Of a stretch of DNA of 64,000 bases, positions 1-64,000 are shown in pieces (position 1 is the stretch's first letter; each line of letters begins with the position of its first letter). Origin of the DNA: Conyzicola nivalis (GTDB taxonomy: Bacteria > Actinomycetota > Actinomycetes > Actinomycetales > Microbacteriaceae). The stretch covers positions 1,380,882-1,444,881 of the forward strand of contig NZ_BMGB01000001.1 in the NCBI RefSeq assembly GCF_014639655.1, given 5' to 3'. The notes under the pieces were generated by a model, which did not search any database, was not told the origin of the DNA, and saw only the letters and a program-made list of their open reading frames with translations. The position numbers were made by a program, and so were the translations under genes.

Positions 1-279
1 GTCGGCCGTCCGGGCGCCCAGGTGCGCTGGCGGGTCGCACTGCGCATGGTCATCGCTTGGGTGATCACGCTTCCGGCCGCCGCCTCGGTCGGCGCGGTGA
101 TGTGGTGGATCGGCAACATAGCCGGCGGAGCCCTCGGCGGCATCCTGATGTTCGTGCTGCTCATCGCCCTCGCGACCGCGATCTACATCCGATCCCGGCG
201 CAGCAGCGTCGGCGCGCACAACGTCAACGACGAATGGGAAGACGCCAAGCGTCCCGCCCCGCAGACTACCGACGCCTAA
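1..279 (+). CDS. pit: Inorganic phosphate transporter, PiT family (C-terminal fragment)
   Basis: Only the last 92 codons are inside the window; the frame is open from base 1. The visible part holds a basic stretch, a transmembrane segment with the LTLPAAASVGAVMWW signature that ends many PiT permeases, a second hydrophobic helix and a hydrophilic tail. PiT proteins import phosphate by symport with H+ or Na+. The following genes (small membrane protein, DUF3349 protein) are the same companions seen next to mycobacterial pitA, which supports the call. The GTG at 22 is inside the gene and not a start. Confidence 0.8.
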   Translation, partial: VGRPGAQVRWRVALRMVIAWVITLPAAASVGAVMWWIGNIAGGALGGILMFVLLIALATAIYIRSRRSSVGAHNVNDEWEDAKRPAPQTTDA

Positions 280-291
280 GGAGAACAGACC

Positions 292-606
292 ATGTTCACT
301 CTCTTTCTCGAAGCCGCGGGACAAGTCGCCCTCGTAGCCCTTCTCCTCGGGGCGGGCCTGCCAGCCCTGTTCGCGATCGGCGTTCGATCGTTCACGCTGG
401 CCGGCGCGGCGGGCCGCCCAGCCGCCGAGGGCGAGACCACCGGTGGGTCCCGTATATCGGTTCCCGTCCTCCGGGTGATCGGAACCCTTTGCTACGTTCT
501 CGTTGTGGCCGCGGTCGTAATCGGACTCAGCGTCATCATCGCCACCGGGTTCGGTCAGGAGCTCAGCTTTGACAACTTCGTCCTCACCTTCGTACCGAAG
601 GATTGA
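292..606 (+). CDS. Small membrane protein of the Pit operon
   Basis: A 104-aa protein starting at ATG 292 with an AGGAGA ribosome site just upstream, 12 bases after the Pit stop. It has two hydrophobic segments (about residues 8-32 and 60-84) joined by a polar, Gly/Glu-rich loop. I do not recognise a named domain. Its place between pit and a DUF3349 gene matches the small membrane protein found beside pitA in mycobacteria, so a role linked to phosphate transport is likely but inferred only from context. It almost abuts the next gene. Confidence 0.7.
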   Translation: MFTLFLEAAGQVALVALLLGAGLPALFAIGVRSFTLAGAAGRPAAEGETTGGSRISVPVLRVIGTLCYVLVVAAVVIGLSVIIATGFGQELSFDNFVLTFVPKD

Positions 607-608
607 CG

Positions 609-1277
609 ATGTCAGGCACCGCTGACGACGAGCACGTCTCCGCGCAGATTCCCTCGACAACCGGCCTGATCGCGCGCGTCATCGGATGGCTGCGCGCGGG
701 CTACCCGGCGGGTGTCCCCGAACAGGACTACGTGCCGCTTCTGGGCATCCTGCAGAGGAGCCTGACCTCGGCCGAAGTCGCGCAGGTGGTCGACGAACTT
801 ATTGGCGACTCTGCGCGGTCGGATATGACCGGCGACAGACTCGATCCGTCACAGATGCGCGAGCGCATCGAACAGCTACTCCTGGGCCCCGCCCTGCCCG
901 ACGACCTCGTACGCGTATCGGCACGGCTGGCAAGCGCCGGCTGGCCCCTCGGTTTTCCCGAGGAGTCCGACGCGGGCGAAGCTGGACGCTCCGGTCTCAT
1001 CACCCGCGTCGTGCGATGGCTTCGCGAGGGCTACCCCGCCGGGCTGCCCGAGCAGGATTTCGTGCCGCTGATCGCACTACTCCGCCGCCGCCTGACCGAC
1101 GCCGAAGTGACCGCCGTCGGCTCCCGGCTCGCCGCCGCCGGCGACACCCTCACCAGCAGAGTCGACGTCGGGACGGCGATCGCGAGGGTCACCTCGGAAC
1201 TTCCATCAGACGACGATGTCGACCGGGTGAGGCGCTACCTCGTCGAGAACGGCTGGCCGGAGGAGTTCCCGGTCTAG
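609..1277 (+). CDS. Tandem DUF3349 protein
   Basis: A 222-aa soluble protein. ATG 609 is chosen over the in-frame TTG at 603. It contains two clear copies of one domain: each begins with the pattern RV(I/V)xWLRxGYPAGxPEQD(Y/F)VPL (about residues 22-45 and 132-155), followed by a helical L(T)xAEV segment, and each ends in a short domain closing with GWPxxFP. This is the DUF3349 signature known from mycobacterial proteins beside pitA; those are usually single-domain, so this one is an internal duplication. The function is unknown. It lies 2 bases after the preceding stop, so it belongs to the Pit operon. Confidence 0.75.
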   Translation: MSGTADDEHVSAQIPSTTGLIARVIGWLRAGYPAGVPEQDYVPLLGILQRSLTSAEVAQVVDELIGDSARSDMTGDRLDPSQMRERIEQLLLGPALPDDLVRVSARLASAGWPLGFPEESDAGEAGRSGLITRVVRWLREGYPAGLPEQDFVPLIALLRRRLTDAEVTAVGSRLAAAGDTLTSRVDVGTAIARVTSELPSDDDVDRVRRYLVENGWPEEFPV

Positions 1278-1413
1278 CGTTTCGATGTGCGGGCGGCAAC
1301 ATGTGCCGCAGTTCACGCCGCCGCGGCGCCGGGCGTCATGCCGAAGCAACTGTCGTGCCGCGGGGTGAATGCCCAGTCAGATTGCACCGGCGTGCGCCGC
1401 CCCGATACTCGGC

Positions 1414-1438
1414 ATTCGTCCACGGGGTGTGGACGAAT
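1414..1438. terminator. Hairpin after the Pit/DUF3349 operon
   Basis: A perfect 10-bp inverted repeat (ATTCGTCCAC / GTGGACGAAT) with a 5-base loop lies in the gene-free stretch 1278-1509. There is no T-run, so it could be a factor-assisted terminator, or a landmark at the edge of the AT-richer islet that starts at about 1.45 kb. I see no gene in the rest of this stretch. Confidence 0.4.
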
Positions 1439-1509
1439 AGGTGCCCCACGGCCGAAACTGGCGATTATGTCAAGTCAGTGGAATACCCGGCACATCGCGA
1501 CAGCGACTT

Positions 1510-1860
1510 TTAAGTGACGGCCGCGCCGGGGTCAGGCACATTCCAAATCTCAGAGTACCGATCACCGATGTCCGGCCGGTTCCAGATGTGTTGGAGCCCT
1601 TCGTCTACCGTTACCACTTTCGCGGCGAGGGGGAGGAAGACGACGAACTCGTGGACGATGATCCTTCCGGCGAGGTCCTTCCGACCCTGCGGGTCGGCGA
1701 ACCGTAGAGCGACCCTTCCTCCAACTTCAGCACATAGCTCGCGCTCATCGGCGACATGGGAGAACACCTCGTCGTAGATTGGGAGCGGATCAGCGTGACC
1801 TCCGTCGAGCAAGAATCGGTGTCCCCAGGTGCGCCCGCGGGTGGCCCAAATCAAGGTCAC
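1510..1860 (-). CDS. Hypothetical 116-aa partner of the islet GTPase
   Basis: The GTG start at 1860 overlaps the stop of the upstream GTPase in a GTGA junction, so the two are translationally coupled. The protein is compact, with no signal peptide or membrane helix. It opens with WATRGRTWGHRFLLDGG and later has a conserved-looking IIVHEFVVFLPLA strand. I do not recognise a named family. The strict coupling to a P-loop GTPase suggests a regulatory or accessory subunit of that GTPase. Codon use is less GC-biased than in the flanking core genes, in line with acquisition. Confidence 0.65.
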   Translation of the reverse strand: MTLIWATRGRTWGHRFLLDGGHADPLPIYDEVFSHVADERELCAEVGGRVALRFADPQGRKDLAGRIIVHEFVVFLPLAAKVVTVDEGLQHIWNRPDIGDRYSEIWNVPDPGAAVT

Positions 1861-3041
1861 TTTGGGCTCCGGAGGAATACCTTCTCTTTCTCGGCCATGT
1901 TCAGATCCATTTGGAACTTCGTCAACGTCGCTGCTAGATAGTCGCGTTTGGCGAGGGCGTCAGCGTTCATTTTCTTGAGCTGATCTTCAGCGAGATTCAC
2001 GGCGTTTTGCAACAGGCCGTCTGACAAAACGCGAACTAGAACGCCCTGCACCATTCCAAACGGGCCGGGTAATTTGACCTTGTTGATTATTGTTGCTGCC
2101 ATCTCTGCGGCTCCAACCATGCTTCCTGCGTGTCCGATGAGGGTCTCCATGACCTTGCCGCCGTTATGGATGGTTCTTGACCAAGCGATGTGGCGTTCGA
2201 ACGGCAACATGGCGGCCAATGGAAGAAGGAGTTCGACCCCAACTCGTTGGTTCAGCTCGATCCTGTCTTCCTCGAACTTCGCAGATGACAGCAGCAGGAA
2301 GTCCTCGCCGACGGACATTGCCTCGGGAACCTGTACGAACTCTCCCAGGACGGCTCGGAGCTCGTCGAGGTCTTCGGCGGCCTTCTCGATGAGGAGGTCC
2401 CGAAAGCCCGCCACGTCTAACTCCGGAAAAAGGTCTGACTTTGACAGTGCCAATACCCAGATGCGGGGGAATTTTGCGAGGGGCTTACCGTCGTGGAGCA
2501 GCCCAGTCTGCAGGGAATTCAGACCGTTGCTGTACATGTTGAAGAGAGCCTTAAGGTAGCGCTCTTCGTGTCCGGCGTTGTCCACGAGCCCCTGCCCGTC
2601 CACCAGCAGAACGGCGACATCAGACCCAAGGAGCGATCGGAAACCGTCGATTCTGCGCTGAGACTCCTCTTCCCCGGAGACGCTGCTGTCGAACCACTCC
2701 CCCGGATAGTCGTGCCAGACGAGTTTGAGCGCATCGAAGGGCTTGTTCCTCGTCGCCTTGGTATTAGCCCAGTTCTTCAGCTTGATGGAAAACGAGTACG
2801 CCGTGGCCTTGAAACGGTTGGCTTTCGGCGTGCGGGCGGCGTTCTTCATTTGTAGGTAGACCTGGTAAAGCCGGGTGCCTTGACCCGTGTCATCGGCCAC
2901 CACGTTGAACAGATGATTCTGCTTGTATTCCTCCTGCTGCGTGGCTCCGTAGAACGAAGACAGCAACACGGTCTTACCACTTCCGCTTCCACCAAACACG
3001 GCGATGTGCTGCTCACGAGTTCTGTTCCCTGACGTAGCCAT
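1857..3041 (-). CDS. TRAFAC-type P-loop GTPase of the AT-richer islet
   Basis: The P-loop GGSGSGKT is at residues 17-24, a G3 motif DYPG at 111-114 inside WHDYPGEWF, and a G4-like SKSD at 200-203 replaces the usual [NT]KxD. The DYPGEW pattern is shared with YcjX-like and 'double-GTPase' TRAFAC families, some of which sit in bacterial conflict systems. The C-terminal third has amphipathic/hydrophobic helices (about 300-350) that could contact membrane, then a charged helical tail. The second ATG (3041) is preferred over 3044 because it is 6 bases from GGGGAGG. The stop overlaps the start of the 116-aa partner. Function unknown; a defence or stress role is inference. Confidence 0.75.
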   Translation of the reverse strand: MATSGNRTREQHIAVFGGSGSGKTVLLSSFYGATQQEEYKQNHLFNVVADDTGQGTRLYQVYLQMKNAARTPKANRFKATAYSFSIKLKNWANTKATRNKPFDALKLVWHDYPGEWFDSSVSGEEESQRRIDGFRSLLGSDVAVLLVDGQGLVDNAGHEERYLKALFNMYSNGLNSLQTGLLHDGKPLAKFPRIWVLALSKSDLFPELDVAGFRDLLIEKAAEDLDELRAVLGEFVQVPEAMSVGEDFLLLSSAKFEEDRIELNQRVGVELLLPLAAMLPFERHIAWSRTIHNGGKVMETLIGHAGSMVGAAEMAATIINKVKLPGPFGMVQGVLVRVLSDGLLQNAVNLAEDQLKKMNADALAKRDYLAATLTKFQMDLNMAEKEKVFLRSPK

Positions 3042-3368
3042 CATTGACCTCCCCTTAGCTCTCGCAAGCTTGCCATAACGTGAGCAGCACTTAGGGCAGG
3101 GGGGGAGCTATTCAACGAATCGGCGAACGACAGCATGTTCTGGGTCGACCGCCCCAATCGGTCCAACGTGGTTACGACGAAGATGTCCCCCTTTATAAAG
3201 GGCGCTTATTGCACGTTCGAACTGCGGCCGCGAAACTCGAGCGCCGGAGACGCCAGCATCGATATACACATCGTCGCGACGAACACCCGCAGCCAGAAGA
3301 TCCGATTCTTGACGGTCGGTCCCCTGTTGACGAGTCGAGACCCGCGCGTATCCCACCGGCTTGCCCAT
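3041..3368 (-). pseudogene. Serine recombinase (DNA invertase) remnant, frameshifted and truncated
   Basis: The first 60 or so codons match the N-terminus of the resolvase/invertase family: VGYARVSTRQQGTDRQ with the catalytic Ser, then GVSGARVSRPQF. At a run of five C (3187-3191 on the + strand) the frame breaks; dropping one base restores DIFVVTTLDRLGRSTQNML, the normal continuation. After that the similarity ends and unrelated codons run to a TGA that overlaps the GTPase start (TGATG). The rest of the catalytic domain and the DNA-binding domain are missing. It is a scar of a mobile element at the islet boundary. The open frame upstream to 3446 is unlikely to be native. Confidence 0.8.
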
Positions 3369-3500
3369 CGACCCTCGCCCTGTCTCGCAACCGACTGTCA
3401 TTTCAGCTGTCCTCGCAGCTACTTGAAATACATAGATGCGAGACATGCCGCATCTAACAATCTCCTGGTGCGGCCGATGGGGAAGCGAGACGCCTCACAA

Positions 3501-3550
3501 CCCATGGGTTTCGATACGGTCGCGGAGCGACCTACTCAACCAGCCATGGG
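3501..3550. repeat. Dispersed Microbacteriaceae-type intergenic palindrome, copy 1
   Basis: The core GGTTTCGATACGGTCGC and GCGACCTACTCAACC arms face each other across GGA, with outer CCATGG-like arms. It overlaps the 3' end of the adjacent quinone oxidoreductase and supplies its last codons (LVE, stop). Related copies lie at 7871, 9058, 13716, 13814, 30161 and 35899. Confidence 0.8.
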
Positions 3551-4509
3551 GTCAGCACTACCTTGCCGACCCCACGCGACCGCATGCGCGCCACTGCCTC
3601 GGACGCACTGGATAGCGGGAGCGCGCCGTCGATCACCGGCATCATGCTGCCCGCTTGGACGAGCTCCGCGAGCGTCATCAAATCACCAGCCAAGGTCGCC
3701 GAGATCAGGCCCTTTAGCTTCTGCTTTGAGCCGATTGATCGCAGGGGTGCCGTCATCGCGCGACCGACGCCGCCGGTGAAGCGGCCGCCGGCCTCTCCCC
3801 CGACGATTACGAGGGTGCCTTCGGTCGCCAAAATGCGCCGCAAGTCCGCGAATGTGTGCGTGCTCGCCATGTCGATGATCAGGTCGTAGCGCAGCCCCGA
3901 CCGCGTGAAGTCAGTCGTCGTGTAGTCGATGACCTCGTCAGCGCCGAGCGAGCGCACCAGGTCGAGCTTCGCGGTGTTGGCGACACCCGTGACATGGGCG
4001 CCGAACGCCTTCGCGAGCTGGGTCGCGAAGATGCCGACACCGCCGGACGCTCCGATGATCAGCACCTTCTGCCCGGCCTGCACGTGACCGGTGTCACGAA
4101 GCGCGTGCAGAGCGGTGGCCGCAGAGGTGGGGATCGCCGAGGCCTGCTCGAACGAGAGCGAGGCCGGCTTCGGCGCGATCTTCTTGACCGAGGCGCGGGC
4201 GTACTCGGCGAGACCGGCATCGACGACGCCGAACACCTCATCGCCGGGCCTGAAGGCCGTGACACGAGAGCCGACGGAGTGCACCATCCCCGCGACATCC
4301 ATGCCCCTGATCCTTTGTCGGGGACCCTTGAATCCCACGAACGGACGCATGATCAGCGGCAGACCCGTCATGAGGTGGATGTCGCCGATGTTGAGCGAGG
4401 TGGCGCGCACCTCGATCAAAACGTCGTCGTCGCCGATCGTCGGCATGGGCACGTCGTCGAGGTGCAGCACAGACGAGTCGCCGTATCGGTCTTGCACTAT
4501 CGCTTTCAT
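3532..4509 (-). CDS. NAD(P)-dependent quinone oxidoreductase, zinc-independent MDR family
   Basis: The protein is 325 aa from ATG 4509. It has the MDR order: an N-terminal GroES-like fold (KAIVQDRYG, then GMDVAGMVHSVG) and a Rossmann fold with the nucleotide motif GASGGVGIFATQLAKAFGA. The Cys/His set of the structural-zinc loop is absent, as in QOR-like enzymes that reduce quinones or enals. It is the last gene of a three-gene unit (membrane protein, XRE regulator, QOR); its start overlaps the regulator stop (TGATG). The C-terminal LVE and stop are supplied by the dispersed intergenic repeat. Substrate unknown. Confidence 0.85.
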   Translation of the reverse strand: MKAIVQDRYGDSSVLHLDDVPMPTIGDDDVLIEVRATSLNIGDIHLMTGLPLIMRPFVGFKGPRQRIRGMDVAGMVHSVGSRVTAFRPGDEVFGVVDAGLAEYARASVKKIAPKPASLSFEQASAIPTSAATALHALRDTGHVQAGQKVLIIGASGGVGIFATQLAKAFGAHVTGVANTAKLDLVRSLGADEVIDYTTTDFTRSGLRYDLIIDMASTHTFADLRRILATEGTLVIVGGEAGGRFTGGVGRAMTAPLRSIGSKQKLKGLISATLAGDLMTLAELVQAGSMMPVIDGALPLSSASEAVARMRSRGVGKVVLTPWLVE

Positions 4510-4730
4510 CAGTTGGAACCTCCGTATTGGAAGACGTCGTCGAGCGGAACCTTGAACTCCCGCGCGATCTGGAATGCCACCTCGAGCGAGGGCGAGTAGC
4601 GTCCCTGCTCGATGGCGATGATGGTCTGGCGGGTGACGCCAATGCGTTCCGCCAGGTCGGCCTGCGTCATCTCGCCGGTCGCGGCGCGCAACGCACGGAT
4701 GTTGTTCGTCACACTCGTCGCCTTGACCAC
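4509..4730 (-). CDS. XRE-family transcriptional regulator, single HTH domain
   Basis: The 73-aa protein is almost all helix-turn-helix: MTQADLAERIGVTRQTIIAI spans the two HTH helices, followed by EQGRYSPSLEVAFQIA and a VPLDDVFQ end typical of small YgzD/XRE regulators. The start is GTG 4730, 2 bases after the membrane protein stop. Genes of this type usually travel with a small membrane protein and repress their own operon. The promoter upstream of this unit carries two TTTACAT boxes that could be its sites (inference). Confidence 0.88.
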   Translation of the reverse strand: MVKATSVTNNIRALRAATGEMTQADLAERIGVTRQTIIAIEQGRYSPSLEVAFQIAREFKVPLDDVFQYGGSN

Positions 4731-4732
4731 GG

Positions 4733-5152
4733 TCAGAAACCCCTGCGGTAGACGATGACCTTGGTGATCGCGCCGAGCACCGCCGACAGCACGAAGCCCA
4801 GGTAGAGCACGTTCGCGATATAGAAGTAGTCGGCCTCGGCCATCGCGAGCAGCAGGGCCGCGAGAGCACCGATCACGAGGAACGACTGCCCGACCCGGTC
4901 GCCCATCACGGCGATGTCGCGGTCACGCACGTCTTTCGTCTGGTCGCGACGCGGCGTGAACATGCCGATCACGACGTTGATGACGATGCCGGCAACGATC
5001 GCGATACCGATCGACCAGAGCATCGCGGGCACGTAGTCGACGTCGACGAGAGGGGCGGATGCGGCCCTGCCCAGCACGGAGAACAGGTAGCCCCCGTAGA
5101 CGAGTACGGCGACCGCGAGGTAGGTCCACGAGCGGCGTTCTTCGAGTGTCAT
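4733..5152 (-). CDS. Four-helix membrane protein paired with XRE regulator
   Basis: The protein is 139 aa from ATG 5152, which follows a GGGAGAG ribosome site; a TTG further upstream at 5170 is rejected. It has four hydrophobic helices (roughly residues 10-28, 42-64, 85-102 and 112-130) with an acidic/basic cytoplasmic loop between helices 2 and 3. I do not recognise the function. It is the first gene of the operon with the XRE regulator and QOR, an arrangement often seen for small DUF2178-like membrane proteins; that family name is a guess. Confidence 0.7.
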   Translation of the reverse strand: MTLEERRSWTYLAVAVLVYGGYLFSVLGRAASAPLVDVDYVPAMLWSIGIAIVAGIVINVVIGMFTPRRDQTKDVRDRDIAVMGDRVGQSFLVIGALAALLLAMAEADYFYIANVLYLGFVLSAVLGAITKVIVYRRGF

Positions 5153-5173
5153 CGGTCTCTCCCGTGTCAAAGT

Positions 5174-5231
5174 TTCTTTACATGGGAAGAGTAGGGCGCG
5201 CGGGTGACGCGTGTCAATAATGTTTTACATC
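5174..5231 (-). promoter_or_regulatory. Promoter and candidate XRE operator boxes
   Basis: Reading leftwards, a TTGACA -35 (5217-5212) and TACTCT -10 (5193-5188) are 18 bases apart, ahead of the membrane protein/XRE/QOR operon. Two direct TTTACAT boxes flank them at 5177-5183 and 5224-5230. Their positions on either side of the promoter fit autoregulation by the XRE protein. Confidence 0.5.
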
Positions 5232-5313
5232 GTGCGAGAGATCGGTCGAGCGGATGACACGGATGATCCTCTCGCCCGATGCCCTGCGCGCCTGGCTCGT
5301 CAACACTGGCATC

Positions 5314-6225
5314 ATGACTCAGACGGCCGCCCCACCCCGCTCACTGGCCGGCCGCATCATCACGAATCTCTTCGTGACGATTGGCGTGCTGGCGACGATC
5401 GCGGCGCTTATCGCCGGCGGCCTCACCCTGGTTTTCGCATCCGGCAACTTCCCCGCAGAAGGTGCGCGTAACGCGTTCATCGACCACGCCGACGACATCG
5501 CCGGAGTCGCCTCCGTCACCGCCGACGTCGGCTCGAGCAACCTAGAACAGCCCTCCAACGTCGATGCGATAGTCACGCTCGACCGCGGTTGCTCGATCGA
5601 CGACCTCGAGCGGACGCTCGACGATGTGACCACACAGCTCCCCGATACCGACGCGGACGTGCAGGTGCACCCCGTCGTCGTCTGCGGAGACCTGTCGGTC
5701 GGCGCGTCCGCGGTCGCGAAAGTCACTCGCGAGCGGATGGCGATGTTGCGAGAGCTGCTCGCGCTTCCGGGTGCAACCGGCGCCGCCGTCGTCTACCCGC
5801 AGCCCATCTACGACCGCTTCGTCGATTCCGGCATCAACGGGGTAACGCTGGCCGTGCGCGTGGCGACTCGCGACGCGCTGGTGCCAACGGCGAAGCACCT
5901 GCTGGCGCATCCGCCGCTCGACGTCTCGATGCCGACCGTCGTCGTTGACGCGGGCTCGGCCGAACTGAGCGGTCTGGTCGGCCACCACGCCGGCTCTTTA
6001 GCGTCGCGGATAAGCATTAACGGAGACACGACGACGCACGACCAACTGCTTGGCGCGGTCGACGCGATGGCCGAGATTGCCCTGCGCACTTCGGCGACCG
6101 TGACCACAACCGAGACCACTCTCGAAGTCGAGGTCGGCACTGCCGACGAGGCTCGTGCCGTCAACGCCATCCTCGCCGATTCTGGCGCGGATGTGACGCG
6201 GTCGAACGTGACTATAACGCCGTAG
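5314..6225 (+). CDS. Hypothetical membrane-anchored protein
   Basis: About 303 aa if the ATG at 5314 is used; upstream ATGs at 5254 and 5263 give a longer, less convincing N-terminus, and none has a strong ribosome site. One transmembrane helix (about residues 12-36) is followed by a large extracytoplasmic part rich in Asp, Thr and Val with several short beta-type repeats (for example VTADVGSSN and TTTETTLEVEVGTAD). No enzyme motif is visible. It lies between the XRE operon promoter and a convergent TetR gene, and its role is unknown. Confidence 0.6.
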   Translation: MTQTAAPPRSLAGRIITNLFVTIGVLATIAALIAGGLTLVFASGNFPAEGARNAFIDHADDIAGVASVTADVGSSNLEQPSNVDAIVTLDRGCSIDDLERTLDDVTTQLPDTDADVQVHPVVVCGDLSVGASAVAKVTRERMAMLRELLALPGATGAAVVYPQPIYDRFVDSGINGVTLAVRVATRDALVPTAKHLLAHPPLDVSMPTVVVDAGSAELSGLVGHHAGSLASRISINGDTTTHDQLLGAVDAMAEIALRTSATVTTTETTLEVEVGTADEARAVNAILADSGADVTRSNVTITP

Positions 6226-6232
6226 GGGCGCG

Positions 6233-6814
6233 CTATACCCTGGCGGAGGCGCTCAGTGCGGCGTCGAGCATGCGGCCCGCGGCAGCGCGGTCGACGCGCA
6301 CGACCACCATCGACGCGAACACCAGACCGGTGACCGTGGTCGCGATCAGGTCGATCGTCGGAGCGTCGAGGTCGGGGTGCAACGCGATCGCCCCCGCGGT
6401 CACGCCGGCCCGCAGCTCGGCGGTGTATCTCGTCACGACCTCCTGCAGTCCGTTTTCGTGACCGAGCATCGCCGCCGTGGCGTTCAGCAAGAGACATCCG
6501 TTCACCGCAAGAGAGGTCGGCTCGTCGACCATCGCCTCGCGGAGTCCGCGCAGGTAGGTCTCGAGCGCGTCGGGGGCGACCACCTCGGCCGCGAGGGGCG
6601 CGAGCCGGGGGCGCACCACGTCGTCGAGGTACGACTCGACGGCCTCGTCGAACAGGCCGCGCTTGCTGCCGAACGCGTGGTAGATGCTCGAGCGGTTGAG
6701 CCCGGTCGCGGTCTCGAGGTCGGCGATGCCAGTGCTCTCGTAGCCCCTGCTCCAGAACGCCTCTCGCGCCGCACGCACGACTTCGACGTCGGCGAATGTC
6801 TTCGAGCGACCCAT
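6233..6814 (-). CDS. TetR/AcrR-family repressor
   Basis: The 193-aa protein has the TetR N-terminus: AREAFWSRGYESTGIADLE, then GLNRSSIYHAFGSKRGLFDEA, the canonical recognition helix and turn. The C-terminal ligand-binding part keeps the LAVNGCLLLNATAAMLG region found in regulators with a TetR_C_11-like domain. It is divergent from a quinone oxidoreductase, and a 10-bp-arm inverted repeat sits between them, so the protein most likely represses both genes until a small electrophile or similar inducer binds. Confidence 0.9.
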   Translation of the reverse strand: MGRSKTFADVEVVRAAREAFWSRGYESTGIADLETATGLNRSSIYHAFGSKRGLFDEAVESYLDDVVRPRLAPLAAEVVAPDALETYLRGLREAMVDEPTSLAVNGCLLLNATAAMLGHENGLQEVVTRYTAELRAGVTAGAIALHPDLDAPTIDLIATTVTGLVFASMVVVRVDRAAAGRMLDAALSASARV

Positions 6815-6835
6815 CTCCAGGCTCCCCTACTTTTT

Positions 6836-6873
6836 TGAACTGGTCATTGCAGTATAGTGGAACGACCAGTTCA
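6836..6873. promoter_or_regulatory. TetR operator between repressor and QOR
   Basis: A perfect inverted repeat with arms TGAACTGGTC (6836-6845) and GACCAGTTCA (6864-6873) lies in the divergent promoter region. The 18-base spacer contains -10-like hexamers for both strands (TATAGT on +, TATACT on -). Binding there would block transcription both ways. Confidence 0.75.
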
Positions 6874-6891
6874 CAGAGAGTCGAGGTCGCC

Positions 6892-7869
6892 ATGCGCGCC
6901 ATCATCCATCACCAGTTCGGAGAGCCCTCGGAGGTTCTCGCGGTCGAGAACGTCGAAACGCCCGAGCCCGGAGCGGGCGAGGTGCGCGTGCGTACCCTGC
7001 TGAGCCCGATCCACAACCACGACCTGTGGACCATCCGCGGCACCTACGGCTTCAAGCCCGAGATGCCCGCCCGCGCCGGCACCGAAGCGGTCGGTGTCGT
7101 CGACGCCCTGGGTTCGGATGTCACGCACCTCACCGTCGGCCAGCGCGTCGCCACCGGCGGAACCTTCGGCGTCTGGGCCGAGTACTTCATCGCCAAGGCC
7201 GCCGCCCTCATCCCGGTCGACGACTCGCTCGCCGACGAGGTCGCCGCCCAGCTGGTCTCGATGCCGTTCAGCGCCATCGCGCTGCTCGACACCCTCGACC
7301 TGAAGGAGGGCGACTGGCTGCTGCAGAACGCGGCCAACGGAGCGGTCGGGCGCCTCGTCGCGCAGCTTGCCGTCGCTCGCGGCATCAACGTGATCGGGCT
7401 GGTCCGCAAGGAAGCCCGCGTCGAGGAGCTAGCGGCACAGGGCATCAGCAACATCGTCGCCACCGACACCGACGGCTGGCAGGACAAAGTCAAGGAGATC
7501 GTCGGCGATCAGCCCATCACCACTGGCCTCGACTCCGTCGGCGGCAGCGCCTCGGGCGACCTCGTTTCACTGCTCTCCCCCGGCGGCACGCTGATCGTCT
7601 TCGGCGCGATGGACTCGCCCGTGATGGAGATCAGCTCGGGCGCCATCATCTTCAACGACATCGCCGTGAAGGGCTTCTGGGGCAGCAAGGTCATGGGTTC
7701 CATGGGCGCGGACAAGCGCGCGGGCCTGCTCGGCGAGCTCGGCCTGCGCATCCGCGAGGGATCGCTCACCCTGCCCATCGAGGCGACCTACTCGTTCGAC
7801 GAGGTGGGCGCCGCCAGCAAGGCCAACTTCATCGAGGGGCGTGCGGGGAAGGTGCTGCTGCGGCCGTAA
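6892..7869 (+). CDS. Zinc-independent quinone/alkene oxidoreductase, MDR family
   Basis: The 325-aa protein starts at ATG 6892; a longer frame into the operator is rejected. It starts with MRAIIHHQFGEPSEVL, keeps the GTEAVGVVDALG loop and the Rossmann motif AANGAVGRLVAQLA. No zinc ligands are seen. It is a member of the NADPH:quinone reductase/enoyl reductase group. It is divergent from a TetR repressor whose operator lies in its promoter, which fits an inducible detoxification enzyme. The true substrate cannot be read from the sequence. Confidence 0.87.
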   Translation: MRAIIHHQFGEPSEVLAVENVETPEPGAGEVRVRTLLSPIHNHDLWTIRGTYGFKPEMPARAGTEAVGVVDALGSDVTHLTVGQRVATGGTFGVWAEYFIAKAAALIPVDDSLADEVAAQLVSMPFSAIALLDTLDLKEGDWLLQNAANGAVGRLVAQLAVARGINVIGLVRKEARVEELAAQGISNIVATDTDGWQDKVKEIVGDQPITTGLDSVGGSASGDLVSLLSPGGTLIVFGAMDSPVMEISSGAIIFNDIAVKGFWGSKVMGSMGADKRAGLLGELGLRIREGSLTLPIEATYSFDEVGAASKANFIEGRAGKVLLRP

Positions 7870-7870
7870 A

Positions 7871-7892
7871 GGGTTTCGACAGGCTCAACCGG
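7871..7892. repeat. Dispersed intergenic repeat, partial copy 2
   Basis: A single arm, GGGTTTCGACAGGCTCAACC, lies directly after the QOR stop. It is the variant with CGACAGGCTC also seen at 13814 and 35899. Confidence 0.6.
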
Positions 7893-7919
7893 CGTGGGGG
7901 CACGCGTAGGGTGGTGAGG

Positions 7920-9056
7920 GTGAAGACGCGCTCGTGGATTGTGCTCTCCGCTGCAGCGCTGATGCTCGCGGGGTGCGCTTCACCCGCGCCGCAGCCCACC
8001 GCGACCACCCTGCCGCCGACTCCCACCCCGACCGCCACGGCCGACCCGCTCGCCGGGCTCACCCTCGAACAGCGCGTCGGCCAGGTGTTCATGATCGGCA
8101 CGACCGCGTCGGCACCCGAGGCCGCCACGGTCTCGGCCGTGCGCGACCGGTTCGTCGGTGGCGTCTTCCTCTCAGGACGCTCGAGCGACGGAACGGCCGC
8201 GACCGCCGCGGTCGTGGCGCAGTTCACCGCGTCCGCTCCGCCGGATCGCCCGCTGCTCGTCTCGACCGACCAAGAGGGCGGCCAGGTGCAGGTGCTCACG
8301 GGGCCGGGGTTCAGCGAGATGCCGTCCGCTCTGGATCAAGGGGCGATGGATGCGGCCAGCCTGCAGACCAGCGCCACGACCTGGGCCCGCGAACTAGCCT
8401 CGGCCGGGGTCAACATGAACCTCGCGCCGGTGGTGGATCTCATCGCATCGAGGGAAGCCGCGACATCCAACCCGCCCATCGGAGGGTATGACCGCGAGTT
8501 CGCGTTCGACGCCCCGGGCATCGTGGCTCACGCGGACGCGTTTCGCGCCGGCATGACCGCGGGTGGGGTCACCAGCGTGGTGAAGCACTTCCCCGGGCTC
8601 GGCGCGGTCACGGCCAACACCGACGACACGGCGGGCGTAACCGACACGACCACGAACGCGCAGAGCGACAGCGTCGGCATCTACCGCAGCGAGATCGCGT
8701 CGGGGGCGAACGTCGTCATGATGTCGTCGGCGATCTACGCACAGATCGACTCGACGGCGCCCGCCGTCTTCTCCCCCACCGTCGTCACCGGACTGCTGCG
8801 CGACGGGCTCGAATTCGACGGCGTGATCATGACGGACGACCTGTCGGGGGCCGCGCAGGTGACGGCATGGTCGCCCGCCGAGCGTGCGGTGCTCGCGATC
8901 GAGGCCGGCTGCGACATCGTGCTGGTGTCGCGATCGCCGTCGATCGCCGCGGAGATGATCGACGCGGTCCTCGCGAGAGCGCAGACCGACCCGGCCTTCG
9001 CGAACCAGGTGGATGCCGCGGCGCGACGGGTGCTGACGCTGAAGAACGCCGACTAG
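7920..9056 (+). CDS. Glycoside hydrolase family 3 lipoprotein, beta-N-acetylhexosaminidase type
   Basis: The 378-aa protein starts at GTG 7920 and has a lipoprotein signal ending in MLAGCAS (Cys about residue 19), then a Pro/Thr-rich linker. The GH3 barrel follows: STDQEGGQVQVL, MNLAPVVDL, the KHFPG motif of NagZ-type enzymes and MTDDLSGAAQ, which carries the catalytic Asp. It is probably anchored to the outer membrane leaflet and trims N-acetylglucosamine from muropeptides or glycans. Usual NagZ histidine context is only partly kept (KHFPGLGAVTANTDD), so the exact substrate is open. Confidence 0.88.
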   Translation: MKTRSWIVLSAAALMLAGCASPAPQPTATTLPPTPTPTATADPLAGLTLEQRVGQVFMIGTTASAPEAATVSAVRDRFVGGVFLSGRSSDGTAATAAVVAQFTASAPPDRPLLVSTDQEGGQVQVLTGPGFSEMPSALDQGAMDAASLQTSATTWARELASAGVNMNLAPVVDLIASREAATSNPPIGGYDREFAFDAPGIVAHADAFRAGMTAGGVTSVVKHFPGLGAVTANTDDTAGVTDTTTNAQSDSVGIYRSEIASGANVVMMSSAIYAQIDSTAPAVFSPTVVTGLLRDGLEFDGVIMTDDLSGAAQVTAWSPAERAVLAIEAGCDIVLVSRSPSIAAEMIDAVLARAQTDPAFANQVDAAARRVLTLKNAD

Positions 9057-9057
9057 C

Positions 9058-9134
9058 GGGTTTCGATACGCTCGCTGCGCGAGCTACTCAACCAGCGTGG
9101 CCGCTCGCTGCGCGAGCTACTCGACCAGCGACTC
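9058..9134. repeat. Dispersed intergenic repeat, double copy 3
   Basis: GGGTTTCGATACGCTCGCTGCGCGAGCTACTCAACCAG is followed at once by a second half-unit (CCGCTCGCTGCGCGAGCTACTCGACCAG). The second unit overlaps the end of the DedA gene and encodes its last residues (LVE, stop). It lies between two convergent genes and its GC-rich stem may also act as a bidirectional terminator. Confidence 0.8.
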
Positions 9135-9779
9135 CTCGCGCTTTCGCGCCCGGATGCTGCGCACCCGCGTCACCACGAACCAGGCGACCAGCGCGACCAC
9201 GATGGCGATCACGATCTTCTGGAACACGCCGGCGTACTGCTCGACGACGTGCCAGTTCTCGCCGAGGTAGAACCCGGCGATCACGAAGATGGAGTTCCAG
9301 ATGAGGCTGCCGGCGGCCGTCAGGGCGGTGAACGCGAGCGGGTTCATCCGCTCGACCCCTGCGGGCAGCGAGATGAAGCTGCGGAAGAGCGGGACCATCC
9401 GCCCGAAGAAAATCGCCTTCGTACCGTGCTTGCCGAACCAGTCTTCGGTCTTGTCGAAGTCCTCGGCGCTCATGAGCGGCAGCTTCTCGACGATCGCGCG
9501 CACGCGGTTGCGGCCGAGCCAGGCACCGAGGGCGTAGAGCACCCACGCGCCGACGATCGAGCCGAGGGTGGTGAAGAAGATCGCGTCGACGAGACCGAAG
9601 CTGCCGCGGCTCGCGGTAAAACCGGCGAGCGGCAGGATGACTTCGCTCGGCAGCGGCGGGAAGAGATTCTCGATCGCGATCACGAGACCGGCACCCGGAG
9701 CGCCGAGCGTCTCCATCACCCCGACCGCCCAATCCGCGAAACCTGTGAGCTGGGAACCATCGGCAATGTCGGTGGGCAT
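9117..9779 (-). CDS. DedA-family membrane protein
   Basis: The 220-aa protein from ATG 9779 has the DedA/SNARE-associated layout: NLFPPLPSEVILPLAGF near the N-terminus, then GSIVGAWVLYALGAWLGR, the FFGRMVPLFRSFISLPAGV motif with the conserved Arg pair, and four to five hydrophobic stretches. DedA proteins are thought to be lipid-handling (scramblase-like) or proton-coupled membrane proteins needed for envelope homeostasis. The C-terminal tail is Arg/Lys-rich. A longer frame upstream is not supported. It is a lone gene on the minus strand, convergent with the GH3 gene. Confidence 0.9.
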   Translation of the reverse strand: MPTDIADGSQLTGFADWAVGVMETLGAPGAGLVIAIENLFPPLPSEVILPLAGFTASRGSFGLVDAIFFTTLGSIVGAWVLYALGAWLGRNRVRAIVEKLPLMSAEDFDKTEDWFGKHGTKAIFFGRMVPLFRSFISLPAGVERMNPLAFTALTAAGSLIWNSIFVIAGFYLGENWHVVEQYAGVFQKIVIAIVVALVAWFVVTRVRSIRARKREESLVE

Positions 9780-9837
9780 GGGTTCGAGGGTAAGGGGCGA
9801 ACCTGAGCGGAGTTTGGGTGGGAGGAGGGGTTCGATC

Positions 9838-10749
9838 TCAGGGCGCGTAGACGTGAAGCTTGTCCGGGTTGACTTGGATTGCGATCTCGGTGACTCGACC
9901 GTTGACAATCTCCAGATCGAAGACGCCAATGATCCTGTCCTGGTCACGCGTGACGATTCCCGTGCGACCGTTCACCAGTTCGATCGTGGTTGCTAGCGTC
10001 GCGGTGAGCTGACGCTGTTTCCCGACGACTCCGAGAAGATAACGCGCAACGAGGTCCGATCCGACAACAGCTTTCCGTGCTGCGCGGATGTGGTCGCCAC
10101 CATCGGCTCTCGACACGACGCTCGGGTCTAGGACGCGGACGAGCGTTTCCAGATCGCCGCTCATGCACGCACCGAGAAAAGCCGTGAGTACTCCTTCGCG
10201 ACCCTTCTGGTCCGACGGCGTCGACGCCGACCGAGGAGGCGCTCCGATCTTGCGTCGAGCGATGGAGGCGAGCTGTCGGCATGATCCGGTTGTCCGCCCG
10301 ACGATTTCGGCCACGTCATCGAAACTGAGACCAAAGACGTCGTGAAGAATCAAACTGACCCGCTCCCCCGGACTCAATCTTTCCATCGCGACGAGGAGCG
10401 CCAGAGACACCGACTCGTCCAGACTGATGGAATCGGCCGGGTCCATCGCTTCACGACCCGAGCCCTTCCCGGCATAGGTGCCGATGAGTGGCTCGGGCAA
10501 CCAAATGCCGGTGTACTGTTCGCGACGAGCTCGTGCCGACCCCAATTCATCCAGGCAAATCCGACTGACGACGCGAGTGAGCCAGGCCATCGGCTCTCGC
10601 ACCAGGTCGCGCTGATCCTGATCCAGACGGTGCCAGCGCACGAGCCCTTCTTGCACAGCATCTTCGGCGTCGTGCACCGAACCGAGGATTCGGTAGGCGA
10701 CGCCGAATAACCGACGGTGGTCAGCACTCCCTGGTGGTGCAACGGTCAT
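9838..10749 (-). CDS. ECF41-type RNA polymerase sigma factor with SnoaL-like C-terminus
   Basis: The 303-aa protein has sigma region 2 (FGVAYRILGSVHDAEDAVQE) and region 4 (LSPGERVSLILHDVFGLSFD, then DDVAEIVGRTTGSCRQLASI), followed by a 100-residue NTF2/SnoaL-like domain. That layout, with the terminal NPDKL, is typical of ECF41 (SigJ-like) factors whose C-terminal domain acts as a built-in anti-sigma module. The family's DGGGK motif is changed here to DGGDH. Its start overlaps the stop of the upstream FAD oxidoreductase (ATGA), fitting the rule that ECF41 genes neighbour an oxidoreductase or decarboxylase target. Confidence 0.9.
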   Translation of the reverse strand: MTVAPPGSADHRRLFGVAYRILGSVHDAEDAVQEGLVRWHRLDQDQRDLVREPMAWLTRVVSRICLDELGSARARREQYTGIWLPEPLIGTYAGKGSGREAMDPADSISLDESVSLALLVAMERLSPGERVSLILHDVFGLSFDDVAEIVGRTTGSCRQLASIARRKIGAPPRSASTPSDQKGREGVLTAFLGACMSGDLETLVRVLDPSVVSRADGGDHIRAARKAVVGSDLVARYLLGVVGKQRQLTATLATTIELVNGRTGIVTRDQDRIIGVFDLEIVNGRVTEIAIQVNPDKLHVYAP

Positions 10750-11945
10750 GCGCTAGTCAGCTCCCTGTGGGGCAATGGCTTCGGCCCCTTGGGCGCCCAG
10801 TATGCACCCGGCTTGCTCCGCTCTTTGCGCGGACCGTCGACAGTCATCGCGCAGATCATCTCTTTGAACCGTGCACCAGGTGAGCCACTGAGGGCGAAAG
10901 GTGTTGCTGTGTCGTTTGACTTCACAAATTGAACGTAGCCGTCGCGCCGACCGATGCTGATGCACTGCACCAGGAACCCGACTGACGCGATCGGCAATGA
11001 TCGGCGGCGCAGGAGGGCAAGGAGGACATCGGCCGCCGCGCCGCCGAGCGGGAGCGCCGCCGCGCAACCCATGCGCAGGTGGTGTCCGTACTGCTCGGGA
11101 AGTCGCACGGCGTCGCCGGCGCCAAGTACATCTGGGGCGTCGATCGAGCGGAGATGCTCATCGACTCGTAGCCGCCCGACCTCATCGCAGGCGAGACCGC
11201 TGTCCCGAGCAAGGTCCGGCACGGAGAACCCGGCTGTCCACAAGCAGACGTCGAACTCCATCGTCGACTCGTCAACGAAATGCAGAGCGCCCTGGGTTAC
11301 GGAGGACACAAAAGACCGGTCCTCGATTTCGACGCCCAGCCGATGGAGTCGCTTGGTGATGCTGCGCCGCGCCCGAGCACGCATGGGACTGACCAACGGC
11401 CCTGACGTGGCCAGAGTGACCCGCAGCTTCGGATTCTGTTCCGCGACCTCCGCGGCCGTCTCCACTCCGGTGAAACCGCCTCCGACGACGACGACACGTT
11501 GTCCAGTGCCGGCAGCGGCGATCGCTCCCGCCGCCGCGGTGGCCGAATGAGGGTCAGCTATGGCGTACGTAAACTCGCGCGCGCCTCTGACTCGGTCCGT
11601 GGAGTCACCGCTTCCCACCGCATAGACGAGCTTGTCGTATGGGTGGGTGGAGAGCCCGCCACTCGCCTCCCGCACGTCGACAACGCGCTTTGCGGGATCG
11701 ATCTGCACCGCCGTGCCGATAGTGAGCTGCACATCGGGGTGCAGCATGTCTACGAGTGGTATGGCCGCAGTGTCACGGGTGCCTGCGGCCACCTCATGGA
11801 AGCGGATGCGCTCGTAAAAATGCTCCTCGGGGTTGACCAGTCGAATGCGGACGCTGGCTGCTTCCACATGACTGAGCGACGAGCGCAGGCGGTTCGCGCA
11901 GATGACGCCGGCGTACCCGCCTCCGACGATGACGATCGTTATCAT
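10746..11945 (-). CDS. FAD/NAD(P)-dependent oxidoreductase, NDH-2-like
   Basis: The 399-aa protein starts with the FAD-binding VIVGGGYAGVICANRL, has a second dinucleotide motif VVVVGGGFTGVETAAEV at about residue 155, and a C-terminal FAD contact DVLGAGDAVRLPEQ. This is the pyridine nucleotide-disulfide reductase 2 layout, close to type II NADH dehydrogenases but lacking an obvious membrane anchor. It is upstream of, and coupled by ATGA to, an ECF41 sigma factor, so it is probably the target and possibly the signal source of that factor. The gene starts at ATG 11945 behind AGGAGGACTA. Confidence 0.88.
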   Translation of the reverse strand: MITIVIVGGGYAGVICANRLRSSLSHVEAASVRIRLVNPEEHFYERIRFHEVAAGTRDTAAIPLVDMLHPDVQLTIGTAVQIDPAKRVVDVREASGGLSTHPYDKLVYAVGSGDSTDRVRGAREFTYAIADPHSATAAAGAIAAAGTGQRVVVVGGGFTGVETAAEVAEQNPKLRVTLATSGPLVSPMRARARRSITKRLHRLGVEIEDRSFVSSVTQGALHFVDESTMEFDVCLWTAGFSVPDLARDSGLACDEVGRLRVDEHLRSIDAPDVLGAGDAVRLPEQYGHHLRMGCAAALPLGGAAADVLLALLRRRSLPIASVGFLVQCISIGRRDGYVQFVKSNDTATPFALSGSPGARFKEMICAMTVDGPRKERSKPGAYWAPKGPKPLPHRELTSA

Positions 11946-12051
11946 TAGTCCTCCTGAGATAGCCCTCTACTACTCATGACGACACAGCCATCCTGAATGT
12001 GAAGAAGCTCTCGGTCGGACACGCCCCGGCCGGGGACGCCGCGCGACGGCG

Positions 12052-12909
12052 TCAACCGGCGGGGGTCAGCTGTTGCAGCCCCGCGACGCGCAGCAGGTCG
12101 AGGCGGGCGGCGTCGGTCGAGCCCGGTTCGGCCGTGTAGACGACGACGCGCAGGTCACTGCCGGGCACCATCAGCACGTCGCAGTCGAGGGCGATGGGGC
12201 CCACCATCGCCGTGTGCACGATCTTCTTCGACGAGAGGTGAGTCGCCACCCGGGCGCACGACCAGAGGTCGGCAAACCGGGGGCTCGACTTCAGCAGCGT
12301 CGCGATCAGCTCGGCGAGGGCCCTGTCGTTCGGGTACCGCCCCGAGGCCGAACGCAGGTCGGCGGCGAGGTCGTGCTCGAAATTGTCGGCTTCCTCCACG
12401 CTCTGGATGATCTCGGGATTCTCCCCCGACATAAAGACGCGCCACGCGACGTTCGCCGCCCTGCCCGAATACAGGGAAGGGTCACCCTGCAGGGCCGCCC
12501 AGAGCGGATTCCAGCTGATCAGGTCCCACGTCGCAGAAAACACGGCCGCCGGTGTGTCGCCGAGACGGTCGACGATGCGCTGGATGCTCGGGGTGAGGTG
12601 TCGCGGAACGTCCGCGCTCGTGGGCACGGCCGCTCCGGCTACGCGGTAGAGGTGGTCGCGCTCCTCGTTCGTCAGGCGCAACGCGCGGGCGATCGCCGCC
12701 AGCACCTGGGGAGACGGACTCGTCGACCGTCCCTGCTCGAGCCGCACGAGGTAGTCGACGGAGACACCGGCGAGAGACGCGAGCTCTTCGCGCCGCAGAC
12801 CGGGGGCGCGGCGGCCGCTGCCGCGCGGCATGCCCGCCGCCTCGGGGGCCAGCCGGTCGCGCCAGGCGCGCAGGATGACAGCGAGTTCGTGGGGCGCGAC
12901 GTCGTTCAT
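12052..12909 (-). CDS. HTH regulator with MmyB-like ligand domain
   Basis: The 285-aa protein from ATG 12909 has an N-terminal HTH (GLRREELASLAGVSVDYLVR, then LEQGRSTSPSPQVLAAIARA) and a C-terminal MmyB-type domain with ATWDLISWNPLWAAL and NVAWRVFM. Such regulators in actinobacteria often sit divergent from a short-chain dehydrogenase, as here, and are thought to bind a fatty-acid-like ligand. A longer frame (to 13023) would run into the SDR gene and is rejected. The 101-base gap to the SDR must hold both promoters. Confidence 0.9.
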   Translation of the reverse strand: MNDVAPHELAVILRAWRDRLAPEAAGMPRGSGRRAPGLRREELASLAGVSVDYLVRLEQGRSTSPSPQVLAAIARALRLTNEERDHLYRVAGAAVPTSADVPRHLTPSIQRIVDRLGDTPAAVFSATWDLISWNPLWAALQGDPSLYSGRAANVAWRVFMSGENPEIIQSVEEADNFEHDLAADLRSASGRYPNDRALAELIATLLKSSPRFADLWSCARVATHLSSKKIVHTAMVGPIALDCDVLMVPGSDLRVVVYTAEPGSTDAARLDLLRVAGLQQLTPAG

Positions 12910-13010
12910 TGCTTCAGTCTCCACCCTGCGCGCCCGCGGATGGTGGTACTCGCAGTCCATAGTCAACAGCGTGCCTTCTCCACCGAACACGCCGGCCGCA
13001 CGCTGGAGCC

Positions 13011-13706
13011 ATGACAACAACACTCATCACAGGAGCCAACAAGGGTCTCGGTTTCGAAACCGCACGACGCCTCATCGAACTCGGCCACACCGTCTATCTC
13101 GGAGCCCGCGACGCAGAGAAGGGAGCGGCCGCGGCCGAATCGCTCGGCGCGAGGTTCGTACAGATCGATGTGACGGATGACGCGTCGGTGGCGGGCGCCG
13201 CGGCATCCATTCTCGAAGAGGCCGGCCACCTCGACGTGCTCGTCAACAACGCCGGCGTCTCGGGGTCGCAGGCCGACTCGGCCGACGTGACGGCCGACAT
13301 CGTTCGCGAGGTGTACGACGTCAACGTGTTCGGCATCGTGCGCGTGACGCACGCGATGCTCCCGCTGCTGCGCAAGTCGCAGTCGCCCGTCGTCGTGAAC
13401 GTCTCGAGCGGACTCGGCTCGTTCGACCGGGTGAACGACCCGGCGCACATCGAGTCGACCTTCGCGACGATCGCGTACGGCTCGTCGAAATCGGCTGCCA
13501 CGATGCTCGCGGTGCAGTACGCGAAGGCGTTTCCCGAGATGCGGGTCAACGCGGTCGACCCCGGGTACACGGCGACCGACCTGAACGGCAACAGCGGACC
13601 GCAGACCGTGACCGAGGGAACCGACGCGGTCGTGGCGATGGCCACCATCGGCACCGACGGCCCAACGGGCACGTTCGTGGCGCGCGACGGGGTCATGCCC
13701 TGGTAG
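13011..13706 (+). CDS. Short-chain dehydrogenase/reductase
   Basis: The 231-aa classical SDR has the cofactor motif TGANKGLGFETARRL at the N-terminus, NNAG (residues about 82-85), the active-site Ser in VNVSSGLGSF and the YGSSK catalytic Tyr/Lys at about 162-166, and a late VDPGYTATDLNG loop. The lack of an acidic residue after the glycine motif suggests NADP(H), but this is weak. It is divergent from a MmyB-type regulator that probably controls it. Substrate unknown. Confidence 0.9.
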   Translation: MTTTLITGANKGLGFETARRLIELGHTVYLGARDAEKGAAAAESLGARFVQIDVTDDASVAGAAASILEEAGHLDVLVNNAGVSGSQADSADVTADIVREVYDVNVFGIVRVTHAMLPLLRKSQSPVVVNVSSGLGSFDRVNDPAHIESTFATIAYGSSKSAATMLAVQYAKAFPEMRVNAVDPGYTATDLNGNSGPQTVTEGTDAVVAMATIGTDGPTGTFVARDGVMPW

Positions 13707-13715
13707 CGGTCACGC

Positions 13716-13799
13716 CGGTCGAGTAGGCCGCCCGCGGCCGTATCGAGACCTCGGGAGGGGTTTCGATACGGTCGCTAGAGCGACCTACTCAACCGGCAG
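13716..13799. repeat. Dispersed intergenic repeat, inverted pair (copy 4)
   Basis: Two units face each other between the convergent SDR and Clp genes. 13717-13750 begins GGTCGAGTAGGCC and ends CGTATCGAGACC. 13758-13794 begins GGTTTCGATACGGTCGC and ends GCGACCTACTCAACC. Each is itself palindromic. The stop of the Clp gene lies immediately beyond. Confidence 0.8.
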
Positions 13800-16334
13800 T
13801 TAAGCCGCCAGCTGCGCTTCGACAGGCTCAGCGACCGTGACCCTGAGGGCACCGTCGACCGCGTCGACCGTGAGCGCTCCGCCGTCGAGCAGCGCGTCGG
13901 TCACGAGCAGGTCGGCGATGCGGTCGTCGAGCTCGCGCTGGATCAGCCGACGCAACGGGCGGGCACCGTACTCGGGCTCGTAGCCGTGCTCCGCGATCCA
14001 GTCCACGGCGGCGTCGGTGACGGTCAGCCCGATCGAGCGGCCGTCGAGTCGCGCCTGCGTCGCCGTGAGCAACAGCCGCACGATCTCGCGCAGCTGCGCC
14101 TTGTCGAGCTTGCGGAACAACACGATCTCGTCGATGCGGTTGAGGAACTCGGGGCGCATCGCCTCGCGCAGCTTGCCCATCACGCGGTCGCGCAGGTCCT
14201 TCTCCGACGCGAATCCGTCGGCGGTGGTCGACCCCACGAAGCCCATGGCCCCGCTGCGGCTGGCCAGCACCTCGGCACCCACGTTCGACGTCATGATGAT
14301 GACGGCGTTGCGGAAGTCGACGGTGCGGCCCTGGCCGTCGGTGAGTCGCCCGTCATCCAGAACCTGCAACAGCAGGTTGAAGACGTCGGGGTGGGCCTTC
14401 TCGATCTCGTCGAACAGGACGACCGAGTAGGGGTTGCGGCGGATGCGCTCGGTGAGCTGTCCGGCCTCGTCGTAACCGACGTATCCGGGAGGGGCACCGA
14501 CCAGCCGCGAGACGGTGTGACGCTCGCCGAACTCGCTCATGTCGAAGCGCAGCATGGCCTTTTCGTCGCCGAACAGCGACTCGGCGAGGGCCTTCGCCAG
14601 CTCGGTCTTGCCGACACCGGTCGGACCGAGGAAGAGGAAGCTGCCGACGGGCCGGTTCTTGTCGCCCATGCCCGTGCGGTTGCGCCGGACGGACTTGGAG
14701 ACGACGGATACCGCGTCGTGCTGGCCGATCACGCGGGCGTGCAGCTCGGTCTCGAGCTTGGCAAGGCGCGAACGGTCGGCCTCGGTGAGGCGCGCCGCCG
14801 GGATACCCGTGGCACGCGAGATCACCGCCGCGATCTCGGCCTCGTCGACCACCGCGTCGGCCGGCGTCGACGACTTAGATCCGTCGAGCCTGGCCTGCAC
14901 CGCTTCGATGTCGTCGCGGAACTTCGACGCCTCCTCGTACTTCTCGGCGGCGACGGCCGAGTTCTTCGAGGCCTCGAGGACGGCGAGCTCCTCGAGCAGC
15001 GCCGAGACGTCGACCTTCGAACCGAGCTTGAGGCGCAAGCGCGCCCCAGCCTGGTCGATGAGGTCGATGGCCTTGTCGGGCAGGAAGCGGTCGGTCACGT
15101 ACCGGGCCGACAGCTCGACCGAGGCGCGGATGGCCGCATCCGTATATCTGACCGCGTGGTGGTCCTCGTATGCCTTGCGCAGCCCCGACAGGATGAGAAC
15201 GGCGTCTTCGATGCCGGGCTCCCCCACCTGGACCGGCTGGAACCGGCGCTCGAGCGCGGGGTCCTTCTCGATGGAGCGGTACTCCTTGAGGGTGGTCGCG
15301 CCCACGAGGTGCAGGTCGCCCTTGGCGAGACGCGGCTTCAGGATGTTGCCCGCGTCCATGCCGCCCTCGCCCGCGCCACCGGCGCCGACGACGGTGTGGA
15401 TCTCGTCGATGAAGATGATGAGGTCGCTCTTGTGGGCGCGGATCTCGTCCATGAGCTTGGTGAGGCGCTCCTCGAAATCGCCGCGGTACTTGGTACCGGC
15501 GAGCATGGCGGGCAGGTCGAGGCTGACGAGGCGCTTGCCCCGCAGTTGCTCGGGAACGCCGCCGTCGACGATTGCCTGGGCGAGTCCCTCGACGATCGCG
15601 GTCTTGCCGACGCCCGCCTCGCCGATGAGCACGGGGTTGTTCTTCGTGCGGCGGGACAGGATCTCGATGGTCTGCTCGATCTCGTCGGCGCGGCCGATCA
15701 CCGGGTCGAGCTCGCCGTTGCGGGCGCGCTCGGTCAGGTCGGAGCCGTAGGTGTCGAGGGTCGGCGTCTCCGAGGTCTGCTCGGTCGCCGTCTCCTCCGT
15801 CTGGGGAGCGGTGGTCACGGTCTCGCGCAGGTTGTTCTGCAGGGCCTCGGGCGTCACGCCGGCGGCGGTGAGCACCTGGCCGGCGGGCGAGTCCTGGTTG
15901 AGAACGAGCGCGAAGAAGAGGTGCTCGGGGTCGATGTAGGTGCTGCCGGCCGCGCGGGCCACCTGCAGCGCGTGGAAGATCGCGCGCTGGCCGGATTGCG
16001 TCAGCGACGGGGTTTCGTCGCCCGCGTATCCGGATGCCTCGGGCAGACGCTTCTCGACGGCGGCGACGACGGCGTCCGGGCTCGCGCCGACACCGCGGAT
16101 CGCGCCCGCGGCCGGCTCGTTCGCGGCAAGCACCCGCAGGATGTGCAGTGCGTCGAGCTCGTTGTGGCCGTGGTCGAGGGCGAACTGGCCGGCCTCGGCG
16201 AGCATCTCACGGCTGCTGCGGCTGAGCAGGCGGCCGATGTTGATGGCGCGCGGCGACTCGGCCGAGCGCTCGCCCTGTAGGTAGCGCGCGAGGAACTCGT
16301 CGAACGAGCTGCTGGCGTCTGGTGTGTTAGGCAA
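13800..16334 (-). CDS. Clp/Hsp100 AAA+ ATPase, ClpC-like with short middle domain
   Basis: The 844-aa protein has a Clp N domain (residues about 30-175), NBD1 with Walker A GEAGVGKT and Walker B IIFIDE, a short middle region with a UVR-like EKYEEASKFRDDIEAV, and NBD2 with GPTGVGKTELAKAL and VVLFDE. The short middle domain is ClpC-like rather than ClpB-like, and an MGF tripeptide after MTSNVGAEVLASRSG resembles the ClpP-docking loop. Yet the promoter has a perfect HAIR element, the HspR operator usual for clpB and dnaK. The last residues (AEPVEAQ) come from a dispersed repeat. It unfolds proteins under heat stress, perhaps feeding ClpP. Confidence 0.9.
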   Translation of the reverse strand: MPNTPDASSSFDEFLARYLQGERSAESPRAINIGRLLSRSSREMLAEAGQFALDHGHNELDALHILRVLAANEPAAGAIRGVGASPDAVVAAVEKRLPEASGYAGDETPSLTQSGQRAIFHALQVARAAGSTYIDPEHLFFALVLNQDSPAGQVLTAAGVTPEALQNNLRETVTTAPQTEETATEQTSETPTLDTYGSDLTERARNGELDPVIGRADEIEQTIEILSRRTKNNPVLIGEAGVGKTAIVEGLAQAIVDGGVPEQLRGKRLVSLDLPAMLAGTKYRGDFEERLTKLMDEIRAHKSDLIIFIDEIHTVVGAGGAGEGGMDAGNILKPRLAKGDLHLVGATTLKEYRSIEKDPALERRFQPVQVGEPGIEDAVLILSGLRKAYEDHHAVRYTDAAIRASVELSARYVTDRFLPDKAIDLIDQAGARLRLKLGSKVDVSALLEELAVLEASKNSAVAAEKYEEASKFRDDIEAVQARLDGSKSSTPADAVVDEAEIAAVISRATGIPAARLTEADRSRLAKLETELHARVIGQHDAVSVVSKSVRRNRTGMGDKNRPVGSFLFLGPTGVGKTELAKALAESLFGDEKAMLRFDMSEFGERHTVSRLVGAPPGYVGYDEAGQLTERIRRNPYSVVLFDEIEKAHPDVFNLLLQVLDDGRLTDGQGRTVDFRNAVIIMTSNVGAEVLASRSGAMGFVGSTTADGFASEKDLRDRVMGKLREAMRPEFLNRIDEIVLFRKLDKAQLREIVRLLLTATQARLDGRSIGLTVTDAAVDWIAEHGYEPEYGARPLRRLIQRELDDRIADLLVTDALLDGGALTVDAVDGALRVTVAEPVEAQLAA
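13814..13837. repeat. Dispersed repeat arm inside the Clp 3' end (copy 5)
   Basis: The CGCTTCGACAGGCTCAGCGACC variant is read in frame as VAEPVEA near the C-terminus of the Clp ATPase. The same arm is seen at 35899. Confidence 0.65.
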
Positions 16335-16354
16335 TTATGACCTCCGTGGTGAAA

Positions 16355-16375
16355 CTTGAGTGCCTTCGACTCAAG
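16355..16375. promoter_or_regulatory. HAIR element (HspR operator) upstream of Clp ATPase
   Basis: CTTGAGT (16355-16361), seven bases, ACTCAAG (16369-16375). This matches the actinobacterial HspR-associated inverted repeat exactly. It is 20 bases upstream of the Clp start codon, where HspR with DnaK would repress the gene until heat shock. Confidence 0.9.
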
Positions 16376-16607
16376 TTAACGCTCGGCCGGCGATTTCATT
16401 CCCGCATTGTGCCGTCGCATGAATTTTCAGACCTGTCGCGCGGTTGATGGGATCAAGCTCAGTAGTGCCGAGCCTGGTCCCATCTCGCGAGTCAAGAGCT
16501 TCTCGATGTACGGGGCTTCGCACAGCAAGCCGAGCAAGCACCGCCCGCACTCGCGTCCCCCTCGAAGTAACTTGCAGTTAGCGCACCCCCGCGGGCAATC
16601 TCACCGG

Positions 16608-16682
16608 GCGGGTCGCGAGCTACTCTCGCGACCCGCGGTTGCAGCGAGACGGGGTGACCGAAAACACCACTTCCGGTCACCC
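16608..16682 (-). terminator. Two hairpins in the Clp/enoyl-CoA hydratase gap
   Basis: The stretch 16381-16688 holds no gene I can support. It contains a 12-bp hairpin (16608-16619 with 16625-16636, GCGGGTCGCGAG arms) and a 9-bp hairpin (16652-16660 with 16674-16682, GGGTGACCG arms). Both lie just downstream of the minus-strand enoyl-CoA hydratase stop, so they probably end its transcript. Neither has a strong T-run. Confidence 0.5.
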
Positions 16683-16688
16683 GACCGT

Positions 16689-17549
16689 TTACTCGGCGGC
16701 GGGCCAGGGAATGCTGCGGAGAGTTCCTTCGAGGTCGATCTCGCCGATGGGCTGCTGTCCGCCGTGGTCCATGAGGACGCGGACGCGGGCAACAACCGAA
16801 GGCGGCGAGGGGTAGACCTTGCCGTGGGCCTTGGCCTCTTCACGAAGGTCGGGAACGGGGCCGCTGGCTTCCGCGGCGTCGAAGGCCTCCTTGGCTGCCG
16901 TGGCGACACCCGTAGGTAGGGCGGCGATGCGACGCGCGATAGTGGATACCCACGCGTCGAGGTACTGGGGTGCGATTTCTCGGTTGATCCATCCGTATCG
17001 TTCGGCGGTGGCGCTGTCATACAGCTCACCGCTGAGGGCGATTTCCAGACCGCGGGCTCGGCCCACCAGACGGTTGAGGTACTGCGTGCCGCCGCCGCCG
17101 GGGAAAATACCCATGAGCGATTCCGGCTGAGACAGCCACGTCTCACCGGCAGCAGCGAAACGCATGTCTGCCGTCATCGCCAGCTCCGCGCCGCCAGCGC
17201 GGAGACGCCCTCGAAGCTTCGCAATAGTCACCTGGGGCAGGGTGCGCAGGCGCTCATGCAGCTGCTGCAACGGGTTCAGACCCGGGTCGCCATCAGGGTC
17301 CGCGAGGGCCATCAGCCCGCTGGGGTCGAACATCCACCCGTTGTCCGCGTGGGCAGCGAAGAAGTCCGGATTGGCGCTCTGGTAGACGATCACTTGCACT
17401 GATGAGTCGGTAGCCACGGTCCGTGCGAACCGCGTGAGGTCGCGGACCAATTTGGCATCCTCGACATTTACCGGCGGGTTATCCAAGGTCACGGTCGCGA
17501 CCCCAGCATCCACGGCTACCCGGATCGCTTCAAAATTTTCGTACGTCAT
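16689..17549 (-). CDS. Enoyl-CoA hydratase/isomerase family protein
   Basis: The 286-aa crotonase-fold protein has VATVTLDNPPVNV near the start, an oxyanion-hole region KLRGRLRAGGAELAMTADM and ESLMGIFPGGGGTQYLNRLV, the second catalytic region. The first catalytic Glu of hydratases falls near GGAE, the second position is GGGG, so it may be a hydratase or a related hydrolase/isomerase. It is divergent from a TetR gene with a shared operator and is probably an inducible catabolic enzyme. Composition is slightly less GC-rich than the core genes. Confidence 0.85.
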   Translation of the reverse strand: MTYENFEAIRVAVDAGVATVTLDNPPVNVEDAKLVRDLTRFARTVATDSSVQVIVYQSANPDFFAAHADNGWMFDPSGLMALADPDGDPGLNPLQQLHERLRTLPQVTIAKLRGRLRAGGAELAMTADMRFAAAGETWLSQPESLMGIFPGGGGTQYLNRLVGRARGLEIALSGELYDSATAERYGWINREIAPQYLDAWVSTIARRIAALPTGVATAAKEAFDAAEASGPVPDLREEAKAHGKVYPSPPSVVARVRVLMDHGGQQPIGEIDLEGTLRSIPWPAAE

Positions 17550-17560
17550 CGATTTCCTTT

Positions 17561-17598
17561 TGTAGTAGGGACTACAGAACCTAACACGGTTCTGTAGT
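17561..17598. promoter_or_regulatory. TetR operator between enoyl-CoA hydratase and its regulator
   Basis: Two overlapping palindromes: TGTAGT-AGGG-ACTACA (17561-17576), and ACTACAGAACC (17571-17581) with GGTTCTGTAGT (17588-17598) across a 6-base spacer. ACTACA/TGTAGT is the shared half-site, so two repressor dimers may bind side by side. Confidence 0.75.
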
Positions 17599-17616
17599 GA
17601 CTGCTAAAGTAAGTTC

Positions 17617-18171
17617 ATGACTGGCAGACCTCGACTCTTCGATCGTGACGTCGCGCTCGACAGCGCTATGCGCGAATTCTGGGCTGAGGGATTCGATGGC
17701 GTGACGACGGCGAAGCTCGCGCAGAAGCTCGGCATCAACCAACCGAGCCTTTACGGAGCGTTCGGCAGCAAGACCGACCTCTTCGATGAAGCTGCCCAGC
17801 TCTACATCAGGGGCCTCGACGATGCCCTGCGGGCTGACCTTGCGCACTCATCTATCCGGGAAGTCGCTAAGGCGCTGTTCCGGTCGGCTGTCATTGGCTT
17901 CACGCGCGATGACGCTCCCCACGGATGCCTGGTAATGCGCGAACCGAGACTCGCCACACGCCGCGAACAGACCCGCGAGGCTATTCGACACCGTTTCGAG
18001 GCGGGCATTGTCGCCGGCGAATTCGGGAGCACCGCAGACGCCGAAGACATGGCCGAGTACGTGAACAGCGTTCTGGCAGGTCTCGCAGCGCGTGCTCTCG
18101 AAGGAGCCACCCGGAGCGAGCTTGAATCCGTCGCGAGAATCGCCCTGAGCCCGGTCCCGCTTGATCACTAG
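17617..18171 (+). CDS. TetR/AcrR-family repressor
   Basis: The 184-aa protein has the HTH segment GVTTAKLAQKLGINQPSLYG followed by AFGSKTDLFDEA, the usual TetR end of helix 3 and turn. The C-terminal domain keeps HGCLVMRE, the region that lines the ligand pocket in many AcrR-type regulators, and VLAGLAARALEGATR. It is divergent from the enoyl-CoA hydratase and likely controls both genes through the ACTACA palindromes between them. Confidence 0.9.
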   Translation: MTGRPRLFDRDVALDSAMREFWAEGFDGVTTAKLAQKLGINQPSLYGAFGSKTDLFDEAAQLYIRGLDDALRADLAHSSIREVAKALFRSAVIGFTRDDAPHGCLVMREPRLATRREQTREAIRHRFEAGIVAGEFGSTADAEDMAEYVNSVLAGLAARALEGATRSELESVARIALSPVPLDH

Positions 18172-18361
18172 AAGCATTTAGCTTCGAGTTTCTTCAGCTC
18201 CGACGGCATGGCTGCGTCCGCTTTGCAGATCATAACGACTAGCGATCGATTAGCGCGTCCCGTGACTGCACTGCATCAGGCCGCGACGATGTCTGGCTCG
18301 CGCCCGCTGAAGGACCGGCTAACGGACATCAACTATCGATCCGCGGAACTAGGGTCGGGGT

Positions 18362-19069
18362 ATGACTCGCACCGACAGGCTCTATGCACTCGTGGAGGAA
18401 CTGCGGGCCGTGGCACCACGACCGAGAAGCGCCCGGTGGCTTGCCGACCGGTTCGGCGTGAGTTCGCGAACCATCGAGCGGGACTTGTCGGCGCTGCAGC
18501 AGAGCGGAGTGCCGATCTGGGCAGAACCCGGTCGTACAGGCGGATACTGCCTTGACACTGCGCACACCCTCTCACCGCTCGGGTTCACGGTCGACGAAGC
18601 TCTCGCCATGATGGTTGCCCTGGGCTCCTTGGCTACGAGCCCCTTCCGTGATTCGGCGACGTCGGCGCTGCGCAAGATCATCGCCGTCACAGACGATCGC
18701 AGTTTGAGGGAGACGGCCGACCTGGCTTCGCGCATCCACCTGCTCGGCGACGAAAAGCCGACCGGAGCGCCCCGTGGTCTAGCGGCAGCCTTGCGAACCG
18801 GACAGGTTCTTCGGATCTCGTACACCGACCGGGACGGCGGTGCGACCGAGCGGGACGTCGAACCGATGGGGTTCGTCGGTAAGGGTGACAGCTGGTACCT
18901 GATCGCGTGGTGTCGGCTTCGCGATGATCTTCGCGCGTTCCGGGGCGACCGGATCCTCCAGGCAGAGCCTCTGATCGAGCGGGCACCGCGTCGAACGCTC
19001 CGGGCGGAGGACCTCGGCATCGTCGAGGGGCGGCTGCGGGCAGTCGGGCTGGGCCAGAATTCGCCCTAA
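18362..19069 (+). CDS. YafY-like WYL-domain transcriptional regulator
   Basis: The 235-aa protein has an HTH_11-type N-terminus (ARWLADRFGVSSRTIERDLS) and a WYL domain: LRISYTDRDG, EPMGFVGKGDSWYLIAWC and RAFRGDRI. WYL domains bind small ligands or nucleic acid and switch the HTH. A VOC-family protein gene follows on the same strand after 75 bases, so the two may form a unit, as is common for WYL regulators with glyoxalase-like genes. Confidence 0.9.
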   Translation: MTRTDRLYALVEELRAVAPRPRSARWLADRFGVSSRTIERDLSALQQSGVPIWAEPGRTGGYCLDTAHTLSPLGFTVDEALAMMVALGSLATSPFRDSATSALRKIIAVTDDRSLRETADLASRIHLLGDEKPTGAPRGLAAALRTGQVLRISYTDRDGGATERDVEPMGFVGKGDSWYLIAWCRLRDDLRAFRGDRILQAEPLIERAPRRTLRAEDLGIVEGRLRAVGLGQNSP

Positions 19070-19144
19070 ACACCGACACGACGTTGTCGCTCGGGCCACC
19101 CAAACTGATGACGCCGGGCTGGATGGCTCGGCTGGAAGGAAGAC

Positions 19145-19519
19145 ATGGAACTCGCATCAATCCGCATCATTACGCAGGACGTCGACCGGCTCACCCGCTT
19201 CTACGAGGCGGTGACGGGAATCACGGCCACGCGGCCCGCTCCGGTGTTCGCAGAATTGCGAACAGACTCGGGCACCCTGGCGATAGCGAGCACGGCGACG
19301 GTCGCCATGCTCGGCAACAGCGCGCCACAACCGGCCAGCAACAACTCGATCATCATCGAATTCCTTGTCACCGACGTCGACGCCGAATTCGCACGCCTCC
19401 ACGACGTGCTTGACGACGTCGCGCTTCGGCCAACAACCATGCCGTGGGGCAACAGGTCTACCCTCTTCCGCGATCCTGACGGCAACCTCGTCAATCTCTT
19501 CTCACGCCCAGCCCCGTGA
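19145..19519 (+). CDS. VOC-family (glyoxalase-like) protein
   Basis: A 124-aa single-module VOC protein. It begins with ELASIRIITQDVDRLTRFYE, the classic first beta-alpha-beta of the fold, and ends with PWGNRSTLFRDPDGNLVNLF, where the final metal-site strand lies. The start ATG 19145 follows AAGGAAG. Such proteins act as dioxygenases, isomerases or as drug-binding resistance proteins; which applies cannot be read here. It is probably controlled by the WYL regulator just upstream. Confidence 0.85.
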   Translation: MELASIRIITQDVDRLTRFYEAVTGITATRPAPVFAELRTDSGTLAIASTATVAMLGNSAPQPASNNSIIIEFLVTDVDAEFARLHDVLDDVALRPTTMPWGNRSTLFRDPDGNLVNLFSRPAP

Positions 19520-19724
19520 TCGGACGGCGGCCTTCAGGTGCCCGTTGAGGGATCCTGAAACGGACACCCGAAGCCGGCCCCTCGGCCTCCGGTGAGGCGG
19601 CTGCGCGATAAGAGACCGCCACTTCAGAGAACATCCGGTATCACCTACCCGCCTGTTCGCCTGTCCCAAGCACGTAGCTTCTCCGCAACCCAAGGCCCCT
19701 CTCGAGATCTCCTGGGAAACGAGG

Positions 19725-19964
19725 CTATTTAACGGGGGTCGAGCGGCGGTCGGTGGTGAGGAGCCTCACCGCGCCGATAATGGCGACGAGGGCCAGCACC
19801 ACCGAAAGCGTCGAGGTGATCGCGAGGAAGAGCGCTGCGAATCCGTCGGCCGATTCGAAGACCCGCTGACCGACCAGACCCAAGGCTGCGAGGGCGCCGG
19901 CGATCAGGGCTAAGAGAGCAATTCGAGTCCACGTGGCTCGGGCGGTGGGAGGCCGGGAAGTCAT
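19725..19964 (-). CDS. Small two-helix membrane protein
   Basis: A 79-aa protein with two clear transmembrane helices (about residues 13-33 and 41-65) and a basic C-terminus (TTDRRSTPVK). Coding-type GC bias and an isolated position with an 80 to 200-base gap on each side suggest a real monocistronic gene. Function unknown. Confidence 0.55.
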   Translation of the reverse strand: MTSRPPTARATWTRIALLALIAGALAALGLVGQRVFESADGFAALFLAITSTLSVVLALVAIIGAVRLLTTDRRSTPVK

Positions 19965-20114
19965 GGCGGGAGCCTAGCGCGCTATCGCCCACCCGACCTA
20001 TCGCCACACGCACACATTCGTGTCGAGCGCCACTACCGGGTAAACCATTGCCCGTCGGTGTGCCGAGGGTGCTTAGTGGATGTGCACCGTCTCCACGTAC
20101 AAAGGGGTAACACC

Positions 20115-20915
20115 ATGACCAACGCAAACGATCCCATCGAAAACGACCGCCGACGGGAGGCCGCCGCGGCCGACGCCTCGGCCGGACACCGGGCAGATCG
20201 CCCCGTCGACGCTGAGCCCGCCCGCACGGTCGACGCGGACGGCACCCCGGTCGCCGAACGTCCCGTCGTTTACGAACAGCCCGTGACATCCACCGGCAGC
20301 GTCCCGTCCGAGCGCCGACCCGCCACCGAACCGAGCGCCGACGGCCGCACCGTGCGCCAGAACGTCGTAGCCCGCGAGAAGGAAGAATTCGGCGGGTTCA
20401 AGTTCGGCTCGGCGTTCTTCGGCTGGCTGACCGCCACCGGTACCGTCGTGATCCTGACCGCCCTGGTCGCCGGGGCCGGAGCCGCCCTTGGCCTCGGCAC
20501 GGAGACCACGAGTGACGACGTGACCGACGTCGCGCAGGCCGACGCCGAGACCATCGGCATTATCGGAGCGATCGCGGTCCTCGTGATCCTGCTGATCGCC
20601 TACTACTGCGGCGGGTACGTCGCGGGCCGCATGGCGCGGTTCAGCGGCGCGAAGCAGGGCGTCGCGGTATGGATCTGGGCGATCGTGATTGCCATCGTGC
20701 TGGCCATCGTCGGAGCGATCGCGGGTAGCCAGTACAACGTGTTGTCGAGCCTCGACACCTTCCCTCGCATCCCGATCGGCGAGGGCGAACTCACCACAGC
20801 GGGCATCATCACCGCCGTGCTGGCGCTCGTCGTGAGCCTCGCGGGAGCCGTTCTCGGCGGACTCGCCGGCATGCGCTACCACCGCAAGGTCGACCGCGCG
20901 GGACTCGGTAAGTAA
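20115..20915 (+). CDS. TM-helix membrane protein with long acidic cytoplasmic N-terminus
   Basis: The 266-aa protein starts at ATG 20115 behind AAAGGGG; upstream codons are rejected. The first 100 residues are charged and disordered-looking, ending in VVAREKEEFGGFKFGSAFFG, then four hydrophobic helices follow (roughly 105-130, 150-172, 185-207, 235-260) with a YYCGGYVAGRMARFSG loop. The architecture is frequent in Microbacteriaceae genomes, but I know of no function. A strong hairpin terminator follows. Confidence 0.7.
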   Translation: MTNANDPIENDRRREAAAADASAGHRADRPVDAEPARTVDADGTPVAERPVVYEQPVTSTGSVPSERRPATEPSADGRTVRQNVVAREKEEFGGFKFGSAFFGWLTATGTVVILTALVAGAGAALGLGTETTSDDVTDVAQADAETIGIIGAIAVLVILLIAYYCGGYVAGRMARFSGAKQGVAVWIWAIVIAIVLAIVGAIAGSQYNVLSSLDTFPRIPIGEGELTTAGIITAVLALVVSLAGAVLGGLAGMRYHRKVDRAGLGK

Positions 20916-20939
20916 CGCTCCGCCATCACCACCCAAGAA

Positions 20940-20970
20940 AAGCCGCCCGCGTCTGACGCGGGCGGCTTCT
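20940..20970 (+). terminator. Intrinsic-type terminator
   Basis: An 11-bp stem (GCCGCCCGCGT / ACGCGGGCGGC, 20942-20952 and 20956-20966) with a 3-base loop, flanked by AAAA and TTCT, follows the membrane protein gene. Confidence 0.8.
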
Positions 20971-21043
20971 CCGTGCGTGTTGTGGTTGGTCGGCGCTCGA
21001 CGATCCCGTAACCTGAGGTTTCCACACGGTGAAGGGGCGGTAG

Positions 21044-21544
21044 ATGACGGACAGCGGCGCGACCCCGTCGGTGCCGCGACCACTCATCTCGAGGTTCGCG
21101 CTGGCGGTCGTCGGGGCTTCGTTCGTCGGCGGCGCCGCCGTCCGTTGGACGATCGCGCTCGTCGCCATCGCACAGGCGCGGCACGAAGTCTCCGGCCTGC
21201 AGACGATCCTCCTCGGTGCGACGCTCGGGCTCGTGATCGGGTACATGGTCGCGGTCATCGTCGTCGGTGTCGCCCTGCACAACCGGGAACGCGGCGGGCG
21301 CTTCACGGTGATCTTCGCGAGTGTGCTGCTGGCCGTGCACCTGTACTCCGGCATGAGCCGGGGCGTCGGCATTCTCGCCATTCCGTCGGTCGAGTCGTCG
21401 CTCGACTTCTCCTGGCTGTACCTCGTGCCGCCGCTGTTCACCGTGCCGGCCGCGGTCCTACGGCTGATCAGGTGGCGATGGACTATCGGGGTGGCGGCGG
21501 CGGGCGTCGCGCTCGCCGCGGTGCTCGGTGCGGTGGCCGGGTAA
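21044..21544 (+). CDS. Four-helix membrane protein
   Basis: The 166-aa protein starts at ATG 21044. It has four predicted helices (roughly residues 16-40, 52-78, 85-100 and 120-165, the last probably two short helices), interrupted by a short Arg-rich loop NRERGGRF. No known domain is recognised. It lies between a terminator and two very short ORFs. Confidence 0.65.
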   Translation: MTDSGATPSVPRPLISRFALAVVGASFVGGAAVRWTIALVAIAQARHEVSGLQTILLGATLGLVIGYMVAVIVVGVALHNRERGGRFTVIFASVLLAVHLYSGMSRGVGILAIPSVESSLDFSWLYLVPPLFTVPAAVLRLIRWRWTIGVAAAGVALAAVLGAVAG

Positions 21545-21641
21545 CAGTGTCGTCCGGAGGCGTGTCGGCGCAGCATCCGCATCTCTTGCCGACGGAGCCG
21601 GTCTCTAGCGCCCGGTGGGCATCCCGACTTACACTCTCGAC

Positions 21642-21731
21642 ATGTGGCTACTACTCGTGGACGTCGTGGTGAACGTGCTCGGCTTCGTGTTCGACACGAA
21701 GCGCTACCGCACGAGGCGTCGAGTCTCATAA
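21642..21731 (+). CDS. Possible 29-aa membrane miniprotein
   Basis: An ATG-initiated ORF of 29 codons. A hydrophobic stretch (MWLLLVDVVVNVLGFVF) is followed by a basic end (TKRYRTRRRVS), the usual look of single-pass miniproteins. No clear ribosome site is seen. Coding status is uncertain. Confidence 0.3.
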   Translation: MWLLLVDVVVNVLGFVFDTKRYRTRRRVS

Positions 21732-21802
21732 TCCGCCCCGAGCGCTTGATCGCTGCGGGGGCGCCGCGTAGACATGAACCACACGAAAGTTAGGTGCTCC
21801 AC

Positions 21803-21940
21803 ATGAACGACAAGAAAAAGCCAGACGGACTCGGCGACGACCAGACCATCCCGAACTCCGACGACGGAATCGCGGTGACCCTCGGGGCCGACAGCAACTT
21901 CAACCCCGAAGAAGACGAAGAGTCAGAGTCGACCAAGTAG
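21803..21940 (+). CDS. Small acidic protein
   Basis: A 45-aa ORF at ATG 21803. It opens with basic residues (NDKKKP) and ends in an acidic tail (NPEEDEESESTK). No hydrophobic segment is present. Only a weak ribosome site precedes it, but it ends 6 bases before a perfect 16-bp palindromic terminator, as expected for a real transcript end. No function can be assigned. Confidence 0.5.
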   Translation: MNDKKKPDGLGDDQTIPNSDDGIAVTLGADSNFNPEEDEESESTK

Positions 21941-21946
21941 AACGAC

Positions 21947-21978
21947 AAACTGCCCGCCTCGATCGAGGCGGGCAGTTT
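21947..21978. terminator. Bidirectional terminator palindrome
   Basis: AAACTGCCCGCCTCGA (21947-21962) and its exact reverse complement (21963-21978) abut without a loop. With A- and T-rich ends on both sides it can stop the small acidic gene on + and the AKR gene on -. Confidence 0.85.
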
Positions 21979-21992
21979 CGTTTAACCGGGGG

Positions 21993-22826
21993 TTACGGGA
22001 TCCAGTTGAACGTGTCGGGGTCGGGGCCGGTGCGCTCGTCGCGGTTGAGCTTCGCGATGGCGGCGATGTCGTCGTCGGTCAACTCGAAGTCGAACAGGGC
22101 GAGGTTCTCCTCGACCCGGCTGCGGGTGACCGACTTCGGGAACACGATGTCGCCACGCTGGATGTGCCAGCGCAGCGTGACCTGGGCGGCGCTGCGGCCG
22201 ACCCGGTCGGCGATCGCGGTGACGACGGGGTCGGTGAGCACGTTGCCCTTCGCGATCGGCGACCACGCCTCGGTGGCGATGCCGTGCTCGGTGTTGAACG
22301 CGCGGGCGACTTCGTTCGTGAGGTACGGGTGCACCTCGATCTGGTTGACGGAGGGCACGGTCTCGGTCTCGTCGAACAGACGCTGGAGGTGCGCGGGCTG
22401 GAAGTTGGACACGCCGATCGAGCGGACACGGCCGGACGCCTTCATCTCCTCCATGGCCTTCCAGGTCTCGACGTAGTCGCCGACGGCCGGCATCGGCCAG
22501 TGGATGAGGAAGAGGTCGAGCGTCTCGAAGCCGAGCGTCTCCATGGTGGTGTCGAACGCCTTGAGCGCGTCTTCGCGCGCGTGGAACGTGTTGTTGAGCT
22601 TGCTCGTGACGAAGATCTCGTCGCGCGGAATGCCGGACTCGACGAGGGCCTCGCCGACACCCTTCTCGTTGCCGTACATCTCGGCGGTGTCGATGTGGCG
22701 GTAGCCGACCTCGAGCGCCTGGAGCGTGGCTTCCTTGGTGTCCTCTGGCGGGACCTGGAACACGCCGAATCCGAGCTGGGGAATCTCTACGCCGTCGTTC
22801 AGTTTGATGGTGGGTACTGCACTCAT
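21993..22826 (-). CDS. Aldo/keto reductase (2,5-diketo-D-gluconate reductase type)
   Basis: The 277-aa protein from ATG 22826 has the AKR signatures: GYRHIDTAEMYGNEKGVG (catalytic Asp and Tyr), EIFVTSKL (catalytic Lys), LFLIHWPMP (catalytic His), IGVSNFQPAHLQRL and VFPKSVTRSRVEENL (NADPH 2'-phosphate site). It is a cytosolic NADPH-dependent carbonyl reductase of the AKR5 group. It is a lone gene ended by a bidirectional palindrome and its physiological substrate is unknown. The longer frame upstream to 22871 is unlikely. Confidence 0.9.
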   Translation of the reverse strand: MSAVPTIKLNDGVEIPQLGFGVFQVPPEDTKEATLQALEVGYRHIDTAEMYGNEKGVGEALVESGIPRDEIFVTSKLNNTFHAREDALKAFDTTMETLGFETLDLFLIHWPMPAVGDYVETWKAMEEMKASGRVRSIGVSNFQPAHLQRLFDETETVPSVNQIEVHPYLTNEVARAFNTEHGIATEAWSPIAKGNVLTDPVVTAIADRVGRSAAQVTLRWHIQRGDIVFPKSVTRSRVEENLALFDFELTDDDIAAIAKLNRDERTGPDPDTFNWIP

Positions 22827-22964
22827 AGAGCCGTTCTCCTTACATTGCGGAACAGTGACGGGTTGCGCCACATCGACAAGCCAACGCCTGTCGCGCCGAG
22901 ATATATACCGGATGACACGGATTAGGTTTTTCGTCGCTGGGTGAGTAAGGCCGTCTGCAGCCTC

Positions 22965-23297
22965 CTACCGCTTGCGCCTGCCGCCGGACGCCAGCGCAAT
23001 TCCGACGATGCCCCAACTCACCGCCCAGGCGAGCGGCACCGTGACCGCGAGCAGCGCCACGAGATTCGGCTTGAATCTCGCGCCGTCCGGCCCGCGCACG
23101 TAGGCGCCGACGGGGATGCTGGCGCCTCCGCCGCCCCCTCCGCCCTGCTCGGCTTCGTCGCTGCCGCCGCCGAATCCGAACCAGACCACCGCGACGGGAA
23201 CGAGCTCGACCCCGCCGACGGTGACCGGCTCTCCATAGCTTGCCTTCGCGCCAACGGACGTGACCTGTTGCGCGATTTTCTCCACAATGTTCGCCAT
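22965..23297 (-). CDS. GerW/YtfJ-family protein
   Basis: The 110-aa protein from ATG 23297 begins MANIVEKIAQQVTSVGAKAS and has the family core GEPVTVGGVELVPVAVVWFG followed by a glycine run (GGGGGGG) and ASIPVGAYVRG, then one transmembrane helix near the C-terminus (ALLAVTVPLAWAVSWGIV). The family is named from Bacillus sporulation protein YtfJ, but actinobacterial members occur in non-sporulating species and their function is unknown. The longer frame to 23402 overlaps the divergent promoter region and is rejected. Confidence 0.8.
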   Translation of the reverse strand: MANIVEKIAQQVTSVGAKASYGEPVTVGGVELVPVAVVWFGFGGGSDEAEQGGGGGGGASIPVGAYVRGPDGARFKPNLVALLAVTVPLAWAVSWGIVGIALASGGRRKR

Positions 23298-23425
23298 GGG
23301 CACGACCGTACTCGCGGTGGTAGGGGGCGGGTCAACCGGTCCTCCACAGAAACTGCCTGTGGACAACGGTCCCGAGTTTGCCCGGATCTTCCCCACCCGC
23401 AAACCTCGCTTGGGAAAATTGACCC

Positions 23426-24916
23426 ATGTCTTCCACGGTCCCTCTCGATGCGGCTATCGCCACCCTGCTGCAGTGCGCAGAGGCGGTGCCTTCGGATGCC
23501 ACGGTCTTCACGTCACTCCCCGACGACGAGCTGCTGGCGGCTCAGCGGTCCCTCGCGGCGGTGCGCCGTGCCGTCGACACCGCGGCGGCGGTCGTCGCCG
23601 GCGAAGTGGGGCGGCGCTCCGACCCGTCGCTCGGGCATTCCGGGTTGGCACAGCGCTCGGGGTTCCGTACGCCCGAGAAACTCGTGCAGCACGAGACGGG
23701 CTCGACGGCACGCGACGCGGTCACTCTGGTGAAAGCCGGCGCCCTCGTGCTCGACGCCCACGAGCCGACGCCGTCGGGCTCGTCCTGGATGCGCGAGGTC
23801 GGGCGAGCGGTGACGGCGGGAACGCTGTCGGTCGCGGCGGCCACGTCAATCCAAGCGGGGCTGGGCGTGCCGGCCGAGGGAGTGACCGCCGAGCAGCTAG
23901 CCGAGGCCGCGGCACTACTGGTCTCGTTGCCGCTCGACGCAGACGCGATGTTCAAGCGCGCCCGCGAACTGCGCGACGACCTCGACGAAGCCGGCATCGT
24001 CGAGCGTGAACGCCAGATCTACGAGCAGCGCGCCGTGCGGCGGGTGCGGCGCCCGAACGGCCTCAATCGGTACATCGTCGACGCCGATCTCGAGTCCACG
24101 GCGTTCCTCGACTCCCTCTACGACTCGATCACCTCGCCTCGCCGGGGCGGGCCACGGTTCGTCGACCCCGACGACAAGGCGTGGGCGGATGCCGTCGTGG
24201 CCGACGGGCGCACGACCGACCAGTACGTGCACGACGCGTTCCTTCAGGTTCTGCGCACCGGCTCGGCGGCCGACGAATCGCGCATAGTCGTGGGGTCTCG
24301 CGTGCCGGCGGTGCGGCTGCTCGCCAACGTGTCAGCGCTCGAGGCGGCGAAACGCGCCCGTGCGGGTTCGGCGTTCGGCACTGGTGGCGGTGGCGGTGCT
24401 GGTGCTGGAGGCGGCGCGGGTGCGGGTGCTGCTGCCGGTGCCGCGCCAGCCCCGGTTAGCGGCCACGGACGCATCGAGGGACTCGACATACCGGTCTCCA
24501 TCGCGACGATCGAACGCAATGCTTGCGACGTGGGCACTCTCACGATCGACTTCTTCACCGGCCAACCCATCGACGTCGGGCGCGAACAACGCCTGTTCAC
24601 GGCACGGCAACGCATCGCGCTCGCCGCCCGCGATGGCGGTTGTCGATGGCCAGGCTGCGACCGGCCACCCTCTTGGACCGAAGCGCACCACATACGGCAC
24701 TGGAAACGCGACCACGGGCCCACCAACATCGAGAACGGCATCCTGCTCTGTCGACATCACCATCTGCTGCTGCACGACAACGGATGGGAGATCATGCGCA
24801 ACGGGCCCGACTACTGGCTGTTGCCTCCCGCCGACATCGACCCCGAGCGCGTGCCGCGCGAGATGCCCTCGAAGAGCGCGGCACTTCGCGACCTCGAGCG
24901 GGAGGCGGCGGGCTGA
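23426..24916 (+). CDS. DUF222-HNH endonuclease domain protein
   Basis: The 496-aa protein shows the DUF222 N-terminal helical region (about residues 20-310) and an HNH nuclease at the C-terminus: RWPGCDRPPSWTEAHHIRHW with the Cys pair and histidines, then GILLCRHHHLLLHDNGW. Between them is a Gly/Ala low-complexity linker (about residues 318-348). These proteins are present in many copies in Microbacteriaceae, actinomycetes and phages; they are considered mobile or selfish, and no target is known. The gene is divergent from gerW and lacks obvious flanking repeats. Confidence 0.92.
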   Translation: MSSTVPLDAAIATLLQCAEAVPSDATVFTSLPDDELLAAQRSLAAVRRAVDTAAAVVAGEVGRRSDPSLGHSGLAQRSGFRTPEKLVQHETGSTARDAVTLVKAGALVLDAHEPTPSGSSWMREVGRAVTAGTLSVAAATSIQAGLGVPAEGVTAEQLAEAAALLVSLPLDADAMFKRARELRDDLDEAGIVERERQIYEQRAVRRVRRPNGLNRYIVDADLESTAFLDSLYDSITSPRRGGPRFVDPDDKAWADAVVADGRTTDQYVHDAFLQVLRTGSAADESRIVVGSRVPAVRLLANVSALEAAKRARAGSAFGTGGGGGAGAGGGAGAGAAAGAAPAPVSGHGRIEGLDIPVSIATIERNACDVGTLTIDFFTGQPIDVGREQRLFTARQRIALAARDGGCRWPGCDRPPSWTEAHHIRHWKRDHGPTNIENGILLCRHHHLLLHDNGWEIMRNGPDYWLLPPADIDPERVPREMPSKSAALRDLEREAAG

Positions 24917-24958
24917 CGGGGGCGGGCGCCGTCGCCGGACGGCGAACGGCGAACCGGC

Positions 24959-25002
24959 GAACGGGCGATCCTGTGAACGGGCGATCCTGTGAACGGGCGA
25001 CC
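24959..25002. repeat. Short tandem repeat, 16-bp unit
   Basis: GAACGGGCGATCCTGT occurs at 24959-24974 and 24975-24990 with a partial third copy to 25002. It lies directly after the HNH nuclease gene. Confidence 0.75.
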
Positions 25003-25160
25003 GGCCCCGGACACTAGCACCCGACCGTCGCGGTGGCGAGGGGCAGCGAGCGCTCCGGCGGCTCCGTAACGTCGAAGGGGTGGCCACGACCCTTGTGGCC
25101 GGCACATCAATGCAACCGACAGATCAATCCACCAGAGAGATCAACAGGAAGAAGAGAGCA

Positions 25161-25616
25161 ATGCCCCAGGTCATCAAAACCGTCGACGTCAACGTTCCCG
25201 TTTCGACGGCCTACAACCAGTGGACGCAGTTCGAGACGTTCCCCAAGTTCCTGAGCTTCGTCGAGTCGATCACGCAGACCACCGATACCCTCACCCACTG
25301 GAAGGTCAAGGTCGCCGGCATCGAGCGCGAATTCGACGCCGAGATCACCGAGCAGCACGCCGACGAGCGCGTCGCCTGGAACAGCGTCGGCGGCGAAGAG
25401 AACCACGCCGGCGTGGTCACCTTCCACAAGCTGAAGGACGACGAGACGCGCGTGACCGTGCAGCTCGACTGGGAAGCCAGCGGCCTTGCCGAGAAGGCCG
25501 GCGCCGTACTCGGCGTCGACGACCACATCATAAAGAGCGACCTCGACAACTTCAAGAAGTTCATCGAGGAGCAGCACACCGCGACAGGTGCCTGGCGCGG
25601 AGACGTCGCCAACTAA
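25161..25616 (+). CDS. SRPBCC (polyketide cyclase/START-like) protein
   Basis: The 151-aa protein starts at ATG 25161 behind GGAAGAAGAG. It begins with the SRPBCC strand KTVDVNVPVSTAYNQWTQFE, FPKFLSFVESI, then the characteristic REFDAEITEQHADERVAW and a late long helix. These alpha/beta proteins bind hydrophobic ligands in a deep cavity. Monocistronic, with a strong terminator downstream. Ligand unknown. Confidence 0.88.
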   Translation: MPQVIKTVDVNVPVSTAYNQWTQFETFPKFLSFVESITQTTDTLTHWKVKVAGIEREFDAEITEQHADERVAWNSVGGEENHAGVVTFHKLKDDETRVTVQLDWEASGLAEKAGAVLGVDDHIIKSDLDNFKKFIEEQHTATGAWRGDVAN

Positions 25617-25671
25617 CGAGACCTCCCACTCGTACATGGCGCACCGCACGGTGTAGTCGGTTAGTTACCTC

Positions 25672-25705
25672 GAAGGCCCCCGCAGCTTCCGCTGCGGGGG
25701 CCTTC
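25672..25705. terminator. Strong hairpin terminator
   Basis: A 14-bp perfect stem GAAGGCCCCCGCAG / CTGCGGGGGCCTTC with a 6-base loop lies between the SRPBCC and Nudix genes. It could stop the SRPBCC transcript before the Nudix gene at 25723. Confidence 0.85.
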
Positions 25706-25722
25706 GCCGTTTAGGCTGAGGG

Positions 25723-26196
25723 ATGCCTACCTCCGCCGACCACAGCGCGGGCATCCTGCTGTACCGGCGACGCGAGACGCTCGAAGTGTTCATCGGCCAC
25801 ATGGGCGGCCCGATCTGGGCGAGACGGGATGCCGCGGCGTGGTCGATCCCGAAGGGACTCATCGAACCCGGCGAAGACGAGTTCGAGACCGCCCGGCGCG
25901 AATTCGCCGAGGAGATCGGCCAGCCCGCACCTCGGGCCGAGTACGTGAGGCTCGGCGACTTCCGGTACGTGTCGGGCAAGGTCGTGACTGTGTTCGCGGC
26001 CGAGGGCGACCTGCATTTCGACGAGCACGCCTTCGCGAGCAACCCCGTCACCGTCGAGTGGCCGCGCGGAAGCGGGCGCGAGATCACCTTTCCCGAAATC
26101 GACCGCGCCGAGTGGTGCTCGGCGGAAGTCGCGCGCACGAGACTCGTCAAGGGCCAGGTGCCGGCGCTGGGCGCGCTCGAGGCGACGCTGCGCTAG
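25723..26196 (+). CDS. Nudix hydrolase
   Basis: The 157-aa protein has the Nudix box in full: GLIEPGEDEFETARREFAEE followed by IG, matching Gx5Ex7REUxEExGU. Before it, HSAGILLYRRR and WSIPKGL are typical of the RppH/MutT-like branch. The box binds Mg2+ and hydrolyses a nucleoside diphosphate linked to another group; the exact substrate is not evident. It is a solitary gene after a terminator. Confidence 0.9.
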   Translation: MPTSADHSAGILLYRRRETLEVFIGHMGGPIWARRDAAAWSIPKGLIEPGEDEFETARREFAEEIGQPAPRAEYVRLGDFRYVSGKVVTVFAAEGDLHFDEHAFASNPVTVEWPRGSGREITFPEIDRAEWCSAEVARTRLVKGQVPALGALEATLR

Positions 26197-26219
26197 GGCG
26201 CCCTCTTTCGGTTAAACCG

Positions 26220-26278
26220 TTGACCGTCGCGGGGTGCCGCGGATAGATTCGACACACAACTCGGAAAGCGGTTTCCGA
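26220..26278 (+). promoter_or_regulatory. Promoter with LacI-type operator for the pectin lyase
   Basis: TTGACC (26220-26225) and TAGATT (26244-26249) are 18 bases apart. A perfect 7-bp-arm palindrome TCGGAAA-GCGG-TTTCCGA (26261-26278) lies just past the likely transcription start. GGAAA-N4-TTTCC is the pattern bound by LacI-family regulators of carbohydrate genes in actinobacteria. No LacI gene is in this window. Confidence 0.7.
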
Positions 26279-26340
26279 TTGGGCGCGCTCCACCACATTC
26301 CGGTGCGTCACGATCAATGCAGAATCAAGGGAGATTCGAA

Positions 26341-29300
26341 TTGACCAGCCCTGTCTTCAGTAGACCCATGCCCGACCCCGTCACCCATGATCGGCGCCGC
26401 ATGCGCGTCGCTGCCGCGGCCAGCACGGTCGCCGTCGCGGCCCTGATCGGCGCTATCGCCACCCCCGGCCTGGCCAACGCCGCGCCGGTCGCGCCGCTCG
26501 CCTACGACTTCGGCACGGCCACATCCGTGGTCGCGGCCGGCCACACCCGGGTCAGTTCGACGACCCTCTACACCGCCGACCTCGGGTACGGCTTCACCAG
26601 CCTGGCCACGCTCATCGACCGTGACCGGGGCGCCGCGAGCGGCGACGTGCAACGCGACTTCGTCACCGGCACCTCGCCGATCGAATTCAAGGCCGACATC
26701 CCGAACGGCGAATACCAGATCACCGCCTGGACCGGCGACATGATCGCCTCGAGCTCCACGAACATCTCGTTCGAGGGCGTCGCGCTCGGCAACCAGAGTT
26801 CCGCGAGCGGCGTCGTCGCCGAACGCGTCGCGCCGAGCGTCGTCGTCTCCGACGGGCAGCTCAACGTGGTCTACACCGGAAACTCGCCGCGCATCAACGG
26901 ACTCAGGATCGAACCGACGATCGCCGCGCCGACCGCCCTCGCGGTAACCAGCGTCAACGCCCTCGCCACGCCGCCGAGCGTCGACCTCGCCTGGCAGCCC
27001 GTCGACGGCGCGAGCGGATACCGCCTGTTCCGCTCGACCACCGCCACCGGCGCGAGCGGCCCGGTCGCCGAGGTCACCGCGCCCGCTGCGACCGACGCCA
27101 CCGTGACCCTCGGGCTCGAGTACTTCTACACGGTCGTGGCGCTCAACGCGTCGGGCCAGCCGTCCGGCCCGTCCAACCAGGTGAACGCGAAGATCGTCGA
27201 CGCCGACACTCCCGTTCCCGCCGTGCCCACCGGATTCACCCTCGGCGTGGTCAACCGCAACGACGTCACCTTCTCCTGGACCGCGGATGACACGGCCACC
27301 GGCTACACCGTCGAGCGGGGTCTCACGGCGGACGGCCCGTTCCAGACTGTCGGCACCACTACCGCGCCGACCTTCACCGACACCATGGTTCTCACGACCC
27401 GGGCATATTTCTACCGGGTCATCGCGGTGAACGCCGGCGGAGCATCCGCGGCTTCTGCGTCCTTCGCGACCCCGGTGGCGACGACCCTCGTTCGCCAGGC
27501 CGAGTACCTCGACCGCGCGCCCGTGGCCGTCAAGACCGACGACGGCGTCTATCTCGGCTGGCGCATGCTCGGACTCGACAGCGACGACATCTCGTTCGCC
27601 GTCTACCGCGACGGCGCACGCATCAGCAGCACGCCGATCACCGGCAGCACCAACCTCGTCGACCCGGACGGCACCGAGCAGTCCCAATACTTCGTCACGG
27701 CGCAGATCGGCGACCGGGAGGTCACCGTGACCGACGCGTTCGGCGTCTGGGCCGAGCAGCACCTCGACATCCCGCTCGACAAGCCGGCCGACGGCGTCCA
27801 CGCGAACGGGCTGGCCTACACCTACTCCCCCGGTGACGCGAGCGTCGGCGACCTCGACGGCGACGGCGAGTACGAGATCGTGATGCTGTGGAGCCCGTCC
27901 GATTCGAAGGACAACTCGCAGGCGGGCTACACGGGCGAGGTCTTCGTCGACGCGTACCGGTTAGACGGCACGAAGCTCTGGCGCATCCAGCTCGGCAAGA
28001 ACATCCGTGCCGGCGCGCACTACACGCAGGTGCAGGTCTTCGACTACGACGGCGACGGGAAGGCCGAGGTCGCGTTCAAGACCGCGGACGGCACCGTCGA
28101 CGGCGCGGGCACCGTGATCGGCAACGCCGCCGCCGACTACCGCAACAGCGGCGGGTACATCCTGAGCGGCCCAGAATTCCTCACGGTGTTCGACGGCGCG
28201 ACGGGAGCAGCGATCGACACCGTCGACTACGAGCCGGGGCGCGGCAACGTCGCGTCGTGGGGTGACTCCTACGGCAACCGGGTCGATCGCTTCCTCGCCG
28301 GCACGGCCTACCTCGACGGGGAACACCCGAGCCTCGTGGTCAGCCGCGGCTACTACACGCGCACGGTCATCGTCACGTACGATCTGGTCGCGGGCGAGCT
28401 CGTGAAGCGCTGGAGCTTCGACTCGAACACGGCCGGCGCGCAGTACACCGGTCAGGGCAACCACAACCTCTCGGTGGCCGACGTCGACGGCGACGGCCTC
28501 GACGAGATCACGTTCGGCGCCATGGCGCTCGACGACGACGGCAGCGTGCTCTACAACACCAACCTGCACCACGGTGACGCGTCGCACCTCACCGACCACA
28601 TCCCGAGCCGGCCCGGTCTCGAGGTCTACAGCGTGTTCGAGGACCTCGGCGCCAACGGCGGCATCGCGGCCGCCATGCGCGACGCGAAGACCGGCGAGGT
28701 GATCTGGTCGACGAAGGGCACGAGGGACACCGGTCGCGGAGCCGCGGGCGACATCGATCCGACGCACGCGGGCAACGAGGCGTGGTCGATCGGCGGGGAC
28801 TACGCGTGGAACTCGCGCGTCGGAACGCTGAAGACCGCCGAGGGAGAACAGCTCTCGACGAGCATCCCGGCCGCCAACTTCCTCACCTGGTGGGACGGCG
28901 ACCTGCTGCGCGAGATCACCGACCACGCCTGGGACGCCACGGCGCTCACCGGTGTGCCGACCATCTCCAAGTGGGACTGGACGACCAACGAGTCGGTCGA
29001 GGTGTTCCGCGCCACGGGCACCCGATCGAACAACGGCACGAAGGGCAACCCGGTGCTGCAGGCCGACCTGTTCGGCGACTGGCGCGAGGAGATCGTGACG
29101 CGCGGCGACGACGGGACGTTCCTGCGGGTGTTCACGACGGTGGATGAAACGGAGCACCGCATCCGCACCCTCATGCACGACCCCGTCTACCGCGCCGGCG
29201 TCGCCTGGCAGAACACCGCCTACAACCAGCCGCCGCACACGGGTTTCTTCCTGGGCGACGGCATGGCGACCCCCGCGGCTCCGTCGATCGCGTACGTCGC

Positions 29301-30153
29301 CCATCAGACGGTGACGGATGACACGGCTCCCGTTCTCGCAGGGCTGCCGTCGGGCACGGTAGCGACACCCGTGCAGCTCGGCGTCACGGCGACGGACGCC
29401 GAGAGCGGCGTGCGCACCCTCGAGGTGACGCTCGACGGTGCGGCGGTCGCACCCGACGCGCTCGTCGCCGCCGAGCCGGGCGAACGCGAGCTGGTCGTGC
29501 GCGCCGTGAACAACGCCGGTCTCGAGACGGTGGAGCGGGTCACGCTGCTCGTGCTGCCCGCGGACTCGGCGAAGACGGCGCCCGGTCGTGGCACGCTCAC
29601 GTCGACCAGCGGCCGGGAGAACGGGCTGCACGACGGCAACTACGGCATCACCATGAACCTGTGGTGGGGCGAGAACGGCACGGCGTTCCGGCTCTACGAG
29701 AACGGCATCCTGGTGAGCACGAAACTGCTCGCCGACCAGTCGCCGCTCGCGCAGACCGCCGGGTTCGCGGTGACCGGCAAGCCGAACGGTCGCTACGTCT
29801 ACACGGGCGAGCTGATCAACTCCAAGGGCGTGACCGCGACGACGTCGGTGACGGTCGTGGTGAACGCGGCCAACCCCGGCGTCGCGGTGCTGAGCCACAA
29901 CAACTGGGACGGCGACGGCGCGTTCGCCGTGACCGGCAACCTGTGGTGGGATACGAACGGCACGTCGTACACCCTGTTCGAGAACGGGGTGGCCGTGTCA
30001 TCCGGGCCCCTCGTCGGATCGTCGCCCAGCGCGCAGAAGATCGCCGTGCCGCTCACCGGACGGGCGGTCGGCAGCTATGAGTACCGGCTCGAGTTGGCGA
30101 ACGCGGCCGGCGCGACGTCGAGTGCGCCGCTGACGGTGGTGGTCAAGAAATAG
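26341..30153 (+). CDS. Secreted multidomain rhamnogalacturonan lyase, PL11 family
   Basis: About 1,270 aa. A signal peptide (about residues 20-49) is followed by a malectin-like beta domain (AYDFGTATSVVAAGH...), two fibronectin type III modules, and the PL11 beta-propeller starting at YLDRAPVAVKTDDGVYLGWR, with repeated calcium-type loops (GDLDGDGEYEIVM, DYDGDGKAEVAFKTADGT, DVDGDGLDEITFG). The C-terminus has a possible Ig-like part and two similar 90-residue carbohydrate-binding-like repeats (both with NLWW and a LYENG/LFENG motif). It cleaves rhamnogalacturonan-I of pectin outside the cell. I prefer TTG 26341 (7 bases after AAGGGAG); ATG 26317 and ATG 26368 are alternatives. It stands alone behind a LacI operator. 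Confidence 0.88.
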   Translation: MTSPVFSRPMPDPVTHDRRRMRVAAAASTVAVAALIGAIATPGLANAAPVAPLAYDFGTATSVVAAGHTRVSSTTLYTADLGYGFTSLATLIDRDRGAASGDVQRDFVTGTSPIEFKADIPNGEYQITAWTGDMIASSSTNISFEGVALGNQSSASGVVAERVAPSVVVSDGQLNVVYTGNSPRINGLRIEPTIAAPTALAVTSVNALATPPSVDLAWQPVDGASGYRLFRSTTATGASGPVAEVTAPAATDATVTLGLEYFYTVVALNASGQPSGPSNQVNAKIVDADTPVPAVPTGFTLGVVNRNDVTFSWTADDTATGYTVERGLTADGPFQTVGTTTAPTFTDTMVLTTRAYFYRVIAVNAGGASAASASFATPVATTLVRQAEYLDRAPVAVKTDDGVYLGWRMLGLDSDDISFAVYRDGARISSTPITGSTNLVDPDGTEQSQYFVTAQIGDREVTVTDAFGVWAEQHLDIPLDKPADGVHANGLAYTYSPGDASVGDLDGDGEYEIVMLWSPSDSKDNSQAGYTGEVFVDAYRLDGTKLWRIQLGKNIRAGAHYTQVQVFDYDGDGKAEVAFKTADGTVDGAGTVIGNAAADYRNSGGYILSGPEFLTVFDGATGAAIDTVDYEPGRGNVASWGDSYGNRVDRFLAGTAYLDGEHPSLVVSRGYYTRTVIVTYDLVAGELVKRWSFDSNTAGAQYTGQGNHNLSVADVDGDGLDEITFGAMALDDDGSVLYNTNLHHGDASHLTDHIPSRPGLEVYSVFEDLGANGGIAAAMRDAKTGEVIWSTKGTRDTGRGAAGDIDPTHAGNEAWSIGGDYAWNSRVGTLKTAEGEQLSTSIPAANFLTWWDGDLLREITDHAWDATALTGVPTISKWDWTTNESVEVFRATGTRSNNGTKGNPVLQADLFGDWREEIVTRGDDGTFLRVFTTVDETEHRIRTLMHDPVYRAGVAWQNTAYNQPPHTGFFLGDGMATPAAPSIAYVAHQTVTDDTAPVLAGLPSGTVATPVQLGVTATDAESGVRTLEVTLDGAAVAPDALVAAEPGERELVVRAVNNAGLETVERVTLLVLPADSAKTAPGRGTLTSTSGRENGLHDGNYGITMNLWWGENGTAFRLYENGILVSTKLLADQSPLAQTAGFAVTGKPNGRYVYTGELINSKGVTATTSVTVVVNAANPGVAVLSHNNWDGDGAFAVTGNLWWDTNGTSYTLFENGVAVSSGPLVGSSPSAQKIAVPLTGRAVGSYEYRLELANAAGATSSAPLTVVVKK

Positions 30154-30160
30154 CGCCGGC

Positions 30161-30203
30161 GGCTGGTCGAGTGGGTCGGTGGTGTGCCTACTCGACCACC
30201 GGC
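30161..30203. repeat. Dispersed intergenic repeat, copy 6
   Basis: GGCTGGTCGAGTGGGTCGG followed by GTGCCTACTCGACCACCGG lies between the lyase and the convergent MFS gene. It supplies the MFS gene's last codons (PVVE and stop). Confidence 0.7.
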
Positions 30204-31555
30204 GTGCGCGCGTGCACCCGGGCGGCGATCGGGATCGCGACCAGGGCCAGCACCGTCGTCAACGCCAGAGCCGCGACGAAACCGCCGCCGCTCGCCGCGC
30301 CGAACGCGGTGAAGACCAGACCGGCGAACGCGATCGCCGTGGCCGCCGCCGTCGAGTCGGCGATGGTCAGTGCCGAGCTGTTGAACCCCTGATCGGTGTC
30401 GCTGGAGAGCGACAGTACGAGGGTCGACAGGCGCGGGAAGAGCAGGCCCATACCTCCGCCGGCGAGCAGCCAGCCCGCCGCCGCGACGATCGGGGTCAAC
30501 AACAGGGCCGCGGTCAGCAGCTCCACGGCTATACCGGCGAAGACGATGGCCGCGCCGATGCGCACGGTAGCGGCATGCGACATCCGGTCACCGAGGCGCC
30601 CCTGCAGGGTCGATCCGGCGGCCCACGACAGCGCGCCGACCGTGAGGATGAGGCCCGCGAGCCACGACGGCAGGCCGTACTGTTCGTGCAGCAGGTAGGG
30701 CAGGTAGACCTCGGTCGCGAAGAACGGCGCCGCGACCGCGCCGCGCAGCAGCACGGTCGCGGGCAGACCGCGTCGCGCGACCAGGGTGCCGCGCGGCAGC
30801 AGCGGACGCAGCGCGATCACCACGACCACGAAGGCCACCCCGACGATGGGCCAGGCGAACGGTCCGCCGTTTTCGCCGCCGAGCCCGATGGCGAGCACCG
30901 CGATGGCGACCACGATCGCCCAGAGAACCGCCCAGCGGGCGCCCGACGTTCCGACGACGACGTCCACCGACCGCAGGTGGCGCAGCGCGGGGACGATCGC
31001 CCCGGCGGCCACCACGCAGATCGCCCCGACACCGAGGAACACCCAGTGCCAGCCGACCGTGTCGGCCACGGCACCGGCGACGGGCGGACCGATGAGCGAC
31101 GGCAACACCCACGCCGTCGCGAAGGCGCCGAACATGCGCGGGTGCAGCGCGGCCGGGTAGATGCGCGCGACGACGACGTAGAGCGCGACGATCGTCGCGC
31201 CAGAGCCGAGGCCCTGCAGGAAACGGCCGACGATGAACACGGGCATGTTCTCGGCCGTACCGGAGAGCACCAGACCGACGACGAAGACGACCATCGAGGC
31301 GACGAGCGGTCCGGACGGTCCACGCCGGTCGGACCAGCCGCCCGCGACGACCATGCCGATCACACTGGCCGCCAGCGTGGCCGAGAAGGCGAGCGAATAG
31401 AGCGCCTCGCCGTCGAGTTCGCGGCTGACGGTGGGCATTATCGTGGTCACGGCGAGCGACTCGAACGCGCCGAGGAAAATCAGGGTGATGGCGCCGACCG
31501 TTGTCCAGAAGTACTGCGGGGCGAGAAGTCGTTCTGCTGGTCGGGTGGCACTCAT
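30188..31555 (-). CDS. Major facilitator superfamily exporter
   Basis: The 455-aa protein has 12 to 14 hydrophobic helices. MFS motif A is seen as GGWSDRRGPSGP between helices 2 and 3, and a motif C-like segment (PSLIGPPVAGAVADTVGW) in helix 5, which marks drug/proton antiporters. An antiporter for small molecules is likely; the substrate is unknown. Its stop lies in the dispersed repeat shared with the upstream gene gap. A lone gene on the minus strand. Confidence 0.88.
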   Translation of the reverse strand: MSATRPAERLLAPQYFWTTVGAITLIFLGAFESLAVTTIMPTVSRELDGEALYSLAFSATLAASVIGMVVAGGWSDRRGPSGPLVASMVVFVVGLVLSGTAENMPVFIVGRFLQGLGSGATIVALYVVVARIYPAALHPRMFGAFATAWVLPSLIGPPVAGAVADTVGWHWVFLGVGAICVVAAGAIVPALRHLRSVDVVVGTSGARWAVLWAIVVAIAVLAIGLGGENGGPFAWPIVGVAFVVVVIALRPLLPRGTLVARRGLPATVLLRGAVAAPFFATEVYLPYLLHEQYGLPSWLAGLILTVGALSWAAGSTLQGRLGDRMSHAATVRIGAAIVFAGIAVELLTAALLLTPIVAAAGWLLAGGGMGLLFPRLSTLVLSLSSDTDQGFNSSALTIADSTAAATAIAFAGLVFTAFGAASGGGFVAALALTTVLALVAIPIAARVHARTPVVE

Positions 31556-31608
31556 GGTTCTTCGAGGTTAGCCATAGAATTCGTTCAACCGCACGCCGAA
31601 AGGACATC

Positions 31609-32028
31609 ATGGCTCCCGAAATCAACTACTGGGCGGTCATTCTCGCGACGCTGTCGAGCATGATCGTCGGCTCGGTCTGGTACACGCCGAAGGTGTTCGG
31701 CACCTATTGGATGCGCTTGGCGAAGATCACGCCCTCGGGCAACGCGAAGGACGCGATCTGGCCCATCACCATCACGCTCATCGTGAGCTTCATCACCGCG
31801 TGGGTGCTCGCGGGCGCCGTGTACATCTCGTGGGACTTCTACGGCGGCAGCTTCCTCGTGAACGCGCTGGTGACCACGATCATCCTCTGGGCGGGCTTCA
31901 CCGCCGCGCGGTTCATCACCCACGACGCCTTCGACGGTCGTCCGAGCGGGCTCACCGTGTTGAACATCGCGCACGAGTTCGTGACGCTCGTGATCATGGC
32001 GCTCATCATCGGTGTGTGGCCGGCGTAG
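31609..32028 (+). CDS. DUF1761 membrane protein
   Basis: The 139-aa protein starts at ATG 31609 after AAAGGACATC. Its INYWAVILATLSSMIVGSVWY start and MRLAKITPSG, then FITAWVLAGAVY and GFTAARFITHDAFDGR match the four-helix DUF1761 family. Unknown function. A hydrophobic ORF and a DUF1294 protein follow in the same direction, almost without a gap. Confidence 0.82.
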   Translation: MAPEINYWAVILATLSSMIVGSVWYTPKVFGTYWMRLAKITPSGNAKDAIWPITITLIVSFITAWVLAGAVYISWDFYGGSFLVNALVTTIILWAGFTAARFITHDAFDGRPSGLTVLNIAHEFVTLVIMALIIGVWPA

Positions 32029-32150
32029 CTCGCGGGGCCACGGCGGCTGCGCGAACCAGAGCGGCGCCCGCCCTGCCCGGCTATCTCGCGATGGCGGCCT
32101 TCGCGGCGCTGTATCTCGGCGTCTGGATCGAGTGGCCCTTTCCGGTCTGA

Positions 32151-32432
32151 GTGCACGCTCTCTACCTTGGCGCCGGCGTCGTGACCTTCGTCGTCTACGC
32201 CATCGACAAGAGAGCCGCCCGAACCGGCAGGCACCGCATCTCGGAAAACACCCTGCACCTGCTCGCTCTCCTCGGCGGCTGGCCGGCGGCCGTGATCGCC
32301 CAGCAGACGCTGCGGCACAAGACGGCCAAGCGCTCGTTCCGGGCGGTCTTCTGGGTCACCGCGGCCGCGAATGTCATCGCGTTCGTGGCTCTCACGACGC
32401 CCGTGGCAAGCGTCTTGCGGATAGCAGGCTGA
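32151..32432 (+). CDS. DUF1294 membrane protein
   Basis: The 93-aa protein starts at GTG 32151. The diagnostic YAIDKRAARTGRHRISENTL and LLALLGGWPAAVIAQQTLRH, then KRSFRAVFWVT place it in DUF1294 (three helices). The same frame is open for 44 codons upstream from GTG 32016, ending in AMAAFAALYLGVWIEWPF, another helix, but a TGA at 32148-32150 interrupts it directly before this start. Either two short proteins are made, or an originally longer gene was split by a nonsense change. Function unknown. Confidence 0.75.
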   Translation: MHALYLGAGVVTFVVYAIDKRAARTGRHRISENTLHLLALLGGWPAAVIAQQTLRHKTAKRSFRAVFWVTAAANVIAFVALTTPVASVLRIAG

Positions 32433-32501
32433 AATGCAAGGCCTCCGCTGAACGGCCGCCGCGCCATACCGTGAAGAAATGACTTCTCTGCGTGGCGCCC
32501 T

Positions 32502-33611
32502 GTGATCGGGTACTACGCGCACCACCGCGGCGCCGGCCACCTGCACCGCGCCATGTCGATCGCGCACGAGCTGGGCGACGACGTCACCATCCTCTCGTCG
32601 TCGCAACGCCCCGCCGACTGGACCGGCGGCTGGGTCGACCTGCCCCTCGACCACTCCCCGCACGACCGGGACGCCGCCGCGGATACCACCGCCCACGGCG
32701 CCCTGCACTGGGTTCCGCTCGGCTCGGACGGACTGCGCGAACGCATGGGACTCATCGCCGACTGGCTCCGCCGCGAGACGCCCGCCGCCGTCGTGGTCGA
32801 CGTCTCGGTCGAGGTCGCGATGCTGGTGCGGTTGCACGGGATCCCCGTCGTCTCGATAGCCCAACCGGGCGATAGAGCGGATGCGCCCCACTCGCTGGGC
32901 TACCGCGCGTCGAGCGCGATCGTCGCCGTCTGGCCGCAGGGTATCGACGCACTCCACGTCGCGGACGATGTCGCACCCCGCATCGAACCCGTCGGCGCCA
33001 TCAGCCGCATCGCCACCGTCGACCCGCTGCCCCGCGTCGCCGGCCAGATCGCCGTGCTCGCGGGCTTCGGCACGCGCGGGCTCAGTTCGCTCGACGCCGT
33101 GATCACCGAAGCGCGACGCGCCCTCCCCGACGCGAACTGGGTCGTGCTCTCCGGCGCCGACCGGGAGACCGTCGCGCACACGCTGCGCACGTCGGCCCTC
33201 GTGTTCGCCCACTGCGGCGAGAACGCGCTGGCCGAGATCGCCGCGTCGAGGGTGCCGGCGGTCATCGTTCCCGAGGACCGACCCCACGACGAGCAGCACG
33301 CGATGGGCCGTGCCCTCGCGGCGAGCGAGATGCCGGTAGCGATCATCGACGCCGCAACGGACGCGGCCGACGTCGACTGGGCCCGGCTCGTGAACGACAC
33401 CGCGGCGCTCGACGGCGAGGCGTGGAACGTCTGGTGCGACGGGGAGTCGGCCGCCCGCGCGGCGGCGATCGTGCGGCGCGTGGCGCTGACCGGCGGCGGC
33501 CGAGCAGAAGGCGACGTCGACGGCAGCGACGGGCACCTTTCTCTCGGTGCCGACGCCGCTCCCCTGCCTTCCGCTCCCCTGCCTTCCGCTCCCCGGACCG
33601 ACGCAGCGTGA
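32502..33611 (+). CDS. MurG/GT-B-like glycosyltransferase
   Basis: The 369-aa protein starts at GTG 32502. The N-terminus YYAHHRGAGHLHRAMSIA is the GT28-like nucleotide-sugar transferase opening; the second Rossmann half has GQIAVLAGFGTRGLSS and the donor-site region VFAHCGENALAEIAASRVPA followed by VPEDRPHDEQ. A GT-B fold with an unknown UDP/GDP-sugar donor is likely. The last 30 residues are low-complexity, with the repeat APLPSAPLPSAP encoded by tandem 15-base units. It is first in a cassette with two more transferases coupled by GTGA overlaps. Confidence 0.82.
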   Translation: MIGYYAHHRGAGHLHRAMSIAHELGDDVTILSSSQRPADWTGGWVDLPLDHSPHDRDAAADTTAHGALHWVPLGSDGLRERMGLIADWLRRETPAAVVVDVSVEVAMLVRLHGIPVVSIAQPGDRADAPHSLGYRASSAIVAVWPQGIDALHVADDVAPRIEPVGAISRIATVDPLPRVAGQIAVLAGFGTRGLSSLDAVITEARRALPDANWVVLSGADRETVAHTLRTSALVFAHCGENALAEIAASRVPAVIVPEDRPHDEQHAMGRALAASEMPVAIIDAATDAADVDWARLVNDTAALDGEAWNVWCDGESAARAAAIVRRVALTGGGRAEGDVDGSDGHLSLGADAAPLPSAPLPSAPRTDAA

Positions 33612-34429
33612 GGGTCGCGGTCGTCACCATCGCGTCGGGCCGGCACGACCATCTCGCCCGCCAACACGCGGGCCTCGCGCTCTCTACGCGACCGGCCGAC
33701 GACTACATCGTCGTGGCGATGGGTGATCCCGAACTGGCCGGCTGGGCGCCCGGCGGTGTCCCCGCTCCGCTCGTCGTCGACGTGCCGGTCGACGGCAGAC
33801 TTCCTCTCGCCGCCGCGCGCAATCGCGGTGCGGGCCTCGCCTTCGAACGCGGCGCCGACGTCGTGGTGTTCCTCGACGTGGACTGCATTCCGCACCCGCG
33901 GCTGCTCGACCTGTATGCGAAAGCGGCGGAGCAGCATCCGCGGTCTCTTGTCGCCGGACCCGTCGGCTACCTGCCCGAGGGCGTCGACTACGCCAGCCCC
34001 GAGACCTTCGACGACGCCGCTCACGTGCACGCGTTCCGTCCGAACCCGGCGCCCGGCGAGATCGAACTGGGCCACCACGACCTGTTCTGGTCGCTGTCGT
34101 TCGCGGTCGACCGGGCGGCGTGGAACGACCTCGGCGGGTTCTTCGAGGGCTACCACGGGTACGGCGGCGAAGACACCGACTTCGGACTCGCGGCCGAAGA
34201 CGCCGGGATCGACCTGGTCTGGGTGGGCGGCGCGGTCGCGTACCACCAGTTCCACGAGACGCAGGATCCGCCGGTGCAGCACCTCGACGACATTCTCGTC
34301 AACGGCGCCCTGTTCGAAAGCCGCTGGGGCTTCTGGCCCATGCGCGGTTGGCTCGACGAGTTCGAACGCCTCGGCCTCGTGGGTCGCGACGCGGCCGGCT
34401 TATACACCCGAATCGGAGTCACCACGTGA
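33608..34429 (+). CDS. Family 2 glycosyltransferase
   Basis: The 273-aa protein from GTG 33608 overlaps the previous stop by 4 bases (GTGA). GT-A fold elements: MRVAVVTIASGRHDHLARQ, LAAARNRGAGLAFERGADVVVFLD with the DVD motif following (VVVFLDVDCI), the acceptor area SFAVDRAAWNDLGGF and EDTDFG. The GGEDTDF motif is seen in GT2 enzymes making surface glycans. No membrane helix is visible. The donor sugar is unknown. It is central in the three-gene cassette. Confidence 0.85.
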   Translation: MRVAVVTIASGRHDHLARQHAGLALSTRPADDYIVVAMGDPELAGWAPGGVPAPLVVDVPVDGRLPLAAARNRGAGLAFERGADVVVFLDVDCIPHPRLLDLYAKAAEQHPRSLVAGPVGYLPEGVDYASPETFDDAAHVHAFRPNPAPGEIELGHHDLFWSLSFAVDRAAWNDLGGFFEGYHGYGGEDTDFGLAAEDAGIDLVWVGGAVAYHQFHETQDPPVQHLDDILVNGALFESRWGFWPMRGWLDEFERLGLVGRDAAGLYTRIGVTT

Positions 34430-35499
34430 GAATCGCGCTGCTCAGCCACATGCACCACCCCATCGCCGAACCGTACGAGGGCGGGACCGAGGCGCACACC
34501 GCCATGCTCGCCGACGAGCTGGTCGCCCGTGGACACGACGTGACGCTGTTCGCGAAGGACGGCTCGGTGAGCGACGCCGACATCTACCCCCTCGTGCCGA
34601 AAGACTTCGAGTTCACCAACCTCGCGAGCCCGCTCGTGCGCAAACAGCAGCAGGGCTTCCTGGCCGAGGCCGTGCATCACAGCATCGAGGCCATCCACGA
34701 CGGCGAGTTCGACGTCGTGCTGAACAACTCGCTCAGCTCGCTGCCCTTCAGTTCGATGCGCGAGCTGCCGATGCTCACCGTGTTGCACACGCCCGCCAAT
34801 CTCGACGACGTGACCGCGATCGTCAGCCGCCCGAACTGGACGCCGAGCCCCCTGCACCGCTACGTCACGGTGTCCGAGTCGAACGCGCGCGGCTGGCGCG
34901 GCCTGCTGCCCGAGGTCGACGTGGTACCGAACGGCATCAAGCTCGACCGTTGGCAGCCCAAGGTCGCGCACACCCCGGGGCTCGCCGTGTGGGGCGCCCG
35001 CATCACCCGCGAGAAGGGTCTGCACCTCGCCATCGACGCCGCCCGCAGCGCGGGGATGCAGTTCGAGTTCGCCGGGCCCGTTTCGCGCCAGGACTACTTC
35101 GACACGGAGATCGCGCCGCGCCTCGGCACCGATGTGCGGTACCGCGGCCACCTGCCGCACCGCGAACTCGCCGACTTCTTCGCCTCGGGCGAGGTGTTCG
35201 TGTCGTCGCCGCTCTGGGAGGAACCGTTCGGACTCACCGTGGTCGAGGCGCTCGCGAGCGGCACGCCCGTGGCGGCCCTGCCCAACGGAGCGGTGAGCGA
35301 ACTGCTCGGCGAGCGGGGCGGCTGCATGTCGAGATCGACGGATGCCGCGGCTCTCGCATCGGCGATCACCCGGGCACGACGCATCGACCGGTCGGAAGCC
35401 CTCGCGGCCTCGCGCCGGTTCGACTTCGGCGGGATGGTCGACGCGTACGAGCTCGTGCTCGCGGACCTGTGCCCGGTGCCGGTCGAACGTTCCGCCTAA
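34426..35499 (+). CDS. Family 4 glycosyltransferase
   Basis: The 357-aa protein from GTG 34426 overlaps the previous stop (GTGA). It has GT-B signatures: a GGTEAH loop for acceptor/donor binding (about residues 19-24), the linker VPNGIKLDRW, the GARITREKGLHLAIDAA region, and the EX7E motif EEPFGLTVVEALASGTPVAA. Transfers a sugar from a nucleotide donor with retention. The order GT28-like, GT2, GT4 with tight overlaps suggests one glycan or glycolipid made in three steps. Confidence 0.88.
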   Translation: MRIALLSHMHHPIAEPYEGGTEAHTAMLADELVARGHDVTLFAKDGSVSDADIYPLVPKDFEFTNLASPLVRKQQQGFLAEAVHHSIEAIHDGEFDVVLNNSLSSLPFSSMRELPMLTVLHTPANLDDVTAIVSRPNWTPSPLHRYVTVSESNARGWRGLLPEVDVVPNGIKLDRWQPKVAHTPGLAVWGARITREKGLHLAIDAARSAGMQFEFAGPVSRQDYFDTEIAPRLGTDVRYRGHLPHRELADFFASGEVFVSSPLWEEPFGLTVVEALASGTPVAALPNGAVSELLGERGGCMSRSTDAAALASAITRARRIDRSEALAASRRFDFGGMVDAYELVLADLCPVPVERSA

Positions 35500-35502
35500 G
35501 GG

Positions 35503-35883
35503 CTAGCTCGCGCGGGCCCGACGCCGCGCGGTCACCAGTCGGGCGACGGCCCGCCAGCCGAGCAGGAAGACCGCCAGCACCACGGATGTCACGATCACGA
35601 AGCTCCACTGCACGCCCTGGTCGCCCAGCACCCGCAGCACCATGCCGAGCGCGACAGTCGTGACCCAGATCGGCACGCCACTGCGCAGCACGGCCAGCGG
35701 AGACTTCCAGGCGCGGGCCAGCACCCAGCCCACCATGAGCGCCACGAAAAACGGCCAGTAGGTAATGAGCGCGCCGAGCACCGGGTGCTCGTCGTGGCTC
35801 GCCCGGCCGATCAGCACGAAGACGAGCACGACCGCCGCGTCGGTCAGGAAGGCGAGCAGTGCGGTTCGGGTGGCGGGGCGCAT
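35503..35883 (-). CDS. DUF3054 membrane protein
   Basis: The 126-aa protein has the DUF3054 pattern: AFLTDAAVVLVFVLIGRASH near the N-terminus, four helices in all, and WPFFVALMVGWVLARAWKSP in the centre. Function unknown. It is convergent with the glycosyltransferase cassette, which ends only 3 bases away. Confidence 0.8.
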   Translation of the reverse strand: MRPATRTALLAFLTDAAVVLVFVLIGRASHDEHPVLGALITYWPFFVALMVGWVLARAWKSPLAVLRSGVPIWVTTVALGMVLRVLGDQGVQWSFVIVTSVVLAVFLLGWRAVARLVTARRRARAS

Positions 35884-35898
35884 GGGGTTAACGGTACG

Positions 35899-35922
35899 TG
35901 CGCTTCGACGGGCTCAGCGACC
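35899..35922. repeat. Dispersed repeat arm, copy 7
   Basis: TGCGCTTCGACGGGCTCAGCGACC lies in the short gap between the DUF3054 gene and the divergent epimerase gene, near the latter's promoter. It is nearly identical to the arm inside the Clp gene at 13814. Confidence 0.6.
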
Positions 35923-35945
35923 AACTCAGGCGCCACAATAGACCC

Positions 35946-36638
35946 ATGATCCTCGGCTACAGCGCGGCCCAGCTGCGGGCCGCCGAAGCGCCCCTGCTCG
36001 AGGCGGGCGTCCCGCTCATGCAGCGTGCCGCCGCCGGACTCGCCCGCGAGGCCCGCGCCCTCGTCGGCCGCGACGACGCCCGGGTCGTGCTGCTCGTCGG
36101 CACCGGCAACAACGGCGCCGACGCGCTCTACGCCGGCGCGATCCTGGCAAGAGCCGGGGCGGATGTCACGATCGTGCGCACCGGCGACCGGGTGCACGAC
36201 GCCGCGATCGACGCCGCGCTGGGAGCCGGAGCCCACGAGTTCCCTCCCACCGCGACCGCCGATCGCGCGGGCTCGGCGGCACCCGACGGGATCGCCCGGC
36301 TCGTGTCATCCGCGGATCTCGTGTTCGACGGCATCCTCGGAACCGGAACCAGCGCGCATCCGGCCCTCCGCGGAACGGCACGGGACATCGTCGCCGCCAT
36401 CATCGCGGCCGGAAGCCCAACGCCCGTGGTCGCGGTGGACATTCCGAGCGGCATCCACCCGGACGACGGCAGCGTGCCCGACCCGTGCGTGCTGCGCGCC
36501 GCCCTGACGGTGACGTTCGGCGGCTACAAGGCCGGGTTGCTGTTGGCGCCGGCGAGCGGGTTCGCGGGCGAGATCCGGCTCGTCGACATCGGGCTAAGCG
36601 AGCAGCTGGCCGCGATGGAGCCGCTGGTGACGCGCTAG
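35946..36638 (+). CDS. nnrE: NAD(P)HX epimerase (YjeF N-terminal domain)
   Basis: The 230-aa protein from ATG 35946 has the YjeF_N features: GYSAAQLRAAEAPLLEAGV, the PLMQRAA strand, LLVGTGNNGADAL (nucleotide-binding loop), GILGTG and VAVDIPSGIHPDDG. It interconverts R and S NAD(P)HX, the damaged hydrates of NAD(P)H, so the dehydratase can repair them. In many bacteria the two are fused; here only the epimerase half is present. Its stop shares a CTAG with the stop of the convergent gene. Confidence 0.88.
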   Translation: MILGYSAAQLRAAEAPLLEAGVPLMQRAAAGLAREARALVGRDDARVVLLVGTGNNGADALYAGAILARAGADVTIVRTGDRVHDAAIDAALGAGAHEFPPTATADRAGSAAPDGIARLVSSADLVFDGILGTGTSAHPALRGTARDIVAAIIAAGSPTPVVAVDIPSGIHPDDGSVPDPCVLRAALTVTFGGYKAGLLLAPASGFAGEIRLVDIGLSEQLAAMEPLVTR

Positions 36639-37336
36639 CCGCGCAGCCGCGCCAGCTCGGTGAAGTGCGCCACCTCGGGCATCGGCTCGTAGAAGTGGTG
36701 CAGCTGCGACCGCCACTCGTCGTAGGCCGGCGAGCCGCGGAAGCCCTGTTCGTGGGCCTCGAGCGAGTCCCACTCGATGAGCAGCAGGTAGTGGTTCGGC
36801 GTCTCGATGCCGCGCGACAGCGTGAGATCGCGGAAGCCGGGCGACGCCGCGACGATGTGCTGCGCCGTCGCAAAAGCGGTCTCGAACTCGTCCTCGCGTC
36901 CGGGGATCACCGGCAGCACGACCTCCTCGCGCACGTTCGGGGTGTCGTACTCGGGCTCCTCGAGATAGGTCGTGCCGAGGAAGTCGCAGCCGAGCGCGCC
37001 CAGGTCGGCCATCAGCCCGGCGGAGAAGACGAAGCTGCCCTGCGAACTGTCGGAGAAGCCGCCGTAGACGATCTCGGTCGAGTAGTTTCCGCGCAGCGAC
37101 TCGAGCGCCGCCGCCTTGCCGCGCAGCACCTCGGCGAGCGATTCGAGCGGGTCGAGCCCGTCGTGCGCCTCGGCCTCGAGCACCCAGAGCGAGTATTTGC
37201 GCGGCAGCCCGCTGAGCGCCTTCCGGTCGCCGATCTCCGCGGTGCGCGTCGGTTCGAGGCCGAGCACGGCGTCCACCTCGGCCGCCGCGTGCGTCTCGCT
37301 GATGATCGAGAGGGAGGCCTTGCTGTGCGTAATCAC
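36635..37336 (-). CDS. DUF4279 - antibiotic biosynthesis monooxygenase fusion
   Basis: The 233-aa protein from GTG 37336. The N-terminal half resembles DUF4279 (LGLEPTRTAEIGD, KYSLWVLEAEA, YGGFSDSSQGSFVFSAGLM). The C-terminal 100 residues have the ABM dimeric alpha/beta barrel form: REEVVLPVIPGREDEFETAF, FRDLTLSRGIETPNHYLLLI and EWDSLEAHEQGFRGSPAY. ABM enzymes are cofactor-free oxygenases or heme degraders, but the second domain may be only structural. I do not know of this fusion being characterised. The reading frame extends further upstream, but the GTG start fits conservation. Confidence 0.75.
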   Translation of the reverse strand: MITHSKASLSIISETHAAAEVDAVLGLEPTRTAEIGDRKALSGLPRKYSLWVLEAEAHDGLDPLESLAEVLRGKAAALESLRGNYSTEIVYGGFSDSSQGSFVFSAGLMADLGALGCDFLGTTYLEEPEYDTPNVREEVVLPVIPGREDEFETAFATAQHIVAASPGFRDLTLSRGIETPNHYLLLIEWDSLEAHEQGFRGSPAYDEWRSQLHHFYEPMPEVAHFTELARLRG

Positions 37337-37392
37337 CCATCGAGCGTAACCGCCGTGCCTGCGCGGGCCCCGTTCGCAACCCCGCACCGGCT

Positions 37393-37494
37393 CGCAACTC
37401 AGGCAGAAACAGGCTCGCGGATGCCGCCTGCCGCGGTGCAACGCGGATGTCGCGTGGCGGTGGCCGCGACATCCGAGAATCTGCCTGAGTTGCG
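37393..37494. repeat. Nested inverted-repeat element, ~100 bp
   Basis: Outer arms CGCAACTCAGGCAGA (37393-37407) and TCTGCCTGAGTTGCG (37480-37494) are perfect. Inside lies a hairpin with arms CGGATGTCGCG (37444-37454) and CGCGACATCCG (37465-37475), and a smaller CCGC/GCGG stem near 37425. The RNA would form a three-way junction. It is a REP/MITE-like element or a structured RNA; no ORF. Confidence 0.6.
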
Positions 37495-37532
37495 CATCGG
37501 GTCTATAAGATTCTGACTTATTTATTGCTGGA

Positions 37533-37549
37533 ATTAGGTATAACCTAAT
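37533..37549 (+). promoter_or_regulatory. SatD promoter palindrome
   Basis: ATTAGGT-ATA-ACCTAAT, a perfect 7-bp-arm palindrome, covers a -10-like TATAAC (37539-37544). The start codon is at 37553, so the transcript would be leaderless or nearly so. It is a likely operator for SatD itself. Confidence 0.6.
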
Positions 37550-37552
37550 GCC

Positions 37553-38206
37553 ATGGATGCCCCAGCTAACGCCGTCGCCGTGATCGTGGACGTTTCGAAG
37601 TCCCGCGCGCACGCCGACCGGCGCGAGCTCCAACGCCAGATCGAGGCGGCGTTCGGGCGCGTCAACGACCTGGTCACGGCCAACCAGCCGTTGCAGCCGA
37701 CCGTCGGCGACGAGTTCCAGGCCGCGTACGCCGACCTGACCACCGCGTTGAGCGCGACGCTGCTGGCCCGGCTCTCGCTGCCCGAGGGCGTGGACTGCCG
37801 CTTCGGCCTCGGGCTCGGCGAGCTCGCGACCATCGGCACCGGTGTCGCAGGTGCGTTGCAAGATGGTTCCGCATGGTGGGCCGCGAGGAGGGCGATCGAT
37901 GAGGCACGCAGACACGAGTACTCGAAGCTCGGCTTCGTTCGCACGTGGTTCCGCGCGGCCGAACCCAGCTCGACCGAGGCCCTCGTGAACGCCTACCTGC
38001 TCGGTCGCGACCAGATCGTCACCGCCATGAATCCGCGGGCGCGGCGGCTGCTGCTCGGTCAGCTGCTCGGCGAAACGCAGGGCGTGCTCGCCCAGCAGGA
38101 GGGCATCACGCAGTCCGCGGTGTCGCAGAACCTCGCCCGCAGCGGGGCGAACGCGGTGATCGCCGGCGAGGCGCTCTTGCTCGAGACGTCGGGGGTATTC
38201 GGATGA
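37553..38206 (+). CDS. SatD-family protein with C-terminal HTH
   Basis: The 217-aa protein starts at ATG 37553. The SatD pattern is seen in AVAVIVDVSKSRAHADR and QPTVGDEFQAAYADL, and RFGLGLGELATI. The last 50 residues contain an HTH-like segment (LAQQEGITQSAVSQNLARSG), so it probably binds DNA, perhaps the palindrome at its own promoter. SatD was named in a Streptococcus secretion/stress operon and its function is still poorly known. It is coupled by ATGA to a large membrane protein. Confidence 0.85.
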   Translation: MDAPANAVAVIVDVSKSRAHADRRELQRQIEAAFGRVNDLVTANQPLQPTVGDEFQAAYADLTTALSATLLARLSLPEGVDCRFGLGLGELATIGTGVAGALQDGSAWWAARRAIDEARRHEYSKLGFVRTWFRAAEPSSTEALVNAYLLGRDQIVTAMNPRARRLLLGQLLGETQGVLAQQEGITQSAVSQNLARSGANAVIAGEALLLETSGVFG

Positions 38207-39174
38207 TCCTGCTCGCGTTCTTCCTCGGTGCGCTCGGCCTCGCAGACCTCACCCGGGTGCGCGGCGGAGCCCGTGCCCGCCGCGACGACCGCCGTTCGGG
38301 CGCCTCGACCGTTCTCGGTGCCGCGCTCGGCATCGCGGCGTTCGTGCTGGCCTCCGTGTCGAGCGGCCTGCCGCTGTGGTGGTCGCCGATCGCCGGCGCC
38401 GCGATCATCGGCTGGCTGTTCGCGACGCGGGAGGGCGGCGAAGGCAACCCCGACGCCGACCGTCGCGCCGGCTACTGGGCGCTCGGCGCACTCGCGGCCG
38501 TGATCGCGGCCGCGTTCGTCTGGGGACCGTGGCTTCCGCGTCCGCACGGGCCACTCCCGGCCTGGTACGACGGCCTCTCCTACGCGGTTCTCGACGGAAT
38601 CAGCTTCACGACGTTCGCGCTCGTGCTGGGCGGTGCGCTGTTCCTCGTCGAAACGTCGAACGTCATCGTGCGGCTCGCGCTGCGGGGCGAACGCGCGGCG
38701 CCGATCGACACGGTCGCGGACGTTGCGGCGGGTGCGATGGCGGGTGCTGTGGCGGCTCAGGCAACCTCGCCGAGCGAGGCAGTGGCGGCGACTCCGACGG
38801 CAGCAGCCTCGTCGCCGGCGCGGCATCGCTGGTGGTCGCGCACCCCCGTCGCCCCCGCGCCCGCGCCCGCACCGGAACCGACTCCAGCGCAGAACGTCGC
38901 CCTCGAACCATCCCCCGTGCCGTTCGTCGAACTCAAGGGCGGACGCTTCATCGGCCCACTCGAACGCCTCTTCCTGCTCGCCCTCGTGCTCGCCGGTCAA
39001 TTCACCGCGATCGCCGCGCTCGTGGCGGCGAAGGGCATCATCCGCTTTCCCGAGATCTCGAAGGACACGACCGGGGGCTCGAAGGCCGAGTACTTCCTGG
39101 TCGGCAGTTTCGCGAGCTGGGCCCTCGTGCTCCTCGTGGCGCTGCTCGCGGCGCTCGGTGCGCCACGCGGCTGA
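38203..39174 (+). CDS. Polytopic membrane protein of the SatD operon
   Basis: The 323-aa protein starts at ATG 38203, overlapping the SatD stop by 4 bases. Six or so helices are seen: two near the N-terminus, one with GYWALGALAAVIAAAFVWGP, one with AVLDGISFTTFALVLGGAL, and two near the C-terminus. A Pro/Ala-rich spacer (APAPAPAPEPTPAQ) lies in a long cytoplasmic loop before PFVELKGGRFIGPLERLFL. I recognise this type only as the usual unnamed partner of SatD in Microbacteriaceae. It may sense or transport the signal SatD responds to (inference). Confidence 0.75.
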   Translation: MILLAFFLGALGLADLTRVRGGARARRDDRRSGASTVLGAALGIAAFVLASVSSGLPLWWSPIAGAAIIGWLFATREGGEGNPDADRRAGYWALGALAAVIAAAFVWGPWLPRPHGPLPAWYDGLSYAVLDGISFTTFALVLGGALFLVETSNVIVRLALRGERAAPIDTVADVAAGAMAGAVAAQATSPSEAVAATPTAAASSPARHRWWSRTPVAPAPAPAPEPTPAQNVALEPSPVPFVELKGGRFIGPLERLFLLALVLAGQFTAIAALVAAKGIIRFPEISKDTTGGSKAEYFLVGSFASWALVLLVALLAALGAPRG

Positions 39175-39176
39175 GT

Positions 39177-40199
39177 TCAGCAGGTCACCGAGTCGAGAAA
39201 CCGCACTGTCGACTCCAGGGCCGCCCGTGCGTCGACGAAGTCGAGGTGGAACTGGTACTCATGCGGCAGCGACGGCGCGTGGTCCGTGTCGTAGAACACG
39301 CCGGTCACCGGCACGCCCAGAGCTTCCAACCGGCTCGCGAACGGGCGCGACTGGGTGGCAGTCAGCGGGTCGCCGTTGCCGCCGGAGATCCAGGTCTGCG
39401 GAAAGTCCTCCGTGACGTAGTCCACGGTCGACATCTCCTGCCCCGCGGGGTGCCGCGACCAGTCCCTGTCGCCGATGTACGACCAGAGCGCCGTGCGGAA
39501 CCCCCAACCGCCGATGCCGGGCACGTCAGGGATGCCGCTCACGTCGTAAATCCCGCAGTTCAGGATGACCGCCCGCAACTGCTCCGCGTCGATCGCCGGA
39601 TCGACGCCCAGCAGGCGCGCGTAGTCGGGGTTCGTCACCACCGTCGCGAGTTGGCTCGTGAACTGCGATCCGGCAGAGTCTCCGGCGATGACGAACCGCG
39701 TCGGGTCGATGCGATAGTCGGCGGCGTTTCGCGAGAGAAAGCCCAGCGCGGTATTGAGCTCGTTCAGCGCCGTCGGGTACGTCGTCTCGGGTGAGACCGT
39801 GTAGTTCAGGGTCACCACCGTGTAGCCGCGGTCGGCGAGGATGCGAGCATAGGGCGCGATGTCGCGTTTATCCCCCGAGATCCAGGCACCGCCGTGGATC
39901 CAGACGACCGTCGGCAGCGCCTCGTTCCCGGCCTCGGGCGTGAACACGTCGAGGGTGGTGTGGGCACCGCCGTCGGCGTAGGAAACGTCCAGGTGCTGCC
40001 CGACGCCGTCGGCCGGCGCGTACGGCTCCATCTCCGCAACAGTGTCGGCCGCCCCCTTCTCGAAGACGAGCCGGATCAGCAGGGCGGCCGGCCACGGGCT
40101 GACCAGTGAGACCAGCAGGACTCCGAGCCCCGAGGCCAGCAGCGCGAGCGGGATGGCGTTCCTCTTGCGGCGGATCCAGGGCCGTGACCGTCGGGGCAT
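39177..40199 (-). CDS. Alpha/beta hydrolase (HSL/BD-FAE type esterase)
   Basis: The 340-aa protein has a basic N-terminus and one hydrophobic helix (about residues 17-40), which may anchor it in the membrane. The hydrolase shows the HSL-type oxyanion motif TVVWIHGGAWISGDKRDIAP, the nucleophile in VIAGDSAGSQFTSQLA (GDSAG), and candidate acid/His in GDPLT and YDTDHAPSLP. It is likely an esterase or lipase with its catalytic part outside the cytoplasm. Convergent with the SatD operon; no partner. Confidence 0.88.
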   Translation of the reverse strand: MPRRSRPWIRRKRNAIPLALLASGLGVLLVSLVSPWPAALLIRLVFEKGAADTVAEMEPYAPADGVGQHLDVSYADGGAHTTLDVFTPEAGNEALPTVVWIHGGAWISGDKRDIAPYARILADRGYTVVTLNYTVSPETTYPTALNELNTALGFLSRNAADYRIDPTRFVIAGDSAGSQFTSQLATVVTNPDYARLLGVDPAIDAEQLRAVILNCGIYDVSGIPDVPGIGGWGFRTALWSYIGDRDWSRHPAGQEMSTVDYVTEDFPQTWISGGNGDPLTATQSRPFASRLEALGVPVTGVFYDTDHAPSLPHEYQFHLDFVDARAALESTVRFLDSVTC

Positions 40200-40314
40200 A
40201 CCCGGAGCCTAGCTGAAGGTATCTCAGTGAGGCGAGAATCCGCCCACGATAAGCCCTCAGCTGATATCCGGCTGGTATCAGCCCTGCGCTAATGCCGCAC
40301 GGATGGCAGTTCGG

Positions 40315-40821
40315 CTAGAGCGCCGCGCGCAGCACCGCCAGGTCCGCCGCGCTGTGCGCGACGAGGGTCACCGTCTCCAGCGACGTGTCGGGGTGACCCG
40401 CGAGCCACTCCCGGATCGCACCGACCGCGACGCCGGCGGCCGCCGCAGCCGGGTACCCGTAGACGCCGGTGGAGATCGCGGGAAAAGCTATCGAACGGAA
40501 CTCCGCCGCGAGTGTGAGGCTGTTGCGGTAGCAGTGTGCCAGCAGCTCCGCGCTCTCGGCCGGAGATTGCGACGCGTACACCGGACCCACCGTGTGAATG
40601 ATCTTTTGGGCGCTGGCGATACCGAACGCATCCGTCATCTTCGCCTCCCCGGTGCGCGCCCCGCCCAGGAGCCGCGTCGCTTCGAGCAGCCGCGGTCCGG
40701 CCGCGCGATGGATCGCGCCGTCGACTCCCCCACCGCCGAGCAGGCTCGTGTTCGCTGCGTTGACGATGACGTCGGATGGGAAACGGGTGATGTCGGCCTG
40801 GGTCGCGATTAGGGATGTCAC
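40315..40821 (-). CDS. Macrodomain protein, O-acetyl-ADP-ribose deacetylase type
   Basis: The 168-aa protein is a single macrodomain of the YmdB/MacroD kind: [20 protein letters not shown] followed by [13 protein letters not shown], then [11 protein letters not shown] and [15 protein letters not shown]. All residues of the ADP-ribose loop 1 (NAAN) and loop 2 (ISTGVYGYP) are present, so it should bind and hydrolyse O-acetyl-ADP-ribose or mono-ADP-ribosyl groups. No ADP-ribosyltransferase is in view. Confidence 0.92.
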
Positions 40822-40907
40822 GGGCCGAGGTTACTCCGCGCGCCGCGCCCACGCGCGCCCGTTTGTGCGCAGCCGCGACTCAGCGGCCCGCCGGTAAAAT
40901 TGCGCGG

Positions 40908-42146
40908 ATGCGTATTTCTGGCTCCACCCTGCGCGCACGCCTGACCGTGCGCGCCTGGATAACGCACTCGCGCCTCCTGCTCGCGGCCAAGACCGCCCTC
41001 GCCGTGGGCATCGCGTGGTTCGTCGCACCGTTCGTGCCGGGCGTCGCCGACGACTACCCGTACTACGCGCCCCTCGGCGCGTTGATCAGCATGACGCCCA
41101 CCCTCATGGGCTCGGTGCGCGTCGGCCTGCAGACCCTGGTCGGGCTCGCGGTCGGCATCGTGCTGGCCGGGGCGGTCATCCTGTTCGCGGAGCCCAATTT
41201 CCTCACCATCGCGCTCGTCGTGGGCATCGGCGTGCTCGTCTCGGGATTCCGGTGGCTCAGCCAGAGCGGCGGATACGCCCCGGTCGCCGCGCTGTTCGTG
41301 CTCATCGTCGGCGGCGGCGACGCGGAGTCGTACTCGGTCGGCTACATCGTGCAGATGGGTGTCGGCATCGCGGTCGGGCTCATCGTGAACCTCAGCATCT
41401 TCCCGCCGCTGCGCATCACCGCCGCGGTGTCGGGGCTCAGCGACTTCCGCACCCTGCTCGCCACCCACCTCGACGAGATGGCCGACGCGCTCGTCGACAG
41501 CTGGCCGCCCCAGAACGAAGACTGGGCCGACCGCAGCGACACGCTGCGCGAGACGGCGGACGCCGTGCGCGAGGCGCTGCGCGACGCCGAGGAGACCGGC
41601 AAGGGCAACCCCCGCGCGCGTCTGCACAAGCGCGACCTCGGCAGCGACTACTCCGACCTCTACGATCTGGAATCCATAACCTTCCACGTGCGTGACATGA
41701 CCGATGTGCTCGCCGCGGCCATCTGGCAGCGCTCGTTCTCGGCCGAGCTCCCCGCCCAACTGCGCGGGCCGCTCGGCGACGCGCTGCGCGCCATCGCGGC
41801 CGTACTGGAGTCGCGCAACGCCGGAGACGACGTCTCCGACGCGGTCACGGCCGCCGACGACGCCCTCGAGGCCGCACTCGCACGACTCGACGACCAGCAC
41901 GACAGCGCGCCCTCGTCGCTCAGCACCGCGGCTTCGGTGGCGGTGAGCGCGAGGCGCATCCTGGCCATCATGCGCGAGCGGCCGAACGGCGCAGCGGCGG
42001 GCGGGGTGGAACAGACGACGAACGGGGCCGCCACTGCGAGAAGTGGCGACCCCGTGTCTTCAGCGCGGGTTATTGCTGCTGCGCGCGCTCCAACACGAGT
42101 TCGCGCACTCGGGCCGCGTCGGCGGTGCCGCGCATGGCCTTCATGA
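40908..42146 (+). CDS. FUSC-family aromatic acid exporter-like protein
   Basis: 412 aa from ATG 40908. Six helices fill the N-terminal half ([21 protein letters not shown] through [20 protein letters not shown]), followed by a cytoplasmic helical part. This matches the FUSC/ArAE (DUF939) exporter group. The frame stays open past about residue 370 through the gatB terminator hairpin and 77 bases into the 3' end of antisense gatB, so the last 35 or so residues look like read-through sequence. The protein lies opposite to and convergent with gatB. Confidence 0.85.
42024..42053 (-). terminator. Terminator hairpin for gatCAB
   Basis: Arms GGGGCCGCCACT (42024-42035) and AGTGGCGACCCC (42042-42053) pair with one C-A mismatch. 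It lies 17 bases past the gatB stop and within the overlapping FUSC gene on the other strand. Confidence 0.75.
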
Positions 42147-43587
42147 CCGCACCGATGACGGCGCCGGCGGCCTGCACCTTGCCGTCGCGGATCTTCTCGA
42201 GCACGTCGGGCTGGGCCGCGAGCGCCTCGTCGATGGCCGCGATGAGCGGGCCGTCGTCGGAGACGACCACGAGGCCGCGGGCCTTCGTGACCTCGGCGGG
42301 GCTGCCCTCGCCGGCCACGACGCCCTCGAGCACCTGGCGCGCGAGACGGTCGGTCAGCTCGCCGCCCTCGATCATCGCGATGAGCAACGACACGTGCAGC
42401 GGCGAGACGAGCGACGACGCGTCGACGCCGGCCACGTTCGCGAGGCGGGCGATCTCGCCCGTCCACCACTTGCGGGCCTGGGCCGGTGCCGCACCGGCGG
42501 CGACGGTTTCCTCAACCTCGACGAGCAGGCCGGAGTTGAGCACGTCCTGGAACTCGAGGTCGGTGAAGCTCCACGCCTCCTTGAGGCGGCGGCGGCGCAC
42601 AGCCGGCGCCTCGGGCAGCGCGGCGCGCAGCTCCTCGACCAGTTCGATGCTGGGGCGCACCGGCACAAGGTCGGGCTCCGGGAAGTAGCGGTAGTCGTCG
42701 GCGTCGCTCTTCGGACGTCCGGCGCTCGTGACGCCGGTGTCTTCGTGCCAGTGACGGGTCTCCTGCGTGATGGTGCCGCCCTTCGCGAGGATGGCGGCCT
42801 GGCGCTGGATTTCGTAGCGGATGGCACGCTCGACGCTGCGCAGCGAGTTCACGTTCTTCGTCTCGGTGCGGGTGCCGAGCTTGCCCGAGCCGCGCGGGGT
42901 CAGCGAGATGTTGGCGTCGCAGCGCAAGTTGCCGCGCTCCATCTTCGCCTCCGAGATGCCGAGCGAGACGGCGATGTCGCGGATCGTCGAGACGTAGGCC
43001 TTCGCCAGATCGGGCGCGTCGGCCTCGGCGCCGTAGATGATGTTGGTCACGATCTCGACGAGAGGGACACCGGCACGGTTGTAGTCGACGAGCGAGTACT
43101 CGGCGCCCTGGATGCGGCCGGTCGAGCCGCCGACGTGCGTGAGCTTGCCGGCGTCCTCCTCCATGTGGGCGCGTTCGATCGACACCTGGAAGACGCGGCC
43201 GTTGGGCAGTTCAACCTCCACGTTGCCGTCGTGGGCGATCGGTTCATCCGACTGGCTGATCTGGTAGTTCTTCGCGAGGTCCGGGTAGAAGTAGTTCTTG
43301 CGCGCGAAGCGGCTCGACGGCGCGATCTCGCAGCCGAGGGCGAGGCCGAGGCTGATCGCGAACTTGACCGCCTGCTCGTTGACGACGGGCAGGCTCCCCG
43401 GCAGTCCGAGGTCGACGGGCGTGATCTGCGTGTTCGGCTCCGCGCCTTGGTTCTCGGAGTTGGCCGGGTTCGGCGCATCGGAGAACATCTTGGTCTTCGT
43501 GTTGAGCTCGATGTGCACTTCGAAACCGAGCACCGGCTCGAAGAGCTCGAGTGCCTTGTCGTAGTCCATCAGTTCTGCCTTGGCCAT
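42070..43587 (-). CDS. gatB: Asp-tRNA(Asn)/Glu-tRNA(Gln) amidotransferase subunit B
   Basis: The 505-aa protein starts at ATG 43587. GatB motifs are complete: [53 protein letters not shown], the [14 protein letters not shown] kinase-like strand, and [18 protein letters not shown]; the C-terminal YqeY-like domain ends the protein. GatB phosphorylates Glu-tRNA(Gln) and hands it to GatA for amidation. The start overlaps the gatA stop (TGATG). A longer frame to 43665 is not native. Confidence 0.97.
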
Positions 43588-45125
43588 CAGATGGCTCCTT
43601 CTGTTGCTGCGCGCATCTCGGTCTGGCTGAGGTCGGGGATCCGGCTGATGAGGGTGTGGCCCCATTTTTCTTCCAGGAGGCGCTCGAGGGTCGCGCCGAC
43701 CTCGTACAGGCGCGCATCCGCCCGCGCGGGGGCCATGATCTGGATGCCAACGGGCAGGCCGTCTTCGGGGGCGAGCCCGATCGGCAGGCTCATGCCGGGG
43801 ATGCCCGCGAGGTTGGCCGGGATGGTGGTGACGTCGTTGAGGTACATCGCGAGCGGATCGTCGATCTTCTCGCCGATCTTGAACGCGGTGGTCGGTGCCG
43901 ACGGGCTGACGAGGACGTCGACCTGGTCGAACGCCGCCGCGAAGTCGCTCTGGATCAGCGTGCGCACCTTCTGCGCGCTGCCGTAGTAGGCGTCGTAGTA
44001 GCCGGCGCTGAGGGCATAGGTGCCGAGTATGACGCGGCGCTTCACCTCGGGACCGAAACCCTGTTCACGGGTGGCGGCCATCACGTCTTCGACGGTGCCT
44101 CCCCCCACAGGGTTGACCCGGAGGCCGAATCGCACAGAGTCGAACTTCGCGAGATTCGACGACGCCTCGGCCGGAAGAATCAGGTAGTACGCGGCGACCG
44201 CGTACTCGAAGTTGGGTGCATCCACTTCGACGATCTCGGCGCCAGCTGCCGCGAGAATCTCGAGACTCTCGTGGAAGCGCTGCGTCACTCCGGACTGGAA
44301 GCCGGGAGCGTCGAGTTGTTTGACGACGCCGACACGGAGTCCCTTGAGGCTCTCGGCTTTCCGGCCCGCGAGCGCCGCGGCCGTGAAACTGGGCCATTCG
44401 TCGGTAAGGGAGGTGGAGTCGCGCGGGTCATGACCGCCGATCACGTCGTGCAGTAGAGCTGCGTCGAGCACCGTACGGGAAACGGGGCCGACCTGGTCGA
44501 GGGAAGAGGCCAGGGCGATTGCGCCATAACGGGAGACGCCGCCGTAGGTGGGCTTGACGCCCACCGAGCCGGTGACGGCCGCGGGCTGGCGGATGGAGCC
44601 GCCGGTGTCGGAGCCGAGGGCGAGGGGCGCCTCGAATGCGGCGACGGCCGCAGCGGAGCCACCGCCCGAGCCGCCGGGGATGCGCTCGAGGTCCCACGGG
44701 TTATGGGTGGGGCCGTACGCGGAGTGCTCGGTCGACGAACCCATCGCGAACTCGTCCATGTTCGTCTTGCCGAGCGGGATGAGGTTCGCGGCGCGCAGGC
44801 GGGCGACCACCGTGGCGTCGTACGGCGGGACCCAGCCCTCGAGGATCTTCGACCCGGCGGTCGACGGCATGTCGATGGTGCAGAGCACGTCCTTGATGGC
44901 GACGGGCACACCGGCGAGCGGGCCGAGCTTCTCGCCCGCGGCGCGCTTGGCGTCGACGGCGGCGGCCGTGGTCAGTGCGTCGGCGGAGACGTGGAGGAAC
45001 GCGTGCACGTCGCCGTCGACGGCGGCGATGCGGTCGAGGTGGGCCTGGGTGGCTTCGACCGATGAGACCTCGCCGCTGGCGAGCTTGTCGGCGAGCGCCG
45101 CGGCGCTGAGGTTGATGAGCGTCAT
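43587..45125 (-). CDS. gatA: Asp-tRNA(Asn)/Glu-tRNA(Gln) amidotransferase subunit A
   Basis: The 512-aa amidase-signature protein starts at ATG 45125. The Ser-cisSer-Lys triad is seen: Lys in [10 protein letters not shown], cis-Ser and Ser nucleophile in the region [16 protein letters not shown] and [10 protein letters not shown]. It releases ammonia from Gln for the transamidation. Three bases separate it from gatC; its stop overlaps the gatB start. The order gatC-gatA-gatB with tight spacing is standard. Confidence 0.97.
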
Positions 45126-45128
45126 GGG

Positions 45129-45428
45129 TTACTGCTCCTCTCCGAGAATGGCGGACACCTTGAAGCGGGCGCCGTCGTGCTCGGGGGCTCCGGCGAGCGC
45201 CTGCGCTGCGGTCAGGGTCTCGCCGGCCACGTCGGGACGGAACACGTTGAACAGCGGGATCGGGTGGCTCGTCGCGGGCACGTCGGGCGTGGCCACCTCG
45301 CTCACCTTGGCGACGTTGTCGAGGATCGCGCCGAGTTCGCCCGAAAGCGTGGCGATCTCTTCGGGCGTCAGCGCTATCCGCGCGAGGTTCGCGAGGTGCG
45401 AGACGACGTCGGTCGTGATTTCAGACAT
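45129..45428 (-). CDS. gatC: Asp-tRNA(Asn)/Glu-tRNA(Gln) amidotransferase subunit C
   Basis: The 99-aa protein from ATG 45428 starts MSEITTDVVSHLANLARIAL, the usual GatC N-terminal helix, then LGAILDNVAKVSEV and a proline-rich end near PLFNVFRPD. It clamps GatA to GatB. First gene of the operon; the frame extends upstream to 45506 but the later ATG has the family-typical start. Confidence 0.95.
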   Translation of the reverse strand: MSEITTDVVSHLANLARIALTPEEIATLSGELGAILDNVAKVSEVATPDVPATSHPIPLFNVFRPDVAGETLTAAQALAGAPEHDGARFKVSAILGEEQ

Positions 45429-45615
45429 GGGACTCCGTGCGATTGTGAGCGGTGCGGTTGTAAGCGGTGCTATCGAGCACGGCCGGACGCGGCCCGCTCG
45501 AGACACTCCAGCTTAACGGGCCAAGCGTCGCACGGTGCCCAGCGTGGGCGGGGCGGGCGGGGTGGCAGGGGTGGGCGACGACGCGAGATGAGGCGCGGCG
45601 CGCGCGTTCGCCCGC

Positions 45616-46326
45616 TCAGCGCAGGACGCTGAAGCGGGCCGACGGACGCCCCGCGGTCTCATAGTCGAGCGACTTGCGCGCGCGCTGCACCGAGACGAGG
45701 TACTCCAGGTAGCGCCGGGCGCTCACCCGCGAGAGTCCCGACAGGGTCGCGATCTCCGCCGCGGAACTGTTCGGAGCCCCGGCCAGCGCGCCCTCCACCG
45801 TCTCGAGCGTGGGTGCGCTCAGCCCCTTCGGCAGCGGTGCGGGGCGTCCCGGCTGTACGCGCCCGCGCGCTCCCGAGCGCATCAGCGCGTCGATGTCCCG
45901 CTGGGCGAGCCCGTCGTTCGTGAGCGACTCGAGCAGGGCCAGGCGGTCGCGCGCTACATCCTCGAGCCGGGCCTGCAGGTTGGCGGCGGTGAACGGCTTC
46001 ACCAGGTAGTGCTGGATCCCCGCGCTGCGCGCCTGCCGCACGCTGTCGACATCCCGCGCGGCGGTCACCGCGATCACCTCCGGCTGGTGCCCGCCGAGCG
46101 CACGGAAGCCGCGCAGCACGTCGAGCCCCGACAGTCCGGGCAGGTCGAAGTCGAGCAGCACGAGGTCGGGACGGTTCTGTTCGATGAGCTGCAGGGCCTC
46201 CGGTCCGCTGTGCGCGGTCGCGACCACCTCGAACGCCGGATGCACCGCGACGAACCGGGCGTGCAGGGCCGCCACCTCCACGTCGTCGTCGACGATGATG
46301 GTGCGCAGCTTCGGCGAAACGGTCAC
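45616..46326 (-). CDS. CitB/DcuR-type response regulator
   Basis: The 236-aa protein starts at GTG 46326, overlapping the kinase stop (GTGA). The receiver domain has TIIVDDDVEVAALHARFV, the phospho-acceptor Asp in VLLDFDLPGLSG, and the Lys of YLVKPFTAANLQ. The C-terminal HTH is SSAAEIATLSGLSRVSARRY. It belongs to the family that controls citrate or C4-dicarboxylate genes with a periplasmic sensor kinase. The divergent tctCBA operon is the likely target. Confidence 0.93.
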   Translation of the reverse strand: MTVSPKLRTIIVDDDVEVAALHARFVAVHPAFEVVATAHSGPEALQLIEQNRPDLVLLDFDLPGLSGLDVLRGFRALGGHQPEVIAVTAARDVDSVRQARSAGIQHYLVKPFTAANLQARLEDVARDRLALLESLTNDGLAQRDIDALMRSGARGRVQPGRPAPLPKGLSAPTLETVEGALAGAPNSSAAEIATLSGLSRVSARRYLEYLVSVQRARKSLDYETAGRPSARFSVLR

Positions 46327-48029
46327 CGCGTCGCCGTCCCGGCCCGCGCACCCGCCGCCGCAGCCACACCCGCGGCCGCCAGCACCTCGGCGCCCAGCGG
46401 CAGCTCCACCGTGAACCGCGCTCCCCCGAGAGACGACCGGCCGACGGTCGCCCGTCCGCCGGAGCGTTCGACGATGCGACGCACGAGTGCCAGCCCGATA
46501 CCCCGGCGCCGCAGGGTGGCCGCCGTCCCCGGGCCGGCATCCGCCCCGCCGCCCGTCCCCGCATCCGCCCCGCCCGTCCCGGCATCCGGAACCGACTTCG
46601 AACTCACGCCCTCCTCGAATACCCGCTCGTACTGGTCCGGCGCGATACCCGACCCGTCGTCGTCGACGGTCAGTCGCACGAGACCGTCGTCGATCGCGAA
46701 ACTCAGTTCGATGCGGTTGCCCGCGGCGCAGGCCTCGAGCGCATTGTCGATCAGGTTGCCGACGACGGTCACGAGGTCCTCGCGCAGGGTGGCCGCAGCA
46801 TCGGACCGCAGCACCGCCGGCAGTGGCTCCGACGGGGTGATGGCCAGCCCCATTCCGAGCTCCCGCGCATGGCTGGCCTTCACCAGCAGCAGCGCCGCGA
46901 GCTCCGGGATCTCGCGGATGACCTCCTCGCCGGCCACGCGCAGCGCGCCGCCGGTCCCGGTGCGTTCGACGAAGTCGCGCGCCTCGGCGACGAGCCCGAG
47001 CTCGAGCAGGCCGGAGATCACGTGCAGCTTGTTCGCGAACTCGTGCGCCTGGGCGCGCAGGCCGTTGGTCAGCGACTGCGCTCCGTCCATCTCGCGCAGC
47101 AGCTGGTGCAGCTCCGTGTGGTCGCGCACGAGCAGCGTCGCGCCGACCGCGTGCCCGTCGAGCTCGGTGCCCGTACTGCGGGCGACGAGGATGCGCTCGC
47201 CCGCGAGCACCAGCTGCCCGCCGGCCTCCCCGCGTTCCAGCACCGCGACGAGCGGCGCTTCCAAGACCTCCGCCGCCGCGTGACCGGTCAGCGTGTCGGC
47301 CTCCAGCGCGAGCAGCTCGAGCGCGGCGTCGTTGACGAGAACGATCACGCCGTTCTCGTCCACGCTGATCACGCCCTCGCTCAGTCCGTGCAGCATCGTC
47401 TCGCGCGACCCGACGAGCGACGCGATCTCCTTCGGCTCCAGACGGTAGATGCGTCGCCGGATGATCGCGGTCACCCACCCCGCTCCGAAGATGCCGACGA
47501 CCGCCGACGCGATGAGCGCGATGACCAGGCCGCCCAGGCCGCCCACGAAGTCGGCCCGCAGCGACGATTCGAGGATTCCGACCGACACCGTGCCGACGAC
47601 GGTGCCGTCGTCGAGCCGCACGGGCACCTTCGCGCGCCACGATTCGCCGAGCGTGCCGGTCTGGGTGCCGACGTACATCTCGCCGGAGAGCGGCACGGAC
47701 GGGTCGGTCGAGACCCGTTCGCCGATGCGGTCGGCATCGGGATGCGAATAGCGGATGCCGCGGGCGTCGGTCACCACGACGTAGGTCACGTTCGACGCCT
47801 CACGGATCACCTCGGCGATGGGCTGGATGACCGCCGCGGGGTCCGGGTCGTCGAACGCGTCCCGGATCGCGGGGAGACCGGCGACCGACTGGGCGACTCC
47901 GATCATCCGGTCGAGGTAGGCGTCGCGCACCTGGCGTTCCGACAGGCTCGCCGCCACGATCCCGGTCGCCAGCACAACGACGCACACGATGAGCGCCTGC
48001 AACAGCAGGAGCTGGTTTCGAAGCGACAT
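46323..48029 (-). CDS. CitA/DcuS-type sensor histidine kinase
   Basis: The 568-aa protein starts at ATG 48029 (8 bases after GGGGGAG). TM1 (about 7-27) and TM2 (about 167-195) enclose an extracytoplasmic PAS-like sensor; a cytoplasmic PAS (LHGLSEGVISVDENGVIVLV) follows. The DHp His is in RAQAHEFANKLHVISG, the N box in VGNLIDNALEAC, the D box VDDDGSGIAPDQ and a late G box RRGIGLALVRRIVER. A repeat-encoded insert, DAGTGGADAGTGGGADAG, interrupts the ATP lid. It probably senses citrate or another tricarboxylate and activates its response regulator. Confidence 0.92.
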   Translation of the reverse strand: MSLRNQLLLLQALIVCVVVLATGIVAASLSERQVRDAYLDRMIGVAQSVAGLPAIRDAFDDPDPAAVIQPIAEVIREASNVTYVVVTDARGIRYSHPDADRIGERVSTDPSVPLSGEMYVGTQTGTLGESWRAKVPVRLDDGTVVGTVSVGILESSLRADFVGGLGGLVIALIASAVVGIFGAGWVTAIIRRRIYRLEPKEIASLVGSRETMLHGLSEGVISVDENGVIVLVNDAALELLALEADTLTGHAAAEVLEAPLVAVLERGEAGGQLVLAGERILVARSTGTELDGHAVGATLLVRDHTELHQLLREMDGAQSLTNGLRAQAHEFANKLHVISGLLELGLVAEARDFVERTGTGGALRVAGEEVIREIPELAALLLVKASHARELGMGLAITPSEPLPAVLRSDAAATLREDLVTVVGNLIDNALEACAAGNRIELSFAIDDGLVRLTVDDDGSGIAPDQYERVFEEGVSSKSVPDAGTGGADAGTGGGADAGPGTAATLRRRGIGLALVRRIVERSGGRATVGRSSLGGARFTVELPLGAEVLAAAGVAAAAGARAGTATR

Positions 48030-48208
48030 TGCTTTCACTCCCCCATTGTCGTGCGTCGGCCGCCGAACCGCACCGTCACGGGCGGTGCGCGGCCCCGGTG
48101 AGTCGCGGCCAATAGTTACGAAAGGGTCGCCGGGCCGCCCGCGGTCGGTACCGTCCAATCAGCAATCGCGTCCGCCGTCGTGGCGGGCACTCAACGAGGA
48201 GAAGATTC

Positions 48209-49222
48209 ATGCGACGACTCCCACTGGTCATCGTGGCCGCTTCCGCGGCCCTGACCCTGGCATCCTGCAGCAGCACCGATACCGGCGGTTCCGGTTCCGG
48301 CGGTGGCGGCGCCGAAGCCACCGCCGTCACCGACGTCCAGATCATCGTTCCGGCCGAACCCGGCGGCGGCTGGGACCAGACGGGACGATCGATCTCCCAG
48401 CTGCTCACCGCCGAGGAGATCGTCGACACCGCCCCGGTCACGAACATCGGCGGCGCCGGCGGCACGGTCGGCCTGGCCTCGCTGGCGAACGAGAAGGACC
48501 CGCACAGCCTCATGGTCACCGGCCTCGTGATGGTCGGCGCGGTCGAGACGAACGCCGCCCAGAACCGCATGGAGGACACGACCCCGATCGCCCGCCTCAC
48601 CGAGGAGCCGCTCGTTGTGGTCGTGCCCGCTGATTCGGACTACGACACGCTCGAAGACCTGGTCGACGACATCGTCAAGAACGGTCAGGATGTCTCGGTC
48701 ACGGGCGGTTCCGCCGGTGGCGCCGACCACATCCTGGCCGGCCTGCTGCTCGAAGAGGCGGGTCTCTCCGGCTCGGAGATCGGCGAGAACCTCAACTACA
48801 TCCCCAACTCGGGCGGTGGTGAGGCCGTGGCCCTCATCCTCGGCAACAACGCCTCGGCCGGCATCTCGGGCATCGGCGAATTCGTCGAGCACATCGACGC
48901 CGGCACGATGAAGGCGCTGGCCGTGTCATCCGCGGAACCGGCAGCGAACCTGCCCGACGTGCCGACCATCACCGAGGAGGGCTACGACGTCGTGCTGACG
49001 AACTGGCGCGGACTGCTCGCGCCGAGCGACATCTCCGAGGGCGACCGGGACGCCCTCATCGACGTGGTCACCCAGCTGCACGACAGCGGGGCGTGGACGG
49101 CCGAGCTCGAGACGCGGGGCTGGGCCGACGCCTTCCTCGTCGGGGACGAGTTCACGACGTTCCTCGACGAGAACATCGCCGAGGTCACGACGACCCTGAC
49201 GAACATCGGCCTGGTCGGCTGA
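48209..49222 (+). CDS. tctC: Tripartite tricarboxylate transporter substrate-binding lipoprotein
   Basis: The 337-aa protein has a lipobox ASCSSTD (Cys about residue 20), an Ala/Gly-rich spacer, then the Bug/TctC core: VQIIVPAEPGGGWDQTGRSI, NIGGAGGTVGLASLA, DLVDDIVKNGQDVSVTGGSA and VLTNWRGLLAPSDI. It captures a tricarboxylate such as citrate outside the membrane and delivers it to TctAB. ATG 48209 follows AACGAGGAGAAG. First gene of tctCBA and divergent from a CitAB-type two-component system. Confidence 0.93.
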   Translation: MRRLPLVIVAASAALTLASCSSTDTGGSGSGGGGAEATAVTDVQIIVPAEPGGGWDQTGRSISQLLTAEEIVDTAPVTNIGGAGGTVGLASLANEKDPHSLMVTGLVMVGAVETNAAQNRMEDTTPIARLTEEPLVVVVPADSDYDTLEDLVDDIVKNGQDVSVTGGSAGGADHILAGLLLEEAGLSGSEIGENLNYIPNSGGGEAVALILGNNASAGISGIGEFVEHIDAGTMKALAVSSAEPAANLPDVPTITEEGYDVVLTNWRGLLAPSDISEGDRDALIDVVTQLHDSGAWTAELETRGWADAFLVGDEFTTFLDENIAEVTTTLTNIGLVG

Positions 49223-49224
49223 CC

Positions 49225-49806
49225 ATGAGCGCCCCAACCGCGCACGCTCCGGGCTCCGGCCCCGCGCGTGCGGCGGGCGGCACCGGCGCGTCCGGCGTCA
49301 GGGCGAAGGCCGGCGAACTGATCTTCGCCGCCCTCGCCCTGGCGCTCGGCGTGTTCGTGTTCGTCGGCGCCTTCGGCATCAGGGTGCCAGCCTCGGGCAC
49401 CCAGGTAGGCCCGCGCGTCTTCCCCTTCCTCGTCGGCACGATCCTCGTGATCTCGGCGGCGGCCGTGCTGATCAGCGTCCTCCGCGGGAAGGTGGCCGAG
49501 CTCGAAGAGGGCGAGGACATCGACGACACCGCCCACACCGACTGGGTCACGCTCGCCAAGATCGTGGCCTTCGTGGTCGCCCACATCGCCCTCATCGAGA
49601 TCATCGGCTGGCCGTTCGCCGCCGCCGTGCTCTTCGGCGGCGTCGCCTGGAGTCTGGGCGCGAAACGCTGGTGGGGCGCTCTGCTCATCGGACTCGCGCT
49701 CGGGTTTGTGGTCTATGTGCTCTTCGGCGGTCTGCTCGGGCTGTCCTTGCCAGCGGGCCCCCTGCTCGGCTGGCTCGACCCGCTGATCGACGGGCTGGGG
49801 ATCTGA
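49225..49806 (+). CDS. tctB: Tripartite tricarboxylate transporter small membrane subunit
   Basis: The 193-aa protein starts at ATG 49225, 2 bases after the tctC stop. A polar 30-residue N-terminus is followed by four helices including [20 protein letters not shown] and [17 protein letters not shown]; the motif [14 protein letters not shown] after helix 1 is typical of TctB. The TctB/TctA pair form the membrane part of the cation-coupled importer. Confidence 0.9.
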
Positions 49807-49807
49807 C

Positions 49808-51439
49808 GTGGACAACATCATGAACCTCATGGAGGGGTTCGCCACCGCCCTCCAGCCCGAGTACCTCATCTACGGCTTCATCGGCGTGCTGATCGGCACG
49901 GCGGTCGGCGTACTGCCCGGCATCGGCCCGGCCATGACCGTCGCGCTGCTGCTGCCGCTCACCTACGCGCTCGACCCCACCGCCGCGCTCATCACCTTCG
50001 CCGGAATCTACTACGGCGGCATGTACGGCGGGTCGACCACGAGCATCCTGCTCAATACGCCCGGGGAGTCCGCCTCGATCGTGACGGCGCTCGAGGGCAA
50101 CAAGATGGCGAAGCTGGGGCGCGGTGCGGCCGCGCTCGCCACGGCAGCGATCGGGTCGTTCATCGCCGGCTCGATCGCCACGATCGGGCTCACCCTGTTG
50201 GCGCCGACGATCGCCGCGTGGGCGGTGAACCTCGCCCCCGCCGACTATGTCGCGCTCATGGTGATCGCGTTCATCACGGTCGGCGCCCTGCTGGGCTCGT
50301 CGGTCTGGCGCGGTCTCACCTCGCTCGGCATCGGGCTGTTCCTCGGGCTGGTCGGCACGGAGATCCTCTCCGGCCAGCAGCGCTACACCTTCGGGCTGCT
50401 GCCCCTCGCCGACGGCATCGACGTCGTGCTGGTGGCGGTCGGCCTGTTCGCGGTGGGCGAGACGCTCTATGTGGCGTCGCGGATGCGGCACGGGCCGGTC
50501 AACCTGGTGCCCGTGACGCGCGGCTGGCGAAGCTGGATGACGAAGGACGACTGGCGCCGCTCGTGGAAACCGTGGCTGCGCGGGACCGCGATCGGCTTCC
50601 CGATCGGCACGATCCCGGCCGGCGGCGCCGACGTCGCCACCTTCCTCTCCTACGCGAGCGAGAAGAAGCTGAGCAAGCACAAGGACCAGTTCGGCCGCGG
50701 GGCCATCGAGGGCGTCGCCGGCCCGGAGGCCGCGAACAACGCGGCCGCCGCCGGTGTCCTCGTGCCGCTGCTCACGCTGGGCCTGCCCACGACCGCCACC
50801 GCCGCGATCATCCTCTCGGCGTTCCAGTCGTACGGCATCCAGCCGGGGCCGCAGCTGTTCACGAACCAGCCGGCGCTCGTCTGGGCGCTCATCGCGAGCC
50901 TGTACATCGGCAACGTGATGCTGCTCGTGCTCAACCTGCCGCTCGTCGGCATCTGGGTGAAGCTGCTGCAGATCCCCCGGCCGTACCTTTACGCGGGCAT
51001 CCTCACCTTCGCCGCGCTCGGCGCCTACGCGGTGAACTTCTCGATCGTCGACATCGTCATCCTGCTGGTGATCGGCGTCATCGGGTACTTCCTGCGCCGG
51101 TACGGGTACCCGATCGCCCCGCTCGTGATCGGCCTGATCCTGGGTCCGATGGCGGAGGCACAGCTGCGGCGAGCGCTACAGCTCAGCCAGGGCGACCTGA
51201 CGGCGCTGTTCACCCGGCCGTTCGCCGCGATCTGCTACCTGGCACTCGTTGTGATCATCGCGCTGGGCCTCTGGCTGCGTCACCGCCAGAGCCGGCTCGA
51301 ACGCGCCCTCGCGGCGGCCGCCGCGGCGGACACCTCGGTCGACGCCGCGGTGAACCGCATGTGGGAGCCGGGGCAGCGCCCGAGCGATGTGAAGACCTCG
51401 GAGATCCGCACCGTGGATCACAAAGACGGCGACGCCTGA
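49808..51439 (+). CDS. tctA: Tripartite tricarboxylate transporter large membrane subunit
   Basis: The 543-aa protein starts at GTG 49808 immediately after tctB. TctA signatures: [40 protein letters not shown] and the duplicated second half [39 protein letters not shown]. It has 11 to 12 helices and carries the substrate with a cation. The hydrophilic C-terminal tail ends after [17 protein letters not shown]. Last gene of the operon. Confidence 0.95.
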
Positions 51440-51584
51440 CCCCTGGGCGGTGCGCGGTGCCGGCGTCCGACGCCGTCGCCGAGCACCGCCCTCCGTTTTG
51501 TGTGAGCTGCCCGGCCGCGCCGGTCGGTACGCTCGACCCAACGTTTCCGCACGACCGGACGTCCTTGGAAGCAGGAGGTTCTCC

Positions 51585-52049
51585 ATGCGCACGAAATCCG
51601 CGCCGCTCGCCGCGGTCTTCGCCGCGGCCGGGCTCGCCCTCGCCCTCGCCGGCTGCGCCGGTTCGCCCACGTCGGAGGTGGCCGCGCCGGTCGCCGACGA
51701 GCTCGACGCGTCGTGGCTGCTCACCGCCGGTACGGACACGTCGGGTTCGTTCGCGCTCGACGACGTGAGCATCACCCTCGAGATCGACGGCACCGTGGCA
51801 TCCGGAAACTCGGGCTGCAACTCGTACACCGGCGACGTCGAGACCACGTCCGACAGCGTCTCGTTCGGTCCGTTTGCCTCCACTCGCATGGCCTGCTCGC
51901 CCGAGACGGTGATGGCGCTCGAGGCCCGCTACCTGAAGGCCCTCGAGGCCGCGGACACCGCGTCCGTCGACGGCGACACCCTCACGCTGAGCCTCAACGA
52001 CGACGCGCTGCAGCTCGTCTTCACCGCGGCCGGGAATTCGTCCGAGTGA
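51585..52049 (+). CDS. META/HslJ-domain lipoprotein
   Basis: The 154-aa protein starts at ATG 51585 behind GCAGGAGGTTC. The signal ends in LALALAGCAGS (lipobox Cys about residue 24). The META domain follows: SGNSGCNSYTGDVETTSDSV, FASTRMACSPETVMALEARY and LSLNDDALQLVF. META domains are found in heat-shock protein HslJ and surface proteins of unknown function. It precedes a similar lipoprotein, separated by a short leader ORF. Confidence 0.9.
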   Translation: MRTKSAPLAAVFAAAGLALALAGCAGSPTSEVAAPVADELDASWLLTAGTDTSGSFALDDVSITLEIDGTVASGNSGCNSYTGDVETTSDSVSFGPFASTRMACSPETVMALEARYLKALEAADTASVDGDTLTLSLNDDALQLVFTAAGNSSE

Positions 52050-52060
52050 TCGAAGGAGAG

Positions 52061-52126
52061 ATGATGACCGTGACACCCACGGGAAGCGATGTGACACCGG
52101 TGTACCGGGCGGGTGACCCGCGATGA
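52061..52126 (+). CDS. 21-aa upstream ORF coupled to the second META lipoprotein
   Basis: MMTVTPTGSDVTPVYRAGDP plus Arg. The ATG follows a consensus-like GAAGGAGAG ribosome site; the stop TGA overlaps the next start (ATGA). The following lipoprotein gene itself lacks a good ribosome site, so it is probably translated by coupling to this ORF. It starts 11 bases after the first META gene's stop. The peptide itself may have no function. Confidence 0.55.
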   Translation: MMTVTPTGSDVTPVYRAGDPR

Positions 52127-52587
52127 GGCGCGCGGCGTGGGTCGTCGCGGCGGTCGCCGCGCTCGCCCTGTCGGCGTGCGCCTCGGACAGCGGCAACCGC
52201 GGCAACTACGGCGAGGAGGATCCGATGGGCGCGATCACCGGCGAATGGCAACTGACCAAGGGCAGCGACGGCGACGGCGCGATGGTGGTGAACGGAACCC
52301 CGGTGACCCTCGTGATCGCCGACGAGGCCGTGTCCGGCCAGGGTCCGTGCAACGTCTACGGGGGCGACGCCACGATCGACGGCACCGATGTCAGCATCGG
52401 TACGCTCACGTCGACGATGATGGCGTGCGAGGACGACGGTCGCACCCAGCTCGAGACCCGGTACTTCGCGGCCCTCGAGACCGTGACGACGTCGAAGCTC
52501 GGCGGCGGGGACCCGGCGACCCTCACCCTGAGCGGGCCGGACGCGTCGCTGATGTTCACGATCATCGAGAAGCGGGCGGCCAACTAG
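52123..52587 (+). CDS. Second META-domain lipoprotein
   Basis: The 154-aa protein starts at ATG 52123, inside the stop of the upstream 21-codon ORF. The lipobox is ALALSACASDS (Cys about residue 19). The core GEWQLTKGSDGDGAMVVNGT, PCNVYGGDATIDGTDVSI and STMMACEDDGRTQLETRYFA matches the META fold, and is a paralogue of the gene just upstream. Function unknown, presumably cell-surface. Confidence 0.88.
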   Translation: MRRAAWVVAAVAALALSACASDSGNRGNYGEEDPMGAITGEWQLTKGSDGDGAMVVNGTPVTLVIADEAVSGQGPCNVYGGDATIDGTDVSIGTLTSTMMACEDDGRTQLETRYFAALETVTTSKLGGGDPATLTLSGPDASLMFTIIEKRAAN

Positions 52588-52644
52588 CCCGCACGGCCGC
52601 GCCGCCGTAACACCGACGTAACCGCCCGCGGGTACCGTGGCGCC

Positions 52645-53685
52645 ATGACATTCCACGTTCCCGCCGTTGACATCTCCGCCTGGGTCACGGGCGGCACCCC
52701 CGATGAGAAGGCTATGGTTGCCGACGCGATCGACGCGGCCTGCCGCGAGGTCGGTTTCATCCAGATCCTCGGTCACGGAATCCCGTCGAGCGTCACCGGC
52801 GGCCTCGCGAGCGCGATGGACGACTTCTTCGCCGAGCCCCTCGAGACGAAGAAACTCAGCATCGCCCCGAAGGGCACCAACCGCGGCTACACCCCGCCGA
52901 AATCCGAGTCGCTGAGCCTCAGCCTCGGGGTGGAGAGCGCGACGCGGATGAACGACTTCTTCGAGGCGTTCAACGTCGGGCTCGCGACATCCGACTTCCC
53001 CGGCGTCGAACTCGACCCGATGGAGTACGCGGAGAACGTGTGGCCGGATGTCGCGGGCTACCGTGACCGCATCGAGGCGTACTTCGCCGAGGCCGGCCGC
53101 GTCGCACGCACGATGACCGACATCTTCGCGGCGGCGCTCGACCTGCCCGCCGGCTTCTTCGACGCGTACACCGACCACTCGATCGACGTGCTGCGCATGA
53201 ACAACTACGCCCTGCCGCCCGGAACCGTCGACCTCGACGGCGACCTCATCGGCATGAGCGAACACACCGACTTCGGCATCGTCACGGTGCTCTGGGCCGA
53301 CCAGGTGAAGGGCCTCCAGGTGCTCGGTGCCGACGGCTCGTGGAACGACGTGAGCCCCGCCGACGACGCCCTGCTCATCAACCTCGGCGACCTCACCTCG
53401 CGCTGGACGAACGAACGCTGGATGTCGACGCTGCACCGGGTCAAACCGCCCATCGTCGACGGCACCATCAACCGACGCCGCAGCGCCGCGTATTTCCACG
53501 ACGGCAATGCGGATGCCACGATCGCCGCGATCCCCTCGACGGTCGAGCCGGGCGGCGAAGCGCTGTACCCGCCCATCACCGTGAGCGAACACATCCGGGC
53601 CAAACTTGCCGGTTCGCGCGCCGGGAAGATCAACACAGCGGCGACGCGCGAGGCCGCGCGGGTGCTGGCGGCGAACGCCGGCTGA
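52645..53685 (+). CDS. Isopenicillin-N-synthase-like 2OG-Fe(II) oxygenase
   Basis: The 346-aa protein has the DIOX_N region (VPAVDISAWV, CREVGFIQILGHGIP) and the Fe(II)/2OG domain: SEHTDFGIVTVLWAD gives the HxD pair, the second His is in STLHRVKPP, and RRSAAYFHD provides the RxS 2-oxoglutarate contact. Related bacterial enzymes hydroxylate small amines or antibiotics; real penicillin synthesis is unlikely because no ACV synthetase is nearby. Monocistronic. Confidence 0.92.
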   Translation: MTFHVPAVDISAWVTGGTPDEKAMVADAIDAACREVGFIQILGHGIPSSVTGGLASAMDDFFAEPLETKKLSIAPKGTNRGYTPPKSESLSLSLGVESATRMNDFFEAFNVGLATSDFPGVELDPMEYAENVWPDVAGYRDRIEAYFAEAGRVARTMTDIFAAALDLPAGFFDAYTDHSIDVLRMNNYALPPGTVDLDGDLIGMSEHTDFGIVTVLWADQVKGLQVLGADGSWNDVSPADDALLINLGDLTSRWTNERWMSTLHRVKPPIVDGTINRRRSAAYFHDGNADATIAAIPSTVEPGGEALYPPITVSEHIRAKLAGSRAGKINTAATREAARVLAANAG

Positions 53686-53728
53686 CAGGGGGCTTTCACC
53701 GCACCGGGCGCGGTCGTACAGTGCTGTC

Positions 53729-54118
53729 ATGAATACGCGGTTGTTCGCCTATCTCAGCTACCGTGACGCCCCCGCCGCCATCGACTGGCTCATGGCGTGC
53801 GGCTTCGACACGGTGCGCAGGATCGACGGCACCGACGGCACCGTCGTCCACGCCGAGATGCGCCTGGGCGAGGCGGTCGTCATCGTCTCGAGCAACGACA
53901 TCGACTACGACCACGCCGTGCTCGTCGGGCAACCCTCCGGCCACGGCATCTACCTCATGGTTCCCGACGTCGACGCGGTGTACGCGAGGGCCGTGGCGGC
54001 GGGGGCGACGCCCGTCATCGAACCGGAGGACACCGAGTGGACCACCCGCAGGGCGCGCGTGCTCGACCCGGAGGGGATCGAGTGGAGCTTCGGCGGTTAC
54101 GAGCCGGGGCAGGTCTAG
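53729..54118 (+). CDS. VOC-family protein
   Basis: The 129-aa protein from ATG 53729 has the VOC layout RLFAYLSYRDAPAAIDWLMA, AEMRLGEAVVIVSSND and RRARVLDPEGIEWSFGGYEP. The C-terminal Glu is in the classic DPEG-xxWxF position. Similar proteins confer tolerance to bleomycin-like compounds or act as glyoxalases. Upstream codons are excluded because of the clear family-type start. Confidence 0.85.
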   Translation: MNTRLFAYLSYRDAPAAIDWLMACGFDTVRRIDGTDGTVVHAEMRLGEAVVIVSSNDIDYDHAVLVGQPSGHGIYLMVPDVDAVYARAVAAGATPVIEPEDTEWTTRRARVLDPEGIEWSFGGYEPGQV

Positions 54119-54199
54119 CGCCGACATTCCCTTTCGAGTCGTCGTCACCTACTGTGGGTTCGTGCACAAGTATTCCTCGCTAAATAGCGGACACGCGCG

Positions 54200-55561
54200 G
54201 TGAGCGATACCCGTGACGACTACGGCGACCTCGCCGATATGTTCGAGAGGTCGCAGGTCGAGACCTACCGGCCCGACACGACCGACCCGGAATACCTGAG
54301 AAAGCGCGGCCGTCGACGACGCAGGCGCCTCATCGCGGCCGGCATCGTCTTCCTGGTCTTCGCCGCGGCCGTCGGGACCTACCTCCCCCTCACCCTGCTC
54401 GCCCCCGTCGCCGCGACCCCCGCGGCGTTCGCCGAGCCGCCCATCGAACAGCCGGCGGCGGTAGCGTTCCCCGGGCAGCCGGCGCTCGCGACCGCCATCA
54501 GCGTCACCGGCGCCGATGAGTTCCCGGCTACCGCGGGTACCGACGGCATCCTCAACGCGACCGGAGGAAACGAGGCGCGGTCGATCGCGAGCATCAGCAA
54601 AGTCATCAGCGCCCTCGTCATCCTCGAAGCGAAGCCCCTCAGCCCGGGCGAGAACGGCCCGACACTGAACTTCGGCGAGGCCGAGAACGACACCTACGAC
54701 AAGTACTACGTGCTCGGCGCCACGATCGCCCCAATGAAGATCGGCTCGAGCATGACCCAGCGCGAGGCGCTCGCCATGATGCTCATGGTGTCGGCGAGCA
54801 ACTATGCCGAAGTCACCTCGACCTGGGCGCTCGGCTCGCAGGCGAACTTCCGCGGCGCGACGAATCGCTGGCTCGACAAGAACGGACTCACCGGCACGAC
54901 CATCGTCGAGCCGACCGGAATCGACCCGCGCAACGCGAGCACACCGACAGACCTGATCGCGATCGCGCGGCTGGCCATGGCGAACCCGGTGGTGGCCGAA
55001 CTCGTCGGCACGAAGTCGCTGCAGATCGGCAGCCTGGGCTGGCAGCAGAACCGCAACAGCGTGCTCGGCATCGACGGCATCAACGGCATCAAGACCGGAA
55101 CGCTCGAGGAAGCGGGCTCGTGCCTGCTGTTCTCGTCCGTGATCGACGTCGGCCTCGACGCTCCCATCACGATCGTGGGCGTGGTGCTCGGCTCGGCCAA
55201 CAGCGCGGTAGCCGGCGACGTTGCCCGCGGCCTGATCGGCACCGTCAAGTCCGGCTTCCACCACGTGCCACTGCTGACCTCGGGCCAGGAACTCGGCGAC
55301 TACGTGACACCGTGGGACGACACCGCGCGCATCGTCGCCGGCGAAGGGGCCACCGTGCTCACCTGGTCGGACACCCCGGTCACCGCGACCAGCACGATCG
55401 AACCGGTCGGCATCGCGGAGAGCGGCACCGAGGTGGGCAGTATCACCTACACGGCCGGGGCGCGCACCGTCACCGTCCCACTGGAGTTGTCGGGCGAGAT
55501 CAACGGTCCCGGCGGCTGGTGGCGTGTCACCCACCCGCGCGAGCTCCTGTTCGAGCAGTAA
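54200..55561 (+). CDS. D-alanyl-D-alanine carboxypeptidase, S11 family
   Basis: The 453-aa protein starts at GTG 54200: an acidic cytoplasmic N-terminus, a basic RRRRRR patch, one TM helix (about 44-65), then the penicillin-binding fold. The SxxK catalytic motif is SISK (131-134) and the KTG motif is in NGIKTGTLEEAGSC (about 294-296). The SxN motif is SAS (198-200) followed by Asn 201, instead of the usual SAN. A C-terminal beta domain (EVGSITYTAGARTVTVPLEL) ends it. It would trim peptidoglycan stem peptides outside the membrane. Confidence 0.88.
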   Translation: MSDTRDDYGDLADMFERSQVETYRPDTTDPEYLRKRGRRRRRRLIAAGIVFLVFAAAVGTYLPLTLLAPVAATPAAFAEPPIEQPAAVAFPGQPALATAISVTGADEFPATAGTDGILNATGGNEARSIASISKVISALVILEAKPLSPGENGPTLNFGEAENDTYDKYYVLGATIAPMKIGSSMTQREALAMMLMVSASNYAEVTSTWALGSQANFRGATNRWLDKNGLTGTTIVEPTGIDPRNASTPTDLIAIARLAMANPVVAELVGTKSLQIGSLGWQQNRNSVLGIDGINGIKTGTLEEAGSCLLFSSVIDVGLDAPITIVGVVLGSANSAVAGDVARGLIGTVKSGFHHVPLLTSGQELGDYVTPWDDTARIVAGEGATVLTWSDTPVTATSTIEPVGIAESGTEVGSITYTAGARTVTVPLELSGEINGPGGWWRVTHPRELLFEQ

Positions 55562-55616
55562 CCGCTCGGCCGTTCTGGGGCCGGCGCGCCGTCAGGTCGT
55601 GTGCCACGACCGTTCG

Positions 55617-55807
55617 ATGCGACGCGTCTACGGGATCGTCGCCATCATCCGGTTCGAACGTCGCATCCGGGTCGCGGGGAAGGCGCAGCACGACGCGCTG
55701 GGCCGCCCGTGCTGGTGGTGGTGCCCCGGACGGTGAAGCCGACGGAGACCGACGTGCGGGCCATCGTGGAACGGGCCTCGCTGCAGCTCCGGCCGTCCTA
55801 CCGCTAG
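55617..55807 (+). other. Possible frameshifted short ORF
   Basis: Two frames join near 55708: MRRVYGIVAIIRFERRIRVAG (first 21 codons) runs to QHDALGRP, and a +1 frame change there leads to VLVVVPRTVKPTETDVRAI and on to a TAG at 55807. The joined product would be about 63 aa. Either a broken small gene or chance GC-rich frames. The gap between the carboxypeptidase and ligA otherwise holds nothing I can support. Confidence 0.2.
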
Positions 55808-55812
55808 ACCGG

Positions 55813-60166
<4,354 letters not shown>

Positions 60167-60353
60167 GGGTTCCAGTGTACGTGCGGGCGGCTGAATGGGC
60201 CCGGGTCGCGCAATCGAGCGACCGTGAGCGGAGTTCGGGGGCGGATGCCGCGGCGCCCCTCACCAGGACGGGAGGCCGCCCGGCGCCGGTTCCGTCCTGT
60301 CGAACGTGCGCGGCGGCCGTTTCGTCCTGTCGGGCGTGCGGCCGCGCAGGGAC

Positions 60354-61559
60354 CTAGCGGCCGAAGGTCGGCGCGTGCTCGGCGAGCCCCGCGCGGGCGG
60401 CGCGGGCTACCGCGTCGGGCAGGGCGGCGACCAGCGCGTCGACTTCTCCGCTGGTCGTGTGGGAGCCGAGCGTCATGCGGAGGGCCCCACGGGCATCCGC
60501 CTCACTGAGTCCCATCGCGGTCAGCACGTGCGATGCCTCCGGAACCCCGGCCTGGCAGGCCGAACCGGTGGAGACCGAAAATCCGGCGACGTCGAGCAGG
60601 AAGAGCAGCGAGTCGCCCTCGCAGCCGGGGAACGTGAAGTGCGCGTTGCCCGGCAGGCGGCCGTCGGCCGACGGGTCGCCGCGGAGCACCGCGGACGGCA
60701 CGGCGGTTCGGATGCCCGCCACGAGCCGGTCGCGGAGGTCGCGCAGTCGGGCGGCGTGGCCCTCGATGTCGGCGGTGGCCGCTCGTGCGGCCAGCCCGAA
60801 CGCGACGGCGCCGGCCACGTCTTGCGTGCCGGAGCGGGCACGCTGCTGGTTGCCACCGTGCAGCAGCGGCACGATCGTCGTACTGCGCGCGATGACGAGG
60901 GCGCCGACGCCGACCGGGCCGCCGATCTTGTGCGCGGAGATGGAGAGCGCGGCGACGCCGAGCGCGTGGAAGTCGATCGGCACGTAGCCGTATTCGGCGA
61001 TGGCGTCGACGTGTACCGGAACGCCATGCCGGGCGGCGAGCGCCGCGATCTCGGCGACCGGCTGCAGAGTACCGACCTCGTTGTTGGCGCTGAGCACGGT
61101 GACGAAGGCGACGTCGTCGCCGAGCGCGTGCTCGAGGGCGACCAGGTCGATGCGCCCGAGGGCGTCGATCGGGATCCAGTCGATCACCGCGCCCTCGTGC
61201 TTCTCGAGCCACTCGATCGCGTCGATGGTGGCGTGGTGCTCGCCCATCGGCACGAGGATGCGCCCCCTGCGGGTCGCGGTCCCTGATCCTGTCGGAGGGT
61301 GCGAAACCCGCGCCCACCACAGCCCCTTGATCCCGAGGTTCACGGCCTCGGTGCCGCCGCCGGTGAAGGTGACCTCGACCGAGTCGGCGCCGACCGATGC
61401 GGCCACCTGCTCGCGCGCCTCCTCGAGCATGCGCTTGGCGTTCTGCCCCTGGCTGTGGATCGACGACGGGTTGCCGACCACGGCGAGAGCCGACGCGTAG
61501 GCGGCGATGACCTCGGGCGGCATGGGTGACGTCGCCGCGTGATCGAGGTAGATGGGCAT
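60354..61559 (-). CDS. Cysteine desulfurase (class V aminotransferase, IscS/NifS-like)
   Basis: The 401-aa PLP enzyme starts at ATG 61559 with MPIYLDHAATSPMPPEVIAA. PLP Lys is in SISAHKIGGPVGVG, the TGGGTEAVNLGIKG phosphate loop is intact, and the sulfur-carrying Cys is in SVSTGSACQAGVPEAS. The segment usually reading DAxQ near the PLP ring is VHVDAIAEYGYVPIDF, so the Gln appears replaced by Ala. It supplies persulfide sulfur, most likely to MnmA next to it. Confidence 0.93.
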   Translation of the reverse strand: MPIYLDHAATSPMPPEVIAAYASALAVVGNPSSIHSQGQNAKRMLEEAREQVAASVGADSVEVTFTGGGTEAVNLGIKGLWWARVSHPPTGSGTATRRGRILVPMGEHHATIDAIEWLEKHEGAVIDWIPIDALGRIDLVALEHALGDDVAFVTVLSANNEVGTLQPVAEIAALAARHGVPVHVDAIAEYGYVPIDFHALGVAALSISAHKIGGPVGVGALVIARSTTIVPLLHGGNQQRARSGTQDVAGAVAFGLAARAATADIEGHAARLRDLRDRLVAGIRTAVPSAVLRGDPSADGRLPGNAHFTFPGCEGDSLLFLLDVAGFSVSTGSACQAGVPEASHVLTAMGLSEADARGALRMTLGSHTTSGEVDALVAALPDAVARAARAGLAEHAPTFGR

Positions 61560-61598
61560 GTAACAAGCATGACTCATCGCGCCCGTAGTGTGGGACCC

Positions 61599-63638
61599 AT
61601 GACCAGCGCCCCTCCGATCGGCCCCCTCGGCGTAGTCCAGACGGAAGACGGCGGCGAGCTGCGTGTCTGGTCGGCCAACGCCACCGCGATGGAACTGTGC
61701 CTCTACGACGAGCGCGACGCCAACTGGCTGGTCTCGGCCGTGCCCATGGTGCGCGGCGACGACGACGTCTGGTCGGCCCGCTCGCCCGCCCTCGTGCCGG
61801 GGGCACGGTATTCGGTGCGCGCATCCGGCCCCACCGGACCCACGCACCGCTTCGAACCGACCCTCGACCTCATCGACCCGTACGCGCGTGGCCTCGCCCG
61901 CACCGCGAAGGGCGAGTGGCGTTCCTATGTCCAGGATGACGCGTTCGACTGGGAGGGCGTGGGCAAGCCCGCCGTCCCGATGGACCACGTCGTGATCTAC
62001 GAGGCCCACGTGAAGGGCCTCACCAAGCTCAACCCCGACCTGCCCGAAGAGCTGCGCGGCACCTACGCCGGCCTCGGCCACCCGTCGACGATCGAGTACC
62101 TCAGGGCGCTCGGCGTCACCTCGGTCGAGCTGCTGCCGATCCACCAGTCGGTGAGCGAGCAGCGTCTCATCAAGCAGGGGCTCACCAACTACTGGGGGTA
62201 CAACACCCTCAACTTCTTCACCCCGCACGCCGAGTACGCGACCCGGGAGGCGCAGGCGGGCGGAACCGGCGCGGTGCTGCGCGAGGTGAAGACCATGGTC
62301 AAGAACCTCCACGCCGCAGGCCTCGAGGTACTGCTCGACGTCGTCTACAACCACACCGCGGAGGAGGGTCCGACCGGCCCGACCACGAGCCTGCGCGGCA
62401 TCGACAACGAGTCGTACTACCGGCAGAACTCCAAGGGCGAGTACATCGACGTGACCGGCTGCGGCAACACCGTCGACTTCGCGATCCCCGCGGCCAGGCA
62501 GCTCGTGCTCGACTCGCTCAAATACTGGGCCAACGAGGTGCAGATCGACGGTTTCCGGTTCGACCTGGCCGTGACGCTCGGGCGCGACGAACGGGTCGAG
62601 TTCGACCCCGAGCATCCGCTGCTCGCCGCGATCGTCGACGACCCGCAGCTCGCGGGCGTGAAGATGATTGCCGAGCCCTGGGACGTGGGCATGGGCGGCT
62701 GGCAGGTCAGCCGCTTCCCCTCCGGCTGGAGCGAGTGGAACGACGGCTACCGCGACCGCACCCGCGACTTCTGGCTCACCGACATCGCGGCCGCCCGGGC
62801 GAACGGCATCGCCCCCAACGGCATCGGCTCGCTGGCACGTCGGCTCGCGGGGTCTGCGCACGTCTTCCCGCAGAATCGCGGGCCCATGGCATCCGTCAAT
62901 TTCGTCACGGCGCACGACGGCTTCACCATGGCCGACCTCACCTCGTATTACACGAAGCACAACCTCGGCAACGGCGAGAAGAACCGTGACGGCACCGGCG
63001 ACAACCACTCGTTCAACCACGGCGTCGAGGGACCGACGGATGACACGGAGATCCTGGCCGCGCGGCGCAAGACGATGCGCAACCTGCTGGGAACGCTGGT
63101 GCTGAGCGCCGGCATCCCGATGATCACGGCCGGCGACGAATTCGGACGCACCCAACGCGGCAACAACAACGCCTACTGCCACGACAGCGAACTCACCTGG
63201 CTGTCCTGGCAGCGCGACGACTGGCAGACCGAGCTGCTGGGGGTCACGACCCTGCTCACCCGCCTGCGCCGCGAGAACCCGGCGTTGCGTCCCAGGCACT
63301 TCAGCCGGTTCGGCGAGACGGTTCCGAGCGCCACGCAGATGGACTGGTACAACAAAGAGGGCCTCTCGATGTCGGACGACGACTGGGACTCCCCCGCCGA
63401 GCGCACCCTGCAGTACCTCGCCGCGTCGACGCCCGAGATCGAGGAGTTCAACCGCATCCTGCTCATCGTGCACGGGCTCGAAGGCGCGATCACGGTCACG
63501 CTGCCGGAGCACGAGGGCGTCACCGGCTACGAGCTGCTGTGGGACTCCGCGACCACCTCCCTCGACCCCGAACAGCACGCCCCCGGCAGCGACCTCACGG
63601 TGCCGGGCACATCGATGCGGCTGTACCGGGCGCACTGA
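61599..63638 (+). CDS. glgX: Glycogen debranching enzyme GlgX-type
   Basis: The 679-aa protein starts at ATG 61599. An N-terminal CBM48-like domain is followed by the GH13 barrel: region I VLLDVVYNHTAEEG, region II DGFRFDLAVTLG with the nucleophile Asp, region III IAEPWDVG with the acid Glu, and region IV VTAHDGF. NYWGYNTLNFFTPHAEYA is the isoamylase/GlgX-type segment. It cleaves alpha-1,6 branches from phosphorylase-limited glycogen. Divergent from the desulfurase. Confidence 0.93.
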   Translation: MTSAPPIGPLGVVQTEDGGELRVWSANATAMELCLYDERDANWLVSAVPMVRGDDDVWSARSPALVPGARYSVRASGPTGPTHRFEPTLDLIDPYARGLARTAKGEWRSYVQDDAFDWEGVGKPAVPMDHVVIYEAHVKGLTKLNPDLPEELRGTYAGLGHPSTIEYLRALGVTSVELLPIHQSVSEQRLIKQGLTNYWGYNTLNFFTPHAEYATREAQAGGTGAVLREVKTMVKNLHAAGLEVLLDVVYNHTAEEGPTGPTTSLRGIDNESYYRQNSKGEYIDVTGCGNTVDFAIPAARQLVLDSLKYWANEVQIDGFRFDLAVTLGRDERVEFDPEHPLLAAIVDDPQLAGVKMIAEPWDVGMGGWQVSRFPSGWSEWNDGYRDRTRDFWLTDIAAARANGIAPNGIGSLARRLAGSAHVFPQNRGPMASVNFVTAHDGFTMADLTSYYTKHNLGNGEKNRDGTGDNHSFNHGVEGPTDDTEILAARRKTMRNLLGTLVLSAGIPMITAGDEFGRTQRGNNNAYCHDSELTWLSWQRDDWQTELLGVTTLLTRLRRENPALRPRHFSRFGETVPSATQMDWYNKEGLSMSDDDWDSPAERTLQYLAASTPEIEEFNRILLIVHGLEGAITVTLPEHEGVTGYELLWDSATTSLDPEQHAPGSDLTVPGTSMRLYRAH

Positions 63639-63664
63639 CCCAGTTCGCGGAGCACAATAAGCAG

Positions 63665-64000
63665 ATGGCAAAGCATTCGGATGCCGCGGCGGGCGGCACT
63701 CCCGCGACGATGGCGCTCACCGCGGCGGGCATCCGCTTCCTCCCGCACGCCTACGCGCACGACCCGGCGAACACCAACTTCGGCACCGAGGCGGCGACAA
63801 TGCTCGGCCTCGACCCCGAGCAGGTGTTCAAGACGCTGCTCGCCGATGTCGACGGCTCGCTGGTCGTGGCGATCGTCCCGGTCACGGGCATGCTCGACCT
63901 GCGCGCCCTCGCCCGCGCCGTCGGCGGCAAGAAGGCCGTGATGGCCGACCCCGCCGTCGCGCAGCGCAAGACCGGCTACATCGTCGGCGGCATCAGCCCG
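63665..64000 (+). CDS. ybaK: Cys-tRNA(Pro)/aminoacyl-tRNA deacylase YbaK (5' part)
   Basis: The first 112 codons are in the window; the gene continues beyond the end. It starts GGTPATMALTAAGIRFLPHA and keeps FGTEAATMLGLDPEQVFKTL followed by LADV, KKAVMADP and KTGYIVGGISP, all typical of the YbaK/EbsC family. The protein hydrolyses mischarged Cys-tRNA(Pro). The key Lys that activates water would be in the KTL segment. It follows glgX on the same strand after 26 bases. Confidence 0.92.
   Translation, partial: MAKHSDAAAGGTPATMALTAAGIRFLPHAYAHDPANTNFGTEAATMLGLDPEQVFKTLLADVDGSLVVAIVPVTGMLDLRALARAVGGKKAVMADPAVAQRKTGYIVGGISP

Follow-up and report, generated by a model that had tools for sequence, protein, structure and literature searches.

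What is encoded by the AT-richer islet on the reverse strand of the Conyzicola nivalis window (the whole stretch of DNA analysed, 64,000 nucleotides), and does it represent, as an earlier note on this DNA proposed, a small defence or stress module acquired on a mobile element? Two genes, a GTPase gene and that of a smaller partner, occupy positions 1510-3044 and read as a single unit. The features concerned, all on the reverse strand, are as follows.

1510..1860, reverse strand: partner protein, 116 amino acids, longin-like strand/helix order, unnamed family (ORF, AF2 model)
1857..1860, reverse strand: GTGA stop/start overlap linking GTPase and partner (sequence)
1857..3044, reverse strand: DO-GTPase2/YcjX-like GTPase, 395 amino acids (Pfam, homologues, AF2, Foldseek)
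1867..1870, reverse strand: GGAG, ribosome-binding-site-like, for the partner, within the end of the GTPase gene (direct sequence reading)
3048..3052, reverse strand: GGAGG, ribosome-binding-site-like, for the GTPase (direct sequence reading)
3108..3446, reverse strand: broken serine recombinase (PF00239, plasmid DNA matches, frame analysis)
3433..3456, reverse strand: inverted repeat TAGATGCGGCATGTCTCGCATCTA directly upstream of the recombinase start (putative recombination site or terminator)

The GTGA coupling described in the earlier note is borne out by the sequence, the overlap comprising the GTG start of the partner and the TGA stop of the GTPase, with the GGAG element 6 nt upstream of that start. 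The base composition is likewise atypical with respect to the flanks, as had been claimed: the pair has 57.5% GC against 68.7% for the remaining window, and every other 1.5-kb segment has at least 61.8% (segment mean 68.8, sd 2.4). No RNA families were found within the islet.

The GTPase carries all of the motifs noted previously, i.e. P-loop GGSGSGKT, WHDYPGEW (containing DYPG) and SKSD, and across 77 homologues almost all residues of the P-loop, WHDYPGEW and SKxD are invariant, the Walker-B glutamate of WHDYPGEW being nearly so. It scores 34.9 bits against Pfam DO-GTPase2 (PF19993, cut-off 27), a model matched by 77/77 homologues (counted at E <= 0.01), in agreement with the suggested kinship to DYPGEW-type double-GTPases, and it lies under the cut-off for Pfam DO-GTPase1. 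In the AF2 model (pLDDT 83) a G domain (approximately residues 9-255) is followed by a helical C-terminal part (270-395), and Foldseek searches with this model retrieved YcjX as the best solved match (E 6e-6), followed by other Ras-like and dynamin-like GTPases. The protein, the single GTPase of this type in the C. nivalis genome, is a member of the DO-GTPase/YcjX clade. Its C-terminal part has two conserved helices separated by a variable, weakly hydrophobic segment (297-348) that is modelled with low confidence; here a mean hydropathy of 1.6 is reached in 14 of the 77 sequences, with no clear transmembrane helix, and action of the GTPase at the membrane is only a guess.

As YcjX is a stress protein, its standing as the best solved fold match is one argument for regarding the pair as an accessory to the envelope-stress response, in which a YcjX-like GTPase with a dedicated regulator aids membrane repair and the defence setting described below reflects a landing site for mobile DNA. 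Consistent with such a role, in Gammaproteobacteria proteins of the DO-GTPase family are found together with the phage-shock regulon (PMC11237479), and near and far neighbours of the pair are about equally rich in defence genes. However, the GTPase does not reach the YcjX (DUF463) family model (13 bits, cut-off 25), which gives weak matches in 6 of its 77 relatives, and unlike YcjX it is found at a rare, mobile locus and with a dedicated partner gene, a distribution that does not resemble that of a core stress gene. We consider such an accessory role improbable. The more specific possibility raised in the earlier note, that the GTPase is a housekeeping YcjX-type protein at a fixed core locus, was rejected, given the DUF463 score, the sporadic spread (8/250 family genomes) and the differing neighbours.

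The partner has no family in Pfam, NCBIfam or PADLOC, as the earlier note had anticipated, and within PHROGs it matches only phrog_38171, an uncharacterised family assembled from proteins of phages; no description of it was found in the literature searched. A genome-wide scan gave 123 stretches encoding partner relatives, the best 80 of which were analysed and are all cellular and all from Actinomycetota (~40 genera). In 80/80 of these best loci the partner gene is immediately preceded, on the same strand, by the GTPase gene, with an ATGA or GTGA stop/start overlap in 76/80; among the same best 80 of 123 no third gene recurs beside the pair, lineage-specific ones aside, and there is no recurrent effector gene. 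One such lineage-specific neighbour is a protein of 354-360 amino acids with no known family (MxHHxLEPEATGTVG...), encoded directly downstream of the partner in four Pseudoclavibacter genomes only. Fusion of the two genes was also considered and rejected, no case being present in these 80 (best of 123) loci, where the long frames are off-frame artefacts. Within the family, the 8 of 250 genomes that encode the partner include no other genome of the same genus, and the GTPase is adjacent in 7/7 of the other bearers, as it is in the one other positive genome of a phylum-wide sample of 296. Protein distances of GTPase and partner are correlated (r = 0.70 over 75 pairs; at most 0.26 in 2000 shuffles), a correlation also expected from simple co-transfer.

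The suggestion that the partner defines a family always following such GTPases is thus upheld for the cellular loci (80/80, best 80 of 123), where a conserved neighbour is present; "always" is too strong, as phages have the partner domain without a GTPase and some distant GTPases have no partner. Such more distant GTPase relatives, without an adjacent partner, differ in their P-loop (GTARSGKT in two of three read), and the pairing therefore marks one subclade.

An overlapping two-gene operon without a third component, sporadically spread and with copies on plasmids, could also be a toxin-antitoxin-like or addiction pair, in which a growth-inhibiting GTPase is kept inactive by the partner as a tight inhibitor and addiction maintains the pair on plasmids and islands, with no sensing of phage. 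The few phages that carry the partner domain alone would be expected if the partner neutralises the GTPase. Against this, the partner is the second gene, is highly conserved (mean pairwise identity 56%) and contains enzyme-like invariant polar residues, whereas classical antitoxins are usually more variable; we judge an addiction function unlikely.

DO-GTPase/GAP1 systems often contain two GTPase paralogues, GASH or FNIII, and an effector gene. The known DO-GTPase systems require GAP1 and further parts (Kaur et al. 2020, PMC7159879), and the GAP1 gene typically follows the DO-GTPase gene (PMC7159879). With the type 2 conflict systems the present pair shares the DO-GTPase2 match, the Walker-B glutamate (DYPGE) and the placement of a second gene, that of the partner, after the GTPase gene; it differs in having a single GTPase and a partner of one 116-residue domain, and in being without three-domain GAP1, GASH, FNIII, tubulin, HSP70 or an effector gene. 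The gene order common to both would also fit a partner that is a shrunken GAP1-N domain, the pair then being a pared-down version of the classical system, and by eye GAP1-N2 and the partner share an order of motifs (GFRF after strand 1, D-x-x-G-R) and a late invariant histidine preceding a beta strand. Attractive as it appears, this homology was not borne out by comparison with GAP1-N2: hhalign aligned 7 columns only, our own profile alignment was no better than with shuffled columns (p about 0.4), and Pfam GAP1 matched none of 86 partner-family members. A GAP1-N2 match is likewise absent from the C. nivalis genome, and GAP1-N1 was not found in 198 class genomes, leaving no sequences of that type for comparison with the partner. 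We regard descent from GAP1-N as rather doubtful. The pair is not a classical DO-GTPase/GAP1 system; since its GTPase belongs to the DO-GTPase/YcjX clade, but the searches for GAP1 were negative, we see it as a variant departing from the known systems.

The AF2 model of the partner is confident (pLDDT 92.8, pTM 0.86), with strands at 3-7, 15-18, 42-46, 49-55 and 69-74 and helices at 26-33, 85-93 and 96-105. The resulting order, b-b-a-b-b-b-a-a, is that of longin domains, which are regulators of GTPases. Foldseek searches of the PDB gave no significant match (best E 0.04, TM about 0.4), and about half of the top 50 matches were longin or roadblock domains, many of them in GTPase regulators (Npr2/Nprl2/3, FNIP2/FLCN, VAMP7, Sec22b, Ykt6, HBXIP, MglB) and GTPase-activating complexes, although numerous chains among them share a complex and so are not independent. 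The partner sequence matched none of the longin, roadblock or GAP1 families. Residues R8, R53, D56, P57, R60, D62, R66 and H70 are invariant or nearly so, and the conserved Arg, Asp and His residues fall in two hairpin loops of the model (about residues 7-15 and 53-70). In Npr2 a catalytic arginine is located in the N-lobe, the same lobe as the longin domain (PMC9646525), and the roadblock protein MglB is both GAP and GEF for MglA (PMC11016934). With MglA/MglB and Rag-Nprl2 the present pair would share the combination of a GTPase and a small longin/roadblock-like protein, as judged from the strand/helix order of the model; in contrast to them it shows no sequence kinship, no individually significant fold match, and a GTPase of another clade. 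Because of the Npr2 and MglB precedents and the conserved loop residues we favour, by analogy, a partner that acts as a longin-like regulator of the nucleotide state of the GTPase.

The earlier note placed a broken serine recombinase at the upstream border, and this is a genuine N-terminal piece of a Pfam Resolvase domain (PF00239, E 9e-13, profile 2-64 of 145), with a start at 3368 and a frameshift near 3190. Its DNA is 67-72% identical to plasmid recombinase genes of Citricoccus, Curtobacterium, Clavibacter and Kocuria, and this homology ends near 3120, leaving about 75 bp to the start of the GTPase gene. The near-perfect inverted repeat at 3433-3456 could be the recombination site of the recombinase. 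No convincing terminal repeats of a transposon were identified at the islet. In Paeniglutamicibacter a recombinase 70% identical to the window fragment lies directly downstream of the pair (L042 8911-9090), a likeness that suggests the same class of mobile element. Plasmid copies of the pair exist, and its GC content is under that of the far flank in 60/72 loci. With a mobile-element scar present and a locus that is not fixed, the acquisition proposed earlier is supported. A clean empty site was not found, both flanks being about 275 kb apart in the same-genus genome G111; there, the ortholog of the window dehydrogenase (about 3532-4470) adjoins, on the same side, a different islet of 55% GC that encodes a type II DNA methyltransferase and an 870-residue ATPase-like protein with weak REase_II matches (L136 7157-11130). 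The dehydrogenase-side spot is probably a hot spot for swapped defence cargo.

The earlier note had named recurrent pairing in defence islands as supporting evidence, and the neighbouring genes point to such a setting. The 137 immediate neighbours matched 105 PADLOC models as compared with 20 for 137 random actinobacterial genes (at 1e-10), the size of this enrichment being rough, as models rather than proteins were counted and gene calling was simple. Genes at 4.5-8 kb from the pair are similarly rich (110 models in 121 genes), and the signal is accordingly that of the island and not of the pair itself. Immediate neighbours include GmrSD, Mrr, SIR2-like, McrBC and NERD proteins, and on the Curtobacterium plasmid a type ISP restriction enzyme is encoded next to the pair and a SAVED protein close by. 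From this neighbourhood, the pair probably has a defence or stress function. At eight loci (L026, L029, L031, L055, L064, L065, L082, L102) an ADP-ribosylglycohydrolase-like gene occurs no more than about 8 kb from the pair, often accompanied by further recurring genes, Nudix- or SIR2-like by eye; this cluster may be a separate defence island.

Phages provide the second setting of the partner domain, which forms the C-terminal half of gp8 in Arthrobacter phages Nightmare and Tokki (phrog_38171; 36% identity, TM 0.85) and is also present in one protein from an IMG/VR contig (L010 5301-5912, L011 5270-5884 and L106 5689-6354). Unlike the cellular partner, gp8 is fused to a HYGVKGMKWG tag and a hydrophobic helix and has no accompanying GTPase gene; all of these phage proteins have such an N-terminal HYGVKGMKWG-like tag and hydrophobic stretch, and the gene follows a large gene, which is the terminase in both Arthrobacter phages, where gp8 lies between terminase and portal. 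In the head region of Nightmare several genes have a tag of this type, for which no literature was found. No relative of the GTPase was detected in 2.9 million viral contigs. The partner as a phage-wide gene was rejected, the single IMG/VR relative being without the GTPase, as was phage carriage of the pair in MT835574: in this record (MT835574.1 1-13409), labelled bacteriophage, the pair is accompanied by nadA/nadC and cysteine-desulfurase-like genes, and the sequence resembles a mislabelled piece of actinobacterial chromosome.

The phage copies, with their shared tag and their position in the head-gene region, where effector domains also occur, together with the invariant T/R/D/R/D/R/H set, could be taken to indicate that the partner is an enzyme and the real effector, activated by the GTPase and using the invariant Arg, Asp and His as its active site. 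Nevertheless, the model gives no significant enzyme match, and the residues sit in two hairpin loops with no recognisable pocket, making such an enzyme distinctly unlikely. A bolder and still less probable idea is that the pair forms a minimal two-protein GTPase immune switch, of which phages have copied the longin-like regulator, using it in tagged and membrane-anchored form as a decoy to silence the GTPase during infection.

Returning to the partner as a longin-like regulator, the mechanism that we favour, to which we would assign about an even chance, is a compact, mobile DO-GTPase switch for defence or stress, transferred horizontally among Actinomycetota, with the regulator setting the nucleotide state. 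The module would move between these bacteria and settle at defence-rich spots. Its first gene would supply the DO-GTPase2/YcjX-type switch, with its C-terminal helical part and variable, weakly hydrophobic segment, and the second, translated from the same mRNA via stop/start coupling, the small longin-like regulator that may bind it. An arginine finger or nucleotide-exchange lever would be expected in partner loops ~7-15 and ~53-70, and the regulator would most likely set the nucleotide state as GAP, GEF or lock. Infection or envelope stress would then free the switch, and the GTPase, probably acting at the membrane, would halt growth or infection.

For the cellular loci, these results describe an unnamed protein family whose members are strictly coupled to a conflict-type GTPase; with just two genes this is the simplest form, one in which binding and GAP or GEF activity are directly testable; the existence of phages with the regulator domain alone makes counter-defence testable also. 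If the longin-like fold holds, GTPase regulators of the type familiar from membrane systems in eukaryotes and archaea would be present in mobile bacterial defence islands. The pair is probably a so far undescribed compact stress or anti-phage switch.
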